Shown here: in pieces, positions 1-64,000 of the stretch
Layout of the letters: each line of letters opens with the position of its first letter
How positions within the stretch are numbered: position 1 is the first letter of the stretch
Assembly: GCF_021919345.1 (NCBI RefSeq)
Contig: NZ_CP089293.1
Location: 3,720,001 to 3,784,000 of the forward strand
Source: Paenarthrobacter nicotinovorans
GTDB lineage: Bacteria > Actinomycetota > Actinomycetes > Actinomycetales > Micrococcaceae
Direction: 5' to 3'
DNA: 64,000 nucleotides
Program-made: the position numbers and the translations under genes
The notes under the pieces: model-generated
Told to the model about the DNA's origin: nothing
Database searches by the model: none
The model's input: only the letters and a program-made list of their open reading frames with translations

Positions 1-227
1 TTGCTGCACCCAAAGTGAGCGCCGTGCCCGGATGGGTGCTGCGGGTGGCGGGCCTTTTCTCTACGGACATGCGCGAACTGGCCGAATTGCTGTACCAGTT
101 CGAGCGGCCGTTCGTGATGGATTCCTCGGAAAGCCAGCGGCTCCTGGGGCTGGAACCGACTCCCCTGCCCGAAGCCACGGCGGCCACGGTTGCATGGTGG
201 CGCGGCGCGGTCCAGCAGCCCAAGTAG
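1..227 (+). CDS. NAD-dependent epimerase/dehydratase family protein, 3' end only
   Basis: The reading frame is open from the window edge (first full codon at position 3) to a TAG at 225-227, so only the last 74 or so codons are present. The segment GLFSTDMRELAELLYQFERP followed by a Trp-Trp-Arg close to the C-terminus looks like the substrate-domain tail of short-chain NAD-dependent epimerases. The NAD-binding Rossmann half lies outside the window, so neither substrate nor pathway can be stated. The family call is an inference from the tail alone. Confidence 0.55.
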   Translation, partial: AAPKVSAVPGWVLRVAGLFSTDMRELAELLYQFERPFVMDSSESQRLLGLEPTPLPEATAATVAWWRGAVQQPK

Positions 228-247
228 AGGTGCCGCACGGCTGCGGC

Positions 248-1099
248 TCAGAGGCCGTCGTCGTAATTCCAGTGCTCCTGCCAGCGCCAGTCGATAGGTT
301 CGCTCAACCGCTGATAACGGATATCCGTGGACAGCCGCATCGTGCCTCCGCGGTCCATGTTGTCCAAGGCAGCGTGCACAATGTGAGCCGAGTGGACCAC
401 GACGTCCCCAACCTCGTAATCGGCCACCAGCCATCGTGCGTTACGTTCGTCCGCCAACCCCGGAAGGTCGGCGGTAATGGACGCAGCGGGAAGTTTCAGG
501 GTCCCCTCGCGCTCGTCTGCCATCACCCAGCGGTGGCTGCCCTCAAGGTAGGTCAAACCGCCGCGCTCACGGGGGCAATCGCCCAGCGGAATCCACATGG
601 AGAGCACGCGATCGCTGCCCTCGCGGAGGTAGACGAGATCGTAGTGTGCCTGGGTTGCCGTGCCGATGCCGCTCTCACCGGGCTTGGTGTGGCGAATGAT
701 CTTGCGCCGGTGCAGATGGACGTCATCGGCGAGAAACCAGGCAAACCAATCGGCAATTCCCTCCGCCGTGCACAGCGCCTGGTACTCCGGGCCCGGGACA
801 ATGCGATCAAACAGGCCCCGGCGCAAGGCGGCCCTGTCCGCGTCGCCCTCCGAGGCGATACCGTCACGGGGATCGGTGCCCGCCGCGAAGACATTCGCCT
901 CGGCCAATGAAGCAAAGTAGAACTCCCTGAAATCCAGGAGCTTGTCCGGTTTCAACTGGCCCTTCAAGTAGAGGTATCCGTCCCGGCGAAGCCGTGCCCA
1001 CAACGCGTCGCGATCACCACGTTCGGAGAAGGGCACCGGTTCAAGCTCGGCCAAGCGGGTTTCCGATTCGTCCAGGACGTAGCCATTCGAGGTCAACAT
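248..1099 (-). CDS. Phytanoyl-CoA dioxygenase (PhyH) family Fe(II)/2-oxoglutarate oxygenase
   Basis: A 283-residue protein predicted to hydroxylate a small molecule using Fe(II), oxygen and 2-oxoglutarate. The facial triad is visible: an H-x-D pair at about H152/D154 (context AHYDLVYLRE), a distal histidine near 239-242 (HSAHIVHAALDN), and a following Arg (RLSTDIRYQ) that would bind 2-oxoglutarate. I placed the start at 1099 (MLTSNGYVLD), preceded by AAGGTGG, rather than at an upstream ATG at 1156 that lengthens the protein with a low-quality N-terminus. It is transcribed divergently from the AraC regulator at 1212, a common pairing for a regulator and its target. The substrate is unknown. 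Confidence 0.8.
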   Translation of the reverse strand: MLTSNGYVLDESETRLAELEPVPFSERGDRDALWARLRRDGYLYLKGQLKPDKLLDFREFYFASLAEANVFAAGTDPRDGIASEGDADRAALRRGLFDRIVPGPEYQALCTAEGIADWFAWFLADDVHLHRRKIIRHTKPGESGIGTATQAHYDLVYLREGSDRVLSMWIPLGDCPRERGGLTYLEGSHRWVMADEREGTLKLPAASITADLPGLADERNARWLVADYEVGDVVVHSAHIVHAALDNMDRGGTMRLSTDIRYQRLSEPIDWRWQEHWNYDDGL

Positions 1100-1211
1100 A
1101 GTCACCACCTTGGCACCGGCGCCCAAGGAAGTGAATGGACTCCCCTTGGCGATCACTTGGACTTTTGCGAGCCTTGTCTTTCTTGTTCAAGCAAGGGCAA
1201 CATTGGAGGCC

Positions 1212-2045
1212 ATGGACAATTGGTCGAGCTATCGGCAACCCGCCCACCCGCTACGGGACCTGGGCTTGGCGTGCCTGGGCGCCGGTGAGCAAAGCGGTGT
1301 TCTGCCCTCCTTTTCCGAGAGGACATTGAGCAGCCACGCCATGGTGCTGGTCTCCGAGGGGTCCGGTCATTTCACGATGGATGGCGCCCGGTTCGAAGTC
1401 CAGGCTCCCGCTGTCATCTGGCTCTTTCCGGGGGTAAGCCACGGCTACGGGCCAGAACCCCTTGGGTGGAAAGAGCACTGGCTCCTCTTTTCCGGGCCCA
1501 TGGCACGGGCGATGGAGGAGCTGGGGTGCTTCGCCCGCACCCGGCCCTTGGTCCGAATTGACGGCCACGCAGATGAGGCGGGACTTGGACTTTTTCCCCA
1601 GCTGCGGGCCGCCCTCTCAACCGCTGGGCGGCATGGAGACCTTGAGGCCTCAGTGCTCTGCCAAAGAATCCTCGTCGAAACCGGCCGACGCACCATGGAC
1701 CCCGGCCTTCCGGGCCGGGACGACAAGCTCCTCACCGCGCTGCACGAACTGGCCCATCTGCCACTCAGCCTGTCCCAACTGGCCGCATCAATGGAGGTTT
1801 CCGTCCCCGACCTCAGGCGTACGGTCCGGGCTGCTACCGGGACAGGCCCCAAGGAGCTCGTTCTGCAGCTGCGCATATCCCGTGCCCAGTCGCTCCTTGC
1901 CGATACGGCCCTGTCCGTTCAACGGATCGCTACGCTCACCGGCTACGACGACCCCGCCTACTTCAGCCGGCTCTTCACCAAGAAGACCGGCCACTCCCCG
2001 ATCCAGTTCCGCCGTTTACACCACAGGGATACGCCTCTGCCATGA
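1212..2045 (+). CDS. AraC family transcriptional regulator
   Basis: A 277-residue regulator. The N-terminal part looks like the AraC-type cupin ligand pocket (WLFPGVSHGYGPEPLGWKEH). The last 100 residues carry the two helix-turn-helix motifs of the family (LSLSQLAASMEVSVPDLRR, then IATLTGYDDPAYFSRLF with the typical PxxFRR ending). The start at 1212 follows GGAGG at 1205-1209; the spacing is short, and an in-frame ATG at 1110 also exists but would overlap the divergent gene. It probably controls the divergent PhyH oxygenase. The ligand is not identifiable. Confidence 0.85.
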   Translation: MDNWSSYRQPAHPLRDLGLACLGAGEQSGVLPSFSERTLSSHAMVLVSEGSGHFTMDGARFEVQAPAVIWLFPGVSHGYGPEPLGWKEHWLLFSGPMARAMEELGCFARTRPLVRIDGHADEAGLGLFPQLRAALSTAGRHGDLEASVLCQRILVETGRRTMDPGLPGRDDKLLTALHELAHLPLSLSQLAASMEVSVPDLRRTVRAATGTGPKELVLQLRISRAQSLLADTALSVQRIATLTGYDDPAYFSRLFTKKTGHSPIQFRRLHHRDTPLP

Positions 2046-2090
2046 CGGTGCCCCGACCGCTGAACACCATCAAGGACGGGCACCACCCAA

Positions 2091-2110
2091 TGTCTGAAAA
2101 TGTTCGAATC
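2091..2110 (+). promoter_or_regulatory. Tandem DeoR-type operator upstream of beta-propeller gene 1
   Basis: Two direct 10-bp repeats, TGTCTGAAAA and TGTTCGAATC, lie 114 bp before the start at 2224. The same unit (TGTTTGAANN twice, 10-bp period) is found at 22241-22260 upstream of the ABC binding protein. DeoR-family regulators often bind such tandem half-sites. The link to the DeoR/LacI hybrid at 18854 is an inference. Confidence 0.5.
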
Positions 2111-2223
2111 ATGGATTTCCCGTTCTGCGGCTGAAACCCTGAGTGAAGTGCACAGAGCGGATCCGGACCGCTCCAAGCGCCATGAATCCACCCCCACGGG
2201 ATACTCAATGAGGAGAACTTTCC

Positions 2224-4269
2224 ATGTCCACCTTCGCCATCAATCGCCGTCAATTGCTGCAGACCGGGGGCATCGGCGGACTCGCCGTAGCGCTGTCAGC
2301 AATGTCCCCCGGCGCCGCAGAGGCCGCCCGTCCGCTCAACACTTGGGCGCCTCAGATCACGGACCTGGGACCCGCCGTCGTCCAGTTTTCGCTCATGAGT
2401 TCGCTGCTTGTGGGCGACACGGTCTATATCGGATCGCGCAACTTGAACCCGGTACGGGTGATTGGATACCACCTCCCCACAGGCACCATCACGTCACGGA
2501 CGGACCTCGGCGCGGGGTACAGCATCCAGGCTTTGGCCGCCGACTCCACCGGCCGCTACCTGTACGCAGGTGTGCTGCGCGATGGAATCGATGGAAAGCC
2601 GAACCTGTACCGCTGGGACCTCCGAACGCCCAACGTGCCCGCAGTGGGCGTGGGCGAAACCGGCGACCGTGACATCCGGGCGCTGTCCGTATCCCCTGAT
2701 GGCAAGGTCTACGCAGCAGGTGGCGGTGAAACCACGAAGGCCCCTTCACTCTGGGAATACGACCCCGCCACGAATACCGTGACCAACTGGGGTACCCCGG
2801 ACCCCGGAGCCACCATTGCCCAGGCTGTTGCCGCTACCGCTGACACCGTGTACTTCGGCACAGGCAGCACACTGGGCGGCGGCAATGGCTCCAGCCCGGC
2901 GCGCCTGTTTGCGTTCGATCGGACAACGAAAACCTCCACGAACATCCTTCCGGCGGACGTGGCCACCGGTGTCTCAGTGACCTCGTTGAGTGTCCTGAAC
3001 GGACAGCTGGGAGTAGGGGTCAAGGGACCAGGAAAGTCCGTGCTGATCAACCTGGCGGACCACTCTAAATTCACGATCATCGCCAAGACCGGCGTGATGT
3101 TCCGGCAGTTGGGCAACGACGTCTTCTTCGTCAAGGAGCCGGGCGTCTGGTCCTACAACATGGTCAGCAAGAAGATCACCCAGATCCTCACAGAGGATGT
3201 TGGCGCCATGTGGGGTCTGGACGTCTACGGCAATAAGGCGCTCACTGTTTCCTCCTACGACGTCATTGAAGTCGATCCTGTAGCGAAGACCGCCGTCAAG
3301 CATGACCTCACACAGGCTGGAGCACCGGGCGGGCCGCAGCTTTGCATGGGCCTCGCCGCGGGCGCCGGGGACGTTTACGTGGGCGGCACGGGAACCATTG
3401 CGCGTCACCAGTTGGCGTCAAACCAGGTTTCCTACCTCCGCGCGACGGGCGAGGCCAAGGACGCCGTAGTGGTGGGCGGAATCCTGTTCACGGGCCAGTA
3501 CAACTCCAGGGGCATCTACTCCTACGATCCCTCTACCGGGCAGCTCCCCTATCAAGTGGCGGCCCTCCCTGCCGGACAAAACCGCCCCTTGGATGTCTGT
3601 TGGGACGCCGTCAACGGGCTGGTCATTGCCGGCGCGCAGAACGATACCGGCGGTGGCGGCTGCTTCGCCGCCTACAACCCGGTGACAACGCAGATCATCA
3701 CCAAGGTCAGTCCAATCGATGCCCTCCAGATGGTCCGGGCAGTGGCCACAAAGGACGGAGTGGCCTACCTGGGCGGGGACAACATCTACGCCACCGGCCC
3801 CCGAAGCACCGTGGTTGCCTGGGATCCGTTAGCAAACCAGGAGCTTTGGCGCCTTGACCCGGGCCAGCCCCAAGGGATCGCTGCAATGGCCATCCACGGC
3901 AAGTTCCTCTATGGCATGTCTCGGAAGGCTGCGGGCCTGTTCGTCATTGACCTCGACACCCGCCAGGTGGTTCACCGGGGCGACTTGAGCAGCGTCTGCA
4001 CCGACTTCGGCGCCCTCCAGGTTAGCCGCGGGATTGTCTACGGCGTCTCCGACACCACGGTGTTCCGCATTGACCCGATCACGTTCGCGGCGTCCGTTGT
4101 TGTGGCTGACATCAATGGCGGCTGGTACAGCGGTCCGCACATCACAGCGGACGAAGACGGCCTGCTCTACACGCTTCAAGGCCCCAACCTGGTCCGGATC
4201 GATGACTTATCGCTGGAGGGGAAGTTGAAGAAGGACAAGAAGGACAAAAAGCCTTCGAAGGAAAAGTAG
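2224..4269 (+). CDS. Tat-exported beta-propeller (PQQ-like repeat) protein, paralogue 1
   Basis: A 681-residue protein with a twin-arginine signal (NRRQLLQTGG, hydrophobic stretch, Ala-rich cleavage region near residue 35), so it should fold in the cytoplasm and be exported. The body is repeated blades of the type YxWDL / LWEYDPATN / VVAWDPLANQELWRLDPG, as in PQQ-like or quinoprotein propellers, but I see no clear quinone or haem site. The C-terminus is a Lys-rich tail (KLKKDKKDKKPSKEK), possibly for wall or polyanion contact. RBS GAGGAG precedes the ATG. It is a clear paralogue of the protein at 20050-22071, shares its operator type, and lies 26 bp before nagB, which hints at amino-sugar or polysaccharide use. 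The function is unknown. Confidence 0.75.
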   Translation: MSTFAINRRQLLQTGGIGGLAVALSAMSPGAAEAARPLNTWAPQITDLGPAVVQFSLMSSLLVGDTVYIGSRNLNPVRVIGYHLPTGTITSRTDLGAGYSIQALAADSTGRYLYAGVLRDGIDGKPNLYRWDLRTPNVPAVGVGETGDRDIRALSVSPDGKVYAAGGGETTKAPSLWEYDPATNTVTNWGTPDPGATIAQAVAATADTVYFGTGSTLGGGNGSSPARLFAFDRTTKTSTNILPADVATGVSVTSLSVLNGQLGVGVKGPGKSVLINLADHSKFTIIAKTGVMFRQLGNDVFFVKEPGVWSYNMVSKKITQILTEDVGAMWGLDVYGNKALTVSSYDVIEVDPVAKTAVKHDLTQAGAPGGPQLCMGLAAGAGDVYVGGTGTIARHQLASNQVSYLRATGEAKDAVVVGGILFTGQYNSRGIYSYDPSTGQLPYQVAALPAGQNRPLDVCWDAVNGLVIAGAQNDTGGGGCFAAYNPVTTQIITKVSPIDALQMVRAVATKDGVAYLGGDNIYATGPRSTVVAWDPLANQELWRLDPGQPQGIAAMAIHGKFLYGMSRKAAGLFVIDLDTRQVVHRGDLSSVCTDFGALQVSRGIVYGVSDTTVFRIDPITFAASVVVADINGGWYSGPHITADEDGLLYTLQGPNLVRIDDLSLEGKLKKDKKDKKPSKEK

Positions 4270-4295
4270 GACCCTCCAGCAAGCAAAGGAATCCC

Positions 4296-5090
4296 ATGGC
4301 AGAAGTCATTATCGTCCGCGACCAAGCAGAGGCAGGAAGCGTAGCCGCGTCGATCTTCGCGCAGCAGATCCAGGACAACCCGGCCACCGTGCTGGGGCTG
4401 GCCACAGGTTCGACCCCGCTAACCACGTACGCAGCATTAGCCAAGTCGGTCAGGGAAGAGGGCATCGATGTTTCCCGCGTACGCGGCTTCGCGTTGGATG
4501 AGTATCTCGGCGTCCCGCCGGAGCACCCGGAGAGCTACCGCTCCGTGATCACCCGCGAAGTAGTGAAGCCCCTGGGATTGAACCCGGATCACGTGTTCAC
4601 TCCGAGGGGCACCGGCCCTGACATCACCCAGGCCGGAGCAGAGTATGAAGCCATGATCGCCGAGGCCGGAGGCATCGACCTCCAGATACTAGGCATCGGG
4701 TCCAACGGGCATGTGGGTTTCAATGAACCGGGCTCCTCCCTGGCTTCCACCACCCGGATCAAGGCTCTGGCCGAACAAACACGCAAGGATAACGCCAGGT
4801 TCTTCGCCTCGCCCGAGGAGGTCCCCACCCACTGCATCACCCAAGGCCTGGGCACGATCCTCCGGGCCAGGCAGTTGGTGCTCCTGGCCTTCGGAGCCAA
4901 CAAAGCGCAGGCTGTGGCAGCCGCGCTTGAAGGTCCTGTGTCCGCGGCCGTGCCAGGCTCTGTCATCCAACAGCACCCGCGGACCACGGTGATTATTGAC
5001 GAAGATGCCGCTGTAAACCTGGCACATGCCGACTACTACCGGCATGCCAGGCGATCGGCTGGGGAACTGCACGAAGTAGTAGGTTTTTAG
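4296..5090 (+). CDS. nagB: Glucosamine-6-phosphate deaminase
   Basis: A 264-residue enzyme converting glucosamine 6-phosphate to fructose 6-phosphate and ammonia, the entry of amino sugars into glycolysis. Family signatures are seen in order: the phosphate loop LGLATGSTPLTTY near residue 35, FALDEYLG near residue 66, and LGIGSNGHVGFNEPGS near residue 132. Length and start (AAAGGAA before the ATG) fit the family. It follows the exported beta-propeller gene by 26 bp and is probably cotranscribed with it. No nagA deacetylase is in the window. Confidence 0.93.
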   Translation: MAEVIIVRDQAEAGSVAASIFAQQIQDNPATVLGLATGSTPLTTYAALAKSVREEGIDVSRVRGFALDEYLGVPPEHPESYRSVITREVVKPLGLNPDHVFTPRGTGPDITQAGAEYEAMIAEAGGIDLQILGIGSNGHVGFNEPGSSLASTTRIKALAEQTRKDNARFFASPEEVPTHCITQGLGTILRARQLVLLAFGANKAQAVAAALEGPVSAAVPGSVIQQHPRTTVIIDEDAAVNLAHADYYRHARRSAGELHEVVGF

Positions 5091-5136
5091 CGGGGGGGGC
5101 GAGGGCAACCCGAGTTCCGAAAAAAGGGGGCAGTAA

Positions 5137-5985
5137 ATGGGGAAGGAAGCACGCATCTCCGGTTGGAAGGCTTTCTGGGATCGAGGAGGCTGGTGGCGGG
5201 CCGTCCTGCTGGCGGTTCTCTACATGGCGATCTACCTCGGCGCCGGCCAAGTGATCGGCGCCTTTGCACGCGACCAGGTGGATGCAGAGGATCTCTTCCG
5301 CACCCCGCAGAGCGTCTTCGTCGGCCTGACCCTGTCATTGCTTGTTGGCAGCCTCGTGCTGGCTGCCTTTGTCTATTCGGTGAAATGGTTTAAACCACTC
5401 TTCGCGCAGCAACCCGTCAAGGGAAGCTGGTGGATGTGGGCCGCGCCGTTCTTCCTGGTTGCTGCCATCGTGCTGCGCTTCCTGGGAATCAACTACAGCA
5501 GCTACCAGGCATCCGTCGTGGTGATCACACTGGTTACCGGACTCCTGATCGGCTTCGCGGAGGAGATCCTCACACGAGGCATCGTGGTGAAAATGCTCCG
5601 CGATTCTGGGAAGTCCGAGTGGGTGGTCATGGTGCTTTCATCACTGGTATTCTCGCTCCTGCACTCGGCCAATGCCCTGTCAGGCATGCCGATCATCACC
5701 GTCCTGGTGACCATACTGTTCACGTTCGGCTTCGGCATTTGCATGTATCTGACCCTGCGGGTCACCTGTAACCTGATCTGGCCCATGATTCTGCACGCCC
5801 TCTATGACCCCACGCTCTTCCTGTCCACCGGCGGCATCGACCAAGCCGCTGCCGGACCACAGAGCCCGCTCCTGCAACTGGCGGGCCCGGCCAACATGAT
5901 CTACATCCTGATCGCCCTCGTAGCCCTGATTGTGGTGCGGGGTCGGGCTCAGCGCTCACCGCTCGCGGAGCCGGCGGCGCTTTAG
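5137..5985 (+). CDS. CPBP family intramembrane glutamic endopeptidase
   Basis: A 282-residue polytopic membrane protein with about eight hydrophobic segments. The CPBP (Abi, PF02517) signatures are present: EEILTRG (the E-E-x-x-x-R box) near residue 142, a later FSLLHSAN histidine box, and a third conserved segment with LHALYDPTLF. Members cleave membrane proteins or CAAX-type substrates; actinobacterial substrates are mostly unknown. RBS AGGGGG lies 7 bases before the ATG. The gene ends just before the perfect 23-bp hairpin at 5993-6045, which should terminate it. Confidence 0.85.
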   Translation: MGKEARISGWKAFWDRGGWWRAVLLAVLYMAIYLGAGQVIGAFARDQVDAEDLFRTPQSVFVGLTLSLLVGSLVLAAFVYSVKWFKPLFAQQPVKGSWWMWAAPFFLVAAIVLRFLGINYSSYQASVVVITLVTGLLIGFAEEILTRGIVVKMLRDSGKSEWVVMVLSSLVFSLLHSANALSGMPIITVLVTILFTFGFGICMYLTLRVTCNLIWPMILHALYDPTLFLSTGGIDQAAAGPQSPLLQLAGPANMIYILIALVALIVVRGRAQRSPLAEPAAL

Positions 5986-5992
5986 GGCAGAC

Positions 5993-6045
5993 AAAACAGA
6001 AGCGTTCGACGGCGGGTGCGTACCGCCGTCGAACGCTTCTGTTTT
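5993..6045. repeat. Palindromic hairpin, copy 1 of a pair bracketing the sulfoquinovose cluster
   Basis: Two perfect 23-nt arms (5993-6015 and 6023-6045) around a 7-nt loop GTGCGTA. The arms begin AAAA and end TTTT, so this can act as a bidirectional intrinsic terminator between the convergent CPBP and isomerase genes. A near-identical element lies at 18728-18777, at the other end of the sulfoquinovose cluster. Confidence 0.9.
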
Positions 6046-6179
6046 AGCCGCGCAGGTCGTCCCATGGCAGGGGTTAGTCAAATTACTCCCCCGGTCCGCC
6101 TTCCCCTTAATTGATGTCACGTGCTCGGGGTTGACGCAGCAGCCTATGGTCCGGTTCGAAGAGATCCGGCAGCGGTCCG

Positions 6180-7442
6180 CTATTGTCCTTGCACGGCCCG
6201 GAGACGGGAGTCCAGCAGCCCTGCCGCCACTGCCGGAGCGAGGCCGGGAGCCAGCGGAAGTCGCGGAACTACAAGGCAGTGCCACAGGTGATAAATGTCA
6301 GCCTTGCCCGACCAGACGGTGGACGCGACGTTGCCCTGCTCGTCCAGTTCCTGTTTCCAGGAACCGTGCTCGTAATCGATGAACCAGTCCCGTGCGTGGT
6401 CCCAGATGCGCTCGTACCACTCGGCATATGATTCGTCTCCGGTGACCATGTACAGCGCGGCCGCGCCGCCGATTGCTTCGACCGGCACCCAGCGAATGCG
6501 GGACGTGACAATGGGCTTGCCGTCCCAGTCAACGGAGTACACAAACCCGGGGTGGCCATCCGGCTCCCACGCGTCGCGGATCGCAGCGGCGAAAAGTCCT
6601 TTCGCGTCTTCCATGAGCCACCCAGGAACGTCCATGCCGCGAGCGTCCAGGCCGGCGCGGAGATGCAAGAGAAGCCTGGCCCACTCCACCCAGTGGCCAG
6701 GCGTTCCACCATAGGCGCGGAACTGGCTGGCACGGTCGTCGGTGTTGTACTCCGGAATCGGGTTCCATTCAGGGTCGAAGTGCTCGAACACCCGGTAATT
6801 GTTGTTGCGTGCAAATTTGTGGATGAGCACCTCAGCGATATGGAGTGCCCGCTCAATCCAGCGGCTTTCGCCGGTTACATCGGCGACGATGAGGTATGCC
6901 TCAACAGAATGCATGCTGGCGTTTCCACCCCGGTATGCCTCAGTTTCCGTGAATTCCCGGTTCCATGAGTCGAAGCACATGTTGGCTTCGTGGTCCCAGA
7001 ACTTCGAGTCCGCTATGTGCAATGCCTCGTCCAGCAACTCCCGGGCGCCGGGCCGCTTGGCCGCGGCGGCACTCGCTGCGGCCAAGAGCACGAACGAATG
7101 CTGATAGCCGGACTTTGTGTCATTCACTGGCCCGTTTTCGTCCACTTCGGCGAACCATCCACCGAATTCATCATCACGGAAGACCCCATTGAGCGCGGCA
7201 ATGCCATGGTCCACCATGGACGCGGCACCCGGGCGCCCCATCAATGCCGCAACCGAAAAGCTATGGATCATACGGGCAGTGATCCAGAGATGGGTCGGCT
7301 TGTCGGTCATGACCTTCCCGTAGTTGTCGAGCCAGCCAAAGCCCGTCGGCACTTTCGAGCCGGAGGCGAAATTGATAAGCCGGTCTGTTTCTGCTTCGAG
7401 CCAACGTGCGTGAGCGGCGCTGTTCAACCACGTCATGTGCAT
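6180..7442 (-). CDS. AGE-family sugar isomerase, probable sulfoquinovose isomerase (YihS/SqvD-like)
   Basis: A 420-residue (alpha/alpha)6-barrel protein of the N-acylglucosamine 2-epimerase/YihS family. Visible features are the WLDNYGK region near residue 40, [14 protein letters not shown] near residue 240 with one catalytic His, and the C-terminal [11 protein letters not shown]is box. The family interconverts aldoses and ketoses; with a YihT-type aldolase, PfkB kinase, sulfolactaldehyde-type dehydrogenase and TauE exporter nearby, the inferred reaction is sulfoquinovose to sulfofructose. It is the last gene of the minus-strand arm. Upstream lie a match to the cluster's GTGTTG-type operator and a second, TGTTTGAA-type site. 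A mannose or N-acylglucosamine isomerase is the alternative. Confidence 0.78.
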
Positions 7443-7498
7443 CTCCTCAATAAATTTGCGGCCACCAGAGGTAGGGCCTGTTCTTATGCTAAGCCAAG

Positions 7499-7516
7499 GT
7501 GATGGAATTCCACCAG
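7499..7516. promoter_or_regulatory. Imperfect GTGTTG-N6-CAACAC operator upstream of the isomerase
   Basis: GTGATGGAATTCCACCAG matches 14 of 18 positions of the operator upstream of the DeoR gene (8490-8507), including the shared AATTCCA core. It lies 57 bp upstream of the isomerase start, in the promoter region. Confidence 0.45.
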
Positions 7517-7521
7517 GTTAA

Positions 7522-7538
7522 GTTCGTTTTCAAACAAG
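7522..7538. promoter_or_regulatory. TGTTTGAA-type operator candidate upstream of the isomerase
   Basis: Read on the minus strand the site is CTTGTTTGAAAACGAAC, close to CTTGTTTGAACGAAC at 22167-22181 and CTTGTTTGAACA at 19958-19969. It may let the DeoR/LacI hybrid regulator also act on the isomerase. This is weak evidence from one site. Confidence 0.3.
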
Positions 7539-7659
7539 AGGTTGTTGGGGATCGGCCGTTTCAAAAGTCGGCGGGGATGTTGAGGCCACACGCGCCCAGA
7601 AAGTGCCGTGGCTAGAGGACTAGGACGCCCCGGGAAAATCCGTACCTGGTAAGCGGGTG

Positions 7660-8442
7660 TCAGTCAGCGACGATCAGACGGACATTTGCAGCCGACAAGG
7701 CGGCAGCAACCTCACGGGGTGGGGGCGCATCGGTGACGAGAATATCTACGGCCTCAAATGCAGCCAGTCGAGCGAGCGCATACCGAAGCATTTTCTGGTG
7801 GGTCGCAACCACCACAACCTGCTCAGCGGAGGCCATCAGGGCCAGCTTCGTTGCACGTTCCACATCCCGTTCAATGTAGAAACCCTCATCATGGATCCCG
7901 CTTACCCCGATGAAAGCCGTCTTCGCACGAAGCCCCTGAACGGCGTTGACAGTCATGGGTCCGTTGAAAGCCTGGCTGTCCAACAACAGTTCGCCACCGA
8001 GACATATGGTCCGGGCCGACGTCAGCTGCAGGCATCGTTGTATGGCGGGAGCGGAATGGGTGATGATCGTCCCCATGAAAGCGGCTGGGAGCTCCTGGGC
8101 AATCTGGTAGGTAGTGGTTCCGGCGTCCAGGATGATCGCATCGCGCTCGGAGACCAGGTCCACACAGGCTTTCGCGACCCTCTGTTTCGCATCAGCGTCT
8201 TCCCGGACGCGGGCCGCGAAATCGGCGTTCTGGCCGTGGCCTTCGATGGCACTGACGCCGCCATGAACCACCTTGACCAGTCCGAGTTTGGACAATGCAC
8301 GCGTATCGCGGCGGACGGTCATGTCCGACACGTCAAATGTGCCGGCGAGGTCCGCTGTGGAAAGAAACCCCCGCCTGCCAAGCTCGTCCAGAATGGTCTG
8401 CTGCCGCGGTGTCAGCGTTGCCTCTTCTCGTGCGATGCTCAT
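7660..8442 (-). CDS. DeoR family transcriptional regulator of the sulfoquinovose cluster
   Basis: A 260-residue DeoR-type regulator. The N-terminal winged helix is clear (LTPRQQTILDELGRRGFLS, then DVSDMTVRRDTRALSKLG), followed by the sugar-phosphate sensing domain with DAGTTTYQIAQEL and a C-terminal VTDAPPP. E. coli sulfoglycolysis is controlled by a DeoR-family protein (CsqR/YihW), so the same role is inferred here with a sulfo-sugar or its phosphate as inducer. RBS GGAGAGG precedes the ATG. Its own promoter region holds a perfect GTGTTG-N6-CAACAC palindrome, which suggests autoregulation. Confidence 0.85.
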   Translation of the reverse strand: MSIAREEATLTPRQQTILDELGRRGFLSTADLAGTFDVSDMTVRRDTRALSKLGLVKVVHGGVSAIEGHGQNADFAARVREDADAKQRVAKACVDLVSERDAIILDAGTTTYQIAQELPAAFMGTIITHSAPAIQRCLQLTSARTICLGGELLLDSQAFNGPMTVNAVQGLRAKTAFIGVSGIHDEGFYIERDVERATKLALMASAEQVVVVATHQKMLRYALARLAAFEAVDILVTDAPPPREVAAALSAANVRLIVAD

Positions 8443-8489
8443 GGCTTCCCCTCTCCTGACACCCCCAGCCCCTTCATCGGCGTGGGAAA

Positions 8490-8507
8490 GTGTTGTAATT
8501 CCAACAC
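8490..8507. promoter_or_regulatory. GTGTTG-N6-CAACAC operator, deoR promoter
   Basis: GTGTTGTAATTCCAACAC is a perfect 6-bp inverted repeat with a 6-bp spacer, 48 bp upstream of the DeoR gene. The same arms recur at 17264-17281, and half matches occur at 7499 and 9728. It is probably the binding site of the DeoR protein itself. Confidence 0.6.
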
Positions 8508-8515
8508 AATCTTAC

Positions 8516-9673
<1,158 letters not shown>

Positions 9674-9727
9674 TCAGCGTTGAGTGAAGGGGAATGACGT
9701 TGCATCCCGAACATCACTATACCGAAT

Positions 9728-9754
9728 GTGTTGTTTTTCACACATAGCGTGTGT
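9728..9754. promoter_or_regulatory. Operator region between the divergent glycosidase and kinase genes
   Basis: GTGTTGTTTTTC at 9728-9739 repeats exactly the left arm and spacer of the operator at 17264. It runs into two overlapping inverted repeats, TGTGT-N8-ACACA (9727-9744) and ACACA-N5-TGTGT (9740-9754). The spot lies between the starts at 9658 and 9795, so one site could control both arms of the cluster. Confidence 0.5.
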
Positions 9755-9794
9755 ATATTTTTTCACTACCAACCCAACTACAACGAGGTGGAAC

Positions 9795-10694
9795 GTGCCC
9801 CAACCGTCATCCGGAACACTGCTCTTCGTCGGGTGTGCCACTTTGGACTCCATCGCCCTCGTGCAGGAATACCCTGCCGCCGACAGCCGGACCATAGCCG
9901 ACGACTTCGCTACAGCAGGTGGCGGACCCGCAGCCACAGCCGCTGTAGCCGCAGCCCGCGCAGGTGCCAAGGTTGCGTTTGCCGGCGTTCTCGGCGCGGA
10001 CGAAGCGGGCGACCGGATCATCGTAGGACTCCAAACTGAAGGCGTGGACACTTCAGCTGTCATCCGTGACCCTCATGTCTACACAGGCGCGAGCGTGATT
10101 GTTGTCAGCAAGGCTACCGAAAGCCGGGCGATCGTCACCCGCCCTGTACCGCCGATCCGCTTTCCTGCCGGCAGCCGCTTTCATGAACTCCTGCATGTTG
10201 CGGAGTGGGTCCACGTGGATCACTTGGGCTGGAATGCCGTAGCTGGTCTGCCTGGCTTACGGATCAGCGTGGACGCCGGAAACCCGATTCCAAGCTTCAG
10301 CCCCAAGGGCGTTGAGCTGTACGTGCCCACCATCGAACGCCTGCAGGCAATATATGGAGCCAACCTCAAACCTGAAGCCCTCGTCCAAAAAGCCATCGAT
10401 GACGGTGCTACTACCGTGGTGGCCACCGCAGGGTCGGAGGGAGCATGGGGCCTTGAACGGGGCGGTATTCCCTTCCACGTCCCCGCAACCCCTGCTGACA
10501 TCGTCTCTACGCTCGGCGCTGGCGACGTCTACCACGGCGCCATCCTCGCGGCTGTGGCAGCAGGACTACCGATTGCAGAGGCCGCGTCGTTCGCTGGCCG
10601 CATTGCTTCGGCTTCCTGTGCAGGCCTGGATGGGCGTTCCATGATCCCCCGCGAGACCATCACCTCTGTCCTCACCGCTAATCCCACCCCCTAG
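9795..10694 (+). CDS. PfkB family carbohydrate kinase, probable sulfofructose kinase (YihV/SqiK-like)
   Basis: A 299-residue ribokinase-fold kinase. The N-terminal glycine-rich sugar-binding motif is ATAGGGPAATAAVAAARAG, and the C-terminal PfkB signature is STLGAGDVYHGA with catalytic base Asp244. I chose the GTG at 9795, which has GAGGTGG 3-4 bases upstream, over an in-frame ATG at 9684 that would add a poor N-terminus through the operator region. With the YihT-type aldolase 16 bp downstream, the inferred reaction is ATP-dependent phosphorylation of sulfofructose to sulfofructose 1-phosphate. The substrate is inferred from context. Confidence 0.8.
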   Translation: MPQPSSGTLLFVGCATLDSIALVQEYPAADSRTIADDFATAGGGPAATAAVAAARAGAKVAFAGVLGADEAGDRIIVGLQTEGVDTSAVIRDPHVYTGASVIVVSKATESRAIVTRPVPPIRFPAGSRFHELLHVAEWVHVDHLGWNAVAGLPGLRISVDAGNPIPSFSPKGVELYVPTIERLQAIYGANLKPEALVQKAIDDGATTVVATAGSEGAWGLERGGIPFHVPATPADIVSTLGAGDVYHGAILAAVAAGLPIAEAASFAGRIASASCAGLDGRSMIPRETITSVLTANPTP

Positions 10695-10710
10695 CTGAAA
10701 GAAGCAGCCC

Positions 10711-11595
10711 ATGAGCAACACAGACCTTTCCACCCTCCAGCGCCCGTCCGGTGCCTTCGCCATGCTCGCCGTTGACCAGCGCGAAGCCATGAGAAATATG
10801 TTCGCTGAGCACACAGACCAAGCGGTAACTGACGAGGACCTCCGCGACTTCAAGCTCGCAGCTGCCCGAATCCTCACTCCTTACGCTTCCGGCGTCCTCA
10901 TTGATCGCCAGTTCGCTCTTGACGCGGCCATCGAAGCCAAGGTGGTTGCCCCCGGCTGCGGGCTCATCGCTTCGGCCGACCACTTTGAGTCTGCCCACGG
11001 AGAGCTTGTGGGCGAAGTGACAATAGACAAATTGGTCGATCCCAAGAAGTACGCCGCCTTGGGCGTCACAGCCCTCAAGCTGCTGGTTCTCTACCGCCCG
11101 GACGAAGGCGCCGAAGAACGGGTGGCCATGGTCCGCGAATTCGTGGAAAGCTGCAAATCCGCCGGACTCATCAGCATCATCGAACCCGTTTCCCGCAAAC
11201 CGCTGGCAGGAGGCGACTTCGACTGGAATGCCGGTATTCTGGCCGCCGCCAAGGAACTGGGCGATCTCGGCGCCGATCTCTATAAAGCCGAGGTCCCCTT
11301 CAAGGGCCAGGCCTCCGAATCAGAGGTGCGGTCTGCTTGCGCCGAACTTACCAAGGCCATCAACGGTCCATGGGTAGTACTTTCTTCGGGCGTACCGGAA
11401 GAAATCTTCCCTGACGCCGTCCGGTGGGCTTGCTTGGAAGGTGCCAGCGGGTTCCTGTCCGGACGCGCAGTCTGGGCGTCCTGCATCGGTTCACCCGACG
11501 TCGTCGAATCTTTGTCAACTGACGCAGTCAGTCGTCTGCAGCGGCTCTGCGCTGTGGTGGACGAAGTGGTCTCTGCACAGCGAACCACCGCCTGA
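10711..11595 (+). CDS. yihT: Sulfofructosephosphate aldolase (YihT-like, class I)
   Basis: A 294-residue class I aldolase of the LacD/YihT group that should split sulfofructose 1-phosphate into dihydroxyacetone phosphate and sulfolactaldehyde. Blocks I recall from E. coli YihT are closely matched: SGAFAMLAVDQREAMRNMF, ALKLLVLYRPDE, SIIEPVSRKP, AAKELGDLGADLYKAEVPF and SGFLSGRAVWAS. The Schiff-base lysine is Lys192 in LYKAEVPF. It follows the kinase by 16 bp with AAAGAAG before the ATG. This is the most diagnostic single gene of the cluster. Confidence 0.88.
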   Translation: MSNTDLSTLQRPSGAFAMLAVDQREAMRNMFAEHTDQAVTDEDLRDFKLAAARILTPYASGVLIDRQFALDAAIEAKVVAPGCGLIASADHFESAHGELVGEVTIDKLVDPKKYAALGVTALKLLVLYRPDEGAEERVAMVREFVESCKSAGLISIIEPVSRKPLAGGDFDWNAGILAAAKELGDLGADLYKAEVPFKGQASESEVRSACAELTKAINGPWVVLSSGVPEEIFPDAVRWACLEGASGFLSGRAVWASCIGSPDVVESLSTDAVSRLQRLCAVVDEVVSAQRTTA

Positions 11596-11670
11596 TCCTT
11601 CGGGGCATCACGGGTGCCCCGTCGCGGTCCCCCATAACTAGGCACAGCAACACTCAATGAGGAGAATATT

Positions 11671-12960
11671 GTGAGTCAGATTTCACGCAGGCAGGCCATG
11701 GCTGTTCTCGGAGCCCTGGGTTTTGGCGCAACCGCCGCAGCATGCGCAGGTCCGGGCGGTTCCACCGCCCCGGGTGGCGCCACGGGCCCGGCCGCTCCTG
11801 CAACAGGTGACATCACCGGCAAAGTGTCCTTTGCCCACTGGCGCGGCGAGGACAAAGCTGTCTTCGACGAACTCATCAAGCGATTCGTTGCAAAGAACTC
11901 CGGCGTAGAGGTGATCCAAGATATCTCCACGTCCAACGACTACAACGCCCAGGGCTTGCAAAAGGTCCGGGGGGCTGCCATCGGTGACGCATTTGCCACC
12001 TTCCGCGGCGCGCAGTTCAACAATTTCAGTGAAGCAGGGATCTACACGGAACTGAAAAACAGCAAAGCTGTGGGCAACTACCAGAAGGGTCTGCTGACAG
12101 CCGGACAATCGGGGGACAGCCAATTGGGTCTGCCCTATCAGGTGGTCTTCCCCATGCCCATGGCCAACACGGACCTCTTTGACAAGGCCGGCGCGGAACT
12201 GGCACCCAAGGACTGGGACGCTTTCCTGGGCATGTGCGAAAAACTTGCCGCGTCCGGCGTCGTTGCTCTCTCATGGCCCGGTGGTGATGTGGGAAACGGC
12301 GGTCAGCTGTTCAACTGCATGATCGCCAACAATGCACCCGTAGATGACATGTGTTCGCAGATAGAGCAGGGCAAGCTCAAATGCACGGACGACTGGTTCA
12401 TCAAGATGTTGAACCAGTACAAGGACCTGGCCCCCTACCTTCAACCCAACGCCACCGGCACCGCGGTGGAGCCTGCGCAGAACCTGTTTTCCCAGGGCAA
12501 AGCTGCCATGTTGGCCACTGGTTCCTACCACATTGCGGCCGTTCGCAATCTGGGTGCAAAGTTCCCCATCGAACTGGTCTTCCCCAACACGTCCACGGAT
12601 GGCAACGCCAAGTTTGAGGGCGTCTACAACGCCACGTTCATCTTGGGCGTGAATTCCGCGAGCAAGAACCAGGCGGCATCGGCAGCGTGGATTGATTTCC
12701 TTTCCGAACCCGAGAACGCCGGCTACTACGCCAATCAGACCGCGCAGCATGTGTCCGTCAAAGACGTTGAGTACACCAACGCCGACCTCAAGCGTTTGAG
12801 TCCATGGCTGGACAAGAAAACGGCCCTGGCCGCCCGGTTCCAGTTCCAGAACCTGGACGTCCGCAACGCCGTCGAAGCCAGCGCTACGGCGGTCATCTCC
12901 GGCACCAGTCCCGAGCAAGCAGCTGAAGCAGCCCAGAAGATTGTTGACGAACGGCTATGA
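11671..12960 (+). CDS. ABC transporter substrate-binding lipoprotein (family 1), probable sulfoquinovosyl glycerol or sulfoquinovose binding
   Basis: A 429-residue extracellular sugar-binding protein. It has an SRRQAM twin-arginine-like start, a hydrophobic segment and a lipobox-like AAAC near residue 26, so it is expected to be a lipoprotein. The rest is a family 1 solute-binding fold with FAHWRGEDKAVFDELIKRF near the start of the mature protein. The GTG start follows GAGGAG. It leads an importer with the two permeases that follow, directly after kinase and aldolase, so the ligand is probably sulfoquinovose or its glyceryl glycoside. Binding residues cannot be judged by eye. Confidence 0.85.
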   Translation: MSQISRRQAMAVLGALGFGATAAACAGPGGSTAPGGATGPAAPATGDITGKVSFAHWRGEDKAVFDELIKRFVAKNSGVEVIQDISTSNDYNAQGLQKVRGAAIGDAFATFRGAQFNNFSEAGIYTELKNSKAVGNYQKGLLTAGQSGDSQLGLPYQVVFPMPMANTDLFDKAGAELAPKDWDAFLGMCEKLAASGVVALSWPGGDVGNGGQLFNCMIANNAPVDDMCSQIEQGKLKCTDDWFIKMLNQYKDLAPYLQPNATGTAVEPAQNLFSQGKAAMLATGSYHIAAVRNLGAKFPIELVFPNTSTDGNAKFEGVYNATFILGVNSASKNQAASAAWIDFLSEPENAGYYANQTAQHVSVKDVEYTNADLKRLSPWLDKKTALAARFQFQNLDVRNAVEASATAVISGTSPEQAAEAAQKIVDERL

Positions 12961-13913
12961 GCACCCATACCGGAACGGCTGCCAAGCGAAAGGCGCCGGA
13001 CAGCACCACCGACGCTGCGTCGAAGAAGCGCCGGTCCCCTACCCGGGTGCACCCTGCGCTGTACCTGTTCCCGCTGCCAGCGGTAGCAATCATCGCCTTT
13101 TTCCTGGTGATGCCCACGCTGCAGGCATTCGAGTACGCCATCACGGACTGGAATGGATTCTCGGCAGCCTTCAACTACGTGGGTGTGGACAACTTCGTCC
13201 GGGCATTTACCAAGGATTCGCTGTTCACCAATGCGCTGACCAACAACCTGAAGTTTGTTTTGCTGGTGGTCATCGCACAAACGGTGTTCTCGTTGCTGCT
13301 TGCGCTGCTGCTGACAAAGAACTCACGGGGAAACGTAGTGCTTCGCGCCCTGTTCTTCTTCCCCACCATCCTGTCCTCCGTGTCCGTGGCCTTCATCTGG
13401 AAGTTCATCTACGACCCCAATTTCGGTCTCGCCAACTCCGCTCTGGGCGCGATCGGTCTGGAGGGCCTTCAAGGCTCATACCTCGGTAACAATTCCCAAG
13501 CGCTGTACTGGGTTGCAGTAACGCAAGTGTGGTTCCACGCAGGCCAGATGATGGTGGTCTACATCGCCGGCCTCCAATCCATTCCCCGTGAACTGTATGA
13601 AGCGGCCGAGATGGACGGCGCCAACAAATGGCAGCAGTTCAAGTCCATCACCTGGCCGTTCGTTGCCCCGGCCACGTCCATCGTGGTCGCCTACACCACG
13701 GTCCAGTCGTTCAAGGCCTTTGACTTGATCCTGGGGATCGCGGGCAACCCGCCCAAAGGTTCCCTGGACATCCTGTCCACCCGCATCTACAGCACTTTTG
13801 CCAACTCGGAGTTCGGATATGCCGCCGCTCAGTCAATCATCTTCATGGGGATGATCGCCTTGGTCACCTGGCTGCAACGCCGGTTGCTCCGTCTGACCCC
13901 GAAGGGGGAATGA
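12957..13913 (+). CDS. ABC sugar transporter permease, MalF-type
   Basis: A 318-residue integral membrane protein with a charged cytoplasmic N-terminus and about six transmembrane segments. The permease EAA motif is YEAAEMDGANKWQQFKSITWP near residue 215, the contact site for the ATPase. The ATG overlaps the stop of the binding-protein gene (ATGA), so the two are translationally coupled. Its partner is the permease at 13918. No ATPase gene accompanies them, so a shared MsiK-type ATPase elsewhere is inferred. Confidence 0.92.
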   Translation: MSTHTGTAAKRKAPDSTTDAASKKRRSPTRVHPALYLFPLPAVAIIAFFLVMPTLQAFEYAITDWNGFSAAFNYVGVDNFVRAFTKDSLFTNALTNNLKFVLLVVIAQTVFSLLLALLLTKNSRGNVVLRALFFFPTILSSVSVAFIWKFIYDPNFGLANSALGAIGLEGLQGSYLGNNSQALYWVAVTQVWFHAGQMMVVYIAGLQSIPRELYEAAEMDGANKWQQFKSITWPFVAPATSIVVAYTTVQSFKAFDLILGIAGNPPKGSLDILSTRIYSTFANSEFGYAAAQSIIFMGMIALVTWLQRRLLRLTPKGE

Positions 13914-13917
13914 CAGC

Positions 13918-14733
13918 ATGCTTGCATCCATTAGCCGCCGCGTAATCCTTGCCATCTACGCGGTCATCATCATCGTCCCCATCACCGTTGTCCTGTTCGG
14001 CAGCTTCAAGTCAACGCAGGAACTCTTCGAGGGTCCTTTCAGCCTTCCCCAATCCCTCGCGCCCGACAACTTCGCGGAAGTCATCGGCGGCCAGGACCTC
14101 GGCTCGTCCTTCCTGAACAGCGTCATTGTCACCGGGATCTCCGTTCCCATAACGCTCTTCATTGCCAGCCTGGCTGGTTATGCTGTGGCCCGGCTGAGGG
14201 GCTTCGCCTCGTGGGCCATCTTCGGATTCCTTGTCCTGGGAATGGCCATCCCGGCCCAGGCCAACATGGTGCCGCTGTACGTGCTGTTCGGCCGCATCGG
14301 CCTGTTGGACAACCTCACCGGACTCATTGTGGCCAACATCGTGTCCACCTTGCCCATTGCCGTATTCATCCTGGGTGGGTTCATGCGTACGCTGCCCAAA
14401 GAGCTCTATGAGGCTTGCTCCATTGACGGCACCGGACCGTGGCGGACCTACGTGTCCATTGCACTCCCGCTCTCGGCACCCTCGATAGCTGCTGCTGCCA
14501 TCTTCCTGTTCGTCATCCACTGGAATGAGCTGCTGTACCCCCTCCTGTTCATCCAGTCCCCCGGAAACCGAACCCTTCCATTGGCATTGCTGAGCTTCCA
14601 GGGCGAGTTCCAAACCAACTACCCGCTCTTGTTCGCCGGCGTCATCCTGGCATCGCTTCCCGTCGTGGTGGCCTATGTCTTCCTGCAGCGCTACTTCGTT
14701 GCGGGCATTACCGCCGGTGCCAGCAAGGGATAA
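13918..14733 (+). CDS. ABC sugar transporter permease, MalG-type
   Basis: A 271-residue membrane protein with six predicted segments and the EAA loop YEACSIDGTGPWRTYVSIALP near residue 162. It starts 4 bp after the MalF-type gene with AGGGGG just upstream, and completes the two-permease pore of the cluster's importer. Substrate specificity is set by the binding protein at 11671. Confidence 0.92.
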   Translation: MLASISRRVILAIYAVIIIVPITVVLFGSFKSTQELFEGPFSLPQSLAPDNFAEVIGGQDLGSSFLNSVIVTGISVPITLFIASLAGYAVARLRGFASWAIFGFLVLGMAIPAQANMVPLYVLFGRIGLLDNLTGLIVANIVSTLPIAVFILGGFMRTLPKELYEACSIDGTGPWRTYVSIALPLSAPSIAAAAIFLFVIHWNELLYPLLFIQSPGNRTLPLALLSFQGEFQTNYPLLFAGVILASLPVVVAYVFLQRYFVAGITAGASKG

Positions 14734-14791
14734 GGCTCCACTCCGGTCGCGGGACAGCGCACCTCAATCAGCCAACGAAAGGCAACACAAA

Positions 14792-16231
14792 GTGAACCTG
14801 AAATCAGCGCAACACCTGATTAACGGAACCTGGCACTCTGCCGGAACATTCAAGAACGTGACGGACCCCGGAAACGGGGGCACAGTGGGCGAGGTGGCCT
14901 GGGGAAACACTGAGGACGCGGGCAAAGCCGGTGACGCCGCTGCCGAGGCTTTCGGCGACTGGTCCCGCACAACGGCCCGCACCCGCGCCGACCTTCTCCG
15001 CAACGCTGCTGCGCTCTTATCCGAACGCCGCGACGAACTGGCGCATACCTTGGCGTTGGAAGCCGGCAAGCGACTCCCCGAGGCGCAAGGCGAAGTGGAC
15101 TTCTCAGTGGAATACTTCCGCTGGTTCGCCGAGGAAGTACGCCGCGCAACAAGCACTGTCAGCCCACCCGAGCTGCGGGGCCGTCGACACCTCAGCACCA
15201 GCAAGCCCATTGGAGTCGCGCTTAGCCTTACCCCATGGAATTTTCCGGTTTCAATCCAGGCCCGCAAACTCGCTGCCATGCTCGCCGCCGGCTGCACCGT
15301 GGTTGGCCGTGTTTCCGAGAAGGCACCGCTTGCCGCGACCGGCCTTTTCGAGATACTGCACGATGCCGGGTTCCCCGCCGGAGTGATCAATCTGGTGCAC
15401 GGTCCTTCCCGCGAAATCACCGGCGCCCTGCTCAAGCACCCCGCAGTCCGCGCCGTCAGTTTTACTGGTTCCACCGGTGTGGGCCGTCAGATCATGGCTT
15501 CTGCGTCAGAACGTGTGGTGAGGCCGTTGCTGGAACTTGGCGGCAATGCACCGTTCATCGTCTTCGAGGACGCAGACCTGGACGCCGCCGTTGAGGGGGC
15601 AGTGCTCGGAAGGCTCCGCAACACAGGACAGTCCTGCGTCGCCGCTAACCGGTTCCTGGTCCAAGACAGCATCGCGGACGAATTCGGCCGGAAGCTTGCC
15701 GCGAAATTTGATGCCATGACCATAGGACATGGAGTTCCCGACGGTGACACACCTGTCCCGGACCTTGGTCCCGTCATTGACGCCGAGCGCGTCGCCGCTG
15801 TGCAGGCCCTGGTGGACGATGCCCTGGGCCGCGGAGCCCGCCGCCTGACCGAACGTACCCACGTTCCGGGAGAGGGTTCCTTCATGGCGCCCACGCTCCT
15901 GACCGATGTTCCCGATGACGCACCCTTGGTGAGCGAGGAAGTCTTCGGCCCCGCGGCAGGGGTACTCACTTTCTCCTCGGAAGAGGAAGCAATCAGGAAG
16001 GCGAATGCCACCGAAATGGGACTTGCCGCCTACATCTGGAGCAGCAGCCCCAAGCGTGGCTGGGACATCCCGGAGCAGTTGGAAGCAGGCATTGTGGGAG
16101 TCAACGACCCCCTCCCATCCGTGGCCTTCGCCCCCATGGGCGGCGCCAAGCAGTCGGGACTGGGCCGGGAAGGATCAAGCCTTGGCCTCGAAGAGTTCGA
16201 GGAGGTCCAGTACGTGGCCTGGAAGCCCTAA
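14792..16231 (+). CDS. NAD(P)-dependent aldehyde dehydrogenase, probable sulfolactaldehyde dehydrogenase
   Basis: A 479-residue aldehyde dehydrogenase of the succinate-semialdehyde/GabD-like type. The active-site Cys282 lies in NTGQSCVAANRF and the general base Glu248 in LELGGNAP; SLTPWNFPVSIQ marks the cofactor domain. The GTG at 14792, with GAAAGG 9 bases upstream, is chosen over an in-frame ATG inside the preceding permease gene. After a YihT-type aldolase the expected substrate is sulfolactaldehyde, oxidised to sulfolactate. That matches pathways which excrete sulfolactate and differs from E. coli, which reduces it to dihydroxypropanesulfonate. Confidence 0.8.
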   Translation: MNLKSAQHLINGTWHSAGTFKNVTDPGNGGTVGEVAWGNTEDAGKAGDAAAEAFGDWSRTTARTRADLLRNAAALLSERRDELAHTLALEAGKRLPEAQGEVDFSVEYFRWFAEEVRRATSTVSPPELRGRRHLSTSKPIGVALSLTPWNFPVSIQARKLAAMLAAGCTVVGRVSEKAPLAATGLFEILHDAGFPAGVINLVHGPSREITGALLKHPAVRAVSFTGSTGVGRQIMASASERVVRPLLELGGNAPFIVFEDADLDAAVEGAVLGRLRNTGQSCVAANRFLVQDSIADEFGRKLAAKFDAMTIGHGVPDGDTPVPDLGPVIDAERVAAVQALVDDALGRGARRLTERTHVPGEGSFMAPTLLTDVPDDAPLVSEEVFGPAAGVLTFSSEEEAIRKANATEMGLAAYIWSSSPKRGWDIPEQLEAGIVGVNDPLPSVAFAPMGGAKQSGLGREGSSLGLEEFEEVQYVAWKP

Positions 16232-16975
16232 ATGCTGACTACGGGACTTGTTCTGGGCGCAGTGGTCGTGGGTGCCGGGATGCAACGCATTACCGGCATG
16301 GGATTCGCGCTGGTGGCAGCCCCGTTCCTGGTACTTCTCCTCGGCCCCGTCGAAGGGGTGGTGCTGGTCAACGTCTGCGGAGCCGTGACGGCCGGCGCCA
16401 TCATTTTCCGCGTCATGCGGGACATCGACTGGAAGAGGTACATGGCGCTGGCTGCCTCGGCGCTATTAGGGATTGTCCCCGCGGCATTCCTCATCCGGTA
16501 CCTTCCGCCGTCGGTCCTGGAGATTTCAATCGGCGTGACCCTTGCCGCAGGCCTGACAGTCCTGCTGGTCATGAAGTCAGCCGTCCTACCCCAGCGTCGT
16601 CGTTATCTCTTCGCCGCCGGCGGCCTCAGCGGCTTCATGAATACTGCCGCGGGAGTAGGAGGACCAGCCGTGAGCATTTACTCCATGGCTACCCGGTGGC
16701 AGCACAAGTCGTTCGCCGCCACGATGCAGCCCTATTTCTTTACCATCGGGGCGCTGTCCCTTGTTTCCAAAGCGGTGACCGCACCAGCTTCGTTGCCGGT
16801 CCTGCCGATGACAATGTGGCTGGCCGTCGCCGCTGCCTGTTTGATCGGGCTCGTCCTGGGTGACCTCGCTTCCAAGCGGGTATCCACCAGGGCCGCCCAG
16901 ATTCTCCTGATTATCCTGGCCTACCTGGGAGCAGCAGCAACCATCGTTCGCGGTGTGCTGGATGCCATTGGCTGA
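16232..16975 (+). CDS. TauE/SafE family anion exporter, probable sulfolactate exporter
   Basis: A 247-residue membrane protein with about eight hydrophobic segments in two repeats, opening GLVLGAVVVGAGMQRITGMG and carrying the second-repeat signature GGLSGFMNTAAGVGGPAVS. TauE/SafE proteins move sulfoacetate, sulfite and related organosulfonates. The ATG abuts the stop of the aldehyde dehydrogenase gene with no gap, so the two are probably coupled. In this setting it should export the C3 sulfonate sulfolactate left after sulfoglycolysis. Confidence 0.85.
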   Translation: MLTTGLVLGAVVVGAGMQRITGMGFALVAAPFLVLLLGPVEGVVLVNVCGAVTAGAIIFRVMRDIDWKRYMALAASALLGIVPAAFLIRYLPPSVLEISIGVTLAAGLTVLLVMKSAVLPQRRRYLFAAGGLSGFMNTAAGVGGPAVSIYSMATRWQHKSFAATMQPYFFTIGALSLVSKAVTAPASLPVLPMTMWLAVAAACLIGLVLGDLASKRVSTRAAQILLIILAYLGAAATIVRGVLDAIG

Positions 16976-17024
16976 CCCGCCCTCCCTCCAACCTAGAGAA
17001 CCCACCACCATCGAAAGGACTGCC

Positions 17025-17228
17025 ATGTCCCCCGTTTCAGCAAAGATCAATTCAGCAAAAGAACGTACCCTGCGGGTTTCTGCAACCAAGGGTGACCATG
17101 TTGATCTCACGATTGGTGCCTCCGATCCAGTGGCCGTTCGTCTTGAAATTGACAACAACTGCGGCTGTGCCGACGGCCATGCCCGAGGCGTCGGCTCGTA
17201 CACAGATACTGACTTCGGCCGACGCTGA
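17025..17228 (+). CDS. Small Cys-containing protein of unknown function (67 aa)
   Basis: The start at 17025 (MSPVSAKINSAK) follows GAAAGGA at a 7-base distance, a good ribosome site, which is my main reason for calling it. The protein has a beta-rich body (TLRVSATKGDHVDLTIG, DPVAVRLEID) and ends with NNCGCADGHARGVGSY, a Cys-x-Cys next to a His. That could bind a metal or be redox-active, but I recognise no family. It lies 49 bp after the exporter and upstream of the operator at 17264, so it is probably the last gene of the main sulfoquinovose transcript. Confidence 0.5.
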   Translation: MSPVSAKINSAKERTLRVSATKGDHVDLTIGASDPVAVRLEIDNNCGCADGHARGVGSYTDTDFGRR

Positions 17229-17263
17229 GGTCCTGTAAGGATGGCCCGCCAACCTACCTGATA

Positions 17264-17281
17264 GTGTTGTTTTTCCAACAC
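17264..17281. promoter_or_regulatory. GTGTTG-N6-CAACAC operator upstream of the phosphohexomutase
   Basis: GTGTTGTTTTTCCAACAC has the same arms and spacing as the site before the DeoR gene (8490-8507). It lies 46 bp upstream of the mutase start, where a promoter would be, and brings that gene into the inferred DeoR regulon. Confidence 0.6.
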
Positions 17282-17326
17282 AAGCCGTTTGCTTCCTATC
17301 ACTGAGGCGCGCCCGCAAGGAGAACA

Positions 17327-18721
17327 ATGGATCTTTCCTCATCTTTCAAGGCCTACGACGTCCGTGGCTTGGTGGGGGTTTCCCTCACCGATGAAGTCTC
17401 AGAAGCCATTGGGGCCGCATTCGTGGATGTTCTGGGCCTTGCGGGCAAGACCGTGTTCTGCGGCGGAGATATGCGACCGTCCTCCAAGGGGTTCGTCTCT
17501 GCGTTCTCACAGGGCGCCGCAACCCGGGGCGCCGATGTGTACGATCTCGGACTCATTGCCACCGACGAGCTCTATTTTGCGTGCGGCGCCATGAACGCGG
17601 CTGGTGCCATCTTCACAGCAAGCCATAACCCTGCCCAGTACAACGGAATCAAGATGGCCAAGGCCGGAGCCGTTCCCATCTCTTCCGACTCGGGACTTTT
17701 CGATATCAGGGACCTTGCCCAGCGATATCTGGACCACGGGTTTCCCAAGGCTGAATCAGCGGGGACCGTTGCACCGCTCGATGTCCTTGGTGACTACGCG
17801 CTCAAGCTGCGTTCGCTCGTGGACTTGACGGACGTTCGGCCGCTAAAGGTTGTAGTTGATGCCGGGAACGGCATGGCCGGCCTGACAGTTCCCGCGGTGT
17901 TGGGCAGCGAAATTCTGGAGGCCTTGCCCCTGACCATCGTCCCGTTGTATTTCGAGCTGGACGGTACTTTTCCAAACCACCCTGCCAACCCCTTGGAACC
18001 GGAGAACCTTCGGGACCTGCAAGCAGCCGTGCTTGCCCACGGCGCTGACCTGGGGTTGGCATTCGACGGCGACGCAGACCGCTGCTTTGTTGTGGACGAG
18101 ACCGGGCAACCAGTAACACCGTCGGCCATAACCTCCATGATCGCTGTGCGGGAGATTGCAAGGGTTCAAGCAACGGGCCAAAGCAACCCGGTAGTAATCC
18201 ACAATCTGATAACGTCCCGGTCGGTGCCCGAGTTCGTTCAGGCTGCCGGTGGCCGGCCAGTCCGAACCCGGGTAGGCCACTCGTTCATCAAGGCCCGAAT
18301 GGCTGAAGAGGACGCTGTTTTCGGTGGAGAACATTCGGCCCACTACTACTTCCGCGACTTCTACAACGCAGACACCGGCATGCTGGCAGCCATGCACGTA
18401 CTTGCTGCCCTGGGCGGGCAATCAGCGCCCCTCTCCACGCTGGCACGGCAGTACGAGCCGTACTCGGCCAGCGGCGAGATCAACTCAACCGTTCCGGATG
18501 TATCCCAAGCCATTGCGGACGTGTGCCAAACCTATGATCAATCGCAGGGCATCCGCATTGATGACCTGGACGGGCTGAGCGTGATCGACGAGTCAGGCGA
18601 ATGGTGGTTCAACCTCAGGGCCTCAAACACGGAGGAACTACTCCGGCTCAATGTCGAAGCCAGGAATGCGCAACTCATGGAACGCATGCGGGATGCCGTT
18701 CTGGACATGATCCGGAACTAG
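17327..18721 (+). CDS. Phosphomannomutase/phosphoglucomutase
   Basis: A 464-residue alpha-D-phosphohexomutase that interconverts hexose 6- and 1-phosphates. All four family sites are visible: the phosphoserine loop TASHNPAQYNGIK with Ser99, the metal loop FDGDADRCF near residue 245, the sugar-binding loop GGEHSAHYYF near residue 330, and a C-terminal phosphate loop (RASNTEELLRLNVE). AAGGAGA precedes the ATG. A cluster-type operator precedes the gene and the paired hairpin follows it, so it belongs to the cluster by layout. Growth on sulfoquinovose yields only C3 units, so it may serve gluconeogenic supply of hexose 1-phosphates; that role is inference. Confidence 0.88.
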   Translation: MDLSSSFKAYDVRGLVGVSLTDEVSEAIGAAFVDVLGLAGKTVFCGGDMRPSSKGFVSAFSQGAATRGADVYDLGLIATDELYFACGAMNAAGAIFTASHNPAQYNGIKMAKAGAVPISSDSGLFDIRDLAQRYLDHGFPKAESAGTVAPLDVLGDYALKLRSLVDLTDVRPLKVVVDAGNGMAGLTVPAVLGSEILEALPLTIVPLYFELDGTFPNHPANPLEPENLRDLQAAVLAHGADLGLAFDGDADRCFVVDETGQPVTPSAITSMIAVREIARVQATGQSNPVVIHNLITSRSVPEFVQAAGGRPVRTRVGHSFIKARMAEEDAVFGGEHSAHYYFRDFYNADTGMLAAMHVLAALGGQSAPLSTLARQYEPYSASGEINSTVPDVSQAIADVCQTYDQSQGIRIDDLDGLSVIDESGEWWFNLRASNTEELLRLNVEARNAQLMERMRDAVLDMIRN

Positions 18722-18727
18722 TCCAAA

Positions 18728-18777
18728 AACGGAAGCGTTCGACGGCGGGTGCGTACCCGCCGTCGAACGCTTCTGTT
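18728..18777. repeat. Palindromic hairpin, copy 2 of the pair bracketing the sulfoquinovose cluster
   Basis: Perfect 18-nt arms (18732-18749 and 18756-18773) around TGCGTA, extended by a wobble and three more pairs. It is the same sequence as 5993-6045 apart from one extra C at the right foot of the loop and small changes in the outer arms. It lies between convergent genes and probably terminates both. Confidence 0.88.
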
Positions 18778-18853
18778 CTCTTCTGGTCCTGCCAGCCGGA
18801 GCGACTTCTCGGCCCTATCTTGCGTTCTGCCGTATCAGTGGCCTCCTCACCCC

Positions 18854-19933
18854 CTACTCCGCATCCTCCCCGAACGCCGTGGACTCCCGGATGATCAGCT
18901 TGGGGGCGAGGCTTACGCGGCGGAGGGCAGGCGAAACTGCAGCCCCGGGCTTTCCTGCCAAGCGTTCCATACACATGGTCACCGCGGCGTAGCCGACGTC
19001 CCGTTTGGGAGGTGCAATGGACGTCAGCGGCACCGGAGCGAGGTCGGCCACCTCGTCGTCATACGCCACGATGGCGAGGTCTTCGGGCACACTGACTCCG
19101 GATTCCTCAGCAAGGTTGATCAGCGTGATGGCTTCCTCGTCGGGAAGGACCAGCGCAGCGTGGGTTCCGGTGCGGCGGCAATCTTTCAGGAACTTCTTGA
19201 ACTCTTTTTGGTTGTTGCCCGCGCCCACCACTGAACGGTCATACTCCATGACGGGTGCATCCGTTTCCAGACCCAGCTTGGCCACCATCCGCTCATGGCT
19301 TTCACGGAGCCAGGGGGCCGTAGCGCTGGTGGCAACAGCCAGCCCGATCCTGCGGTGTCCCAGGGACGCGAGGTGCTCCATGGCCAGTTCAGCGCCATAG
19401 CCGTGATCCGACATCACTGACTCGAACACCCGGCTTGAGCGCTCCACCAGCACCACGGGGATCCGCACGCCGGACAGCAGGTCAAACGTCGGCGAACCAG
19501 GCTCGAGGGGGCCCGCAGTCGCCAGGAGGATCCCGTCCACGGAGTTGGCCACCATGCGCTGGAGCTGTCGAAGCTCGTCCTCCGCGGAGTAGTTGCTGAC
19601 GCCTGGGATGAGGCGTGCGTTCAGGGCCCTGGCCGCAGCTTCTGCGCCACGGATGACCTCAGGGAAGTAGTAGCCGGTGGTTGGGACTATGAGGCCGAGG
19701 GTAGCCAGCGGCTGGCGTGCGCGCCTGTGGACTGTGTCCCCCGGCCGCTCCACCACCATGCGGACCGCACCACCGTGGACCCGGCGCAGGAGGCCCTGAG
19801 CCGCGAGCTGGGTAAGGTCCCGGCGGATGGTCATGGTGGACTGGCCGCTTTTTTCGGCGAAGTCGTTCACGGTCAGGGTCCCGCGAAGCTCCAGTTCACG
19901 GAGTATCTTCTCGTGGCGTTCCCCGCTGAGCAT
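18854..19933 (-). CDS. Hybrid transcriptional regulator: DeoR-type HTH with LacI-type sugar-binding domain
   Basis: A 359-residue regulator. Residues 1-60 are a DeoR/GlpR winged helix (MLSGERHEKILRELELRG, then STMTIRRDLTQLAAQGLLRRVHGG). Residues 75-355 are a periplasmic-binding-like LacI effector domain (ATLGLIVPTTGYYFPEVIRG, then AMEHLASLGHRRIGLAV and VPEDLAIVAYDDEV). It should sense a free sugar rather than a sugar phosphate. GAGGA lies 7 bases before the ATG. TGTTTGAA-type sites occur in its own promoter, in the divergent promoter at 22.2 kb, and at the distant paralogue at 2.1 kb, so these are its likely targets. Confidence 0.82.
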   Translation of the reverse strand: MLSGERHEKILRELELRGTLTVNDFAEKSGQSTMTIRRDLTQLAAQGLLRRVHGGAVRMVVERPGDTVHRRARQPLATLGLIVPTTGYYFPEVIRGAEAAARALNARLIPGVSNYSAEDELRQLQRMVANSVDGILLATAGPLEPGSPTFDLLSGVRIPVVLVERSSRVFESVMSDHGYGAELAMEHLASLGHRRIGLAVATSATAPWLRESHERMVAKLGLETDAPVMEYDRSVVGAGNNQKEFKKFLKDCRRTGTHAALVLPDEEAITLINLAEESGVSVPEDLAIVAYDDEVADLAPVPLTSIAPPKRDVGYAAVTMCMERLAGKPGAAVSPALRRVSLAPKLIIRESTAFGEDAE

Positions 19934-19957
19934 GCCAGTCCTCTTCCGGAATCCAAA

Positions 19958-19969
19958 TGTTCAAACAAG
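19958..19969. promoter_or_regulatory. TGTTTGAA-type operator in the hybrid regulator's promoter
   Basis: TGTTCAAACAAG (minus strand CTTGTTTGAACA), 25 bp upstream of the regulator start and followed by AAACGAAC, reads like the site at 22167-22181. It suggests autoregulation by the DeoR/LacI hybrid. Confidence 0.4.
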
Positions 19970-19979
19970 CATAAACGAA

Positions 19980-20042
19980 CGTTGTGGGGCCCGCTCTGCG
20001 CGTAAAACACTCGCCAGAGCGCGCAGAGCGGGCCCCACAACG
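19980..20042. terminator. Strong hairpin terminator downstream of beta-propeller gene 2
   Basis: Perfect 23-nt arms (19980-20002 and 20020-20042) enclose a 17-nt loop. It lies 8 bp after the stop of the minus-strand gene ending at 20050 and before the regulator's promoter, so it should insulate the two. No long U-tract follows. Confidence 0.75.
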
Positions 20043-20049
20043 CCATCCA

Positions 20050-22071
20050 CTACCGCCGCGGGTGGTCGTCGATCCGTACGACGTTCCGGCCACGCATCGT
20101 GTAGAGGTACCCGTCTTCGTCGTTGGTGATGTGGGAGCCGCTGTACCAGCCGCCGTCGATGCCTGCCACCACTGTGGCCACCTCGAAGGTCTTGGGATCA
20201 AAGCGGAACACGTCCGTGTCCGAGACACCGTAAACAGCGCCTCGGTTGGTTACCAGCGCGGCGAACCCGGTGCAGACCGGACTGATGTCCGCTTGGTGGA
20301 TCAGCTTGCGCTTTGGCAGGTCAATGACGAAAACACGTCCCGTGCGAACGATCCCGTAAAGGTATCTGCCTTGCACCGCCAGTGCAGACACGCCGGCACC
20401 CAATCCGGGATCGAGCCGCCATAGTTCCTTGCCCGTTACGGGGTTCAACGCCACGACGGTACCTGGACCTTCAGTACCGGGCCGTCCCCCGCCAAGGTAG
20501 GCGACGCCGTCGCGCGCTGTTACTGCGCGCACCAGCTGCACTTTGTCCACGGGGTTGAGGAAGAATCCCGACTTCCCCGTGGCGGGATTGTAGGTCCACA
20601 ACGAGCCACCGCCCTCGGTGTCAGCCTGGGCGCACACCAGGACCAGCTTGTTGACCTCGTCCCAATGGACATCCAGGGGCCGGTTCTGTTCGGCGGAGAA
20701 CTTTGCCACCTGGCTGATCGGTTGACCGCTGCGAGGGTCATAGCTCCAGATGCCCTGGGAGCTGTACTGGCCGGTGTAAAGCACCCGGTCCACCACCACG
20801 GCGTCCTTGGCTTCACCCGGGACCGTCATGTTGGTGACCTGTCCGGTCTTCAACGATCGGCGTGAGATGACCCCGTTGCCGCCCACGTAAACCAGGCCGC
20901 CCCCGGCTGCCAGTCCCATGGCTTCCTGCGCATCCGACGGCGCCCCGGCCTCGCCAAGGTCGGTGGTCTTGTACGACCCGCTAGCGGGATCGATCTCGGC
21001 TACGAATCCGAACGCGGAGGTCACCAAAACCTTGCTGTTCAGGGCGTCAACGCCCCAGATCTCGCCCAGGAACGGCCCCTGGTAGGAGACGGCCGATACC
21101 GAATTGGCGGACAGTGAATAGACCAGGAGGCCGGCTTCGTTGGCGAAATAGACCTTGTCACCGATTGCTGCGAAGTTCTTGGCGGTCTTTCCCTCGGATG
21201 GAGCCAAGGCATAGGAGGACGGATCGGTGACGCTCACGGCCGCGATCTTGGACGTGGACGTCGAGGCCGCCGAGCTGACCATGACCTTGTCTCCGACGAT
21301 CGCGAGGTCGCGGATGCTGGGGTCTGCGACCATCTCCGCCGGGGTGACGTTGGCGAACGTTTTGGCGGCATGGTTGTACGCGTAGAGGCAAGCGCGGCTG
21401 GCGCTGCCTCCTCCGTTCAAGGTGCTGCCGGCGCCGAAGAAGATAGTGGAATCGGTGGCCGCGACAGCGCGGGCCAAGGTGGCGCCCGCATCCGGAACGC
21501 CCAGGTTGGTGACTGCTCCTGTGGCGGGATCGTATTCCCACAGGGCCGGGGCCGTGCCGCTTCCACCTCCCACCGCGTAGAGACGTCCGTTGGGGGCCAC
21601 ACTCAGGTCGCGAACGTCGCGGTCACCGATGCGTCCGATCGGGGTGGCTTTCACGCCCGGGGTGGAAAGGTCCCAGCGGAACAGGTTCGGCTTGGGACCT
21701 GCAGCGTTCTGCAACACGCCCGCATACAGGTACCGTCCGGAGGCGTCGGCAGCGAGAGTTTGGATGGCATAGCCGTTTTCCAGTTCGGTCACGCCGGAGA
21801 CTTTGCCGCTGGGTACATGGAAGGCCACGATCCGCACCGGATCGAGGTTTCGAGAACCTATGTACAGTGTCTCGCCCACCAGCAGCCCGCTCATGAGGGA
21901 GAACTGTACGACGCCGGGACCCAGGTCCAGGACTTCGGTCGCCTTTGGCTTGGATCCCAGGAGGGCGGACGCCGACGCCGGCTGGCCGGCTGCCAGCCCG
22001 ATGGCCGCGGCGAGCGACGCTGCTCCCCCAACTTGAAGGACTGACCGTCTGCTGATGTTCGATTTCTCCAT
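20050..22071 (-). CDS. Tat-exported beta-propeller (PQQ-like repeat) protein, paralogue 2
   Basis: A 673-residue paralogue of the protein at 2224-4269: the two share the twin-arginine leader (SRRSVLQVGG here), the segment DLGPGVVQFSLMSGLLVG, the blade pattern LFRWDL / LWEYDPATG / VVALNPVTGKELWRLDPG, and the C-terminal SGSHITNDEDGYLYTM region. It lacks the Lys-rich tail. The start at 22071 (MEKSNISRRS) has AGGGA upstream; a longer ATG at 22239 would hide the signal peptide and is rejected. It is divergent from a sugar ABC importer with shared operators, so it probably acts outside the membrane on the same carbohydrate, as a lyase, hydrolase or binding protein. Function unknown. Confidence 0.75.
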   Translation of the reverse strand: MEKSNISRRSVLQVGGAASLAAAIGLAAGQPASASALLGSKPKATEVLDLGPGVVQFSLMSGLLVGETLYIGSRNLDPVRIVAFHVPSGKVSGVTELENGYAIQTLAADASGRYLYAGVLQNAAGPKPNLFRWDLSTPGVKATPIGRIGDRDVRDLSVAPNGRLYAVGGGSGTAPALWEYDPATGAVTNLGVPDAGATLARAVAATDSTIFFGAGSTLNGGGSASRACLYAYNHAAKTFANVTPAEMVADPSIRDLAIVGDKVMVSSAASTSTSKIAAVSVTDPSSYALAPSEGKTAKNFAAIGDKVYFANEAGLLVYSLSANSVSAVSYQGPFLGEIWGVDALNSKVLVTSAFGFVAEIDPASGSYKTTDLGEAGAPSDAQEAMGLAAGGGLVYVGGNGVISRRSLKTGQVTNMTVPGEAKDAVVVDRVLYTGQYSSQGIWSYDPRSGQPISQVAKFSAEQNRPLDVHWDEVNKLVLVCAQADTEGGGSLWTYNPATGKSGFFLNPVDKVQLVRAVTARDGVAYLGGGRPGTEGPGTVVALNPVTGKELWRLDPGLGAGVSALAVQGRYLYGIVRTGRVFVIDLPKRKLIHQADISPVCTGFAALVTNRGAVYGVSDTDVFRFDPKTFEVATVVAGIDGGWYSGSHITNDEDGYLYTMRGRNVVRIDDHPRR

Positions 22072-22166
22072 GGGAATCCCTGTTCTTGGGTAGTGGCTTT
22101 TGAGTAGCCGCCGTTCGGGTGTCCAGAATTCATAGCAGCGAGGAGTCAGCACAGTCCAGCATTTCT

Positions 22167-22181
22167 GTTCGTTCAAACAAG
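22167..22181. promoter_or_regulatory. TGTTTGAA-type operator, beta-propeller gene 2 promoter
   Basis: GTTCGTTCAAACAAG (minus strand CTTGTTTGAACGAAC) lies 95 bp upstream of the minus-strand start at 22071. It matches the sites at 19958 and 7522. It is one of two operators in this divergent promoter region. Confidence 0.42.
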
Positions 22182-22240
22182 AATGCCATTGGCGTTTGCT
22201 GGCAATTCCTCTGCCTTTCGGCAAGACTGCGGGCATCAAA

Positions 22241-22260
22241 TGTTTGAATTTGTTTGAAAC
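22241..22260 (+). promoter_or_regulatory. Tandem TGTTTGAA operator, ABC binding-protein promoter
   Basis: TGTTTGAATT and TGTTTGAAAC are direct 10-bp repeats about 100 bp upstream of the binding-protein start. A third half-site, TGTTCGAAC, follows at 22269-22277. The arrangement equals that at 2091-2110. Confidence 0.55.
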
Positions 22261-22357
22261 GTTGAAGATGTTCGAACTTGCGGATTACATGGATCTATCG
22301 CCATGTGGCCTCCACCACATGCCCCCTTCGCATCGCAAGTCTTCAAAGGAGAACACC

Positions 22358-23671
22358 ATGAAGCGTCGTCACCTGTTCGCAGGGATGGCCGGCCTGGCCG
22401 CCAGTACCCTGCTGCTCACGGCCTGCGGCACCGGCCCCAGCACATCAGCCGCTCCCACACCTGCAGACGATCCCTCCGGGTCCATCACTTTCTGGTCGTC
22501 CCTGGCCGGTATGGACAAGGTGGCTGAAGCGTTCAACGCCAGCCAGGACAAGATCAAAGTCAGTTTCGAAACGATACCCAACGGCGCCAACGGCGGGTAC
22601 GCCAAGCTCTCCACCGCCATCACAGCGGGCAACGGCCCGGACGTGGCCACCATCGAATATCCGCAATTGCCCCAGTTCGTCAGCAACAGCCAGGTCATTG
22701 CCCTCGACGGCCTGATCAACAAGGCCGAAACCGTGGACAAGCTCACGGACGAAACCAAGGCCCTGGTCCAGTTCGGTGAGAAGACCTACGCACTTCCGTA
22801 CGACGCAGCCCCCATGCTCATGTGGTACCGCAAAGACATGCTGGACAAGGCCGGCGTCGAGGTCCCCAAGACCTGGGATGACTTCGAACAGGCCGGCAAA
22901 AAGCTCAAGGCCGTTGCGCCCGACTCCTATCTGGCCACTTTCAACCCCAACGAGGTAGCGGCGAGCGCGGGGCTGGCCTGGCAGGCCGGCGCCAAGTGGT
23001 TCGGCACCGAAGGCGACAGCTGGAAGGTGGGCGTCAACGACGAGGCCACGCAGAAGGTGGCGGGCTACTGGCAGAAGCTGATTGACGAGAAGATCGTGAA
23101 GGTCAGCCAGGCCTACAGCGACGAGTGGAGCTTGGACCTGGCCAACAGCACGGTGGTTGGTGTGCTGGGCGGCAACTGGAGCGCCACAGGCATTCAGAAG
23201 CGCACCGAAGCCAGCGGCCAGAAAGGCCAGTGGATCGCAGCCGAACTCCCCACCTGGGGCAATGAATCCGGAGCCTTCTATGGCGGATCCAGCTTCAACG
23301 TCACAAAGAGCAGCAAAAATCCGGCAGCCGCCGCAAAATTCGTGGAGTTCCTCACCACCAACCAGGACGCCATCAAGGCGCGCGGCAACACAGGTTCAGC
23401 GTTCCTCGCCTTCCCGGGCCTGACGCCGGTTGCGCAGAAGGCCTACGACTCCAGCTACTTCGGCAACGACATCTACGAGGTCTTCAACAAGGCGTACGGA
23501 AACATCACCCCGGGCTGGCAGTGGGGTCCCAACTGGGACATCACCAACACCGCGCTTAAAGACGCCTACGGAAAACTCACCACCGGCGGCACCATCGACG
23601 ACGCCATCGACACCGCCCAGGACGCCACCGTGGCGAGCCTGAAACAAGCCGGCCTGTCCGTCAAAGAGTAG
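22358..23671 (+). CDS. ABC transporter sugar-binding lipoprotein (family 1)
   Basis: A 437-residue solute-binding protein with a lipoprotein signal: KRRH, a hydrophobic stretch, and LLTAC at residues 17-21 as lipobox. The mature part begins with SITFWSSLAGMDKVAEAFNASQ and shows the family 1 segment YALPYDAAPMLMWYRKDML near residue 140. The ATG at 22358 follows AAAGGAG; an in-frame ATG at 22196 would bury the signal and the operators. It leads the ABC operon that continues at 23757 and is divergent from beta-propeller 2. The ligand is probably an oligosaccharide, but it is not identifiable. Confidence 0.88.
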   Translation: MKRRHLFAGMAGLAASTLLLTACGTGPSTSAAPTPADDPSGSITFWSSLAGMDKVAEAFNASQDKIKVSFETIPNGANGGYAKLSTAITAGNGPDVATIEYPQLPQFVSNSQVIALDGLINKAETVDKLTDETKALVQFGEKTYALPYDAAPMLMWYRKDMLDKAGVEVPKTWDDFEQAGKKLKAVAPDSYLATFNPNEVAASAGLAWQAGAKWFGTEGDSWKVGVNDEATQKVAGYWQKLIDEKIVKVSQAYSDEWSLDLANSTVVGVLGGNWSATGIQKRTEASGQKGQWIAAELPTWGNESGAFYGGSSFNVTKSSKNPAAAAKFVEFLTTNQDAIKARGNTGSAFLAFPGLTPVAQKAYDSSYFGNDIYEVFNKAYGNITPGWQWGPNWDITNTALKDAYGKLTTGGTIDDAIDTAQDATVASLKQAGLSVKE

Positions 23672-23715
23672 TCCGGCGGCGTTCGGCAGCTCTCTACAAA
23701 GAAGCCACACCGGCA

Positions 23716-23737
23716 GGGGGCCTCCGCGGAGGCCCCC
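23716..23737. terminator. Intra-operon hairpin between binding-protein and permease genes
   Basis: A perfect 22-bp GC palindrome lies 45 bp after the binding-protein stop and 20 bp before the first permease, close to its ribosome site at 23746. Such hairpins commonly stabilise or partly terminate messages so that binding protein exceeds permease. Confidence 0.6.
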
Positions 23738-23756
23738 TCCAAGCTAGGAGAATCCC

Positions 23757-24689
23757 ATGGCCACCCAGGCCCTTACCACCACAGTGCGCCGCCAAGGCCG
23801 CGCACTGGCAGGAACCGGCGGGCGGACTGCCGCACTGTTCCTGGTCCCCTTCTTTGCGGTCTTTGTGATCGCCATGATCGCACCGGTGATCTATTCCCTC
23901 GTGCTGAGTTTCCACTCGCAGCAGAAGTCCGGGCTGGGGTTCGGGGAAGCCAAGACCGTCTTTGTAGGACTCGAGAACTATGTGCAGGTCTTCCAGTCCG
24001 AGACTTTCATGGAGGGCATCGCCAGGCTGGGCTTGTACTGCCTGATCTACATTCCCTGCATGGTAGGCGGAGCCGTTGTTTTTGCCCTCCTTCTCGATGC
24101 AACGGTGGCCAAGGCGCGGAAGCTTTTCCAACTCCTGGTATTCCTGCCGCACGCGGTTCCCGGCGTCATCGCTGCCCTGATCTGGGCTTACCTTTACACC
24201 CCGGGCATCAGCCCGCTGGTCCAGGCACTCCAGGGCGGCGGGATCCAGATCAACTTCCTGGACTCCCACATGGTGCTTCCGTCCATTGTGAACATCGGCG
24301 TCTGGGAGTGGACCGGCTACAACGTGATCATCCTGTTCACCGCTTTGCAGGCCGTTCCCCGGGAGATCCTGGAAGCCGCCAGGGTGGACGGTGCCGGCGA
24401 AATCCGAGCCGCGGTAAGCATCAAGTTCCCACTGATTCTTCCGGCCTTGAGCGTCATCATGCTGTTCACCATCATCGGCACCTTGCAGCTGTTCACGGAG
24501 CCGAACATCATCTCCAAGGCGACAGCGTCTGTGACAAGCACGTGGGTCCCCAACCTGTGGGCCTATGACGCAGCCTTCATCCGCCACAACCTCAACCAGG
24601 CGGCAGCTGCCTCCATCATCATTGCCGGGTTGGCCGCAATCCTGTCCCTGGCCGTCACCCGCCTCAGCTCCAGGATGAACAAATCATGA
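23757..24689 (+). CDS. ABC sugar transporter permease, MalF-type
   Basis: A 310-residue membrane protein with a cytoplasmic N-terminus and about six transmembrane helices; the ATPase-contact EAA motif is ILEAARVDGAGEIRAAVSIKF near residue 205. TAGGAG precedes the ATG. The gene overlaps the next permease by the ATGA tetranucleotide. It forms the membrane pore with the protein at 24686; no ATPase gene is present. Confidence 0.92.
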   Translation: MATQALTTTVRRQGRALAGTGGRTAALFLVPFFAVFVIAMIAPVIYSLVLSFHSQQKSGLGFGEAKTVFVGLENYVQVFQSETFMEGIARLGLYCLIYIPCMVGGAVVFALLLDATVAKARKLFQLLVFLPHAVPGVIAALIWAYLYTPGISPLVQALQGGGIQINFLDSHMVLPSIVNIGVWEWTGYNVIILFTALQAVPREILEAARVDGAGEIRAAVSIKFPLILPALSVIMLFTIIGTLQLFTEPNIISKATASVTSTWVPNLWAYDAAFIRHNLNQAAAASIIIAGLAAILSLAVTRLSSRMNKS

Positions 24690-25621
24690 GCACCCCAACA
24701 CTCTCCCGCCCCCGCAGCACCTCTCCTTCACAGCAGGGCCACCGCCGTGGAGGCCCCGCATTCACCAGGGGTATGTCCAACCGTGGCGGAGGATTCGCCA
24801 GCAAGCTCACGGTCAACGGACTCTTGATCATTGGCTCCGCCTACATGGTGGTCCCTGTGCTGTGGCTGGTTTTCGCCTCCACCAAGAACGCTGCAGACCT
24901 CTACGGCACGAGCGCCTACGCCCTGGGGAACTTCTCCTTGTTCGAGAACATCGCCAACGTAGCCCAGCAGGACGGCGGCCTGTTCTTCCGGTGGCTGGGA
25001 AACTCTGTGATATATGCCGGCGTTGGAGCGGTCCTCGGCAGCCTGATTTCGGTCATGGCCGGTTATGCGTTCGACAAGTTCCAATTCCGCTGGAAGGACT
25101 CGCTGTTCGGTTTCGTCCTGGTGGGTGTCCTGATCCCCAACACCGCCACTGTGCTGCCCATGTATCTGTTGGCCTCCCTGGTGGGCATGACAAATACCGT
25201 CTGGGCCGTCCTCATTCCGGTCCTGTGCAACCCGTTCGGTGTGTACCTGGCGCGGGTTTACTCCGCCAGCTACGTCCCCGCCGAAACACTGGAGGCGGCG
25301 CGTATGGACGGTGCCGGTCCCATCCGGTCCTTCTTCTCCCTGGGACTGCCCATGATGATGCCCGGCTACATCACCATCGCCCTGTTCCAGTTCGTGGGCG
25401 TATGGAACAACTTCATGCTCCCCCTGGTGATGCTCCAGGACCAGCAACTCCTCCCCGTCAGCGTCGGTATCTCGATCTGGCAGGGCTATTCGGTGCCGCA
25501 GCCCGAGTTCACGCCCATGGTCATTACGGGCTCGCTTCTTTCGATCATTCCGCTGCTCGTTGCCTTCATCTTGCTGCAACGCTTCTGGAAGTCCGGACTC
25601 ACTGCAGGGAGCGTCAAGTGA
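24686..25621 (+). CDS. ABC sugar transporter permease, MalG-type
   Basis: A 311-residue permease with a 45-residue polar N-terminus, six transmembrane segments and the EAA motif LEAARMDGAGPIRSFFSLGLP near residue 210. It is coupled upstream by ATGA and downstream by GTGA to the hydroxyacid dehydrogenase gene, so the four genes form one operon. Confidence 0.92.
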   Translation: MSTPTLSRPRSTSPSQQGHRRGGPAFTRGMSNRGGGFASKLTVNGLLIIGSAYMVVPVLWLVFASTKNAADLYGTSAYALGNFSLFENIANVAQQDGGLFFRWLGNSVIYAGVGAVLGSLISVMAGYAFDKFQFRWKDSLFGFVLVGVLIPNTATVLPMYLLASLVGMTNTVWAVLIPVLCNPFGVYLARVYSASYVPAETLEAARMDGAGPIRSFFSLGLPMMMPGYITIALFQFVGVWNNFMLPLVMLQDQQLLPVSVGISIWQGYSVPQPEFTPMVITGSLLSIIPLLVAFILLQRFWKSGLTAGSVK

Positions 25622-26631
25622 CCAGCACCGAACTGAACGTCGCGCTCGCCATGGGTCCCGGCGTCGTGAACCGGGTGTTCCCGGCCCGGCGGCTGGACTC
25701 CCTGGGGCCCGGGCTGAAGCTCCTCAGCCCGGCGCCCATGGGTGATTTCACCTCGCAGCGTTCCCTTGAAATTCTAGGCGCCACGGACATACTCATCACG
25801 GGGTGGGGCTGCCCGAAACTTGATGCCGCGGCCTTGGGCGCTGCCCCGCGCCTGAGCCACATTCTCCACGCCGGAGGCACAGTCAAACACCATGTGGGTG
25901 ATGAGTGCTGGGAGCGGGGTATCCACGTCAGCACGGCTGCCGATGCCAACTCCATCCCCGTGGCCGAATACACGGTGGCCATGATCCTGCTGGCCAACAA
26001 GCGCGTCCTGCAGATTGCCAGGAAACTGCACTCGGAGAGAGCAGAGATCGAGCCCGACCATGTGTTTCCGGACATGGGCAACTTCGGCAAGCGCGTGGGC
26101 ATCATCGGGGCCTCGAGGATCGGCAGGCACGTGATCCGCCTCCTGAAGGCCTACGACCTTCAGGTCGCGGTGGCCGACCCTTTCCTCAACGACGCCGAGG
26201 CGGCCGCTCTCGGCGTCGAACGCCTCAGCCTGGAAGAGCTGGTGGCCGGTTGCGATGTCGTCAGCCTCCACGCGCCGTCGCTCCCGTCCACCCGCAACCT
26301 GGTTCACGAAGGGCTGGTCGCCGGCCTCAAGCCCGGGGCCACGTTCATCAACACGGCCCGCGGGGAGCTGGTGGACCAGGACGCGCTGCTTCGGCGCGTT
26401 GAGCAGGGAGACCTGTACGCCATTCTGGACGTCACCACACCTTGGTTGCTCCCGGCTGACTCCGGGTTCTACACGCATCCCAACGTGCTGCTGACACCGC
26501 ATCTGGCGGGTTCACTGGGGACGGAGTTGGAGCGGATGGCGGTGAGCACCATCGAAGAGGCCCGCCGGGTGGCCCGCGGCGAACCGCTCCTCCACAGGCT
26601 GCACGCGCGGGACCTCGCCTTCACCGCCTGA
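25618..26631 (+). CDS. D-isomer-specific 2-hydroxyacid dehydrogenase family protein
   Basis: A 337-residue NAD-dependent oxidoreductase. The cofactor motif is VGIIGASRIGR near residue 160, with Ala in place of the usual second Gly. The substrate Arg lies in INTARGELVD, and the catalytic His in LTPHLAGS close to the C-terminus. The family interconverts 2-hydroxy and 2-oxo acids. The GTG start overlaps the permease stop (GTGA), which ties the enzyme to the ABC operon. It may act on a sugar-derived acid, or be a glyoxylate/hydroxypyruvate-type reductase; the substrate is unknown. Confidence 0.85.
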   Translation: MTSTELNVALAMGPGVVNRVFPARRLDSLGPGLKLLSPAPMGDFTSQRSLEILGATDILITGWGCPKLDAAALGAAPRLSHILHAGGTVKHHVGDECWERGIHVSTAADANSIPVAEYTVAMILLANKRVLQIARKLHSERAEIEPDHVFPDMGNFGKRVGIIGASRIGRHVIRLLKAYDLQVAVADPFLNDAEAAALGVERLSLEELVAGCDVVSLHAPSLPSTRNLVHEGLVAGLKPGATFINTARGELVDQDALLRRVEQGDLYAILDVTTPWLLPADSGFYTHPNVLLTPHLAGSLGTELERMAVSTIEEARRVARGEPLLHRLHARDLAFTA

Positions 26632-26701
26632 CGACTGGCATACTCAATCCCATCCACGGACTGTCTCAAATCCTTGGACCGACTCAACAACGGGGGCATG
26701 A

Positions 26702-29134
26702 GTGCCGGAAAACGAGAAGGCTGAACCAGGGGCGGCCGTCCGGCTCGTCGGATCTGCCGTTCAGGGACTAAGCACTGCGGAGGTTGCCGAGAGGGTCGCC
26801 GCCGGGCAAACCAACGCCTTCGTTCAGGACACCAGCCGCAGCGTGTGGAGTATCGTCCGCGCCAACGTGCTCACCTTGTTCAACGGCATTATCCTGGCCT
26901 GTTTCATTGTCCTTTTCGCGATCGGCCGCTGGCAGGATGCCCTGTTCGGTTTCAGTGCCATCGCCAACGCGGTGATCGGAAGCGTCCAGGAGTACCGGGC
27001 AAAACGCGCTTTGGACCGGCTGGCCCTGTTGAACGCCCCGCACGCCCGGGTGATGCGGGACGGATCTGAAGCAGAAATAGCCTTGGACGACGTGGTCCTG
27101 GACGACACCCTCGTCCTCCGGGCCGGCGACCAAGTGCCCGCGGACGGGGTAGTCGCAGCTTCCCGCGGGCTTCAGGTGGACGAATCCATGCTGACCGGCG
27201 AATCCGATGCCGTGGAAAAGACGGAGGATGACCGCGTGTTGTCCGGATCCGTCGTCGTTGCCGGAGAAGGGACCGCCGTCGTGGACCGGGTGGGCGCCGA
27301 TTCCTTCGCCAACTCTCTCGCTGCCGAGGCCAAGAGGTTCTCCCTGGTGGCTTCGGAGCTGCGGTCCTCCATTGACCGGGTCCTCAAATGGGTCACCTGG
27401 TTTGTCGGGCCGGTGGCGTTGTTGGTTCTGAACGCGCAAATGCTTGCCCAGGGCGGGTGGGCCGCAGCCTCGGCGAGTGGAGCGTGGCGGGACGCGGCGA
27501 CGGCGACCATTGCCGCCGTCGTCGCCATGGTCCCTCTGGGTCTGGTGCTGATGACCAGCATCACCTTCGCGGTAGGGGCTGTGAAGCTGGCAAGGCAGCA
27601 GGTGCTGGTGCAGGAGCTGCCCGCCGTCGAGGGGCTGGCTCGCGTCGACATCATCTGCCTCGACAAAACCGGCACGCTCACGCAAGGCGACATCGTTTTC
27701 GATGCCGCCAGGCCGCTGGCCGCGGTGCCCGGCTGGGAGAGCGTCCTGGCCTGGTACGGCGTCCAGAAAGACGCCAACGCCACGGCCCGCAGTCTCGCCG
27801 GCCACTTCACCGAACTGCCCGCCGATCAGCCAAGCGACCGTGTGCCGTTCTCCTCTGCGCGGAAGTGGAGTGCGGTTATTTTCGACGACGGCATGTGGAT
27901 CCTGGGCGGCCCCGAGATGGTCTTCCCGGAGCGCGGTTCCGACGACGCCGGGCAACAGCAGCTGGCCTCCCAGGCTGCTGAGCTGGCCGCGACGGGGCGC
28001 CGCACACTGGTCCTGGCGCACGGGACGCCCACGCATGATGAAACCGTGCCGGCCGATGCCGTTCCCGTGGCCCTGCTGACTTTCAAGGAAAATATCCGAC
28101 CCGATGCTGCCGAGACCCTCACTTACTTCGCGGCGCAGGACGTGGACGTGAGGATCATTTCCGGTGACAACCCAAGGACGGTGGCGGCCATCGCACGGGA
28201 AGTCGGATTGGATGCGCCCCACGGTTTTGATGCCCGTGAGCTGCCGGACGATGACCAGGAGTTCCTGGAAGTCATCAACAACAATGTGGTGTTCGGGCGC
28301 GTTTCCCCTGACCAGAAGAAACGGATCGTCCTGGCGTTGAAAGCCGCGGGACGCACAGTGGCGATGACCGGCGACGGGGTCAATGATGCCCTGGCCATCA
28401 AAGAAGCCGACATCGGCGTGGCCATGAACTCCGGTGCGGCCGCCACCAAAGCAGTGGCGCGGCTGGTCCTGCTGGACGGTAAGTTCTCGCACCTGCCCAG
28501 CGTGGTGGCTGAAGGCCGTCAGGTGATTGCCAACATCGAGCGGGTTTCCATGCTCTTCCTCACCAAGACCGCTTATGCCACCTTCCTGGCGATCGCGTTC
28601 GGCATCCTCCTGTTGCCGTTCCCGTTCCTGCCACGCCAGCTCTCGGTCACTGACGGGCTGACCATCGGCATTCCTGCGTTCTTCCTGGCATTGCTGCCCA
28701 ACGCCCAGCGCTACATTCCGGGTTTCCTGCGGCGATCGCTCACTTTCGCCGTACCGGCGGGAGTATCCGTGACACTGGGGCTCGCAGCGTACGCCAAGCT
28801 CGCGGCCAACCTGTCCATACCGGAAGCTGAAATCAGGACGGGATCGACCCTCATCCTGGCGATCATCGGTATCTGGATCCTGGTGGTGCTTTCGAGGCCC
28901 GTCACCCGTTTCAAAGGGCTTGTCATCGGGGCCATGATGGTCGGGCTCGTCCTGGTGTACTCCGTCCGGTTCGCCCGCGATTTCCTGCAGTTCACTGACC
29001 CCACGCTCCCCACGGCACTGCTGGTTCTTGCAACGTCGGTTGCCTGCATCGGGCTGATTGAAATCGTGAGGTTCGTGCACCGCCGCGTTGCCTACCGGGA
29101 CGCTGAAGAGTCCCGTCAGCGGCTCTCGAAGTAA
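26702..29134 (+). CDS. Cation-transporting P-type ATPase
   Basis: An 810-residue ATP-driven ion pump. The actuator loop MLTGESD is near residue 165, the phosphorylation site DKTGTLT has Asp321, and the hinge motif is MTGDGVNDALAIKEAD near residue 560. Hydrophobic segments flank these in the usual order, with about six at the C-terminus. There is no N-terminal heavy-metal-binding domain or CPC motif, so a P1B copper or zinc pump is unlikely; a P2-like or unassigned actinobacterial cation pump fits better. The GTG has GGGGG five bases upstream. The ion is not known. Confidence 0.85.
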   Translation: MPENEKAEPGAAVRLVGSAVQGLSTAEVAERVAAGQTNAFVQDTSRSVWSIVRANVLTLFNGIILACFIVLFAIGRWQDALFGFSAIANAVIGSVQEYRAKRALDRLALLNAPHARVMRDGSEAEIALDDVVLDDTLVLRAGDQVPADGVVAASRGLQVDESMLTGESDAVEKTEDDRVLSGSVVVAGEGTAVVDRVGADSFANSLAAEAKRFSLVASELRSSIDRVLKWVTWFVGPVALLVLNAQMLAQGGWAAASASGAWRDAATATIAAVVAMVPLGLVLMTSITFAVGAVKLARQQVLVQELPAVEGLARVDIICLDKTGTLTQGDIVFDAARPLAAVPGWESVLAWYGVQKDANATARSLAGHFTELPADQPSDRVPFSSARKWSAVIFDDGMWILGGPEMVFPERGSDDAGQQQLASQAAELAATGRRTLVLAHGTPTHDETVPADAVPVALLTFKENIRPDAAETLTYFAAQDVDVRIISGDNPRTVAAIAREVGLDAPHGFDARELPDDDQEFLEVINNNVVFGRVSPDQKKRIVLALKAAGRTVAMTGDGVNDALAIKEADIGVAMNSGAAATKAVARLVLLDGKFSHLPSVVAEGRQVIANIERVSMLFLTKTAYATFLAIAFGILLLPFPFLPRQLSVTDGLTIGIPAFFLALLPNAQRYIPGFLRRSLTFAVPAGVSVTLGLAAYAKLAANLSIPEAEIRTGSTLILAIIGIWILVVLSRPVTRFKGLVIGAMMVGLVLVYSVRFARDFLQFTDPTLPTALLVLATSVACIGLIEIVRFVHRRVAYRDAEESRQRLSK

Positions 29135-29526
29135 CGGCGTCCCCGACCTACCCACAGCGGCACAACCACCAGCACAGTTGCGGTGGACTGCGAAATGACG
29201 GCGGACCAGTCCCCGTCAGCGGCCACAACCAGGTCGACCACAGCGAAGGCCAAGCCAAGGAACATCACCGCCGTTGCCCCGCTTCGGGCCGCCGAGCTTC
29301 CGCGGGCCACGCCTGAGGCGAGCCCGATCACCAGCAAACCGAACAGGACCATTCCTGCCCCGAGCAAGGTCACAGGCAGGGCAACACCGCCGGACTGGGC
29401 TTCCGGCATATACCGCAGGAAGATCGTCAGCACTCCCAGGACAATCTGCGCGATGCCGCCGATGTACATCAGCACCACAGAGAAAGTCACCACACCGGGC
29501 CGTCTAGGGCGCTCCCCCGTCATCAT
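29116..29526 (-). CDS. Hypothetical four-helix membrane protein
   Basis: About 136 residues with four hydrophobic helices in DoxX-like spacing and a short charged C-terminus (GRGRRYFESR). The start is taken at 29526 (MMTGERPRR), where a charged N-terminus precedes the first helix; an upstream ATG at 29568 is possible. It converges on the P-type ATPase and overlaps its 3' end by 19 bp. I do not recognise a characterised family. Confidence 0.6.
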   Translation of the reverse strand: MMTGERPRRPGVVTFSVVLMYIGGIAQIVLGVLTIFLRYMPEAQSGGVALPVTLLGAGMVLFGLLVIGLASGVARGSSAARSGATAVMFLGLAFAVVDLVVAADGDWSAVISQSTATVLVVVPLWVGRGRRYFESR

Positions 29527-29629
29527 GAACTGAGCATAGACGAGCCAGCACCGGGGCAGGAACAACAATTAACCACGCATTCACGCTGTCCTTGAACCCA
29601 GTCCACCCGGTCTTCCTAGGGTCGGTGGC

Positions 29630-31222
29630 ATGGAAAGCATCTCTCGCAGGTCCCTCATCTCAGCCGGCCTTGGAGCCGGGCTCGTCGCCGGTGTGTCGGC
29701 AGCGTTGCCGCAGGCCGCCGTCGCGGTTTCGACGGCGGACGACGCCGGTCTCCGCACCGACCCGTTCACGCTGGGTATCGCCTCCGGCGAGCCGTGGCCG
29801 GACGGTTTCGTCCTGTGGACGCGGCTGGCCGTGAACCCCGTGGCAGAGGACGGCCTGGGCGGCATGCCCTCCCGCAACGTCGCCGTCGCCTGGGAGGTTG
29901 CCGAAGATCCTGCCATGCGCCGGACAGTAGCCCGCGGCGTCGAACATGCTCGGATTGAAACCGCGCACTCGGTGCACGTCGAGGTGAAGGGCCTCAAGCC
30001 CGGCCGTGAGTACTTCTACCGCTTCCGCTCCGGCCGGCACCTCAGCCAAGTGGGCCGCACCCTGACCAGTCCCGCCCCCGGTGAGACTCCCGCCGCACTG
30101 GCCATGGCGTTCGCCAGCTGTGCCCAGTACGAACACGGGTTCTTCACCGCCTACAAGCGGCTGGCTGAAGACCACCCGGACCTGGTGCTGCACCTCGGCG
30201 ACTACGTCTACGAATACAAGAAGGACAGTTACGTGATCGGTGGCGGCAATCCCCGTGATCATGAGGGGCCGGAGACGGTCAGCCTCGCCGGCTACCGCCA
30301 GCGCCACGCCCAGTACAAGGCCGACGCCGATCTGCAGGCCGCGCACGCGATCGCGCCATGGCTGGTGGTTTGGGATGACCACGAGGTAGACAACAACTGG
30401 GCCGATGACATTCCCGAGAACACGGACGCGGGCCAGCTCAACGACACCACCGAGCACTTCCGGCAGCGCCGCGCCGCAGCATTCCAGGCCTACTACGAGA
30501 ACATGCCGCTGCGTGCATCCTCCGTTCCGGCCGGTTTCGACATGAAGATCTACCGCACCATCCAGTGGGGCCGGCTGGCCAACTTCCACATGATGGATAC
30601 CCGGCAATACCGTGATGACCAGCTGGCAGGCGACGGTTGGCAGAAGAACGTAGCCGAACGCCTGGCGGAGAACCGCACCATCACCGGAGCGGAGCAGGAA
30701 AAGTGGCTCCTGGATGGCTTCCGGAACTCCACTCAGCGCTGGGACATCCTGGGCCAGCAGGTGTTCTTCGCCGAACGGGACCGCGATAAGTCGCCCGCGA
30801 TCGACGACGTCTCCATGGACGGCTGGGACGGGTACGCCGCCTCCCGCCGCCGCATCACCCAGGGCTGGGTGGACGCGAAGGTGCGCAACGCCGTCGTGCT
30901 GACCGGCGACGTCCACCGCCACTGGGCGACAGACCTCAAGGTGGACTACAAGGATCCGGAGTCCCGGGTGGTGGGCTCCGAACTGGTGTGCTCGTCCATC
31001 ACGTCCACGGGCAACGGCACGGGCTCCACCACCGACCCCACCATGGCCTGGAACCCGCACCTGAAGTTCTACAACGACAACCGCGGGTACGTGAACACGC
31101 GGATCACGAAGGACTCGATGACCGCCGACTTCCGGGTGCTCGACTACGTGACCACGCCGGGCGCCCCGGTCCGCACCATGAAGTCCTTCACCATCAACGA
31201 CGGCGTGCCCGGCCTGGCCTGA
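29630..31222 (+). CDS. phoD: Alkaline phosphatase D family protein
   Basis: A 530-residue secreted phosphodiesterase/phosphomonoesterase. The Tat signal is SRRSLISAGLGAGL with cleavage near residue 34. PhoD landmarks follow: LGIASGEPWPDGFVLWTRL, then FASCAQYEHGFFTAYKRL, HLGDYVYEY, VWDDHEVDNNW, LGQQVFF and GDVHRHW, which carry the metal ligands. The family uses Ca and Fe and releases phosphate from organic phosphates or teichoic acid outside the membrane. No Pho-box was recognised upstream. It is convergent with the GMC oxidoreductase. Confidence 0.92.
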   Translation: MESISRRSLISAGLGAGLVAGVSAALPQAAVAVSTADDAGLRTDPFTLGIASGEPWPDGFVLWTRLAVNPVAEDGLGGMPSRNVAVAWEVAEDPAMRRTVARGVEHARIETAHSVHVEVKGLKPGREYFYRFRSGRHLSQVGRTLTSPAPGETPAALAMAFASCAQYEHGFFTAYKRLAEDHPDLVLHLGDYVYEYKKDSYVIGGGNPRDHEGPETVSLAGYRQRHAQYKADADLQAAHAIAPWLVVWDDHEVDNNWADDIPENTDAGQLNDTTEHFRQRRAAAFQAYYENMPLRASSVPAGFDMKIYRTIQWGRLANFHMMDTRQYRDDQLAGDGWQKNVAERLAENRTITGAEQEKWLLDGFRNSTQRWDILGQQVFFAERDRDKSPAIDDVSMDGWDGYAASRRRITQGWVDAKVRNAVVLTGDVHRHWATDLKVDYKDPESRVVGSELVCSSITSTGNGTGSTTDPTMAWNPHLKFYNDNRGYVNTRITKDSMTADFRVLDYVTTPGAPVRTMKSFTINDGVPGLA

Positions 31223-31231
31223 ATCCCTGTG

Positions 31232-31252
31232 TTACCCAAGCAGTTGGGTTAA
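31232..31252. terminator. Hairpin between convergent phoD and the GMC gene
   Basis: ACCCAA-GCAG-TTGGGT at 31234-31249 forms a short stem, flanked by GTTA and TTAAC. It overlaps the last codons of the minus-strand gene and could stop transcription from both sides. It is weak, with no U-tract. Confidence 0.35.
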
Positions 31253-32775
31253 CCGCCGAGAATCAGCTCCGCGGCCTTTTCGCCGATCATGATGGACGGG
31301 GCATTGGTGTTGCCGCTCGGCATGAACGGAATAATGGACGCATCTGCCACACGGAGTCCCTCGATTCCCCGGACGCGGAGCTGCGGATCCACCACGGAGA
31401 GGTCGTCCACGCCCATCTTGCAGGTGCCAACCTGGTGGTGATAGGTCCCGGCCACTTGACGGGCGAACCCGCGCACCTGGTCGCGGGTCTGAACGCCTGG
31501 ACCAGGCGTGAACTCGTCCTTTCGGAAAGGCGCAAAGGCCTCCTGCCGGCCGATTTCCCGGCACAGAATGATCGCGTCCACCAAGGCCTCAACGTCGTAC
31601 TCGTCGGCCAGGATGTTCGGATCCACCAAAGGCGCCGCAGCCGGGTCCGCTGAGGCCAGCCGCAGCGTACCGCGGGAGCGGGGCCGGACAATCCCGGGTG
31701 CGATGGTGTAGCCGTGTTCGGGCGCGGCGCCGCCGTCCGTGGGGTATGGAAGGTGCAGGAACAGCGGTTGCAGGTCCGGCGCTTCTTCGTCCGTCTGGTT
31801 GCTGTGGGCGTAGAGCTGGCTTTCCAACAGGTTGTGCCGGCCGGCCACCAACGGTTCCTTCGCCTCATAGATATTTCCCGCCAGCAGGTGGTCGTGGAGA
31901 TTCTCGCCCACCCCGGGCAGATCCACCCGGGACTCAATCCCCAGCGCCTTCAGCTGCCCTGCCGGACCGATGCCGGAAAGCAGCAGGATCTTCGGAGAGC
32001 CAATGGCGCCTGCGCTGATGATGACTTCGGCACCCGCTTCCGCACGAAGCACCTCACCGTCGAGTCGATATTCGACGCCGGTGGCACGGCCGCCGTCGAC
32101 GACTATCCGCGTCACCAACGCGTCCGTGGTGACCTTAAGGCCGGGGTGTTCCAGCACCGGAGCCACAAAGCTCTGCCACGCGCTGGCGCGCTTGCCGTCC
32201 TTGGTGGTGGTGTGATTGAACCCGACGCCGGTCATCTGGATTCCGTTGAAGTCTTCCGTTTCCGTGTGGCCCAGCGCCTTGGCAGCGTCTACGAAAGCTT
32301 GGGCAACCGGGTGCCGCTCAGCGGTCCGTTCAACATGGAGCGGCCCGCCCTTGCCGTGGAATTCACTGGCGCCGTCCTGGTGGTCTTCGGACTTCTTGAA
32401 CAACGGCAGGACCTCGTCCCAGGACCACCCCTCCGCTCCGTTGGCAGCCCAGGAGTCGTAGTCATTCTTGTGGCCGCGGATGTAGATCATGCCGTTGAGG
32501 GAGCTGCTGCCGCCGAGGACCCTGCCGCGTGGCCAGTAGAGGCTGCGGTTATGGGCATGTTTCTGCGGCGTAGTCATCACTGCCCAGTCGTTGGCTCCGG
32601 TCAGCAGCAGCGGCCAACCTTGCGGGCTGTGGATGTTGGGGTCGGTGTCCACGGATCCGGCCTCGATAACGTGGACCGTGTGTCCGGCGTCGAGCAAGCG
32701 CCGCGCAACGACGCTGCCTGCCGAGCCTGCGCCAACTACTACGTAGTCAGCGCTGTGGGTTGGGTTTCCAGCCAT
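31249..32775 (-). CDS. GMC family FAD-dependent oxidoreductase (choline/alcohol dehydrogenase type)
   Basis: A 508-residue flavoprotein. The FAD Rossmann motif is YVVVGAGSAGSVVARRLL at residues 10-27. GMC signature 1 is WPRGRVLGGSSSLNGMIYIRG near residue 80, and the C-terminal active-site region is AGTYHHQVGTCKMG then NTNAPSIMIGEKAA. It oxidises a primary alcohol to an aldehyde; BetA-like choline dehydrogenase or polyethylene glycol/aromatic alcohol dehydrogenases are the nearest types. The start at 32775 has AGGAGG. It is divergent from an AraC regulator with a CRP-like site between them. Confidence 0.88.
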   Translation of the reverse strand: MAGNPTHSADYVVVGAGSAGSVVARRLLDAGHTVHVIEAGSVDTDPNIHSPQGWPLLLTGANDWAVMTTPQKHAHNRSLYWPRGRVLGGSSSLNGMIYIRGHKNDYDSWAANGAEGWSWDEVLPLFKKSEDHQDGASEFHGKGGPLHVERTAERHPVAQAFVDAAKALGHTETEDFNGIQMTGVGFNHTTTKDGKRASAWQSFVAPVLEHPGLKVTTDALVTRIVVDGGRATGVEYRLDGEVLRAEAGAEVIISAGAIGSPKILLLSGIGPAGQLKALGIESRVDLPGVGENLHDHLLAGNIYEAKEPLVAGRHNLLESQLYAHSNQTDEEAPDLQPLFLHLPYPTDGGAAPEHGYTIAPGIVRPRSRGTLRLASADPAAAPLVDPNILADEYDVEALVDAIILCREIGRQEAFAPFRKDEFTPGPGVQTRDQVRGFARQVAGTYHHQVGTCKMGVDDLSVVDPQLRVRGIEGLRVADASIIPFMPSGNTNAPSIMIGEKAAELILGG

Positions 32776-32885
32776 GGGGTTCCTCCTTGAACGGGCGTGA
32801 AAGTGAGCTTCTCCAGCAGTCTGCCGCGGGCCGCCGTCGGGAATCTTGACCCGGCGCGCACAGCACTGCGCACCATCCGCACGCT

Positions 32886-32901
32886 TGTGATCCGGATCAC
32901 G
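32886..32901. promoter_or_regulatory. CRP/GlxR-like site between the GMC and AraC genes
   Basis: TGTGATCCGGATCACG is a TGTGA-N6-TCAC(G) site inside a perfect 14-bp palindrome. It fits the cAMP-receptor protein/GlxR consensus of actinobacteria except for the last base. It lies about 110 bp from the GMC start and 75 bp from the AraC start. Confidence 0.45.
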
Positions 32902-32975
32902 GCCTAACCCGCAATCGTGGGACACTAAAGAGGCCGCCACCAAGTCCCGCAGCGTCATTTCAAAGGAGAGCCGAC

Positions 32976-33953
32976 GTGACCGGTGCCATCGCCAAGCAAC
33001 CACGAGAAGAATTCAGCACCACGGCCCTCGCCAGGACCGATCGCTTTGATGCCTGGAACCAAGCGGTCAACAGCGCGTTCGTGCCGCTCTCCGTGGCGGC
33101 CCGTGAGCCGGAACAGTTCGACGGCGGACTTATCAACCAGACAGTCGGCCCGGTGTTCCTCTGCGCGGTCTCGGGTACGGCGAGCCATGTCAGCCGGGGC
33201 CGGAAGGAGATCCAGGCCAACGACCCCGGACTGGTCAAACTTGGCCTGCAGCTGCGCGGCTACTCGGTGGTGGCCCAGGACGGACGGGAAGCCGCGCTCA
33301 CACCCGGGGACTTCGCCATCTACGACACCACACGCCCCTACGATCTCTATTTCGACGACGCCTTCCGGATGATGGTGGTCATGTTCCCGCCGGAAGCCCT
33401 CCACCTGAACCGCAAAAGCATCGCCACGCTCACGGCATCAAGGGTGTCCGGACGCCAAGGGCTGGGCTCTCTGACATCGGCCTTGCTCGGCGCCGTGGCC
33501 AAGCAACTGCACGAAGGATCCGTTGCCGAGGCCGCTACCGTTTCGGATGCCTTGATGAACCTGGTCTCCGCTGTCTTTGCCGAGCGGGTGCCGCCGTCGT
33601 CGCCGTTATCCCAAGAGCGACTCGCGCTCATGGAACGGATCGAAGCGTTCGTGGCGGCGCGCCTGGGCGACCCGGAACTGACCGTCGGGCACATCGCCGC
33701 CGCACACAACGTCTCCGTCCGTTACCTCCAAAAGCTGTTCGAAGAACGCAACGACACCGTGAGCTCCTGGCTGCGCCGGCAACGGTTGGAGAAGTGCCGG
33801 ACAGATCTGGTGGACCCGCGCCTGCAGACGCGGCCGGTGTCCGCCGTCGGAATGCATTGGGGTTTCACCGACGCATCCAGCTTCTCCCGCGCCTTCAAGA
33901 GTGCCTTCGGCTATTCGCCGTCGGAGTACCGGTACTCCTACCGCCCGGTGTGA
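32976..33953 (+). CDS. AraC family regulator with AraC-binding-like N-domain
   Basis: A 325-residue regulator. Residues 20-200 resemble the AraC_binding_2 domain of FeaR/NphR-like activators (FCAV-type cupin strand; LTPGDFAIYDTTRPYDLYFDD). Residues 225-325 hold two helix-turn-helix motifs (LTVGHIAAAHNVSVRYLQKLF and MHWGFTDASSFSRAFKSAFG) and the PSEYR ending. The GTG start follows AAAGGAGA. It is divergent from the GMC oxidoreductase, which it probably activates; FeaR-type relatives respond to aromatic or amine substrates. Confidence 0.87.
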   Translation: MTGAIAKQPREEFSTTALARTDRFDAWNQAVNSAFVPLSVAAREPEQFDGGLINQTVGPVFLCAVSGTASHVSRGRKEIQANDPGLVKLGLQLRGYSVVAQDGREAALTPGDFAIYDTTRPYDLYFDDAFRMMVVMFPPEALHLNRKSIATLTASRVSGRQGLGSLTSALLGAVAKQLHEGSVAEAATVSDALMNLVSAVFAERVPPSSPLSQERLALMERIEAFVAARLGDPELTVGHIAAAHNVSVRYLQKLFEERNDTVSSWLRRQRLEKCRTDLVDPRLQTRPVSAVGMHWGFTDASSFSRAFKSAFGYSPSEYRYSYRPV

Positions 33954-34064
33954 CGGGCGCCCGATCGATGGGAGTTACCCCTTGTTCCCAGTGACTACGG
34001 GGATTTGCGGGAGTAGCCTAGTTCCAGTTGCAATTCTGGATTTCTGTCCGGCTGGGATTCTGCC

Positions 34065-34724
34065 GTGGGCCTTGTTCGTTCGTCGTTGTCTGAGCTTCTA
34101 GGGGTGCTCTCGGAAGCCGTCGCTCCTCACCATGTCAGGTTCGACGACGGGTCCCCCGTTGCCGTTGTCCCGCCGCCGGAGGCTCCGGTCACCGTCCGGG
34201 CGGTAACACTCACCCGGGTGGGCAGGTCCCATCATGAGAGCCCCGCCCTGGACCTTGAACTGAGGGTGGCTGTTGAATGCCACGGGCCGGAACAGCTGGA
34301 CATCATGGAAGAGCTGCTTTTGGCAGTGGAAATCCACAGCGAGTTCTCCGTGGTGTCCCGCGACGAACTCCGGGCGGAAGAGTATTCCGATGCCATCGAA
34401 GAGGGGCTGGGGTTCCTGGTGCGTGTTCCGGTGTCCCTTCGCTTCGAGGAGCCTTCCGACCCGCCCAAGCAACCTGTCACGGGCAACGCGGAGGCGGTTC
34501 GCAGAATCCGGGGACGACTGGTGGACGCCCATAACAAGGGCATCCCCGACGCCTATATCCATGCCCATTCATCGGCCTCAGCAGTGGTCAGTGACGCAAC
34601 CGGGCATTTCGAAGTCCTGGCCTCCGCCGATGAACTTCAGCACTTTGCCGTAGCGGTGGACGGGACCGAAAGGGAAGTTTCGGCAAGCACCAAGCGTCTT
34701 CCCGTCACCATCCGCTGGTCCTGA
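34065..34724 (+). CDS. Orphan protein, tail-terminator/Pvc16-like N-domain with carboxypeptidase-regulatory-like C-domain
   Basis: A 219-residue protein with no recognised enzyme motif. Residues 1-130 (SLSELLGVLSEAVAPHHVRF; ELRVAVECHGPEQLDIMEEL; VRVPVSLRFEEP) have the layout of Pvc16/DUF4255-type or tail-terminator proteins of contractile injection systems. Residues 145-215 (RIRGRLVDAHNKGIPDAYIH, then SDATGHFEVLA) look like a carboxypeptidase-regulatory beta-sandwich. The GTG start has only a weak GGGA upstream. No tail, sheath or baseplate gene is nearby, so it stands alone. Function unknown. Confidence 0.55.
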   Translation: MGLVRSSLSELLGVLSEAVAPHHVRFDDGSPVAVVPPPEAPVTVRAVTLTRVGRSHHESPALDLELRVAVECHGPEQLDIMEELLLAVEIHSEFSVVSRDELRAEEYSDAIEEGLGFLVRVPVSLRFEEPSDPPKQPVTGNAEAVRRIRGRLVDAHNKGIPDAYIHAHSSASAVVSDATGHFEVLASADELQHFAVAVDGTEREVSASTKRLPVTIRWS

Positions 34725-34772
34725 TACCGGACCTGTTTGCCCACCATGGCCTGCGCCATGAAAAGATCAACC

Positions 34773-36008
34773 ATGCGTCCGATGCAGCACTCCAGCAAAC
34801 TCCAGAACGTCCGCTACGAACTCCGCGGTCCCATCCTTCAGGCAGCCAAGGCCATGGAGGCCGAAGGGCACCGTATCCTCAAGATGAATCTTGGGGACAC
34901 CGCGCCGTTCGGACTGGAAGCTCCCGAGTCCGTGGTGGTGGACATGATCCACCATCTGCGCGGTGCGCAAGGCTACAGCGACTCCAAGGGCATCTTCTCT
35001 GCCCGCACAGCGATCTCGCAGTATTACCAAACGCGCGGGCTCATGAACATCGGCGTCGAGGATGTCTTCATCGGCAACGGCGTCAGCGAGCTGATCTCCA
35101 TGACACTCCAGGCATTCATGGAAAACGGGGACGAGATCCTTATCCCGGCACCGGACTACCCGTTGTGGACCGCTGCCGTGACGCTTACAGGCGGCAACCC
35201 GGTCCACTATCTATGTGACGAGGACGAAAACTGGTGGCCGGACATGGCCGACGTCGAAGCGAAGATCACCCCCCGCACCAAAGGCATCGTGATCATCAAC
35301 CCGAACAACCCCACCGGGGCCGTCTACCCCCGGCACATCCTGGAACAGTTCGCGGCACTGGCCAGGAAGCACGATCTTGTCCTGTTCTCCGACGAGATCT
35401 ACGAGAAAATCCGCTACGTTGACGCCCCTCACATCCACACAGCTGCCGTCGCCGAGGACATCTGCGTGCTGACCTTCAGTGGGCTGTCAAAGGCGTACCG
35501 CATGCCGGGTTACCGGGCCGGCTGGGTTGCCGTGACCGGGCCTTTGACGGCGACCGCCGCGTACCGGGAGTCCCTGGAATTGCTGGCATCGCTCCGCCTG
35601 TGCGCCAACGTCCCGGCGCAGCACGCCATCCAAACCTGCCTTGGCGGTTACCAGAGCATCGAAGCCCTCATTCGTCCCGGCGGCCGGCTCCGCGAGCAAC
35701 GGGACCTGGCGTGGAAGCTGTTGACGGCCATCCCCGGTGTTTCCTGTGTCCCCGCAGCCGGTGCGATGTACCTGTTCCCGCGGCTGGATCCCGAGGTCTA
35801 CCCCATTGCCTCGGACGAGAAGTTCGTCCTCCAACTCCTCCAGGAACAGAAGATCCTGGTCTCGCACGGCACCGCCTTCAACTGGCCCACCCCGGACCAC
35901 TTCCGGTTCGTGATCCTGCCGGCGGTGGAGGACATCGAGGAAGCCGTCCGCCGGATCTCGCATTTCCTGGCGGCGTACCGGAACCGCCCGGCAGAGGAAT
36001 CAAACTAG
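34773..36008 (+). CDS. Pyridoxal-phosphate aminotransferase, alanine-glutamate (AlaA-like) type
   Basis: About 411 residues, fold-type I aminotransferase. The PLP lysine lies in FSGLSKAYRMPGYRAGW near residue 240, and the cofactor contacts INPNNPTGAVY and FSDEIYEKI are seen. The opening SSKLQNVRYELRGPILQAAK resembles the start of E. coli AlaA, which is why 34773 is preferred over ATGs at 34737 and 34758. It probably interconverts alanine and pyruvate with glutamate as partner. The gene stands alone between the orphan protein and a convergent dehydrogenase. Confidence 0.87.
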   Translation: MRPMQHSSKLQNVRYELRGPILQAAKAMEAEGHRILKMNLGDTAPFGLEAPESVVVDMIHHLRGAQGYSDSKGIFSARTAISQYYQTRGLMNIGVEDVFIGNGVSELISMTLQAFMENGDEILIPAPDYPLWTAAVTLTGGNPVHYLCDEDENWWPDMADVEAKITPRTKGIVIINPNNPTGAVYPRHILEQFAALARKHDLVLFSDEIYEKIRYVDAPHIHTAAVAEDICVLTFSGLSKAYRMPGYRAGWVAVTGPLTATAAYRESLELLASLRLCANVPAQHAIQTCLGGYQSIEALIRPGGRLREQRDLAWKLLTAIPGVSCVPAAGAMYLFPRLDPEVYPIASDEKFVLQLLQEQKILVSHGTAFNWPTPDHFRFVILPAVEDIEEAVRRISHFLAAYRNRPAEESN

Positions 36009-36016
36009 GGGCGTAC

Positions 36017-37054
36017 TTACAGCGCCGGGTCCACCATGGTCATGCCTGCCGGGTTGGCCTTGTCGAAGCCGGGCAACAGTGCCGCAGCATCTTCCAGCCC
36101 GATAGTGCGTTCGATCAGCAACTGCGGCTGGAGCGCACCCTGTTCAATGAGCGCCATCATTCCGGGGTAGTCCACCGCGGCCATGCCGTGGCTGCCCAAG
36201 AGATCAAGTTCCCAGCCGATCACGCGGGCCATGGGCACCTGCGGGTTACCGTCGATGGAAGGCAACAGTCCGATCTGGACGTGCCGTCCCCGCCTGCGAA
36301 GGCTGAGGATTGCGTCGGCGCAGGTTTGTTCACTTCCGACGGCGTCTACCGCCACGTGGCTGCCTCCGCCGGAGAGGACGTTGACCGCAGCGGGGATGTC
36401 CGCGCCGTCGGCAAGGACGGTGTGGTCGGCGCCCAAGCGTGCGGCCACGGACAGGGCCTCAGGGTTCCGATCCACGGCAATGACCTTGGCTCCCATGGCC
36501 TTGGCGATCATCACGGCACTCAGTCCGACGCCTCCCGCGCCTACCACGGTCACCCACTCGCCGGCCTTCACGTTGGCACGGGCTGCCAGAGCACGGTATG
36601 CCGTGGCGAAGCGGCAGCCGAGGCTTGCCGCCGTCGTAAATTCGATGTTTTCCGGGATGGCAACCAGGTTGCTGTCGGCGGCGTGCAGGGCCACGTATTC
36701 AGCGAATGATCCCCAGTGGGTGAAGCCGGGCTGCTGCTGCTCGGGGCAGACCTGCGCGTCGCCGGCCAGGCACCATTCACAGGCGCCGCAACCGCAAACG
36801 AAGGGGACGGTGACGCGATCGCCGACCTTCCAGCGCTGGACGCCTTCCCCGACAGAGTCGATCACGCCGGCGAGCTCGTGACCCGGAACGTGGGGCATCT
36901 CAATGTCATCGTGGCCGGCCCAGGCGTGCCAGTCGCTGCGGCACATTCCTGTGGCCAGGACTTTCACCACCACACCCCCAACCGGGGCTACTGGCTTGGC
37001 GACCTCCCTGACATCGGGCTGGGTCCGGACTTCGTCGAAAACTACTGCGCGCAC
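36017..37054 (-). CDS. Zinc-dependent alcohol dehydrogenase (MDR family)
   Basis: A 345-residue medium-chain dehydrogenase. The catalytic zinc ligands are in GMCRSDWHAW and PGHELAG; the structural zinc site is the four-Cys segment CGCGACEWCLAGDAQVCPEQ near residue 93. The NAD fold is VVGAGGVGLSAVMIAKAMGA near residue 170. The substrate alcohol is unknown. It is divergent from the AhpD-like gene; its start is only 18 bp from the ECF41-type promoter on the other strand. Confidence 0.9.
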   Translation of the reverse strand: MRAVVFDEVRTQPDVREVAKPVAPVGGVVVKVLATGMCRSDWHAWAGHDDIEMPHVPGHELAGVIDSVGEGVQRWKVGDRVTVPFVCGCGACEWCLAGDAQVCPEQQQPGFTHWGSFAEYVALHAADSNLVAIPENIEFTTAASLGCRFATAYRALAARANVKAGEWVTVVGAGGVGLSAVMIAKAMGAKVIAVDRNPEALSVAARLGADHTVLADGADIPAAVNVLSGGGSHVAVDAVGSEQTCADAILSLRRRGRHVQIGLLPSIDGNPQVPMARVIGWELDLLGSHGMAAVDYPGMMALIEQGALQPQLLIERTIGLEDAAALLPGFDKANPAGMTMVDPAL

Positions 37055-37071
37055 GGATTGACTCTAACAAC

Positions 37072-37098
37072 TGTCACACTTCCGGCGCCCCTTCCGAC
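37072..37098 (+). promoter_or_regulatory. ECF41-type promoter upstream of the AhpD-like gene
   Basis: TGTCACA at 37072-37078, a 16-bp spacer, then CGAC at 37095-37098. ECF41 promoters have TGTCACA and CGTC with about the same spacing. It lies 39 bp before the start at 37138, in front of the carboxymuconolactone decarboxylase-like gene that typically accompanies ECF41 factors. Confidence 0.65.
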
Positions 37099-37137
37099 AT
37101 CCCTCATGTAAGGCATCAACTCTGAAAGGAAGTCAGC

Positions 37138-37596
37138 ATGACCCGCATCAACATCGGCCGCAGCAACAAACTCGGCTACGCTGCCGTCATTGGCCTTGAA
37201 GGTTACGCCCGCACGTCGGTCGATCCCGATCTGTACGAGCTGATCAAGCTCCGCGCCTCCATCCTCAACGGCTGCGGTTTCTGCGTGGACATGCACGCAA
37301 CGGACGGCAGGAAGCGCGGCATCCCGGACCGGAAACTGCACGCGGTGGCAGCCTGGCAGCACTCCAAGGTGTTCTTCGATGCCCGTGAGCAAGCTGTGCT
37401 CGCCCTGACCGACGCCTTGACTCAACTGGGGCCGGACACCGTGACGGACGAGATCTGGAACGCCGCCGCCACCCATTTCGACGACGGCCAGATGGGTGGC
37501 CTGATCCTGGCGATCTCCACCATCAACGTGTGGAACCGGATTGCCATCAGCACACAGATGGAGCCGCCGGTGGATGAGAAGAATCCGCTGGTCTGA
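37138..37596 (+). CDS. Carboxymuconolactone decarboxylase/AhpD-like protein
   Basis: A 152-residue all-helical protein with the AhpD-type redox pair in SILNGCGFCVDMHA near residue 43 (Cys-Gly-Phe-Cys and a His three residues on). Members reduce peroxides or lipoyl groups, or act as decarboxylases. AAAGGAA precedes the ATG. It sits between an ECF41-type promoter and the ECF41 sigma factor gene 8 bp downstream, so it is the expected main target of that factor and is probably involved in oxidative or envelope stress. Confidence 0.9.
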   Translation: MTRINIGRSNKLGYAAVIGLEGYARTSVDPDLYELIKLRASILNGCGFCVDMHATDGRKRGIPDRKLHAVAAWQHSKVFFDAREQAVLALTDALTQLGPDTVTDEIWNAAATHFDDGQMGGLILAISTINVWNRIAISTQMEPPVDEKNPLV

Positions 37597-37604
37597 AAGG
37601 TAAC

Positions 37605-38513
37605 GTGGGCAGCATGACCCTTGCAGTCTCCGCCACGGCGGCGTGGCAAAGCGAACGGAACCGCCTGTTGGGGATTGCGTACCGGATGCTGGGCGACTTC
37701 GGCCACGCCGAAGACGTGGTCTCCGAGGTGGCGATCGAGGCGGTGCGCCAGGAACGGAACACCGCTTCTGGCCGCGTGGACTCCTGGCCGGCGTGGCTGA
37801 CGACGGTGTGCGTGCGCCGCTCCATCGACCGGGTGCGCCAGCTCGCCGCGGTGCGGGAGGACTACACCGGGCCCTGGTTGCCCGAGCCCGTGGACAACGC
37901 TCAACTGCCCGAGGAGACGGTGGCCAACAGGGAATTGTTGTCCTTGACCCTGTTGCATCTGGCGGAGCAGCTGGCACCGGAGGCCCGGGCAGCGTTGGTA
38001 CTGCACCGAGCCTTCGGGATGCCCGCTCCGGAAATCGCGGCCATCCTGGACAAGACACCCGCTGCAGTGCGCCAGATGATCTCGCGTGCAGAACGCCGCC
38101 TGGACATCGACCCCAATGCACCCGCTCCCCGCGCCAAGGACCGTGCCGTCCTGGAGAAGCTCGTGGAAGCCATCGAACAGGGCGAGATCAACACGGTTGT
38201 AGCGATGCTCCACCAGGACGCGGTGCTGTGGGCCGACGGCGGCGGCAAGGTCAAGAGCGCCATGAACCCCTTGTTCGGGTCGGCGAGGATCGCACGCTTT
38301 TTTGCGGGCATCCTGGGCAAAGCGATTGCTTTCGATCCCGTGGAGCCTGTCCGGGCATGGGTCATTGGGATCAACGGCGGAGCGGCTTTGGTGCTCAGGC
38401 ACCACGGCCGTTCCGACGTCGTCGAAGTTGACGCGGGTCCCGACGGGAGCATCCGCGGGCTGCGGCAACTGTCCAACCCGGACAAGCTGACCCGGCTTTC
38501 GCAGCTTACGTAG
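37605..38513 (+). CDS. ECF41-type RNA polymerase sigma factor (SigJ-like) with SnoaL-like C-domain
   Basis: A 302-residue sigma factor. Region 2 is seen as RNRLLGIAYRMLGDFGHAEDVV and region 4 as APEIAAILDKTPAAVRQMISRAERRL. About 100 extra residues follow (VLEKLVEAIEQGEINTVVAML onward) and form the SnoaL-like C-terminal domain typical of ECF41, which regulates activity in place of a separate anti-sigma factor. The GTG at 37605 (AAAGG upstream) or the ATG at 37614 may be the start. The gene follows its AhpD-like partner in one transcript behind an ECF41-type promoter, which implies autoregulation. Confidence 0.9.
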   Translation: MGSMTLAVSATAAWQSERNRLLGIAYRMLGDFGHAEDVVSEVAIEAVRQERNTASGRVDSWPAWLTTVCVRRSIDRVRQLAAVREDYTGPWLPEPVDNAQLPEETVANRELLSLTLLHLAEQLAPEARAALVLHRAFGMPAPEIAAILDKTPAAVRQMISRAERRLDIDPNAPAPRAKDRAVLEKLVEAIEQGEINTVVAMLHQDAVLWADGGGKVKSAMNPLFGSARIARFFAGILGKAIAFDPVEPVRAWVIGINGGAALVLRHHGRSDVVEVDAGPDGSIRGLRQLSNPDKLTRLSQLT

Positions 38514-38519
38514 CCCGGC

Positions 38520-39815
38520 TCACGATTTCACCATGCTGCGGCCGTCCACCGGCTGCGGCAGGAGGCGCCTCGACGGCCTTCGCCCGGCCAGGAACGCCGC
38601 GGCCCCCAGCCCTGCCGGTACCAGCAGCGCCCATCCGCTGAAGAGCAGAACCACAAGCATCACGACGGCGGCCACCACCACGCCGTACCAGGCTGCGGTC
38701 CGTCGCGGCAACAGCCGTACGCCCGCCGCCAGCCCGAACGCGGTGACAGCGGTGAAGCACGCGGATGCTGCTCCGATCTGGAACTCAATGCTGAGCCATC
38801 CAAGAGCAGCCAGGGCGAAGGAGATCGACGACATCACCGCCAGCGAGCACAGGCTCGCTGCCGGCACTTGGCCCGGGTCGACGCCGCGCGCAAGAGCCCG
38901 CGGCAGCACGCCGTCGGACGCCAATCTGGCACCGAGCTTACTGGCGCCTGCCACGAAAGTACTGAGCGGACCAAACGTGAGGACCGCAGCCGCGACAGCG
39001 GTCAAGGGTGCCGCCGCGGGACCGAGTCCTTTCGCCAGCAGTTCGGCCACCGGGACGCTGCTGTCCGCGAGCGCGGGCCCCAGAACGGCGACGCATGCAG
39101 CCACCAGTCCGATGTACACCACTCCAACCACCACCAAGGTCAGCCAGGTGGCGCGTTTGAGGTCCCGTTCGGGGTTGCGGAACTCCCCAGCCAGGTGCGT
39201 CACTGCTTCCCATCCCGCGAAGCAGAAGAACAGCAGACTGGCCGCCCCGCCCACAGCCCAGAAGCCATGCGGAGCAAAGGGAGTGAAGTTCTCCACACGG
39301 GCAAAGGGCGCGGCCACGGCAACTGCAAAGGCGAGCAACGCAACGAGCAGAACCATCAGGAGGAGTTGCAGCTTGCTCGAGACCCGGATCCCCACTGCGT
39401 TGCTCAGGAAGCCCGCAGCCAGGATCACCCCAGCTGCGATCAGCGCAGTCCCCCTGCCGCCTCCCATGGCATGGGCAATGTACTCCCCGCCTATCACCGC
39501 GGTAGCCGGCGCCCCGAACGGAATTGCGAAGTAGAACAGGTAGCCGGCTACTACTGAGGCCCGCTGTCCGAAAGCCCTCGTGACGAACGTTGCGATGCCC
39601 CCGGCGTCGGGCTGCTGCCTGGACATTTCGGCGAAGCTCAACGCCACCGGCGTGCAGAACACCAGGAGCAAGACCCACGCCAGGATCGACGCCGGGCCCG
39701 CCACCTGGGCGGCGATGGCCGGCAGAACCAGGACTCCCGATCCCAAGATGGCACCTACATAAATCCCGGTCGCCCTGAACAGCCCAAGGCCCGAATTACT
39801 CACAGCTCTGCTCAC
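38520..39815 (-). CDS. APC superfamily amino acid/amine permease
   Basis: A 431-residue transporter with about twelve transmembrane helices. The APC first-helix motif is IYVGAILGSGVLVLPAIAA near residue 18, and the helix-6 region (LLFFCFAGWEAVTHLAGEFRNPERD) is typical. It may import amino acids or amines; the copper amine oxidase and aldehyde dehydrogenase on either side of the TetR gene suggest an amine such as phenylethylamine. It is converged on by the ECF41 gene. No terminator was seen in the 6 bp between them. Confidence 0.85.
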   Translation of the reverse strand: MSRAVSNSGLGLFRATGIYVGAILGSGVLVLPAIAAQVAGPASILAWVLLLVFCTPVALSFAEMSRQQPDAGGIATFVTRAFGQRASVVAGYLFYFAIPFGAPATAVIGGEYIAHAMGGGRGTALIAAGVILAAGFLSNAVGIRVSSKLQLLLMVLLVALLAFAVAVAAPFARVENFTPFAPHGFWAVGGAASLLFFCFAGWEAVTHLAGEFRNPERDLKRATWLTLVVVGVVYIGLVAACVAVLGPALADSSVPVAELLAKGLGPAAAPLTAVAAAVLTFGPLSTFVAGASKLGARLASDGVLPRALARGVDPGQVPAASLCSLAVMSSISFALAALGWLSIEFQIGAASACFTAVTAFGLAAGVRLLPRRTAAWYGVVVAAVVMLVVLLFSGWALLVPAGLGAAAFLAGRRPSRRLLPQPVDGRSMVKS

Positions 39816-39988
39816 CTGTTCACTGAACCGTGTTCGGGGTGGATGCAGGAAGCAGGGAAACTGCCTGCTAGGACTAATATCCTGCCGAATTTTCGTGAGC
39901 CTGTTGCTTCCTGACCTTCTTTTGCCCTGGAGCGACGGAAAATCAGCCTTTTAGGGTTGGGGTTCCGTGCTTCTGGCGGCAAAGAGGG

Positions 39989-40426
39989 TCAGGACGCTAC
40001 AGCCGCTCGACGCCTCAGGCGCGCCACCAGCGTGGCGGCGAGCAACGCCGTCGTGATTTCCAGTCCGATGACCAGCAGCAGTTGCGCTGCGCCGGACGTA
40101 TCAACAACGTTCGACGACGGCCTGCCGCCGTGGGCGTGTCCGGCACCGCCCGCTCCCAGCAGCAGGACGGCGTGCAGTCCCACCATGGCGAGGGCGGAGA
40201 TGGTCACTTGATGGAGCGCGCCCACCCTGCTGTGCCGCCAGATGTGGACAGTGCACGGAATGCAGACAGCGGCCAGGGCGATCATGAGGATGCCCAGCCA
40301 GGCGTCGTGGTGTCCCGAAGCCGCGAGCCAGAGATGCACGGCGCAGGAAACAGCTGTCAGTGCCGCACAGAAGCGGGGATGGAGGACGGGCCCGCGTGAA
40401 CGGACCCGTCCTGCCGTCGTTGTCAT
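39989..40426 (-). CDS. Hypothetical membrane protein cotranscribed with the amine oxidase
   Basis: A 145-residue protein with four hydrophobic helices and a His/Gly-rich loop (GAGGAGHAHGGRPSS). Its start lies 14 bp after the amine oxidase stop on the same strand, so they probably form one transcript. The histidines could serve copper supply to the oxidase, but that is a guess. I do not recognise a family. The 170 bp after it up to the permease hold nothing I can name. Confidence 0.6.
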   Translation of the reverse strand: MTTTAGRVRSRGPVLHPRFCAALTAVSCAVHLWLAASGHHDAWLGILMIALAAVCIPCTVHIWRHSRVGALHQVTISALAMVGLHAVLLLGAGGAGHAHGGRPSSNVVDTSGAAQLLLVIGLEITTALLAATLVARLRRRAAVAS

Positions 40427-40440
40427 GGCTTCGCGGCCCT

Positions 40441-42384
40441 TTAGTGGCAGTGACCGGCAGGCTCGCCGGAATCACCGGCTGCGCTGTGGCAGCTTGAGCC
40501 TGAGGTGTTGGCCGGCACGTCCAGGACTGGGCTGCGGTCGAAGAAGCCCTCGGGCCGAAGCTTGAAGCCAACGGTGTCCACGGGCATGATCGGCCAGTCC
40601 TCCACGCGCGGGAAGTGCGTGAGGCCGAAGGTGTGCCAGAGGACGATGTCCTGGCCGTCGATGTCACGGTCCTGGGCGACGTAGGCCGGGAGGCCGGCGC
40701 CGCCGGAGTGCTGGTTCACGAAATCGCCCGTGGGGTAGCGCTCCTCGTCGGCGTAGCGGGTGACCCATACGTCCTTGGTGGCGAAGGCTGCCCGTTTGGC
40801 GATGGAGGAGCCGGGATCGGCCAGCAGCGTGGGCTGGTTCTCGGAGTGGAGCTTGTAGCCGACCGGTTCACCGAGACGGTTCTTGGACTCCGGGTTGGAG
40901 ATGATCCAGGTACGGCCACTGCGGGCATCGGCTTCGCGGACGGCCTCCGACTCTTTGGTGAGGAGCGTGCGCTTGCGGGAGAACGCGTTGCCGCGCTCGT
41001 TGCCTTCGCCCATGGTCTGGCGGACCACGTCTTCTTCTTCCACACGGTTGGTGAAGCCGTCGATGGCCATGTCCAGGCGGGCGCTGAAGAGGTGCTGGTG
41101 GAACGGTGCGCCGAGGCCGGGGGCCAGTTGCGAGATGTTGTCAGAGCCACCTTCCGGGAAGGCACTGGTGAACACGACGCCGGTCGCCTTCGCCTCGAAC
41201 TCGATGGTGCCGTCCAGGTAGAGGTACCAGTAGAAGCCGTAGTCGTAGTTGCCGATGGTGGTGAAGAAGGAGATCACCAAGCGCCGGTTGCGGCGGGTGT
41301 AGTTGATGCCGGTCCAGAGGTCGGAGTGCTTGGACAGGATGCCCCAGTCTTCCTCGTGCATGCAGATGCCGTTGCGGATCTCGCGGGGGTTGCCGAAGGC
41401 GTCACTGATGACCGGGCTGAGATAGGTAATGTCACCCAGGCAGTCGCAGCCAAGTTCCAGCGAGTTGGCGTACTGGCCCACCAGGTATTCGCCGGTGTCG
41501 AAGTAGTTCTGCCACGACCGGATAGGCGAAGGGTCACCGTAGGGAACCACCATCTCGGCGATGGAAGCGCGATTGATGATGGGGCGCTTCTTCTCGCCGT
41601 CCTGGAAGGCAAGGTTGTGGAGGACCACTCCTTCGCGGACATCGAAGCCGACGTCCACGCTCCACTTTTCCCACTCGACATGGTTACCGCCGGTGACCGT
41701 GAAGCTCGGGCCTTCGGGCTGGGTGATGCTGATGGGTTTCTGCGTTTCCCTCAGCGGGCCTGTCAGTTCAGGATCCGTGTAGTTTCCGTGTTCTGCCGGG
41801 ATGGGCATGGCTCCGAGGTCGATGACCTGGGTGACTTCCTTGTTCACGACATCGACGTACGCAACCAGCCCATCGACGGGGTGGGCCCAGGCGCTGTCCT
41901 CGGGGAAGTCCTGTACGAAGGCCAGGCCGCGGAGGATGCGGCGGCCTTTCTCTTCCGCGTACTCAAAAACACCCGCGGACAACGGAGCGACGCGAACCTT
42001 TTCCACGTCCAGGTCCCGGGCGGCGAGGGCTGCCAGCCAGCGCTCATCTGTGGCGAGGAGCGTTTCAACCACCTCGAACTCTTCTTCCAGCACGGGAAGC
42101 TCGCCGGAGACCTTGGTGTCCAGTTCCTTGGCAATGAGGATTTCGCCGCGGGTCACCGAAACCAGGACGTCCGTGGGTGCTCCGCCGGAGATGTCGTGGA
42201 TGAACACGCGGAACCGGCGGTCTGCCTCTGCCTGCCCACGGGAAGGATCCACCAGTCCCAGGTAGGCGATCCGCTTTTCGGAACCGAGGTGTCCGGCGGC
42301 CCGCAGGATTGCCTGGACCTCGGAGATCTCGGCACCCGTGGCCAGGCGGTACTGGGTGGCTGTCTCAGTTGCTGTGGGCGTCAT
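40441..42384 (-). CDS. Copper-containing primary amine oxidase
   Basis: A 647-residue enzyme that converts primary amines to aldehydes with release of ammonia and hydrogen peroxide. Tyr380 in [12 protein letters not shown] is the residue processed to topaquinone; the catalytic Asp lies in the [11 protein letters not shown] segment; the copper histidines include those in [13 protein letters not shown]. Length and topaquinone position nearly equal those of Arthrobacter globiformis phenylethylamine oxidase. The start at 42384 ([12 protein letters not shown]) is chosen over far upstream ATGs that run through the operator. A TetR regulator is divergent, and an aldehyde dehydrogenase lies 1.5 kb away. 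Confidence 0.93.
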
Positions 42385-42421
42385 GGCTGCCTCTTGTCCG
42401 GGACCTATGATGGGTCGGGAT

Positions 42422-42447
42422 TTATTTTCTATAGGTGTAGAGAATAA
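42422..42447. promoter_or_regulatory. TetR-type operator between the amine oxidase and TetR genes
   Basis: TTATTTTCTA-TAGGTG-TAGAGAATAA is an inverted repeat with 9 of 10 arm positions matching, centred in the divergent promoter region. It is probably bound by the TetR protein at 42508. Confidence 0.55.
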
Positions 42448-42507
42448 CCAAAACGTAAGATGGGTCACAAGACCTTTCCGCCAATTATTTTTCCGGGAGC
42501 CCAGCCA

Positions 42508-43098
42508 GTGCCAAAGATTGTGGACCACGATCAACGACGCCTCGAACTGGTGGATGCAACATGGCGGATCATCGCAAGGCTCGGCATGGAAGGCGCCACC
42601 ATGCGGGAAATAGCAGAGGAAGCAGGCTTCGCCAACGGCGCCCTCAAGCCCTACTTCCCCACCAAGGACCTGCTGCTGACATCCGCTTTCGGACACGTTT
42701 TCAACCGCACCAACCAGCGCATCGCCACCATGACCGACGGACTCTCAGGGGTGGCGGCCCTCCGCGCCTTCTGCGCCGAAGTCCTGCCCCTGGACGAGGA
42801 ACGCGTCAACGAAGCCCGCATCGTGATCCCGTTTTGGCAGAAGGCACTCAACGACGCCGACATGGCCGCCCTCCACAGCGAGTCCATGAGCCAGTGGCAC
42901 ACCACCATCACGGCCCACTGTGCAGCAGCCCGGGCGGCCGGTGAGATCGCCACCCCCATCGGGGACGCCGCCGTCGCCGATCACCTGCTGAACATGATGC
43001 TGGGCGCGCAGATCGTGGCCGCGTTATCCCCCAACGAGCACTTCTCGCAGGACCTTGAGGGGCAGTTGGACAATTACCTGGCGCTGCTTGCCGCGTAG
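42508..43098 (+). CDS. TetR family transcriptional regulator (BetI-like)
   Basis: A 196-residue repressor. The helix-turn-helix is [21 protein letters not shown] then [13 protein letters not shown], with Leu-Lys-Pro-Tyr-Phe in the usual Y-x-H-F position; the rest is the helical ligand domain. The GTG at 42508 behind CCGGGAG is preferred; an ATG at 42460 adds 16 residues and has no ribosome site. It is divergent from the copper amine oxidase, whose expression it probably represses until an amine or aldehyde is present. Confidence 0.87.
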
Positions 43099-43114
43099 GC
43101 AGCAGGCGGCGCCG

Positions 43115-43762
43115 CTAGCTCGTGGCGCCCGACGCCACCACGCCGACTCCCAGCCCGGCGATCACGCCGCTGCTGACACGCTCGACGACGGTGCTCACCT
43201 TGGGCCGCTTGAGCCACCGCATCGCTTTGAACGCCACAACGGCGATCATCGAGAGATACGCGAAGGCGATGACGGCCACCACCACGCCCAAAATGAGCGA
43301 CGTGCCCATGGTGTCGCCGCCATGCGGGATGAATTGAGGAACTACCGCCAGGTAGAAGAGGCCAACCTTCGGATTGAGGAGGGTGGACAAGGCTCCGGCG
43401 CCCAAAGCCGAGAGACGACTGTACGGGAGTGGCTCGTTGGCACCCTCCCCGGCGGCAGCTGATTTGGCGGCCTTCCGCGACTTGATGAACGACGACACCC
43501 CCAAGTACAGCAAGTACAAGCCGCCTGCGATCTTGACCCAGCGGAACAGTTCCGCCGACTGCTCCAGGATGGCGGCCAAACCCACGCCCACCAAGGCAGC
43601 CCAGGCAATCGCGCCCATGGCGGATCCAGCCGCTGCCGCAATGCCTGCGCTGGGCCTGTTCAATGCGATGCGCAGGACAAGGAAGGTGTCCGGGCCGGGC
43701 GTTACGGACAGGACCAGGCAGAGACCGGCGAAGGCTGCGAGGGAAGCAAGAGTCACAAGCAC
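43115..43762 (-). CDS. LysE/RhtB family exporter
   Basis: A 215-residue membrane protein with about six helices. The family opening is LCLVLSVTPGPDTFLVLRIAL near residue 15, and LSTLLNPKVGLFYLAVVPQF near residue 115 is the second hallmark. These proteins export amino acids and related amines. It converges on the TetR gene and is divergent from the aldehyde dehydrogenase. It may protect against surplus amine or amino acid. Confidence 0.9.
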   Translation of the reverse strand: MLVTLASLAAFAGLCLVLSVTPGPDTFLVLRIALNRPSAGIAAAAGSAMGAIAWAALVGVGLAAILEQSAELFRWVKIAGGLYLLYLGVSSFIKSRKAAKSAAAGEGANEPLPYSRLSALGAGALSTLLNPKVGLFYLAVVPQFIPHGGDTMGTSLILGVVVAVIAFAYLSMIAVVAFKAMRWLKRPKVSTVVERVSSGVIAGLGVGVVASGATS

Positions 43763-43917
43763 GATTATCAGCCACTAGGCAGCACGGGCAAAGCGTTCAC
43801 TTCCCGTCAAGGGCTGTTCGTGCAAAGACAAGGCCGCGTCGCATGATGCCAACCACACTGGAAACATCGCCGCGTGCCTCACTGGCCGCCAAGACTTACT
43901 ACCCGAGCGGAGTACCA

Positions 43918-45330
43918 ATGGAGACTTACGACGCCCTGCTGGCCTCGATTACCCCGGCCCCCGGCCAAGACCGCCGCACCATTTTCGACCCTGCGACGGG
44001 CGAGGCTGTCGGCGATGCGCCCGTTCACACCGTCGAGGACCTCCAGCATGCGGTTGATGCCGCCGCTGCCGCCCAACCTGCATGGGCTGCCTTGGGCCAC
44101 GACGCCAGGTCAGCTGCGCTCATGAAGGCAGCCGACGCCGTCGAGCGTTCCGCTGAAGAACTCGCCCAGCTGCTCTCCCGCGAGCAGGGCAAGCCGCTGA
44201 ACGGCCCGAACGCCCGCTTCGAAGTGGGTGCGTGTGCCGCTTGGCTGCGCGCCACGGCCGCGACGCCGCTGGATCCCGAGACAGTAGTGGACGACGGCGA
44301 GACCCGCGCCGAGCTGCACTACCGTCCCATCGGCGTGGTGGGTGCCATTGGCCCGTGGAACTGGCCCATGATGATCACCGTGTGGCAAATCGCCCCGGCC
44401 CTGCGCATGGGCAATGCCGTGGTGGTCAAGCCCTCCGAATACACTCCGCTGTCCGTGCTGGCGCTGGCGTCCATCATCAATCAGGAACTGCCTGAAGGAC
44501 TGCTGTCCGTGGTCTCCGGCGGCCGCGACGTCGGCGAAGCGCTGGCCTCGCACGACGCCATCGGCAAGGTCATGTTCACCGGCTCCACCGCCACGGGCAA
44601 GGCGATCATCCGTTCGTCGGCCGATACCGTCAAGCGGCTCACGCTGGAACTCGGCGGCAACGACGCCGGTATCGTCCTGCCGGACTCCGACCCCAAGGCC
44701 ATCGCTGAAGGGCTGTTCTGGGGGGCTTTCATCAACACCGGCCAGACCTGCGCCGCCCTGAAGCGCCTGTACGTGCACGAGTCCCAGTACGAAGCCGTCT
44801 GCTCAGAGCTTGCAGCTGTTGCTGCTGCCATGCCGATGGGCAACGGTCTGGATGAGAACAACGTCCTGGGCCCGCTGCAGAACCGGCAGCAGTACGACAT
44901 CGTGGCCCGCCTGGTTGAAGCCGCCCGCGATTCCGGTGCGCGCGTGTTGATCGGCGGCAACCCCGACGCGGACCAGCCCGGCAACTTCTACCCGACCACC
45001 CTGGTGGCGGACATCGATAACGACAACCCGTTGGTGGCTGAAGAACAGTTCGGACCCGCGCTGCCGATCATCAAGTACAGCACCGTTGACGAGGCCGTCG
45101 CCAAGGCGAACGCGCTCGACGTCGGACTGGGCGCCTCCGTCTGGTCATCCGACTTGGGTGCCGCCCGGGAAGTCGCCTCACGGATCCAGGCCGGCACCGT
45201 GTGGATCAACAAGCACGGCGCCGTAGACCCACGAATCCCGTTCGGTGGTGCGAAGCAGTCCGGCTACGGCCTGGAATTCGGCGCCGAAGGCCTCAAGGCC
45301 CTGGGAGTGCCCCAGATCATCAACGGCTGA
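43918..45330 (+). CDS. Aldehyde dehydrogenase family protein
   Basis: A 470-residue NAD(P)-dependent aldehyde dehydrogenase. The catalytic Cys lies in INTGQTCAALKRL near residue 280, the base Glu in LTLELGGNDAGIV near residue 246, and the cofactor Asn in GAIGPWNWPMM. The start at 43918 has GCGGAG upstream; ATGs further up are possible but lack a ribosome site. In this block the likely role is to oxidise the aldehyde made by the copper amine oxidase, for example phenylacetaldehyde to phenylacetate. Confidence 0.88.
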   Translation: METYDALLASITPAPGQDRRTIFDPATGEAVGDAPVHTVEDLQHAVDAAAAAQPAWAALGHDARSAALMKAADAVERSAEELAQLLSREQGKPLNGPNARFEVGACAAWLRATAATPLDPETVVDDGETRAELHYRPIGVVGAIGPWNWPMMITVWQIAPALRMGNAVVVKPSEYTPLSVLALASIINQELPEGLLSVVSGGRDVGEALASHDAIGKVMFTGSTATGKAIIRSSADTVKRLTLELGGNDAGIVLPDSDPKAIAEGLFWGAFINTGQTCAALKRLYVHESQYEAVCSELAAVAAAMPMGNGLDENNVLGPLQNRQQYDIVARLVEAARDSGARVLIGGNPDADQPGNFYPTTLVADIDNDNPLVAEEQFGPALPIIKYSTVDEAVAKANALDVGLGASVWSSDLGAAREVASRIQAGTVWINKHGAVDPRIPFGGAKQSGYGLEFGAEGLKALGVPQIING

Positions 45331-45814
45331 CTCCTCCGGCCGGGGCAGGCCCCGCTGCGCATGTCGACGGTAGCTCGACAAACGCAGCGGCCTGCCCGCG
45401 CTGGGTGCGCAGCGCCTGGGGATTCAGTTCAGTGCACCACGGTGGATAGACCCGGAAGCCGCGTTTGCCCTGACTCGGGCCGGAACTGACATAGCCCAGT
45501 GAGATCAACTGTTCAGGGGTGAACCGGAATACTCCGAAACGCTCACCGTCCTCCACGAAGACGAGCAGGCCTGACAACGACTCCGCCGCGGTGAACGGGC
45601 GGGTTGAACCACTGACGTCCCGCTTCCACACCGCCACAAAAGCACCCGGTTTCGTCGGCGTGATCCGCGCAGTCCGTATGCGCCACTGCTGTCCGGCGAT
45701 CAACGCAACTCCGGATTCAGAGTCGCTGTTCTGCTCCTCCGCGTGGACAATGCCGCTGGAATCATCAGGAACCGGCTGCCGGGCTACGAAGCGCTCAAAG
45801 GCGTGGAAGTTCAC
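45320..45814 (-). CDS. MepB family protein
   Basis: A 164-residue protein resembling MepB: EEQNSDSESGVALIAGQQWR near residue 25, then RTARITPTKPGAFVAVWKRD and FRFTPEQLISLGYVS, the family hallmark order. MepB is encoded with the MepA multidrug exporter in Staphylococcus, but its own function is not known. The GTG start at 45814 is the most likely; a longer frame runs into the pheA region and is rejected. Its last codons carry a large inverted repeat, and it overlaps the aldehyde dehydrogenase by 11 bp tail to tail. Confidence 0.75.
   Translation of the reverse strand: MNFHAFERFVARQPVPDDSSGIVHAEEQNSDSESGVALIAGQQWRIRTARITPTKPGAFVAVWKRDVSGSTRPFTAAESLSGLLVFVEDGERFGVFRFTPEQLISLGYVSSGPSQGKRGFRVYPPWCTELNPQALRTQRGQAAAFVELPSTCAAGPAPAGGVSR
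45343..45397. terminator. Large hairpin at the aldehyde dehydrogenase/mepB junction
   Basis: GGGCAGG (45343-45349) pairs with CCTGCCC (45391-45397), then CC with GG and GCTGCG with CGCAGC after a 2-nt bulge. A small inner GTCGA/TCGAC stem lies in the loop. It starts 12 bp after the aldehyde dehydrogenase stop, inside the mepB 3' coding end, so it probably terminates the plus-strand gene. Confidence 0.6.
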
Positions 45815-45910
45815 CTGTCGAACCCTACAGGCCACGAAAGCTGTTCCTCGCCCCCGCTGTCCAGTCACAGGTTGGACGCGGTTGGGTCGCCGGACGCTCA
45901 CCGTGTAACC

Positions 45911-46777
45911 ATGAGCAGCATGGCCCAAAAGATTGCGTACCAAGGCGAGCCCGGAGCCAATTCGGATCTCGCATGTAAGGAAATGTTCCCCGAGCTTGAA
46001 AGCGTCCCATGCGCCAGCTTTGAGGACGCGTTTGAACTGGTCTCCAATGGAGACGTCGATCTGGCCATGATCCCCATCGAGAACTCCATCGCTGGACGAG
46101 TGGCCGACATCCACGTGCTGCTCCCCCAGTCGAAACTCCAGATCGTCGGCGAGTACTTCCTGCCGATCCACTTTGACCTGATGGGAATCCCAGGCAGCAC
46201 CATTGAGAACGCCACCGAGGTCCACAGCCACATCCATGCGCTGGGTCAGTGCCGCAGGATTATCCGCGAAGCCGGGCTCAAGCCTGTCATTGCCGGGGAC
46301 ACAGCGGGATCAGCCCGCGAAGTCAGCGAGTGGAATGATCCGCGCAAACTGTCGCTGGCTCCGCCGCTTGCCGCCAAACTGTACGGACTGGACGTGCTTG
46401 CCTCCGGCGTCGAAGACAACCCAAGCAACACCACCCGCTTTGTTGTCCTGGCCCGGGAACGCGAACTTCCCACCAAGGAAGAACTCCCCGGTCCCGCAAT
46501 CACCAGCTTCGTCTTCCGGGTACGCAACGTTCCCTCAGCCCTCTACAAGGCATTGGGTGGATTCGCGACCAACGGCCTCAACATGACCCGTTTGGAAAGC
46601 TATATGGTGGGCGACGAGTTCGCGGCAACCATGTTCCTGTCCGACGTGGAGGGGCACCCCGAGGACGCCCGCCTGCGCCGTGCGCTGGAGGAATTGGAGT
46701 TCTTCACCACGGAAGTGCGCGTCCTCGGCGTCTACGCAGCAGATGCCTACAGGGAACGGAACACGGTCAGCGCCTGA
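45911..46777 (+). CDS. pheA: Prephenate dehydratase
   Basis: A 288-residue enzyme of phenylalanine synthesis that converts prephenate to phenylpyruvate. The catalytic domain opens IAYQGEPGANSDLACKEMFP and has IPIENSIAGRVADIHVLL and NTTRFVVLAR (the Thr-Arg-Phe motif). The C-terminal ACT domain for feedback control by phenylalanine begins near residue 198 (TSFVFRVRNVPSALYKALGG) and contains LNMTRLESYM. The ATG at 45911 is chosen; a GTG at 45902 and an ATG at 45920 are also possible. It is monofunctional, as usual in actinobacteria. Confidence 0.95.
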   Translation: MSSMAQKIAYQGEPGANSDLACKEMFPELESVPCASFEDAFELVSNGDVDLAMIPIENSIAGRVADIHVLLPQSKLQIVGEYFLPIHFDLMGIPGSTIENATEVHSHIHALGQCRRIIREAGLKPVIAGDTAGSAREVSEWNDPRKLSLAPPLAAKLYGLDVLASGVEDNPSNTTRFVVLARERELPTKEELPGPAITSFVFRVRNVPSALYKALGGFATNGLNMTRLESYMVGDEFAATMFLSDVEGHPEDARLRRALEELEFFTTEVRVLGVYAADAYRERNTVSA

Positions 46778-46798
46778 ACCGGTTGATGGCCGCAGCGG

Positions 46799-48172
46799 CT
46801 AGGCTCCGGAACGACCGTGGGCCAGCCCGGTCGGAATGCCGATGAGCACCGGCTCCGGAGCGGAGCAGCAACTGTTGGAATCATCCTCCGCAGATGCAGC
46901 GGCAACAGCAGGAACGTCACAACTGGTGCCGGCATCGGACGAACACACGCCGGTTTCCGGTAGTTCCAAGTGCACGGTGTCGGCTGCCACTCGATCCCCT
47001 GCCAGCGCCGCCGCCACGGAGCGGACCTGCTCGTAGCCGGTAGCCAACAGGAATGTGGGAGCACGGCCGTAGGACTTCATGCCCACAATGTAGAAGTCCT
47101 TCTCCGGGTGCGAAAGAACCTTGGCGCCGTGCGGCGGAACAGTGCCGCAGGAATGGAACTCGGGATCGATGAGCGGCCCCAGTTCAGTAGGCGCCTCAAC
47201 AGCCGGGTCCAGATCCAGGCGCAGCTCACGGAGCATATCCAGGTCCGGGCGGAATCCAGTACAAGGCACGACGACGTCTGCCACCAGGTCGCGTCCGTCG
47301 CCGGACTTTACGGTCACGCCGTGCTCGGCATCGGTCAGCGAGCTGATGCCAAAGCCCATGTGGAGTTCTATCGTTCCGGCGTCGACCAAGCGGCGAAGAC
47401 GGGAGCCAAGTTGTCCGCGCGCGGGCAGTCCATCGGCATGTCCGCCACCGTAGGCTTTCTCTGCCGAGGCTCCCCGGACAGCCCAAAGAATACGTGTCCC
47501 CGGTTCTTCCTTGGCCAGTTCCGCAAGGTTGATCAAAGTATTCGCCGCGGAGTGCCCCGCACCGACCACCAGGACCCGGCGTCCAGCGAAGGAATGCCGG
47601 TCCCGCCCTGAGACGTCGGGAAGGGATGATGAAATCCTGTCAGAGGCGCGGTCCTCACCGATGGCAGGCAGGCCCGACATCCCCAGCGGGTTACGCCTTG
47701 ACCATGTGCCTGAGGCATCGATGACCGCCGAAACGGCGTAGTCGTGTACCTCCCCCGCGGTATCTAGAACGCGCACAACAAAGGGGGTCGTGTCGCGGTT
47801 GCGCCCTTGGGTCTTGTCCAGGCCGCTACGGGTGACGGCGAGAACCCGGGCTCCCGTCCGGAGCCGGGAAGCGATCGCCGGGATGGCGGACAACGGGGCA
47901 AGGTAGTTGTCGATGAGTTCGCCGCCGTAGGGAAGCGCAGTCAGCCGCGGTGATTCCCAACCCGTGGGTTCAAGCAGGCGGACGGCCGCGGCGTCGAGGT
48001 TGAATCGCCATGGCGAGAACAACCGGATGTGGCGCCATTGTTCAATGGCCGCACCTGCCGTTGCTCCGGCTTCGAAGATCAGCGGGTCCAGGCCGCGCTC
48101 GAGCAGGTGGGCTGCTGCAGCCAATCCGACGGGACCCGCACCGATTACGGCGACGGGAAGGTTTTCAACCAT
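46799..48172 (-). CDS. ArsO-like flavoprotein monooxygenase of the arsenic island, Cys-rich tail
   Basis: A 457-residue FAD/NAD(P)-binding oxidoreductase. The FAD motif is VAVIGAGPVGLAAAAHLLERG at residues 7-27, and the NADPH motif is VLVVGAGHSAANTLINL near residue 195. The C-terminal 50 residues hold five cysteines (CSSDAGTSCDVPA and SNSCCSAPEP) absent from typical flavin monooxygenases, which could bind arsenite or another metal. It follows trxB by 28 bp at the end of the acr3-arsC-trxB-arsO transcript. ArsO-type genes are common in ars clusters, but their reaction is not settled. The start at 48172 (MVENLPVAVI) is clear. Confidence 0.75.
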   Translation of the reverse strand: MVENLPVAVIGAGPVGLAAAAHLLERGLDPLIFEAGATAGAAIEQWRHIRLFSPWRFNLDAAAVRLLEPTGWESPRLTALPYGGELIDNYLAPLSAIPAIASRLRTGARVLAVTRSGLDKTQGRNRDTTPFVVRVLDTAGEVHDYAVSAVIDASGTWSRRNPLGMSGLPAIGEDRASDRISSSLPDVSGRDRHSFAGRRVLVVGAGHSAANTLINLAELAKEEPGTRILWAVRGASAEKAYGGGHADGLPARGQLGSRLRRLVDAGTIELHMGFGISSLTDAEHGVTVKSGDGRDLVADVVVPCTGFRPDLDMLRELRLDLDPAVEAPTELGPLIDPEFHSCGTVPPHGAKVLSHPEKDFYIVGMKSYGRAPTFLLATGYEQVRSVAAALAGDRVAADTVHLELPETGVCSSDAGTSCDVPAVAAASAEDDSNSCCSAPEPVLIGIPTGLAHGRSGA

Positions 48173-48200
48173 GAGTGACTCATACCTCCATTGGTATTGC

Positions 48201-49178
48201 TCAGAAGTGGGTTGGCTCTTCGACCAGTGCTGTTGCGATGCTGTCCGCATCATCCAGGGCGGCCAGGTACCGTTCGGCGTCCAAGGCAGCCGCGCAGCCC
48301 GTGCCGGCCGCTGTGATGGCTTGCCGATAGCGGTGATCCACCGCGTCGCCGCATGCGAAGACACCCGACAAGTTGGTCAGCGTGGTGGGCGACTCCACCT
48401 TGATGTAGCCCTCCTCGTCGAGGTCCACCTGGCCCGCGACGAGCTCGGTGCGCGGCAGGTGGCCAATGGCAACGAAGATGCCTGTAGCCCCCTGCTCCCG
48501 GGTTTCGCCGGTACGGGTGTCCGTGAGGGTCACGCCAGTTACTTTGCTGTCGCCGTGGATCTTGGTGATGGCCGAGTTCCAGGCGAACGTGATTTTCGGA
48601 TTGTCCTTGGCGCGCTGGGCCATGATGCGGGATGCCCGCAATTCACCCTTCCGGACCACCACTGTCACGGACTTGCCGAAGCGCGTGAGGAACGTGGCCT
48701 CCTCCATGGCTGAGTCCCCGCCACCAACCACGATGATGTCCTGTTCGCGGAAGAAGAAGCCGTCACAGGTGGCACACCAGGACACACCGTGTCCGCTGAG
48801 CTTCTTCTCCTCCGGGAGGCCCAGCTCCTTGTACGCGGAACCGGTGGCAAGGATGACGGCCGGAGCCTCGTGGGTCTCACCCGCCCCGGTGACCACCCGC
48901 TTCAGGTGACCTCTGAGTTCAACTTCCGTGACGTCGTCGAACACTATGCGGGCGCCGAACTTTTCGGCCTGTTCCTGGAGACCGTCCATGAGCTCGGGAC
49001 CTTGGATGCCTGCCGGGAAACCGGGGAAGTTCTCCACTTCGGTGGTGTTCATCAGGGCGCCGCCGGCCGTAACTGAACCTGCCAGGACCAGGGGGTTCAG
49101 GCCTGCCCGGGCGGCATAAATGGCGGCCGTGTACCCCGCGGGGCCGGACCCGATGATGATCAATTGTTCGTTGCTCAC
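48201..49178 (-). CDS. trxB: Thioredoxin reductase
   Basis: A 325-residue flavoenzyme passing electrons from NADPH to thioredoxin. The FAD motif is [20 protein letters not shown] near residue 7, the redox pair is CATC in [12 protein letters not shown] near residue 137, the NADPH motif is [15 protein letters not shown], and the C-terminal [19 protein letters not shown] is typical. It starts 25 bp after arsC on the same strand, so it probably supplies reducing power to a thioredoxin-coupled arsenate reductase. Confidence 0.93.
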
Positions 49179-49203
49179 GGGTGTCTCTCCTGTTTCTCGG
49201 GGT

Positions 49204-49626
49204 TTACTTGGCTGCAGGGATCAATGAGGCGATCAGGTCCTCGATACGTGTCTTGATTTCGTCGCGGATCGGGCGGACTGCGTCCAGGCCTTGGCCTGCG
49301 GGGTCTTCCAAAACCCAGTCCTCGTAGCGCTTTCCTGGAAAATACGGGCACTCGTCGCCGCATCCCATGGTGATGACGACGTCGGACTCCTTGACCGCCT
49401 CCGTGGTGAGGACCTTTGGTATCTCGGCGGACATATCGATGCCAAGTTCAGACATGGCTTCGACGGCAGCAGGGTTGACTTTGTCCGCGGGCTGCGAACC
49501 GGCGGAGCGGACTTCGATGGCTCCGTCGGAGAGCGTCGTGAGGAATGCTGCGGCCATCTGGGAGCGTCCCGCGTTATGGACGCAGACGAACAGGACTGAA
49601 GGCTTCTTGGCGTTTTCGGTGGTCAT
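49204..49626 (-). CDS. arsC: Arsenate reductase, thioredoxin-coupled low-molecular-weight phosphatase type
   Basis: A 140-residue enzyme reducing arsenate to arsenite. The phosphatase loop C-x5-R-S is [18 protein letters not shown] near residue 14. A second Cys-rich segment, [20 protein letters not shown] near residue 88, gives the redox Cys pair, and the catalytic Asp lies in VLEDPAG. It sits between acr3 (14 bp upstream) and trxB, so arsenite made here leaves through Acr3. Mycothiol coupling is possible, but the adjacent trxB favours thioredoxin. Confidence 0.92.
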
Positions 49627-49640
49627 GGTTTCCTCGAAGG

Positions 49641-50741
49641 TCAGGCAGCGATGGTGGTGGAAGGAAAATAGCGCTCGCGCGCCCAGAGGGCTACATACAC
49701 AAGTGCAACAAGGACGGGTACTTCAATCAAGGGCCCGACGACGCCGGCGAGGGCTTGGCCCGAGGTTACGCCAAAGGTTCCGATCGCTACGGCGATGGCG
49801 AGTTCGAAGTTGTTGCCGGCGGCCGTGAAAGCGAGGGTGGTGGATTTGGCGTAGCCGAGGTTCAGCAGGCGGCCTGTCAGCATCCCGGCGCCGAACACCA
49901 CCAGGAAGTAGACCAGCAACGGCAAAGCAATGCGGAGAACATCCATCGGCCGGGACATGATGGTGCCGCCCTGGAGCGCGAACAGAAGTGTGATGGTGAA
50001 AAGGAGGCCGTAGAGCGCCCACGGACCAATCCTGGGCAAGAGGACGTCCTCGTACCAGATGCGTCCTTTGGCCTTCTCGCCAATGACCCGGGTGAGGAAG
50101 CCGGCGAGCAGCGGTATACCAAGGAAGACGAGAACTGAGAGCGTGATGGCCCAGAAGGAGAAATCGGCAGCGGTGGTGGGAAGACCAAGAAGGGAGGGCA
50201 GCCACTGGAGGTAGAACCAGCCAAGGCCCCCGAATGCGACCACTTGGAAGACTGAGTTGATGAAGACAAGAACGGCAGCGGATTCACGGTCTCCGCACGC
50301 GAGGTCGTTCCAGATCATCACCATGGCGATGCAGCGTGCCAAACCCACAATGATCAAGCCCGTCCGGTATTCCGGCAGATCGGGGATGAACAACCACGCG
50401 AGCGCAAACATGAAGGCAGGGGCCAGAACCCAGTTGATCACCAGCGAGGTGACCATCAACTTGCGGTCGGCCAGCACCCGGTGTGCCTGGTCGTAGCGGA
50501 CTTTGGCGAGAACCGGGTACATCATCACCAGCAGGCCCAGGGCGATAGGCAACGAGACTTCGCCGATCTTCACGCCCTCCAGGGCAGTATTCAGCCCCGG
50601 AATGAGACCGCCCAGAAGCAAGCCCAGGACCATGGCGGCGATTATCCAGAGGGGGAGGAAACGGTCAACGGCCGAAAGCTTTCCCACGACGGCGGCGCCC
50701 TGGTTCACCTCACGGGCTGCGGTTTTCGTCGGGGTGCTCAC
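49641..50741 (-). CDS. acr3: ACR3 family arsenite efflux transporter
   Basis: A 366-residue transporter with about ten helices. The conserved Cys of ACR3 lies in GLARCIAMVMIWNDLACGD near residue 135, and the second hallmark (FTAAGNNFELAIAVAIGTFG, with the essential Glu) is near residue 310. It exports arsenite by proton antiport. It is the first gene of the minus-strand ars transcript and is divergent from arsR, with two ArsR-type operators between them. Confidence 0.93.
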   Translation of the reverse strand: MSTPTKTAAREVNQGAAVVGKLSAVDRFLPLWIIAAMVLGLLLGGLIPGLNTALEGVKIGEVSLPIALGLLVMMYPVLAKVRYDQAHRVLADRKLMVTSLVINWVLAPAFMFALAWLFIPDLPEYRTGLIIVGLARCIAMVMIWNDLACGDRESAAVLVFINSVFQVVAFGGLGWFYLQWLPSLLGLPTTAADFSFWAITLSVLVFLGIPLLAGFLTRVIGEKAKGRIWYEDVLLPRIGPWALYGLLFTITLLFALQGGTIMSRPMDVLRIALPLLVYFLVVFGAGMLTGRLLNLGYAKSTTLAFTAAGNNFELAIAVAIGTFGVTSGQALAGVVGPLIEVPVLVALVYVALWARERYFPSTTIAA

Positions 50742-50782
50742 GTGGCTCCTGATCTCGATGCCCGCTATCGACGGGGCAGAAC

Positions 50783-50798
50783 ATTGATGAACTTCGAT
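50783..50798. promoter_or_regulatory. ArsR operator 1
   Basis: ATTGA-N6-TCGAT, an inverted repeat with one mismatch, lies 42 bp upstream of acr3. It is the mirror image of the site at 50818-50833 and is probably bound by ArsR to silence acr3. Confidence 0.5.
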
Positions 50799-50817
50799 AT
50801 TGAGTATGTCCGGCTAT

Positions 50818-50833
50818 ATCGATGCTTGTCAAT
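50818..50833. promoter_or_regulatory. ArsR operator 2
   Basis: ATCGA-N6-TCAAT lies 19-34 bp upstream of the arsR start at 50852. With the first site it forms a pair in opposite orientation 35 bp apart, one for each divergent promoter. Confidence 0.5.
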
Positions 50834-50851
50834 GTATGGCACCATGGGTGT

Positions 50852-51208
50852 ATGAAGTCCGGGCCTGTTCTTGAGTTGACACAAGTAGAAGCGGAAGAGT
50901 GCTGCGAGCCGTCGGGGCCGTCGTCCATCGACGAATACGAGGCTCAACTCCGGGCATCGGTATTCAAAGCCCTTGCGGACCCCAACCGCTTGCGCCTTTT
51001 GTCCATCGTCAAGGGTTCGGAAGGAGGCGAAGCCTGCGTGTGCGACCTCACCGGGCCACTGAGCCTCGGCCAGCCCACAGTGTCCCACCACCTTAGAATC
51101 CTCGTGGATGCGGGCCTCCTCCACCGCGAGAAGCGCGGCACCTGGGCTTATTACTCCATGGTCCCCGGCGCAATGGAACGGACCAGCAGCCTCCTGGAAA
51201 GCCTGTGA
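50852..51208 (+). CDS. arsR: ArsR family arsenic-responsive repressor
   Basis: A 118-residue winged-helix repressor released from DNA by arsenite. Likely As(III) ligands are the Cys17-Cys18 pair (AEECCEPSG) and Cys62/Cys64 in EACVCDLTG; a paired N-terminal Cys plus one helix Cys resembles the Corynebacterium ArsR site. The recognition helix is LGQPTVSHHLRILVDAGLL. The start at 50852 is preferred over an in-frame ATG at 50822, which would overlap the operator. The next gene overlaps it by GTGA. Confidence 0.9.
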   Translation: MKSGPVLELTQVEAEECCEPSGPSSIDEYEAQLRASVFKALADPNRLRLLSIVKGSEGGEACVCDLTGPLSLGQPTVSHHLRILVDAGLLHREKRGTWAYYSMVPGAMERTSSLLESL

Positions 51209-51750
51209 CTTTCCCGGTCACCGCCGGCGCACACTCCAGCGACGGCGCACGGCTAGTTATACGTCCGATGACGGGACAGGATTGGCCTGGAGTGAGGGAG
51301 ATCTTCACAGCCGGAATCGAGTCCGGGCACGCCACCTTCGAAGCCAACGCTCCGGAATGGGAGCAATTCGACGCTTCGCGTTTGAAGGAACACCGGCTGG
51401 TTGCTGATGTGGACGGCGTGGTGCTGGGCTGGGCCGCGGTTTCGGCGGTGTCGTCCCGGGCCGCTTACGCCGGCGTCGTGGAGCATTCCATCTACGTTGC
51501 CCGGGAAGCCAGGGGCTTGGGCGTTGGGAAGAACCTCCTCCGGGCACTGATCGTCTCCACGGAGAGTGCCGGCATCTGGACCATCCAAGCCAGCGTGTTC
51601 CCCGAGAACGAAGCCAGCCTTCGGCTCCACACAGCCGAAGGCTTCGTCGTTGTCGGACGCCGGGAGCGCATCGCCCGCATGCCTGGAGGTCCCCGCGTCG
51701 GTCAGTGGCGTGACACCGTCCTGATTGAGCGCCGGTCGCGGCAGGTGTAA
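51205..51750 (+). CDS. GNAT N-acetyltransferase, ArsN/phosphinothricin acetyltransferase type
   Basis: A 181-residue acetyltransferase of the Pat/ArsN type. Typical segments are IRPMTGQDWPGVREIFTAGI near the start, the acetyl-CoA loop YVAREARGLGVGKNLLRALI near residue 97, and LHTAEGFVVVGRRERIAR near residue 142. The GTG start overlaps the arsR stop, so it is the second gene of the arsR transcript. ArsN1 proteins encoded in ars operons acetylate arsinothricin and phosphinothricin; by that precedent the role is resistance to this arsenic antibiotic. Substrate specificity is inferred from context. Confidence 0.8.
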   Translation: MTFPVTAGAHSSDGARLVIRPMTGQDWPGVREIFTAGIESGHATFEANAPEWEQFDASRLKEHRLVADVDGVVLGWAAVSAVSSRAAYAGVVEHSIYVAREARGLGVGKNLLRALIVSTESAGIWTIQASVFPENEASLRLHTAEGFVVVGRRERIARMPGGPRVGQWRDTVLIERRSRQV

Positions 51751-53925
51751 CTACCTCCCCACCGGCGCTTCTTCCTCTTCACGGGCCCCGGCCGAAGGTG
51801 CCGAAGATTCACGGGCCAGCTTGCCCGGCCACCAGATCCTGCTGCCGATGTCATAGGCGAGCGCGGGCACCAGCAGCGAGCGGACCAGCACGGTATCCAG
51901 CAGCACGCCGAAGGCCACGATAAATGCCAGCTGCACCAGGAACATGATGGGGATGACGCCCAATGCCGCGAACGTAGCTGCCAGAACCACACCGGCGGAA
52001 GTGATGACCCCGCCAGTAACGCCCAAGCCGCGGAGGATGCCTGGGCGGGTTCCGTGCTTCAACGACTCTTCGCGGACCCGGCTCATCAGGAAGATGTTGT
52101 AGTCCACACCCAAGGCAACAAGGAACACGAAGCCGAACAGCGGCACGGTGGCATCGGCTCCGGAGAATCCGAAGAACCCGTTGAACACCCACGCCGAGAC
52201 GCCCATCGCGGCACCGTAGGAGAGCACCACGGAGAGCACCAGCAGCACAGGTGCTACCACGGAGCGCAGAAGGAGCATCAGGATGAAGAGGATGACCACC
52301 AGGACGATCGGAATGATGACCACGAGGTCGCGCTGGGCAGTGGTGTTGGTGTCCAGCGCTGTGGCTGTCACCCCGCCCACCAATGCCCCGGAGTCAACCT
52401 CGCGTACTGATGACCGCAATTCCTTCACGGCGTTTTCGGCTTCGATGGAGTCCGCCGCTGAGTCCAGGGTGGCGTTGATGAGGACCCGGCCGTCGCGGAC
52501 GGCGGGATCGGAAGGAGTTCCCGGCGCTCCGGTAATGGGGACGTTTCCTTCGGCCAAAAGGTAGGCGTCACCAACTCCGTTGGCTGCTTTGACCTTGTCC
52601 AGGACCTGCTGCGCGGAACTTTGCGAGGCGACGACGACGGCGGGGCTGCCGCTGCCGGCGTCGAAATGGCGCGCCAAAGCTTCCTGGCCGTCGACGGCGT
52701 CGGACTTGGCCAAAATGACGTCCGTCTGCGGCACACCGTTTGCCTTCAGCTGCAACACACCTGTGGCAGCGACCAGGAGCAGCAACACCGACGCCACCCA
52801 GACAACGCGGGGACGTCGTGAAACCAGACGGCCCGTGGCGCGCCACAGACCCTTTTGCCCCTCAAGTCCGGTGACAATCTCAGGTTCGCGTTCGTCGTCG
52901 GGCAGGAGCTTGGGGCGGAAGGGCCAGAAGGCAGCGCGGCCCAGCAGCGCCATCAAGGCGGGCAGGAGCGTGAGCGCGGCGAACAATGAGCAGAGAATGC
53001 CTGCCGCCGCTACGGGACCGAGTGCCTTGTTGGAATTCAGGTCTGAGAAGAGCAGGCAGAGCAGGGCGATGATCACTGTGGCACCCGATGCGAGGATCGG
53101 CTCGAAGGACGCCTTCCAAGCTGTCAGGACTGCCTGCGTCCGGTTGCTGGTGTGGGTCAGGGCCTCACGGAAGCGGGCCACGAACAGCAGCGCGTAGTCG
53201 GTGGCCGCGCCGATCACCAGGATGGACAGGATGCCCTGGCTTTGCCCGTTGAGCTGGATCCAGCCCATCTTGGCCATGGCGAAGACCAGCAGTATTGCGG
53301 CGCACAAGGCGAACACCGAGGTGAAGAGTACTGCCAGCGGGAGCACCACCGAGCGGTAGACCAAAAGCAGGATCACGAACACGGCGCCCAAGGCGACCAA
53401 CAGCAGGATGCCGTCAATGCCGCCGAATGCGTTGACCAGGTCAGCGGTCAATCCCGCGGGGCCTGTAACGAAGGCCTTCATCCCATCCGGGGCGCCCGGC
53501 TGCACGACGTCGCGCAGTTCCTTCACCACGTCCCGTATTTCATCGGTGGAAGCGATCGGAACGATGTACTGGACGGCTTTTCCGTCTTCAGACGGAATAG
53601 GCCCGACGACGGCGCTCCCCAGCTTGAGTGCCTCGATGTCGGTTTTCAGTTTGGCTGCTTCGCCCAGTTGGGCCGGGGTGAACGCTGCATCGTTTTCGAG
53701 GATGACCACCGCGGGGATCTCTTCGGAGTCGCGGAACTTGGCCTGCCAGTCGCCGGCTTCGGTAGCTTCGGCCCCGGCCGGGAGGAAGGAAGCCTGGTCG
53801 TTCGATGAGACCTCGTCCAAACGCCCGAAGGTAGGGCCGCCGACTCCTGCAATGCCCAGCCAGGTGATGACCAGCACCACGGGCACCAGCCAGCGTAGCC
53901 AGAACGGTACTTTCTTCGGGTTCAT
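51751..53925 (-). CDS. MMPL/RND family transporter
   Basis: A 724-residue transporter with the two-repeat MMPL layout: a first helix (residues 8-28), a large extracytoplasmic loop to about 170, five helices (to about 330), a helix near 375, a second loop and a final five-helix bundle. The helix-4 region GAATDYALLFVARFREAL and its second-repeat partner ALGVDYNIFLMSRVREE carry the conserved Asp-Tyr pair used for proton relay. Relatives export lipids or drugs. It is divergent from a MarR regulator across a palindromic operator. The substrate is unknown. Confidence 0.92.
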   Translation of the reverse strand: MNPKKVPFWLRWLVPVVLVITWLGIAGVGGPTFGRLDEVSSNDQASFLPAGAEATEAGDWQAKFRDSEEIPAVVILENDAAFTPAQLGEAAKLKTDIEALKLGSAVVGPIPSEDGKAVQYIVPIASTDEIRDVVKELRDVVQPGAPDGMKAFVTGPAGLTADLVNAFGGIDGILLLVALGAVFVILLLVYRSVVLPLAVLFTSVFALCAAILLVFAMAKMGWIQLNGQSQGILSILVIGAATDYALLFVARFREALTHTSNRTQAVLTAWKASFEPILASGATVIIALLCLLFSDLNSNKALGPVAAAGILCSLFAALTLLPALMALLGRAAFWPFRPKLLPDDEREPEIVTGLEGQKGLWRATGRLVSRRPRVVWVASVLLLLVAATGVLQLKANGVPQTDVILAKSDAVDGQEALARHFDAGSGSPAVVVASQSSAQQVLDKVKAANGVGDAYLLAEGNVPITGAPGTPSDPAVRDGRVLINATLDSAADSIEAENAVKELRSSVREVDSGALVGGVTATALDTNTTAQRDLVVIIPIVLVVILFILMLLLRSVVAPVLLVLSVVLSYGAAMGVSAWVFNGFFGFSGADATVPLFGFVFLVALGVDYNIFLMSRVREESLKHGTRPGILRGLGVTGGVITSAGVVLAATFAALGVIPIMFLVQLAFIVAFGVLLDTVLVRSLLVPALAYDIGSRIWWPGKLARESSAPSAGAREEEEAPVGR

Positions 53926-53962
53926 GAGTCCTTCTTCTGTGGGGATGCCGTGCGGGTCTTTA

Positions 53963-53991
53963 TTCCACCATAGATTATCTCTATGATGGAA
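53963..53991. promoter_or_regulatory. MarR-type operator between the MMPL and MarR genes
   Basis: TTCCACCATAGA-TTATC-TCTATGATGGAA is an inverted repeat with 11 of 12 arm positions matching. It lies 38 bp from the MMPL start and about 100 bp before marR, in the divergent promoter region. Confidence 0.6.
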
Positions 53992-54092
53992 CTATTCCAA
54001 GGCCTCAAGGAAAGGAATGCCGGATTCGCGGACTGCGAGGAGTAATATCCGGAAGGCAGCAAACACGAGACGACGCTGGCAGGAGGGCGGAC

Positions 54093-54614
54093 ATGTCGGA
54101 CTCATCAGTCCCGCGCCCCGACGCACGCCCAGGAGCGGATTCCCAAACCGCGGCGCCCCAGGAACTCGTGCGGATCCTCCAGGACTTCACCCTGGAGGCC
54201 AACCATTACGTGGACGCAGCCGGCGGGCAGAACGACATGCACCGGACCGACATGAATGCGCTGGCCGTCATCATGCGCCACTCCGCGGCCGGCAAGGTGG
54301 TCACGCCCGGCGTGCTCCGTGCCGAACTCCGGCTCAGTTCCCCCGCCACCACCGCCTTGATTGATCGCCTGCACGCCTCCGGGCACGTTGTCCGTGAGCG
54401 TCTGGGAACGGACCGCCGCCAGGTCCAGCTCCACATGACACCCAAGGCGTACCGCGACGGCAGCGCCATGTTCATGCCGCTCGCCATCCGGATGGGCAAG
54501 GCGATGGCCGCGTACAGCACCGAAGAACTGGAGCTGGTCCAGCGCTTCATGACCGACATGGTGGAGGCAACCGTCGAAGCCCGCCAACAGGCCACGCAAC
54601 CGGAACCGAAGTAG
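54093..54614 (+). CDS. MarR family transcriptional regulator
   Basis: A 173-residue winged-helix regulator. The recognition region is VLRAELRLSSPATTALIDRL near residue 72, followed by the wing VVRERLGTDRRQVQLHMTPK, the classic MarR D-R-R wing. GGAGGGCGGAC precedes the ATG. It is divergent from the MMPL transporter, and the palindrome between them is its likely operator, so it probably represses the pump until a toxic ligand binds. Confidence 0.9.
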   Translation: MSDSSVPRPDARPGADSQTAAPQELVRILQDFTLEANHYVDAAGGQNDMHRTDMNALAVIMRHSAAGKVVTPGVLRAELRLSSPATTALIDRLHASGHVVRERLGTDRRQVQLHMTPKAYRDGSAMFMPLAIRMGKAMAAYSTEELELVQRFMTDMVEATVEARQQATQPEPK

Positions 54615-54668
54615 CGGCAGTTCAGGCCGTTCCGCCAAAACCGGCATGCGTGGTTGTAGCGTTTCCCT

Positions 54669-55484
54669 ATGAACGCGCAGCAGCCTGAAGATGTCTATAC
54701 CCACGGACACCACGAGTCGGTTGTCCGGGCCCACGCCTCACGGACGGTCGAAAATTCGGCCGCGTTTGTCATCCCGCATCTCACCACCGGGATATCAGTC
54801 CTCGACGTCGGCTGCGGACCTGGCAGCATAACGTGCGATTTCGCGGGGCTGGTTGCGCCCGGACAAGTAATAGGCCTGGACCGGTCTGCCGATATTGTGG
54901 CGCAGGCAACCGCACTCGCCGCCGAGCGCGGCGTGGACAACGTGACCTTCCAGACGGGCAACATCTACGATCTCGACTTCGAAGACGAATCCTTCGACCT
55001 CGTCCACGCCCACCAGGTCCTCCAGCACCTCACCGACCCCGTCGCCGCGCTGCGCGAGATGCGCCGGGTGGCCAAGCCCGGCGCTATCGTTGCCGTGCGG
55101 GACGCCGATTTCCATGGCATGAGCTGGTACCCGGAAGTCCCTGAACTTGATCACTGGATGGAGCTCTACCAGAAGATCGCGCGCCGCAACGGAGCAGAAC
55201 CCGACGCCGGCCGACGCCTGGTCTCGTGGGCGCAGCAGGCAGGTTTCACACAGGTGGCGCCCACCAGCAGCAACTGGCTCTACGCCACGGCCCAACAGCG
55301 CGCCTGGCAATCCCGGGTGTGGAGTGAACGGGTACTGCACTCCGCTTTTGCCGAGCAGGCCTTGGAGTACGGCTTCGCAAACGAGGCCGACCTCGCCCGG
55401 ATCGCAGCCGGATGGCACCGCTGGGGCGCTACCGAAGACGGCTTTTTCCTCATTCCCAACGGAGAGGTCATCGCCCGGGCCTAG
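54669..55484 (+). CDS. SAM-dependent methyltransferase (class I)
   Basis: A 271-residue methyltransferase of the UbiE/MerA-like class. Motif I is SVLDVGCGPGSITCDFAG near residue 42, the acidic residue of motif II follows in VIGLDRSADIV, and DLVHAHQVLQHLTDP is motif IV/post-I. The acceptor is unknown. It follows the MarR gene by 54 bp and precedes the DGPF/ECF42 pair by a promoter-like gap. No clear Shine-Dalgarno is seen before the ATG. Confidence 0.88.
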   Translation: MNAQQPEDVYTHGHHESVVRAHASRTVENSAAFVIPHLTTGISVLDVGCGPGSITCDFAGLVAPGQVIGLDRSADIVAQATALAAERGVDNVTFQTGNIYDLDFEDESFDLVHAHQVLQHLTDPVAALREMRRVAKPGAIVAVRDADFHGMSWYPEVPELDHWMELYQKIARRNGAEPDAGRRLVSWAQQAGFTQVAPTSSNWLYATAQQRAWQSRVWSERVLHSAFAEQALEYGFANEADLARIAAGWHRWGATEDGFFLIPNGEVIARA

Positions 55485-55500
55485 AAAGTTTTGGGACCCA

Positions 55501-55527
55501 TGTAGAAAAGTCCGCCGCTGTTCCGAC
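55501..55527 (+). promoter_or_regulatory. ECF42-type promoter candidate
   Basis: TGTAGA at 55501-55506, a 17-bp spacer, then CGAC at 55524-55527. It differs by one base from the TGTCGA -35 element I associate with ECF42 factors and lies 47 bp before the DGPF gene that accompanies the ECF42 sigma gene. Confidence 0.42.
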
Positions 55528-55574
55528 CCATGGGTGAAGCGCCCACACAGGGCGCCACGTCAAAGGAGTTTGAG

Positions 55575-55934
55575 ATGAAATACATGATCATGATGTTCGG
55601 ATCGGCCGAGGGCATGATGGAGACCGCCGATCCGGAATGGATCCGGGAAATGATCGGCTTCATGATCCAGATCGACAAGGACCTGACCGAATCCGGCGAA
55701 CTCGTCTTCAACGCGGGCCTGGCCGACGGCAGCACCGCCAAGCTCGTCAAACAAACCCCGGATGGCGTGATCACCACCGACGGACCCTACGCCGAGGCCA
55801 AGGAGTCCTTGGTGGGCTACTGGGTGGTGGATGTTGCCAGTGAGGAACGCGCCGTGGAGATCTGCTCAAGCATTGTGAAATACGCGCAGGTCGTGGAGCT
55901 TCGTGCCATCCCGGACGGACCACCGGAGGTCTAG
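55575..55934 (+). CDS. YciI/DGPF-domain protein linked to ECF42
   Basis: A 119-residue protein with the DGPF signature as TTDGPYAEAKESLVGYWVVD near residue 72. Genes of this family sit next to ECF42 sigma factors and are their main target; the biochemical role is unknown. AAAGGAG precedes the ATG at 55575; an in-frame ATG at 55530 lacks a ribosome site. It is separated by 18 bp from the sigma factor gene's first ATG, so the two are cotranscribed. Confidence 0.9.
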   Translation: MKYMIMMFGSAEGMMETADPEWIREMIGFMIQIDKDLTESGELVFNAGLADGSTAKLVKQTPDGVITTDGPYAEAKESLVGYWVVDVASEERAVEICSSIVKYAQVVELRAIPDGPPEV

Positions 55935-55952
55935 CTGGACTCTGACCGGGGC

Positions 55953-57164
55953 ATGCACATCGAGGACCTGCTGCGCACCCTCGCGCCGCAGGTCCTCGGC
56001 GTGCTGGCACGCAAGAACGGCCAGTTCGATGCATGCGAAGACGCCGTCCAGGAAGCCCTGCTGGAGGCCGCACTTCAGTGGCCCCATGACATGCCACGTG
56101 ATCCGAAGGCCTGGCTGACGGCCGTCGCAAACCGAAGGCTTGTGGATATGTGGCGGAGCGAAAGCGCCCGGCGTGCCCGCGAAGAACGCTTGTCGGCCAT
56201 GGACGCCGATCACTCCTACCAGCCAGCTCCGGAAGCAGACGACACCCTTACCCTCATGTTCCTTTGCTGCCACCCCGCCTTATCGGCACCGTCGCAACTC
56301 GCCCTTACCCTGCGGGCAGTTGGAGGACTCACGACGGCGGAAATCGCCTCGGCTTTCCTGGTCCCCGAAGCGACCATGGGACAACGCATCAGCCGCGCGA
56401 AACAGGGGATCCAAAAGGCGGGAGCCACGTTCAGCATGCCGCCGCCTGCCGAGCGGAAGGCGAGGCTCGGCGTCGTACTTCACGTCCTGTACTTGATCTT
56501 CAACGAAGGCTACGCAGCGAGTTCGGGTTCGTCGCTGCAGCGCGAGGACCTCACCACGGAGGCCATCCGGCTGGCCCGGTTGCTGGTGGCCGCTGTGCCG
56601 TCGGAGCCTGAGGCGACCGGGCTGCTGGCGCTCATGCTGCTGACCGATTCCCGTCGCCCGGCACGTGCCATGGCCGATGGAACACCGGTTCCGCTGGCTG
56701 AGCAGGACCGGAGCCTGTGGAACCGCGGGCAGATCGATGAGGGCATTGCGTTGTTGTCTTCAGTGCTGGGACGGCGCGCCGCCGGACCGTACCAACTGCA
56801 GGCGGCGATTGCTGCTGTGCACTCCGAAGCGTCCTCCCATGACCAAACCGACTGGCCTCAGATCCTGGCCCTCTACACGGTGCTGGAGGCCTTGGCTCCC
56901 AGCCCCGTCGTGACGCTGAACCGTGCGGTTGCGGTGGCGATGGTGAACGGGCCGGCCGCCGGTTTGGAGTTGCTCGCCGGCTTGGATGATGCACTCGGTC
57001 GGTCACACCGCCTGGACGCAGTCAGGGCCCATCTGCACGAGATGGCTGGCTCCTTTCCCGAAGCCCGCGCAGCGTTTCTGGACGCAGCAAGGAAAACCCG
57101 CAGCCTCCAGGAGCGGCGATACCTGCTGGGCAAAGCCGCAAAGCTGGACTCCACCGGGCCCTGA
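55953..57164 (+). CDS. ECF42-type RNA polymerase sigma factor with TPR-like C-domain
   Basis: A 403-residue sigma factor. Region 2 is FDACEDAVQEALLEAALQWP, region 4 is GGLTTAEIASAFLVPEATMGQRISRAK, and about 220 more residues form the ECF42 C-terminal helical (TPR-like) extension with LYLIFNEGYAAS, which is needed for activity in this group. No anti-sigma gene is present, as usual for ECF42. The ATG at 55953 has no near ribosome site; a CTG at 55935, with GGAGGT four bases upstream, would add six residues and could be the real start. It follows the DGPF gene. Confidence 0.9.
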   Translation: MHIEDLLRTLAPQVLGVLARKNGQFDACEDAVQEALLEAALQWPHDMPRDPKAWLTAVANRRLVDMWRSESARRAREERLSAMDADHSYQPAPEADDTLTLMFLCCHPALSAPSQLALTLRAVGGLTTAEIASAFLVPEATMGQRISRAKQGIQKAGATFSMPPPAERKARLGVVLHVLYLIFNEGYAASSGSSLQREDLTTEAIRLARLLVAAVPSEPEATGLLALMLLTDSRRPARAMADGTPVPLAEQDRSLWNRGQIDEGIALLSSVLGRRAAGPYQLQAAIAAVHSEASSHDQTDWPQILALYTVLEALAPSPVVTLNRAVAVAMVNGPAAGLELLAGLDDALGRSHRLDAVRAHLHEMAGSFPEARAAFLDAARKTRSLQERRYLLGKAAKLDSTGP

Positions 57165-57182
57165 CCCCATATAGTCGGAACC

Positions 57183-58166
57183 ATGGAACAGCGCATACTT
57201 GGCAGGACCGGCCGATCCGTTTCAACCGTCGGGCTGGGAACATGGCAACTCGGAGCCGACTGGGGTTCCGTCACTGAAGCGGACGCCTTTGCCGTGCTGG
57301 AAGCCTCAGTGGAGCATGGCGTCACGTTCTTCGACACCGCGGACGTCTACGGCGATGGGCGCAGCGAGCAGTTCATTGGACGCTTCCTCAGTGCCCACCC
57401 GGAGCTGAATGTCACCGTAGCCACCAAAATGGGGCGCAGGGTGGATCAGGTCCCCGAAAACTACACCCTCAAGAACTTCCGCGAATGGACCGACCGTTCG
57501 CGCCACAACCTGCAGCAGGACACCCTGGACCTCGTCCAGTTGCACTGCCCGCCCACCTCTGTTTACAGCAACGATGAAGTGTACGACGCCCTGGATACCT
57601 TGGTCAGTGAGGGTGCCATCCGCAACTACGGCGTCAGCGTGGAGCGGACGGACGAGGCCCTCGAAGCCATCAAACGCGGAAACACTGCCTCCGTGCAGAT
57701 CATCCTCAACCCGTTCCGTCTGAAGCCCCTCGACGAGGTCCTGCCCGCAGCCAAGGAAGCCGGCGTCGGCATCATCGCCCGCGTACCGCTCGCCTCCGGC
57801 CTGCTCTCCGGAAAGTACACGCCCGAAACGGAGTTCCCCGCCAATGACCACCGGAACTACAACCGGGACGGGTCCTCGTTCGATGTCGGCGAAACGTTCT
57901 CCGGCGTCGATTTCGCCACCGGCGTCAAGGCCGCGCAGGAGTTCAGCGCACTGGTTCCCGACGGCGTCACCACCCCCCAAGCCGCCCTCGCCTGGGTCGT
58001 AGCCCAGGACGGCGTCACGTCAGTGATTCCGGGGGCACGCTCCGCCCAGCAGGCTGCTGCCAACGCGGAAGCCGGAGAGATGAAGGTTGTCGGTGCGGGT
58101 CTCGGCGATGGGGTTCGGGATATCTACGACCGTTACTTCCGCGAAGCGATTCACCCGCGCTGGTAG
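57183..58166 (+). CDS. Aldo/keto reductase
   Basis: A 327-residue NADPH-dependent reductase of the AKR superfamily. The tetrad residues are visible: Asp and Tyr in FDTADVYGDGRSE near residue 45, Lys in VATKMG near residue 80, and a His in VQLHCPP near residue 120. IPGARSAQQAAANAEAGE is the cofactor-binding segment near the C-terminus. The substrate is unknown. It starts 18 bp after the ECF42 gene, so it may be part of that regulon. It overlaps the convergent small membrane gene by 16 bp. Confidence 0.9.
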   Translation: MEQRILGRTGRSVSTVGLGTWQLGADWGSVTEADAFAVLEASVEHGVTFFDTADVYGDGRSEQFIGRFLSAHPELNVTVATKMGRRVDQVPENYTLKNFREWTDRSRHNLQQDTLDLVQLHCPPTSVYSNDEVYDALDTLVSEGAIRNYGVSVERTDEALEAIKRGNTASVQIILNPFRLKPLDEVLPAAKEAGVGIIARVPLASGLLSGKYTPETEFPANDHRNYNRDGSSFDVGETFSGVDFATGVKAAQEFSALVPDGVTTPQAALAWVVAQDGVTSVIPGARSAQQAAANAEAGEMKVVGAGLGDGVRDIYDRYFREAIHPRW

Positions 58167-58597
58167 GCGGCAGGCCGGCGTCGCTTGCTGTGAATCGTGT
58201 CCGCTGCGATGACCGCGATAAACCCCAATATCAGTGGGGAAATGCCCCCATCAACAAATGCCATGGCCAAGAGACTCGTCCTTGTCGTGTGAACGGTTTC
58301 ATAAAACAGCAGAGACAGAACCGACGCCAATACCAAGGTGCCAAACACGAGCATCTTTAGACGCCTGTCGACTGCAAGTCTTCGATAGGCAACCGAGGCA
58401 GCGAAGCACGCCAGCACGGTGGCGACCTGAAGCTCCCACGGAAAGCGTTTGGCAATTGAGGTGGCCGGGGTGCCGGAGAGATCGAACAAGTACCCACTAA
58501 GCATGCCCTCCGTTTGAAGAGCGAGGTAGCCGATCACCAGTACCACCAACACTGAGCCGATGGGCATCACCACTGCTGCGAGTTTTGGTTTTTTCAT
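58151..58597 (-). CDS. Hypothetical four-helix membrane protein, coupled to a small upstream gene
   Basis: A 148-residue protein with four hydrophobic helices and a basic C-terminus (SKRRRPAAYQRG). Its ATG at 58597 overlaps the stop of the 63-aa gene upstream (ATGA), so the two are translationally coupled. Base composition here is more AT-rich than around it, which hints at recent arrival. No family is recognised. Confidence 0.55.
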   Translation of the reverse strand: MKKPKLAAVVMPIGSVLVVLVIGYLALQTEGMLSGYLFDLSGTPATSIAKRFPWELQVATVLACFAASVAYRRLAVDRRLKMLVFGTLVLASVLSLLFYETVHTTRTSLLAMAFVDGGISPLILGFIAVIAADTIHSKRRRPAAYQRG

Positions 58598-58785
58598 GTG
58601 AACGACTGCTTCAAAGCAAAGAGCAAATTGGAAAAAGTAAATTTGACGGGCGTTGCATCCACATCCGAGGACAGCAGGTAAATGGTGACGGAGCGGCCGC
58701 CACACCTGGCGTTTGCGTCCTTATCCAAAACTCGACCACTGACGGTATCAACGGCAATATTCATTCTTGATGATGCAATTTGCAT
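58594..58785 (-). CDS. Small hypothetical protein (63 aa) coupled to a membrane protein gene
   Basis: MQIASSRMNIAVDTVSGRVL and the rest look soluble and beta-rich with one Cys. GGAGAGA lies 3-4 bases before the ATG, and its stop overlaps the next start, both arguing that it is translated. A promoter-like TTGATC-N17-TATTCT is found on the minus strand near 58820-58850. Function unknown. Confidence 0.45.
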   Translation of the reverse strand: MQIASSRMNIAVDTVSGRVLDKDANARCGGRSVTIYLLSSDVDATPVKFTFSNLLFALKQSFT

Positions 58786-59006
58786 TTCTCTCCATCCCCA
58801 TTACGGGACCCCCGGTTAGAGAATAATACTGAAGCGCAAAGCGATCAACTATAGTCACCGGCAATTTTCGAAGCCCAAGACATGCTGGACAAACATGGAG
58901 ATGCACTTAGAACGTGAACCATCAATTCGTGACGCGAATTGTGAAACTATTTATTGAATCTTAGCTGTCAGGTCCGCGCCGATAGGCGGCAGGCCGGCGT
59001 CGGGCG

Positions 59007-60125
59007 TTACCAACCGCTGCGCGTTGGCGTGTGGCCCTTCCGGGCTTCCTCGGGCATGGCCATTTCTGCCCGCAATCCGAGTAATCGGATGGGGCGGTCG
59101 GGCTCGATCTTGGCGGTGAGGCCGAGGGCCTGGGCCAGGACTTCGTCGCGGTCGTAGGTCTCGGGAATTTTCCTGGCATAGGTCTTGGTGAAGAACGGCT
59201 TGTACCTGACCTTGAGCGTCAGCCCAACCACGGGGCGACCTTCGGCGGCGACGTCTTCCAGGACCCGGGCCGTCAGCTCCTTGAGGGCGTCCTCGATCTG
59301 GCCAGGTTCCGTCAGGTCCTGTTGGAACGTGGTTTCGCGGCCGTGGGCCCGGGCAACCCAAGGGGTGTCGTCCACTTCCGCGGCACCCTCGCCACGGCCC
59401 AGTTGCGCGTACCACGGGCCCATTTTCGGGCCGAATTCCGGGACCAGGTCCTGCGGATCAGCGGCAGCGAGGTCGTTGACTGTGGTGATCCCGTGGGTGG
59501 CCAGCCGCTTGGAAATCTTCGGCCCGACGCCCCACAGCTCAATGGTGGGCTTGTCCCCCATGACCTCCAGCCAGTTGTCCTTCGTCAGGCGGAAGATGCC
59601 GGCGGGTTTGCCGAAATCAGTTGCGTTCTTGGCGCGGACCAGCGTGTCACCGATACCCACGCTGCAATGGAGCCGGGTGGTTTCGAGCACGGCTTCCTGG
59701 ATCTGCTGTGCGTAAGCTACCGGGTCCTCGGTTTCCACTCCGACAAAGGCCTCGTCCCAGCCCAGCACTTGCACCGTTGCGCCGGGTTGCTCACGCAGGG
59801 TGGCCATCACGGTTTCCGAGGCCGCCAGATAGGCTTCCTGGTCGACCGGCAGGATGATGGCGTCCGGCACTTTCCGTGCTGCTATGCGCAGCGGCATGCC
59901 GGACCCCACGCCGAACGCCCTTGCTTCGTAGGACGCCGTGGACACCACAGCCCGTTCCGTGGGGTCTCCGCGGCCGCCCACGATGATCGGCTTACCGGCA
60001 AGCTCGGGCCGCCTCAATACCTCGACCGCCGCAATGAACTGGTCGAGGTCAACGTGCAGCACCCATGGAGTTCCGCTCACGGGATCAGTCTGCCTCATTG
60101 GGTGCGGACTTGGCTGTAGCTTCAC
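59007..60125 (-). CDS. dinB: Y-family DNA polymerase IV, DinB2-like with Ile at the steric gate
   Basis: A 372-residue translesion polymerase. The first catalytic Asp is Asp26 in LHVDLDQFIAAVE, and the second acidic pair lies in VLGWDEAFVGV. The sugar-discriminating steric-gate position, aromatic in E. coli DinB (Phe13), is Ile31 here, as in mycobacterial DinB2 (Leu14), which readily inserts ribonucleotides. The helix-hairpin-helix region is VGPKISKRLATHGITTVNDL, and a little-finger domain follows; no beta-clamp QLxLF peptide is obvious at the C-terminus. GAAGG lies just before the GTG at 60125; an ATG at 60098 has no ribosome site. Confidence 0.9.
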   Translation of the reverse strand: MKLQPSPHPMRQTDPVSGTPWVLHVDLDQFIAAVEVLRRPELAGKPIIVGGRGDPTERAVVSTASYEARAFGVGSGMPLRIAARKVPDAIILPVDQEAYLAASETVMATLREQPGATVQVLGWDEAFVGVETEDPVAYAQQIQEAVLETTRLHCSVGIGDTLVRAKNATDFGKPAGIFRLTKDNWLEVMGDKPTIELWGVGPKISKRLATHGITTVNDLAAADPQDLVPEFGPKMGPWYAQLGRGEGAAEVDDTPWVARAHGRETTFQQDLTEPGQIEDALKELTARVLEDVAAEGRPVVGLTLKVRYKPFFTKTYARKIPETYDRDEVLAQALGLTAKIEPDRPIRLLGLRAEMAMPEEARKGHTPTRSGW

Positions 60126-60199
60126 GACCTTCTTTCAGCTCCGCCGACCCCGAAATCAACCTATATCGGGTGCCTTGGGGGGCCCGCGGCGTGAAAGTG

Positions 60200-60229
60200 G
60201 GTCGTGGCGGCACGCGTCCCGGGCACCCG
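60200..60229 (+). repeat. Direct repeat, left copy
   Basis: A 30-bp unit beginning GGTCGTGGCGGC and ending GGGCACCCG matches 60703-60732 at 28 of 30 positions, in the same orientation, 503 bp apart. Similarity continues weakly to the left. The two copies bracket the hairpin chain and microprotein gene. Confidence 0.75.
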
Positions 60230-60239
60230 GCCTGAGCCT

Positions 60240-60530
60240 TCTCAACAAAGCAGCAGGGTAGCGATCCACAGCTTAAAACCCCTCGGGGGAAAGAAGCCTC
60301 CGTTCCCTTAGGGTTGGAGGACCAGGAAGAAGTCCTGTGGTGCCGTTAAAGAACAATGGACCCGACGGCAATCGGGTCCCTGTTCGGCGCGGTGCGCTCA
60401 TTTGGTGCGGTTGGAGGGCCTTAGAACCTCAAACATCACCTCTTGAGTCTATGGCCCCCGACACCATGGGCGCAACGCTTGTAGCTCCCATGGTGTGGCC
60501 GCGTCCTGTTCCCTCGGGAGGAGGTGCCCG
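60240..60530 (+). ncRNA. Chain of hairpins, possible structured leader RNA of the microprotein gene
   Basis: This stretch of about 290 bases has no open frame I would call but holds five stems in a row: CCCC/GGGG (60279-60288), CCTCC/GGAGG with an inner CCC/GGG (60297-60320), ACC-AGGA/TCCT-GGT (60321-60341), a perfect 8-bp GGACCCGA stem (60358-60379), and a perfect 10-bp ACACCATGGG stem (60461-60496). It ends at the strong ribosome site of the 36-aa gene. It matches no riboswitch I know. Function and even transcription are unproven. Confidence 0.35.
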
Positions 60531-60532
60531 GT

Positions 60533-60643
60533 ATGAAGTCCAAACGGAAACGCGAGGAATCATGGGGCGCCTGGAACCTCGTGGTCAACATCATCCGGCT
60601 AGCCGTTGATGTTGCCCGCTGGTTCTGGCACAACATCCCCTAA
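60533..60643 (+). CDS. 36-residue cationic, Trp-rich microprotein
   Basis: An ATG at 60533 with GGAGGAGGTG ending 6 bases upstream, the strongest ribosome site in the window. The peptide has a basic head (MKSKRKREES), then WGAWNLVVNIIRLAVDVARW and FWHNIP: a 25-residue amphipathic or membrane-seeking helix with four Trp. A 12-bp terminator-like hairpin begins 8 bp after the stop. It could be a small membrane peptide, a leaderless bacteriocin-like peptide, a type I toxin or a regulatory leader. No family is recognised. Confidence 0.5.
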   Translation: MKSKRKREESWGAWNLVVNIIRLAVDVARWFWHNIP

Positions 60644-60650
60644 GCGGGGG

Positions 60651-60683
60651 CAGTGGCCGCCAGCCCCAGGTTGGCGGCCACTG
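60651..60683 (+). terminator. Hairpin after the microprotein gene
   Basis: CAGTGGCCGCCA (60651-60662) pairs perfectly with TGGCGGCCACTG (60672-60683) around a 9-nt loop. It starts 8 bp past the stop of the 36-aa gene and should end that transcript. No U-run follows. Confidence 0.6.
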
Positions 60684-60702
60684 TCACAAGTCCGGCAAAG
60701 GT

Positions 60703-60732
60703 GGTCGTGGCGGTACGCGTCCCGGCCACCCG
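60703..60732 (+). repeat. Direct repeat, right copy
   Basis: The second copy of the 30-bp unit at 60200-60229, with two base differences. It lies between the microprotein terminator and the LysE start, 21 bp upstream of the latter. Confidence 0.75.
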
Positions 60733-60752
60733 CCGCCCCCGCATAAGCTGAG

Positions 60753-61379
60753 ATGGTGCAGTTTTCACTTTGGCTGGCCCTGGTAGGCGCCGGCACCCTC
60801 ATCAGTTTCACTCCCGGCGCCGGCGCGATCTTCACCATGAGCAACTCGCTGAACTCAGGCTTCCGACGCTCCATCTGGGGCATCCTCGGCCAACAGGTGG
60901 CGTTGATCATCCACATCCTGATCGTCGCTCTCGGTGTGGGTGTCCTGGTTTCCAATTCGCCGGTCATCTTCAACGTCATCCGATACGCTGGCGCCGCGTA
61001 CCTGGTCTACCTTGGCATCCGCCAGTTCCTGCGCAAGCCTGACTTGGACAAAGAGCAGGTCGATGACAAGAAGAACGAGCCCGCGCTGTCCATGTTCCAG
61101 CGGGGTGTCTGGGTCAACCTGCTGAACCCAAAGGCAATTGTCTTCTTCCTGGCCTTCATGCCGCAGTTCATCCGCCCGGACCAGCCCCTGGTACAGCAAT
61201 ATGTAGTGCTGACCGCCACCGTACTCGCCATCGACATCATTGTCATGTGGTTCTTCTTCGCCTTGGCAGCACGTTCATTCCAACGCTTTACCCATGACCA
61301 GAAGGGCCAAAAGGTCCTCAACCGCGTGTTCGGTTGCCTGTTTGTGCTGGTCGGCATCCTGCTGGCGGTCATTCACTAA
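60753..61379 (+). CDS. LysE/RhtB family exporter
   Basis: A 208-residue membrane protein with about six helices. The family opening is LVGAGTLISFTPGAGAIFTMS near residue 10, and MFQRGVWVNLLNPKAIVFFLAFMPQF near residue 110 is the second signature. It exports an amino acid or a homoserine lactone-like compound. No good ribosome site is visible before the ATG at 60753 (AAGCTGAG only), and the direct repeat ends 21 bp upstream. Confidence 0.9.
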   Translation: MVQFSLWLALVGAGTLISFTPGAGAIFTMSNSLNSGFRRSIWGILGQQVALIIHILIVALGVGVLVSNSPVIFNVIRYAGAAYLVYLGIRQFLRKPDLDKEQVDDKKNEPALSMFQRGVWVNLLNPKAIVFFLAFMPQFIRPDQPLVQQYVVLTATVLAIDIIVMWFFFALAARSFQRFTHDQKGQKVLNRVFGCLFVLVGILLAVIH

Positions 61380-61416
61380 CCCCGGTACGTCATGGCCGAA
61401 TGCTACGGTCGGAGGC

Positions 61417-61770
61417 ATGGAAGCTGACTGGATCGAGCACCGGCGTGCGGATGACGGCGAGCATGTGGGGTGGATGAAGCCCGTGGATGACGGATTCGTC
61501 GCCATCGACATGCTGGGACGCCCGCGCACGGACGTTGTGGATTGGTTCACCGCCGAGGAAACGCTCAATGACCTCGGCCTGCGGTACCTGGCCGACCCCC
61601 ATGAATTACGGCTCGACGACGGCGGCTGGCTGCGCGTGCGGATCGCGGAGGTCACGCCCTCCGCAGTTCGGGTGAAGAAGGACGACTGGGGCGACATGAC
61701 CGCTCCGCAGATCTACTTCACAGTTTCGCTGCCTGTCACAGAGGAACAGCTCCGCCCGTTGAAGCGATAG
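61417..61770 (+). CDS. Hypothetical protein (117 aa)
   Basis: A soluble acidic protein with alternating strands (DDGFVAIDMLGRPRTDVVDW; WLRVRIAEVTPSAVRVKKDD). The start at 61417 has GGAGG only one base upstream, which is tight; no better start exists in frame. It lies 37 bp after the LysE gene and may be cotranscribed. I do not recognise a family. Confidence 0.6.
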   Translation: MEADWIEHRRADDGEHVGWMKPVDDGFVAIDMLGRPRTDVVDWFTAEETLNDLGLRYLADPHELRLDDGGWLRVRIAEVTPSAVRVKKDDWGDMTAPQIYFTVSLPVTEEQLRPLKR

Positions 61771-61795
61771 CCGGCCGGAGCTATGTAGACCGGTT

Positions 61796-62833
61796 CTACG
61801 CCGTAGATCCGCGCACCACCAGGGAGCTCTCCAGCGTCACATGCGGCTCCTTGAGAGCCACACCCTCCATCAGCCCGCGGAGCTGCTCCCCAGCTCTGCG
61901 GCCCAGCGGTCTCGCGGGCAGGTGCACAGTGGTGAGGCTGGGATTGCTGGTGGCCGAGTATGGAAGGTCATCGAAGCCCGCAACAGCCAGCTTTCCCGGA
62001 ATGGCGACGCCCTCCACCCGCGCTTCCTGCAGTACACCGTAGGCATGGGTATCCGTACCGCAGACGACGGCGGTCACCCCCTCGCGCTCCCACACGGGCC
62101 AGGCGGCGGCGAAAGCAGCGGCGGCAGCACCGACGTCGATCGCTGTACTGATGACATGCCCGGCGTCGACCACCAGCCCGCAGGCAGCGGCTTCTTCCAG
62201 GAAGGCTTCACGGCGCAGCTGGAACGTCGCGGTTCCGGTGATGCCGTCGACGTAGGCGGCACGGGTGTGTCCGGATGCAGCCAGGTGCCGGGCCAGTTCG
62301 CGGGCTCCTTGGGCGACGTCGAGGTTCACGGACGGCGCGTACGACTCCAGCCCGGGAGCGTCCAGCAGCACCAGTGGACCGGCTGCGGAAAGGTCTTCCA
62401 GGAACTCTGCGCTCGGGGCACCCACCAGCAACCCCGCCGGGCGGAGGGCCAACAACTTCTGCACGTCGGAAGCCTGTGGCGATTCGCCGGCGTCGGTCAC
62501 TGAGAGGAGCAGCTGGTACTCCGCACCCAAGGATTCCCGCACTCCGGCGATGACGTTGGCGAAGAACGGGTTGGACACGTCAGGGGTGACCAGGATGACG
62601 ATGGAGCTGACTCCGCGGGCCAGCGAGCTGCCGATACTGTCCACCACGTAGCCCAGTTCGGCGATCGCAGTACGGACGCGGGAGATATTGTCGTCGGATA
62701 CCCGGCCCTGGGTTTTGCCGTTGGCCACCAGGGAGACCGTGGCTGTGGAAACACCGGCCCGGGCGGCCACCATGGCAGCCGTCACCCTGGGCGTGCGATG
62801 AGCACGGCTGCTGCGCCGATCCAGGGATTCCAT
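61796..62833 (-). CDS. LacI family transcriptional regulator, probable repressor of nucleoside hydrolase
   Basis: A 345-residue repressor. The helix-turn-helix with hinge is VTAAMVAARAGVSTATVSLVANG near residue 16, then GRVSDDNISRVRTAIAELGY. The effector domain contains VILVTPDVSNPFFANVIAGV and a C-terminal GKLAVAGFDDLPYS. It starts at 62833; a GTG at 62896 would add 21 residues across the operator. It is divergent from the nucleoside hydrolase gene with two LacI-type palindromes between, so it probably senses a nucleoside or ribose. Confidence 0.9.
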   Translation of the reverse strand: MESLDRRSSRAHRTPRVTAAMVAARAGVSTATVSLVANGKTQGRVSDDNISRVRTAIAELGYVVDSIGSSLARGVSSIVILVTPDVSNPFFANVIAGVRESLGAEYQLLLSVTDAGESPQASDVQKLLALRPAGLLVGAPSAEFLEDLSAAGPLVLLDAPGLESYAPSVNLDVAQGARELARHLAASGHTRAAYVDGITGTATFQLRREAFLEEAAACGLVVDAGHVISTAIDVGAAAAAFAAAWPVWEREGVTAVVCGTDTHAYGVLQEARVEGVAIPGKLAVAGFDDLPYSATSNPSLTTVHLPARPLGRRAGEQLRGLMEGVALKEPHVTLESSLVVRGSTA

Positions 62834-62879
62834 GCATCGATCGTAGCGTTGTTCCGCTGCTCTGACCTGCGCCAAGGCA

Positions 62880-62891
62880 TCAAGCGCTTGA
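62880..62891. promoter_or_regulatory. LacI-type operator 1
   Basis: TCAAGCGCTTGA is a perfect 12-bp palindrome with the central CG usual for LacI-family sites. It lies 47 bp upstream of the LacI gene start. Confidence 0.6.
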
Positions 62892-62902
62892 CGCACTCTA
62901 CG

Positions 62903-62914
62903 TTAAGCGTTTGA
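62903..62914. promoter_or_regulatory. LacI-type operator 2
   Basis: TTAAGCGTTTGA, a near copy of the site at 62880, is shifted 23 bp (about two helical turns), which allows cooperative binding. It lies about 93 bp before the nucleoside hydrolase gene. Confidence 0.5.
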
Positions 62915-63006
62915 CGTTCTGGCCGGTCGGATGCCAGAATCGCCCTGAATGCTTATCGCCCTGCCCGGGCAAGTTCCCGGCAGGCCCCAATGACGTGGAG
63001 ACAAAC

Positions 63007-64000
63007 GTGGACCCCAACACACGCAAGAAGATCATTCTTGACTGCGACCCCGGCCATGACGACGCAGTGGCACTGCTGCTGGCGCACGGCAACCCGGACA
63101 TCGAATTGCTCGCTGTGACCACCGTGGTGGGCAACCAGACCCTTGAGAAAGTCACCCGCAACGCCCTCTCGGTAGCCACCATCGCAGGCATCACCGGAGT
63201 TCCGTTCGCCGCCGGCTGCGACCGCCCCTTGGTCCGCACCATCGAAACGGCCCCCAGCATCCACGGCGACTCCGGCATGGACGGCCCGGAACAGCCCGAG
63301 TCCACCATCGAGCTCGACCCGCGCCACGCCGTCGACCTCATCATTGAAACCGTCATGGCGCACGAGCCGGGCACCGTCACCCTGGTTCCCACCGCCGGAC
63401 TCACCAACATCGCGATGGCCGCGCGCAAAGAACCGCGCATCGTGGAGCGCGTGAAGGAAGTCGTCCTCATGGGCGGCGGCTACCACGTGGGCAACTGGAG
63501 CGCGGTGGCCGAGTTCAACATCATCATCGACCCCGAGGCCGCACACATCGTCTTCAACGAAAAGTGGCCCGTGGTGATGGTCGGCCTCGACCTCACGCAC
63601 CAGGCGCTGGCCACGGACGAGGTGGTCAACAACATCGCGGCCATCGGCACCAAGCCGGCCAAGTTCGTCCTGGAACTCATGGAATTCTTCAAGAAGACCT
63701 ACAAGGACGCCCAGGGCTTCGACTTCCCGCCGGTCCACGATCCGTGCGCCGTGGCCTACGTCATCGATCCCAGCGTCATGACCACCCGCAAGGTGCCCGT
63801 GGACATCGAACTCCAGGGCAAGCTCACCCTCGGCATGACCGTGGCCGACTTCCGCGCGCCCGCGCCGGAGGACTGCCACACCTCGGTGGCTGTCGACCTC
63901 GACCACAAGAAGTTCTGGGACCTGGTCACCGATGCGATCCAACGGATCGGCGAACCAACGCACGACGGCGGCGCTGACGCCACCGTGATTGCCGAAACGG
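63007..64000 (+). CDS. Inosine-uridine preferring nucleoside hydrolase, 3' end cut by the window
   Basis: An open frame from GTG at 63007 (GGAG 6 bases upstream) to the window end, 331 residues so far. The Ca-binding signature is ILDCDPGHDDAVALLL near residue 9. GGGYHVGNWSAVAEFNIIID near residue 157 and VHDPCAVAYVIDP near residue 242 complete the active site. It cleaves the N-glycosidic bond of ribonucleosides for salvage. The family is about 310-340 residues long, so only the last residues are missing. The divergent LacI protein probably regulates it. Confidence 0.93.
   Translation, partial: MDPNTRKKIILDCDPGHDDAVALLLAHGNPDIELLAVTTVVGNQTLEKVTRNALSVATIAGITGVPFAAGCDRPLVRTIETAPSIHGDSGMDGPEQPESTIELDPRHAVDLIIETVMAHEPGTVTLVPTAGLTNIAMAARKEPRIVERVKEVVLMGGGYHVGNWSAVAEFNIIIDPEAAHIVFNEKWPVVMVGLDLTHQALATDEVVNNIAAIGTKPAKFVLELMEFFKKTYKDAQGFDFPPVHDPCAVAYVIDPSVMTTRKVPVDIELQGKLTLGMTVADFRAPAPEDCHTSVAVDLDHKKFWDLVTDAIQRIGEPTHDGGADATVIAET

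Follow-up and report, generated by a model that had tools for sequence, protein, structure and literature searches.

A predicted sulfoquinovose-glycoside utilization locus of the Arthrobacter sulfo-EMP type in Paenarthrobacter nicotinovorans, with a candidate regulon that includes a phosphohexomutase paralogue

Analysis of a 64,000-nucleotide stretch of the Paenarthrobacter nicotinovorans genome (hereafter, the window) indicates that it very probably carries a locus for the utilization of sulfoquinovose (SQ) glycosides by a pathway of the Arthrobacter sulfo-EMP type. The DeoR regulon predicted for this locus would also take in a phosphohexomutase paralogue, an extension for which we found no earlier report in the literature. 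A full set of SQ catabolic enzymes is encoded within 6180-16975 (Table 1), in two divergent arms: the minus-strand arm comprises the isomerase gene, deoR and sqgA, and the plus-strand arm extends from the kinase through the TauE/SafE permease. All genes named in the first-pass annotation were recovered where it had placed them and in this divergent arrangement, but its list left out the sqgA gene. The interval it described ends at 17228, the stop of a 67-aa ORF that its text does not mention. The likely starts of two genes are GTG codons within longer ORFs, namely GTG 9795 for pfkB (ORF 9684-10694) and GTG 14792 for the dehydrogenase (ORF 14675-16231).

Table 1. Features of the SQ locus and its flank in the window
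Feature	Position	Strand	Remarks
Sulfoquinovose/sulfofructose isomerase (predicted)	6180..7442	-	YihS homologue, AGE family, PF07221
DeoR-family regulator	7660..8442	-	PF08220 + PF00455
Predicted operator TGTTG-N6-CAACA	8491..8506	.	between sqgA and deoR, exact
SqgA, NAD+-dependent sulfoquinovosidase (GH188; predicted)	8516..9658	-	Gfo/Idh/MocA; 8qc2 match
Divergent promoter/operator block, conserved	9715..9766	.	sqgA-pfkB gap; degenerate palindrome 9729-9744
Sulfofructose kinase (predicted), PfkB family, YihV homologue	9795..10694	+	PF00294; 7ag6 best PDB match
Sulfofructose-1-phosphate aldolase (predicted), YihT homologue	10711..11595	+	PF01791; 7ag7 match; Lys192
ABC solute-binding protein	11671..12960	+	PF01547
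ABC permease 1	12957..13913	+	PF00528
ABC permease 2	13918..14733	+	PF00528
Sulfolactaldehyde dehydrogenase (predicted), GabD/SlaB type	14792..16231	+	PF00171
TauE/SafE permease, presumed sulfolactate exporter	16232..16975	+	PF01925
Small conserved 67-aa protein, CxC...GSYTDTDFGxR	17025..17228	+	no known family; 3' of TauE
Predicted operator TGTTG-N6-CAACA	17265..17280	.	upstream of mutase, exact
Phosphomannomutase/phosphoglucomutase paralogue	17327..18721	+	PRK09542 equivalog; predicted regulon member

Enzymes of the predicted pathway

Homology, together with collinearity with AK01/AK04-type clusters, makes a predicted route of SQ uptake, cleavage, sulfolactaldehyde oxidation and sulfolactate export well supported. 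The first-pass annotation had proposed the same steps, with DHAP and sulfolactaldehyde as products of the cleavage and sulfolactate as the product exported. The substrates and flux are inferred by analogy, being carried over from the papers on AK01 and AK04. The ABC importer would take up SQ or sulfoquinovosyl glycerol, and would probably draw its energy from a shared ATPase of the UgpC/MsiK type with its gene elsewhere in the genome; a Pfam search of the cluster proteins detected no ABC ATPase, and a whole-genome search returned a single UgpC-family protein above cut-off. SqgA, using catalytic NAD+, would free SQ, which the YihS homologue would convert to sulfofructose, the PfkB kinase to sulfofructose-1-phosphate, and the YihT homologue to DHAP and sulfolactaldehyde (SLA); the aldehyde dehydrogenase would then oxidize SLA to sulfolactate for export by TauE.

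In a search of PDB sequences, the isomerase matched SQ isomerase 7ag4 (E 2.9e-177), and its alignment with YihS retains one Arg and three His, which we take to be the YihS active-site residues. The aldolase matched sulfofructosephosphate aldolase 7ag7 with E 2.7e-82, while the best tagatose aldolase reached only 7.9e-15, and an identity as a tagatose-bisphosphate aldolase was rejected on this basis; clustering with those enzymes was the outcome that the first-pass annotation had named as counting against its reading. Residue 192 of the aldolase is a Lys, at the Schiff-base position that the first-pass annotation had given for it. The kinase is the weakest assignment of the cluster: its best PDB match is sulfofructose kinase 7ag6 (E 5.2e-29), but it is only distantly YihV-like, with Arg, Thr and Gly aligned at YihV Lys27, Asn109 and Arg138, presumably the sulfonate contacts. 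With PDB E-values of 2.9e-177, 2.7e-82 and 5.2e-29 for these three enzymes and 1.7e-233 for SqgA, the cluster matches lie far above chance.

The best NCBIfam match of the dehydrogenase, a PF00171 protein, is an SSADH subfamily, below the cut-off of that model. Counting residues by hand along its translation, with the WNF and catalytic Cys motifs as reference points, identified equivalents of Arg171, Arg289, Glu261 and Cys295, the key residues of RlGabD (PMC10599462); a second Cys is lacking, in agreement with the statement on Arthrobacter in the same paper.

The nearest solved structures of the protein omitted from the first-pass list belong to SqgA enzymes, with E-values of 1.7e-233 and 3.3e-220, the former value being that of a full-length match to 8qc2. 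It combines the Gfo/Idh/MocA fold expected of GH188 with the sulfonate site R166/L170/K172 and the contacts K107, Y136, E189, H193 and H321, so that all eight published SQ contacts are kept, and in comparison with 8qc2 and 8qc3 it is alike over the full length, with no difference at the residues checked. The Glu163 cited in the paper corresponds to Val163-Glu164 in both the window SqgA and the aligned 8qc2 chain, which suggests that the published number may be offset. As a GH188 glycosidase, SqgA would make SQ glycosides usable. In an alternative reading, the importer would take up free SQ only and the Gfo/Idh/MocA protein would oxidize SQ, and SQ oxidation by an IolG homologue was indeed considered by Kaur et al. 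2022, before SqgA had been characterized (PMC8873060). However, the closest solved relatives are the SqgA enzymes named above, SQ glycosides were cleaved by all three SqgA orthologues tested in 2023, of which two come from genera named Arthrobacter and Cryobacterium (PMC10755693), and a sulfogluconolactone pathway is absent among the cluster proteins; we regard SQ oxidation as extremely improbable.

Nearly as improbable, in our judgement, is a role in the breakdown of a sulfosugar other than SQ, for example sulfofucose or sulforhamnose. The distance of the window kinase from YihV would be compatible with such a role, and PfkB- and YihT-family homologues are also present in a cluster of genes from Paracoccus wurundjeri, which degrades sulfofucose (passages of PMC12421959). 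However, both the isomerase and SqgA have their matches among SQ-handling structures, the SqgA contacts are all kept, and the collinear AK01 locus is SQ-induced (PMC10755693). According to the same passages, P. wurundjeri degrades sulfofucose with an Entner-Doudoroff set; no such set is found among the window cluster proteins, and a sulfofucose route was rejected on this basis.

A predicted operator and DeoR regulon

Across the 4.48 Mb genome there are just two exact TGTTG-N6-CAACA sites, and the SQ locus contains both of them; Markov shuffles of the window (n=200) contain a mean of 0.04. All 21 named relatives that have both sqgA and deoR carry the palindrome in the gap between the two genes. 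The block in the sqgA-pfkB gap forms a conserved footprint over 23 rows, and the palindrome within it, which has two mismatches in the window, is exact in 16 of 22 relatives. Most cluster sites also share a TTCC half-spacer, which is absent from the sites listed for 26 cluster-lacking genomes. From the position, conservation and rarity of this predicted operator, we consider it quite likely that the DeoR protein binds TGTTG-N6-CAACA, and we propose a CsqR-like role in which it would repress the locus through this sequence until released by SQ or a derivative. Such an operator could serve as a simple SQ-regulon marker for Arthrobacter-type actinobacteria.

Speaking against DeoR binding, the divergent promoter of the window has only the degenerate site, and terminator-like hairpins scored at 8490-8507 and 9739-9753, overlapping the palindrome regions, though the four terminator-like matches in 7400-9850 are little above the 2.1 expected by chance; sigma-70 promoter matches numbered zero in this interval (0.7 expected), and thus none lay beside the hairpins. 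A separate operator for the isomerase's own promoter (7443-7659) was rejected: the only match there was to the looser TGTT-N8-AACA, with one mismatch, at 7521, and this looser motif turns up in the window 15 times against 11.5 expected, about as often as chance would give.

Phosphohexomutase paralogue and small protein linked to the cluster

The second exact operator starts at -62 from the start of a mutase that satisfies the PRK09542 equivalog model (668.6 bits against a cut-off of 618). The motifs TASHNP, DGDADR and RASNTE, which we take to be the phosphoserine, metal and phosphate loops of an alpha-D-phosphohexomutase, are all present, so that its catalytic motifs are ordinary. Of 45 cluster-bearing genomes (as judged from the aldolase alone), 17 have a cluster-linked mutase, whereas none of 26 cluster-lacking genomes has a second copy (Fisher p 1.2e-4, relatedness being ignored). 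With up to one mismatch allowed, the palindrome lies upstream of 14 of 18 linked mutases, the window's own included, and of none of the 27 unlinked copies examined. We consider that the mutase would probably be induced as part of the SQ regulon.

It is unlikely, by comparison, that the mutase is a housekeeping-like bystander with a coincidental palindrome upstream. Such a reading would accommodate the ordinary catalytic motifs, the four of 18 linked copies that lack the palindrome, and the 28 of 45 cluster-bearing genomes that lack a linked mutase. The AK04-matched genome (G130) is among these 28, which indicates that growth on SQ does not depend on the mutase. However, the genome already has a housekeeping-like copy, at 758550-759935 of contig C1, with 69% identity to the window paralogue; no second copy away from the cluster was detected in 71 relatives (E <= 1e-100); 16 linked copies form one clade, within which the window paralogue falls; and among relatives the gene changes side of the cluster yet keeps its palindrome, all of which speak against a bystander role.

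What the mutase might contribute is a more speculative matter. As a stable mimic of glucose-6-phosphate, SQ could conceivably be accepted by the housekeeping phosphohexomutase and receive its phosphoserine phosphoryl at O1, and the resulting SQ-1-phosphate, being unable to give the phosphoryl back, would leave the enzyme poisoned while growth on SQ needs gluconeogenesis. The linked paralogue might then be a sulfonate-excluding isozyme that protects sugar-phosphate flow, a role that we regard as unlikely; such an SQ-switched isozyme, perhaps recruited more than once, would be a self-protection gene of sulfoglycolysis. A mutase that tracks the pathway makes it testable whether intracellular SQ disturbs ordinary sugar-phosphate enzymes. 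The terms 'phosphomannomutase', 'phosphoglucomutase' and 'mutase' are absent from the main text of PMC8873060 and PMC10755693.

The 67-aa protein is encoded at 17 of 25 named loci, with fragments at two more, and 32 of 46 cluster-bearing genomes have it linked to the cluster. It had no NCBIfam match, and its Pfam matches, all below cut-off, were judged to be due to chance, so that assignment to a known family was rejected. By eye, 10 stretches around its paralogues contained transporter-like and Zn-dehydrogenase-like genes in several cases, with no single theme. Between them, operator and synteny bring out two candidates: this small protein and the pathway-tracking phosphohexomutase paralogue.

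Comparison with known sulfoglycolytic systems

The isomerase, kinase and aldolase families and a DeoR-family regulator are common to the window and the E. coli yih cluster. The window differs in having an ABC importer in place of the yih transporters, GH188 in place of GH31 YihQ, and no mutarotase among its cluster proteins; moreover, SLA would be oxidized to sulfolactate, while the E. coli enzymes reduce it to DHPS. The first-pass annotation had correctly set the importer and the oxidizing dehydrogenase apart from E. coli, but the sulfo-EMP2 variant it then invoked, as one reported from Arthrobacter, was a mislabel. Sulfo-EMP2, found mainly in Firmicutes, is defined by SqvD (PF02952), SqiK (PF00365) and SqiA (PF01116) (PMC9594981, PMC12890257). 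The version in Bacillus urumqiensis and Megamonas rupellensis shares its intermediates with the pathway predicted for the window, and oxidation of SLA to sulfolactate is possible there, but its enzymes are non-orthologous (PMC9594981, PMC12890257). The isomerase, kinase and aldolase of the window have no matches to those families and belong to PF07221, PF00294 and PF01791, which, with the published definitions, rules out the sulfo-EMP2 label.

The closest counterparts are those of Arthrobacter, reported with YihS/YihV/YihT orthologues (PMC8873060). AK01 and AK04 grow on SQ with sulfolactate excretion (PMC8873060), and sulfo-EMP enzymes and SqgA rose in AK01 on SQ (PMC8873060, PMC10755693); the enzymes, importer, dehydrogenase and SqgA of this modified sulfo-EMP pathway are as in the window. 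An AK01-matched genome (G146) has the isomerase-to-mutase genes in the same order, with 87-99% identity (72% for the small protein), including TauE, although a permease was not seen in the AK01 cluster (PMC8873060). The AK04 locus (L057) contains the genes from isomerase to small protein and differs from the window in that the isomerase is relocated behind TauE and the linked mutase is missing. The loci of MYb23 and EpRS71, both among the genomes in the Fig. 4 legend of PMC8873060, have the gene order of the window. The core cluster is ordinary among soil Arthrobacter relatives: it is a further example of the published Arthrobacter sulfo-EMP locus, and adds one more genome with this known route of plant-sulfolipid turnover.

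Gene content and enzyme identity

The first-pass annotation had described a sulfoquinovose (SQ) gene cluster at 6180-17228, and this finding proved real and mostly well read: the isomerase, kinase, aldolase, dehydrogenase, TauE/SafE permease, ABC importer and DeoR regulator that it named were all found where it had placed them. On the plus arm, a PfkB kinase and a DeoC/LacD-type aldolase are encoded together with the ABC importer genes (one solute-binding protein, two permeases), an aldehyde dehydrogenase and the TauE/SafE permease. We moved the starts of the kinase and the dehydrogenase because, as read from the sequence, the longer reading frames overrun the intergenic region and the second permease, respectively.

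Features in and beside the SQ cluster (window positions)
Feature	Position	Arm	Remark
AGE-family isomerase	6180-7442	minus	
DeoR regulator	7660-8442	minus	
Exact palindrome	8491		between sqgA and deoR
Gfo/Idh/MocA protein (SqgA)	8516-9658	minus	absent from the first-pass list
PfkB kinase	from 9795	plus	most likely start, GTG
Aldehyde dehydrogenase	from 14792	plus	most likely start, GTG
Small protein	17025-17228		67 aa
Exact palindrome	17265		
Phosphomannomutase/phosphoglucomutase	17327-18721		
Regulator	18854-19933		DeoR-type helix-turn-helix with LacI-type sugar-binding domain; convergent to the mutase

In comparisons with the PDB, the isomerase matched the solved SQ isomerase 7ag4 (E 2.9e-177), and the aldolase lay nearer to the sulfofructosephosphate aldolase 7ag7 (E 2.7e-82) than to the best tagatose aldolase (7.9e-15), tagatose-bisphosphate aldolase being the alternative that the first-pass annotation had itself raised; the Schiff-base lysine is residue 192, as it had stated. 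The best match of the kinase, the sulfofructose kinase 7ag6, is weak (E 5.2e-29). At three YihV residues that we take to be sulfonate contacts the window kinase aligns Arg, Thr and Gly, so that its substrate is assigned from gene context and from the work on Arthrobacter sp. AK01. Examined by hand from the translation, the dehydrogenase has the residues that a passage of PMC10599462 proposes for sulfolactaldehyde dehydrogenases and lacks the second cysteine, as the same passage reports for Arthrobacter.

The protein missing from the first-pass list matched the crystal structures 8qc2 (E 1.7e-233), the GH188 sulfoquinovosidase of Kaur et al. 2023 (PMC11465081; PMC10755693), and 8qc3 (E 3.3e-220), which we infer to be the second SqgA of that study. 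All eight residues given in the relevant part of that work as touching SQ are kept (K107, Y136, R166, L170, K172, E189, H193, H321). At the published Glu163 position both our protein and the aligned 8qc2 chain read Val163-Glu164, and we therefore take the paper's number to be offset. Given this match and the eight contacts, SQ glycosides, sulfoquinovosyl glycerol among them, are expected substrates of the cluster.

No ABC ATPase was found among the cluster proteins. In other actinobacteria the ATPase MsiK serves importers, and the one protein of the UgpC family above the cut-off in the window's own genome (G000:C1:868364-869434) probably serves the SQ importer.

A predicted operator and the mutase that it marks

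Strong conservation of the sqgA-pfkB intergenic region (alignment of 23 rows) led us to the palindrome TGTTG-N6-CAACA. The two exact copies in the window are also the only ones in the whole 4.48 Mb genome, where the reversed pattern occurs nine times; in 200 Markov-shuffled versions of the window the palindrome turned up 0.04 times on average and never more than once. Both deoR and sqgA are present in 21 of 25 named loci, and the exact palindrome lies between them in all 21; Ruania has two sites upstream of the isomerase, and no site occurs in L048 and L063, both of them truncated. Of 22 relatives, 16 also carry an exact palindrome in the divergent sqgA/pfkB region, and L066 carries one with a single mismatch; the window's copy there departs from it at two positions, as do, judged by eye in the alignment, those of L044-L047 and L064. 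At least one site occurs in 45/45 cluster-bearing genomes, as judged by the aldolase alone, versus 13/26 cluster-lacking genomes (a subset of the aldolase-free ones), and the TTCC half-spacer usual at cluster sites was not seen among the sites listed for these 26. Most simply, the palindrome would be the operator at which the DeoR protein acts. It speaks against this reading that 8490-8507 and 9739-9753 also have terminator-like scores, though such matches (4 vs 2.1 expected) are scarcely more frequent than chance would give. Among the literature matches listed for SQ regulation (DeoR, operator, regulon), those that deal with sulfoquinovose or sulfoglycolysis all concern E. coli, and neither "consensus" nor "palindrom" occurs in the main text of the E. 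coli CsqR paper. The predicted operator and the mutase that it marks are the parts of most experimental interest.

The second site ends 47 bases upstream of this mutase, of which the genome holds another copy elsewhere (69% identity). Cluster-linked mutases occur in 17 of 45 cluster-bearing relatives (12 at ≥75%, three at 73-81%, two at ~68%), against no second copy in 26 cluster-lacking genomes (Fisher p 1.2e-4, kinship not accounted for); by coordinates, all linked copies lie within ~14 kb of the aldolase. At E ≤ 1e-100, each of the 26 cluster-lacking genomes has one mutase match, and in genome G059 the linked copy is the sole match. The palindrome, with 0-1 mismatch, lies upstream of 14 of 18 linked mutases, the window's counted (missing in L064, L111, L123 and L136), and with fewer than two mismatches upstream of none of the 27 unlinked mutases having loci at hand. 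It accompanies both arrangements, with the mutase behind TauE (window type) or beyond deoR (L056, L060).

A tree of 45 mutases unites 16 of the linked copies in a supported group that excludes the 27 unlinked ones. Of the two remaining linked copies, L064 branches within the unlinked set and L123 sits on a long branch, its placement unsure. These stray positions suggest that the mutase may have been recruited to the cluster more than once. Its catalytic motifs are intact. The 16 grouped copies differ from the unlinked ones at 21 alignment columns, some of which adjoin the phosphate loop (RPSNTEPF to RASNTEEL) and the GGEHSAH loop. A cautious guess at its role is gluconeogenic support; a bold one is protection from SQ. 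Titles and abstract openings among the literature matches listed gave no link of SQ to either mutase name, and neither Arthrobacter paper uses either word in its main text.

A fast-evolving small protein

The small protein, encoded between TauE and the second palindrome, ends in CxC...GSYTDTDFGRR (conserved form CxC...GSYTDTDFGxR). Full relatives occur in 17 of 25 named loci, behind TauE or behind the isomerase that follows it (two further loci have fragments, six none). Of the 46 cluster-bearing genomes in a set of 72, 32 have it linked to the cluster (in G063 as a fragment), and any copy was found in at least 37/46 cluster-bearing versus at least 4/26 cluster-lacking genomes, these counts being lower bounds from at most 88 candidates scored per genome. 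Third codon positions vary most in 6/6 pairs, as a coding frame predicts; amino-acid-changing codons outnumber silent ones in every pair, and so the protein evolves fast. It had no NCBIfam match and only sub-threshold Pfam matches; in a large protein set, 103 proteins (self counted) matched at E ≤ 0.01, those named by organism being from Arthrobacter and near kin. Since paralogues adjoin other transport and dehydrogenase genes, downstream of them, the protein is not specific to SQ. Locus L047 has a second family member (1243-1407), directly 3' of a transporter-like gene.

Relatives and pathway type

In the genus sample of 150 genomes, 44 (the window's own counted) have the aldolase at ≥79% identity, and 52 have a relative at E ≤ 0.001; relatives of any kind occur in 12/245 genomes of the family sample and 39/297 of the order sample. 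A 130 kb Arthrobacter plasmid carries an aldolase 68.6% identical to the window's (NZ_CP110115.1, 90944-91804), which suggests that the pathway may move between strains.

Across the 25 named loci the cluster genes mostly stay together. Arthrobacter MYb23, EpRS71, 18067 and NtRootA1 share the window's gene order; AK04 (L057) and most other named loci have the isomerase behind TauE instead. A search at E ≤ 1e-20 gave no YihS-type isomerase in L056, L063, L065 or L066, and L056, L063 and L066 have, by eye, a fucose-isomerase-like reading frame between the aldolase and the binding protein. Ruania (L068) lacks sqgA and has a reading frame that by eye resembles a GH31 glycosidase. In L056, L063, L064 and L066 a frame of ~370-470 aa, which by eye resembles an M24-type peptidase/creatinase, separates the second permease from the dehydrogenase; L065 has a shorter version.

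The first-pass annotation had called the pathway sulfo-EMP2. Its biology stands, and the label does not: sulfo-EMP2 is defined, in passages of PMC9594981 and PMC12890257, by SqvD, SqiK and SqiA, which are not orthologues of the yih enzymes, whereas the window's proteins fall by Pfam in yih-type families, as in the published Arthrobacter clusters, described in part of PMC8873060 as yih type with the reductase replaced by a dehydrogenase. The pathway itself is already known. The genome matched to AK01 (G146), in part by its protein P0012 (LN996_01405 of that strain), has the window's gene order from isomerase through mutase; in its AK01 cluster, where the 2022 paper's account (PMC8873060, in part) saw no permease, TauE is in place behind the dehydrogenase (L178, 16248-16988).
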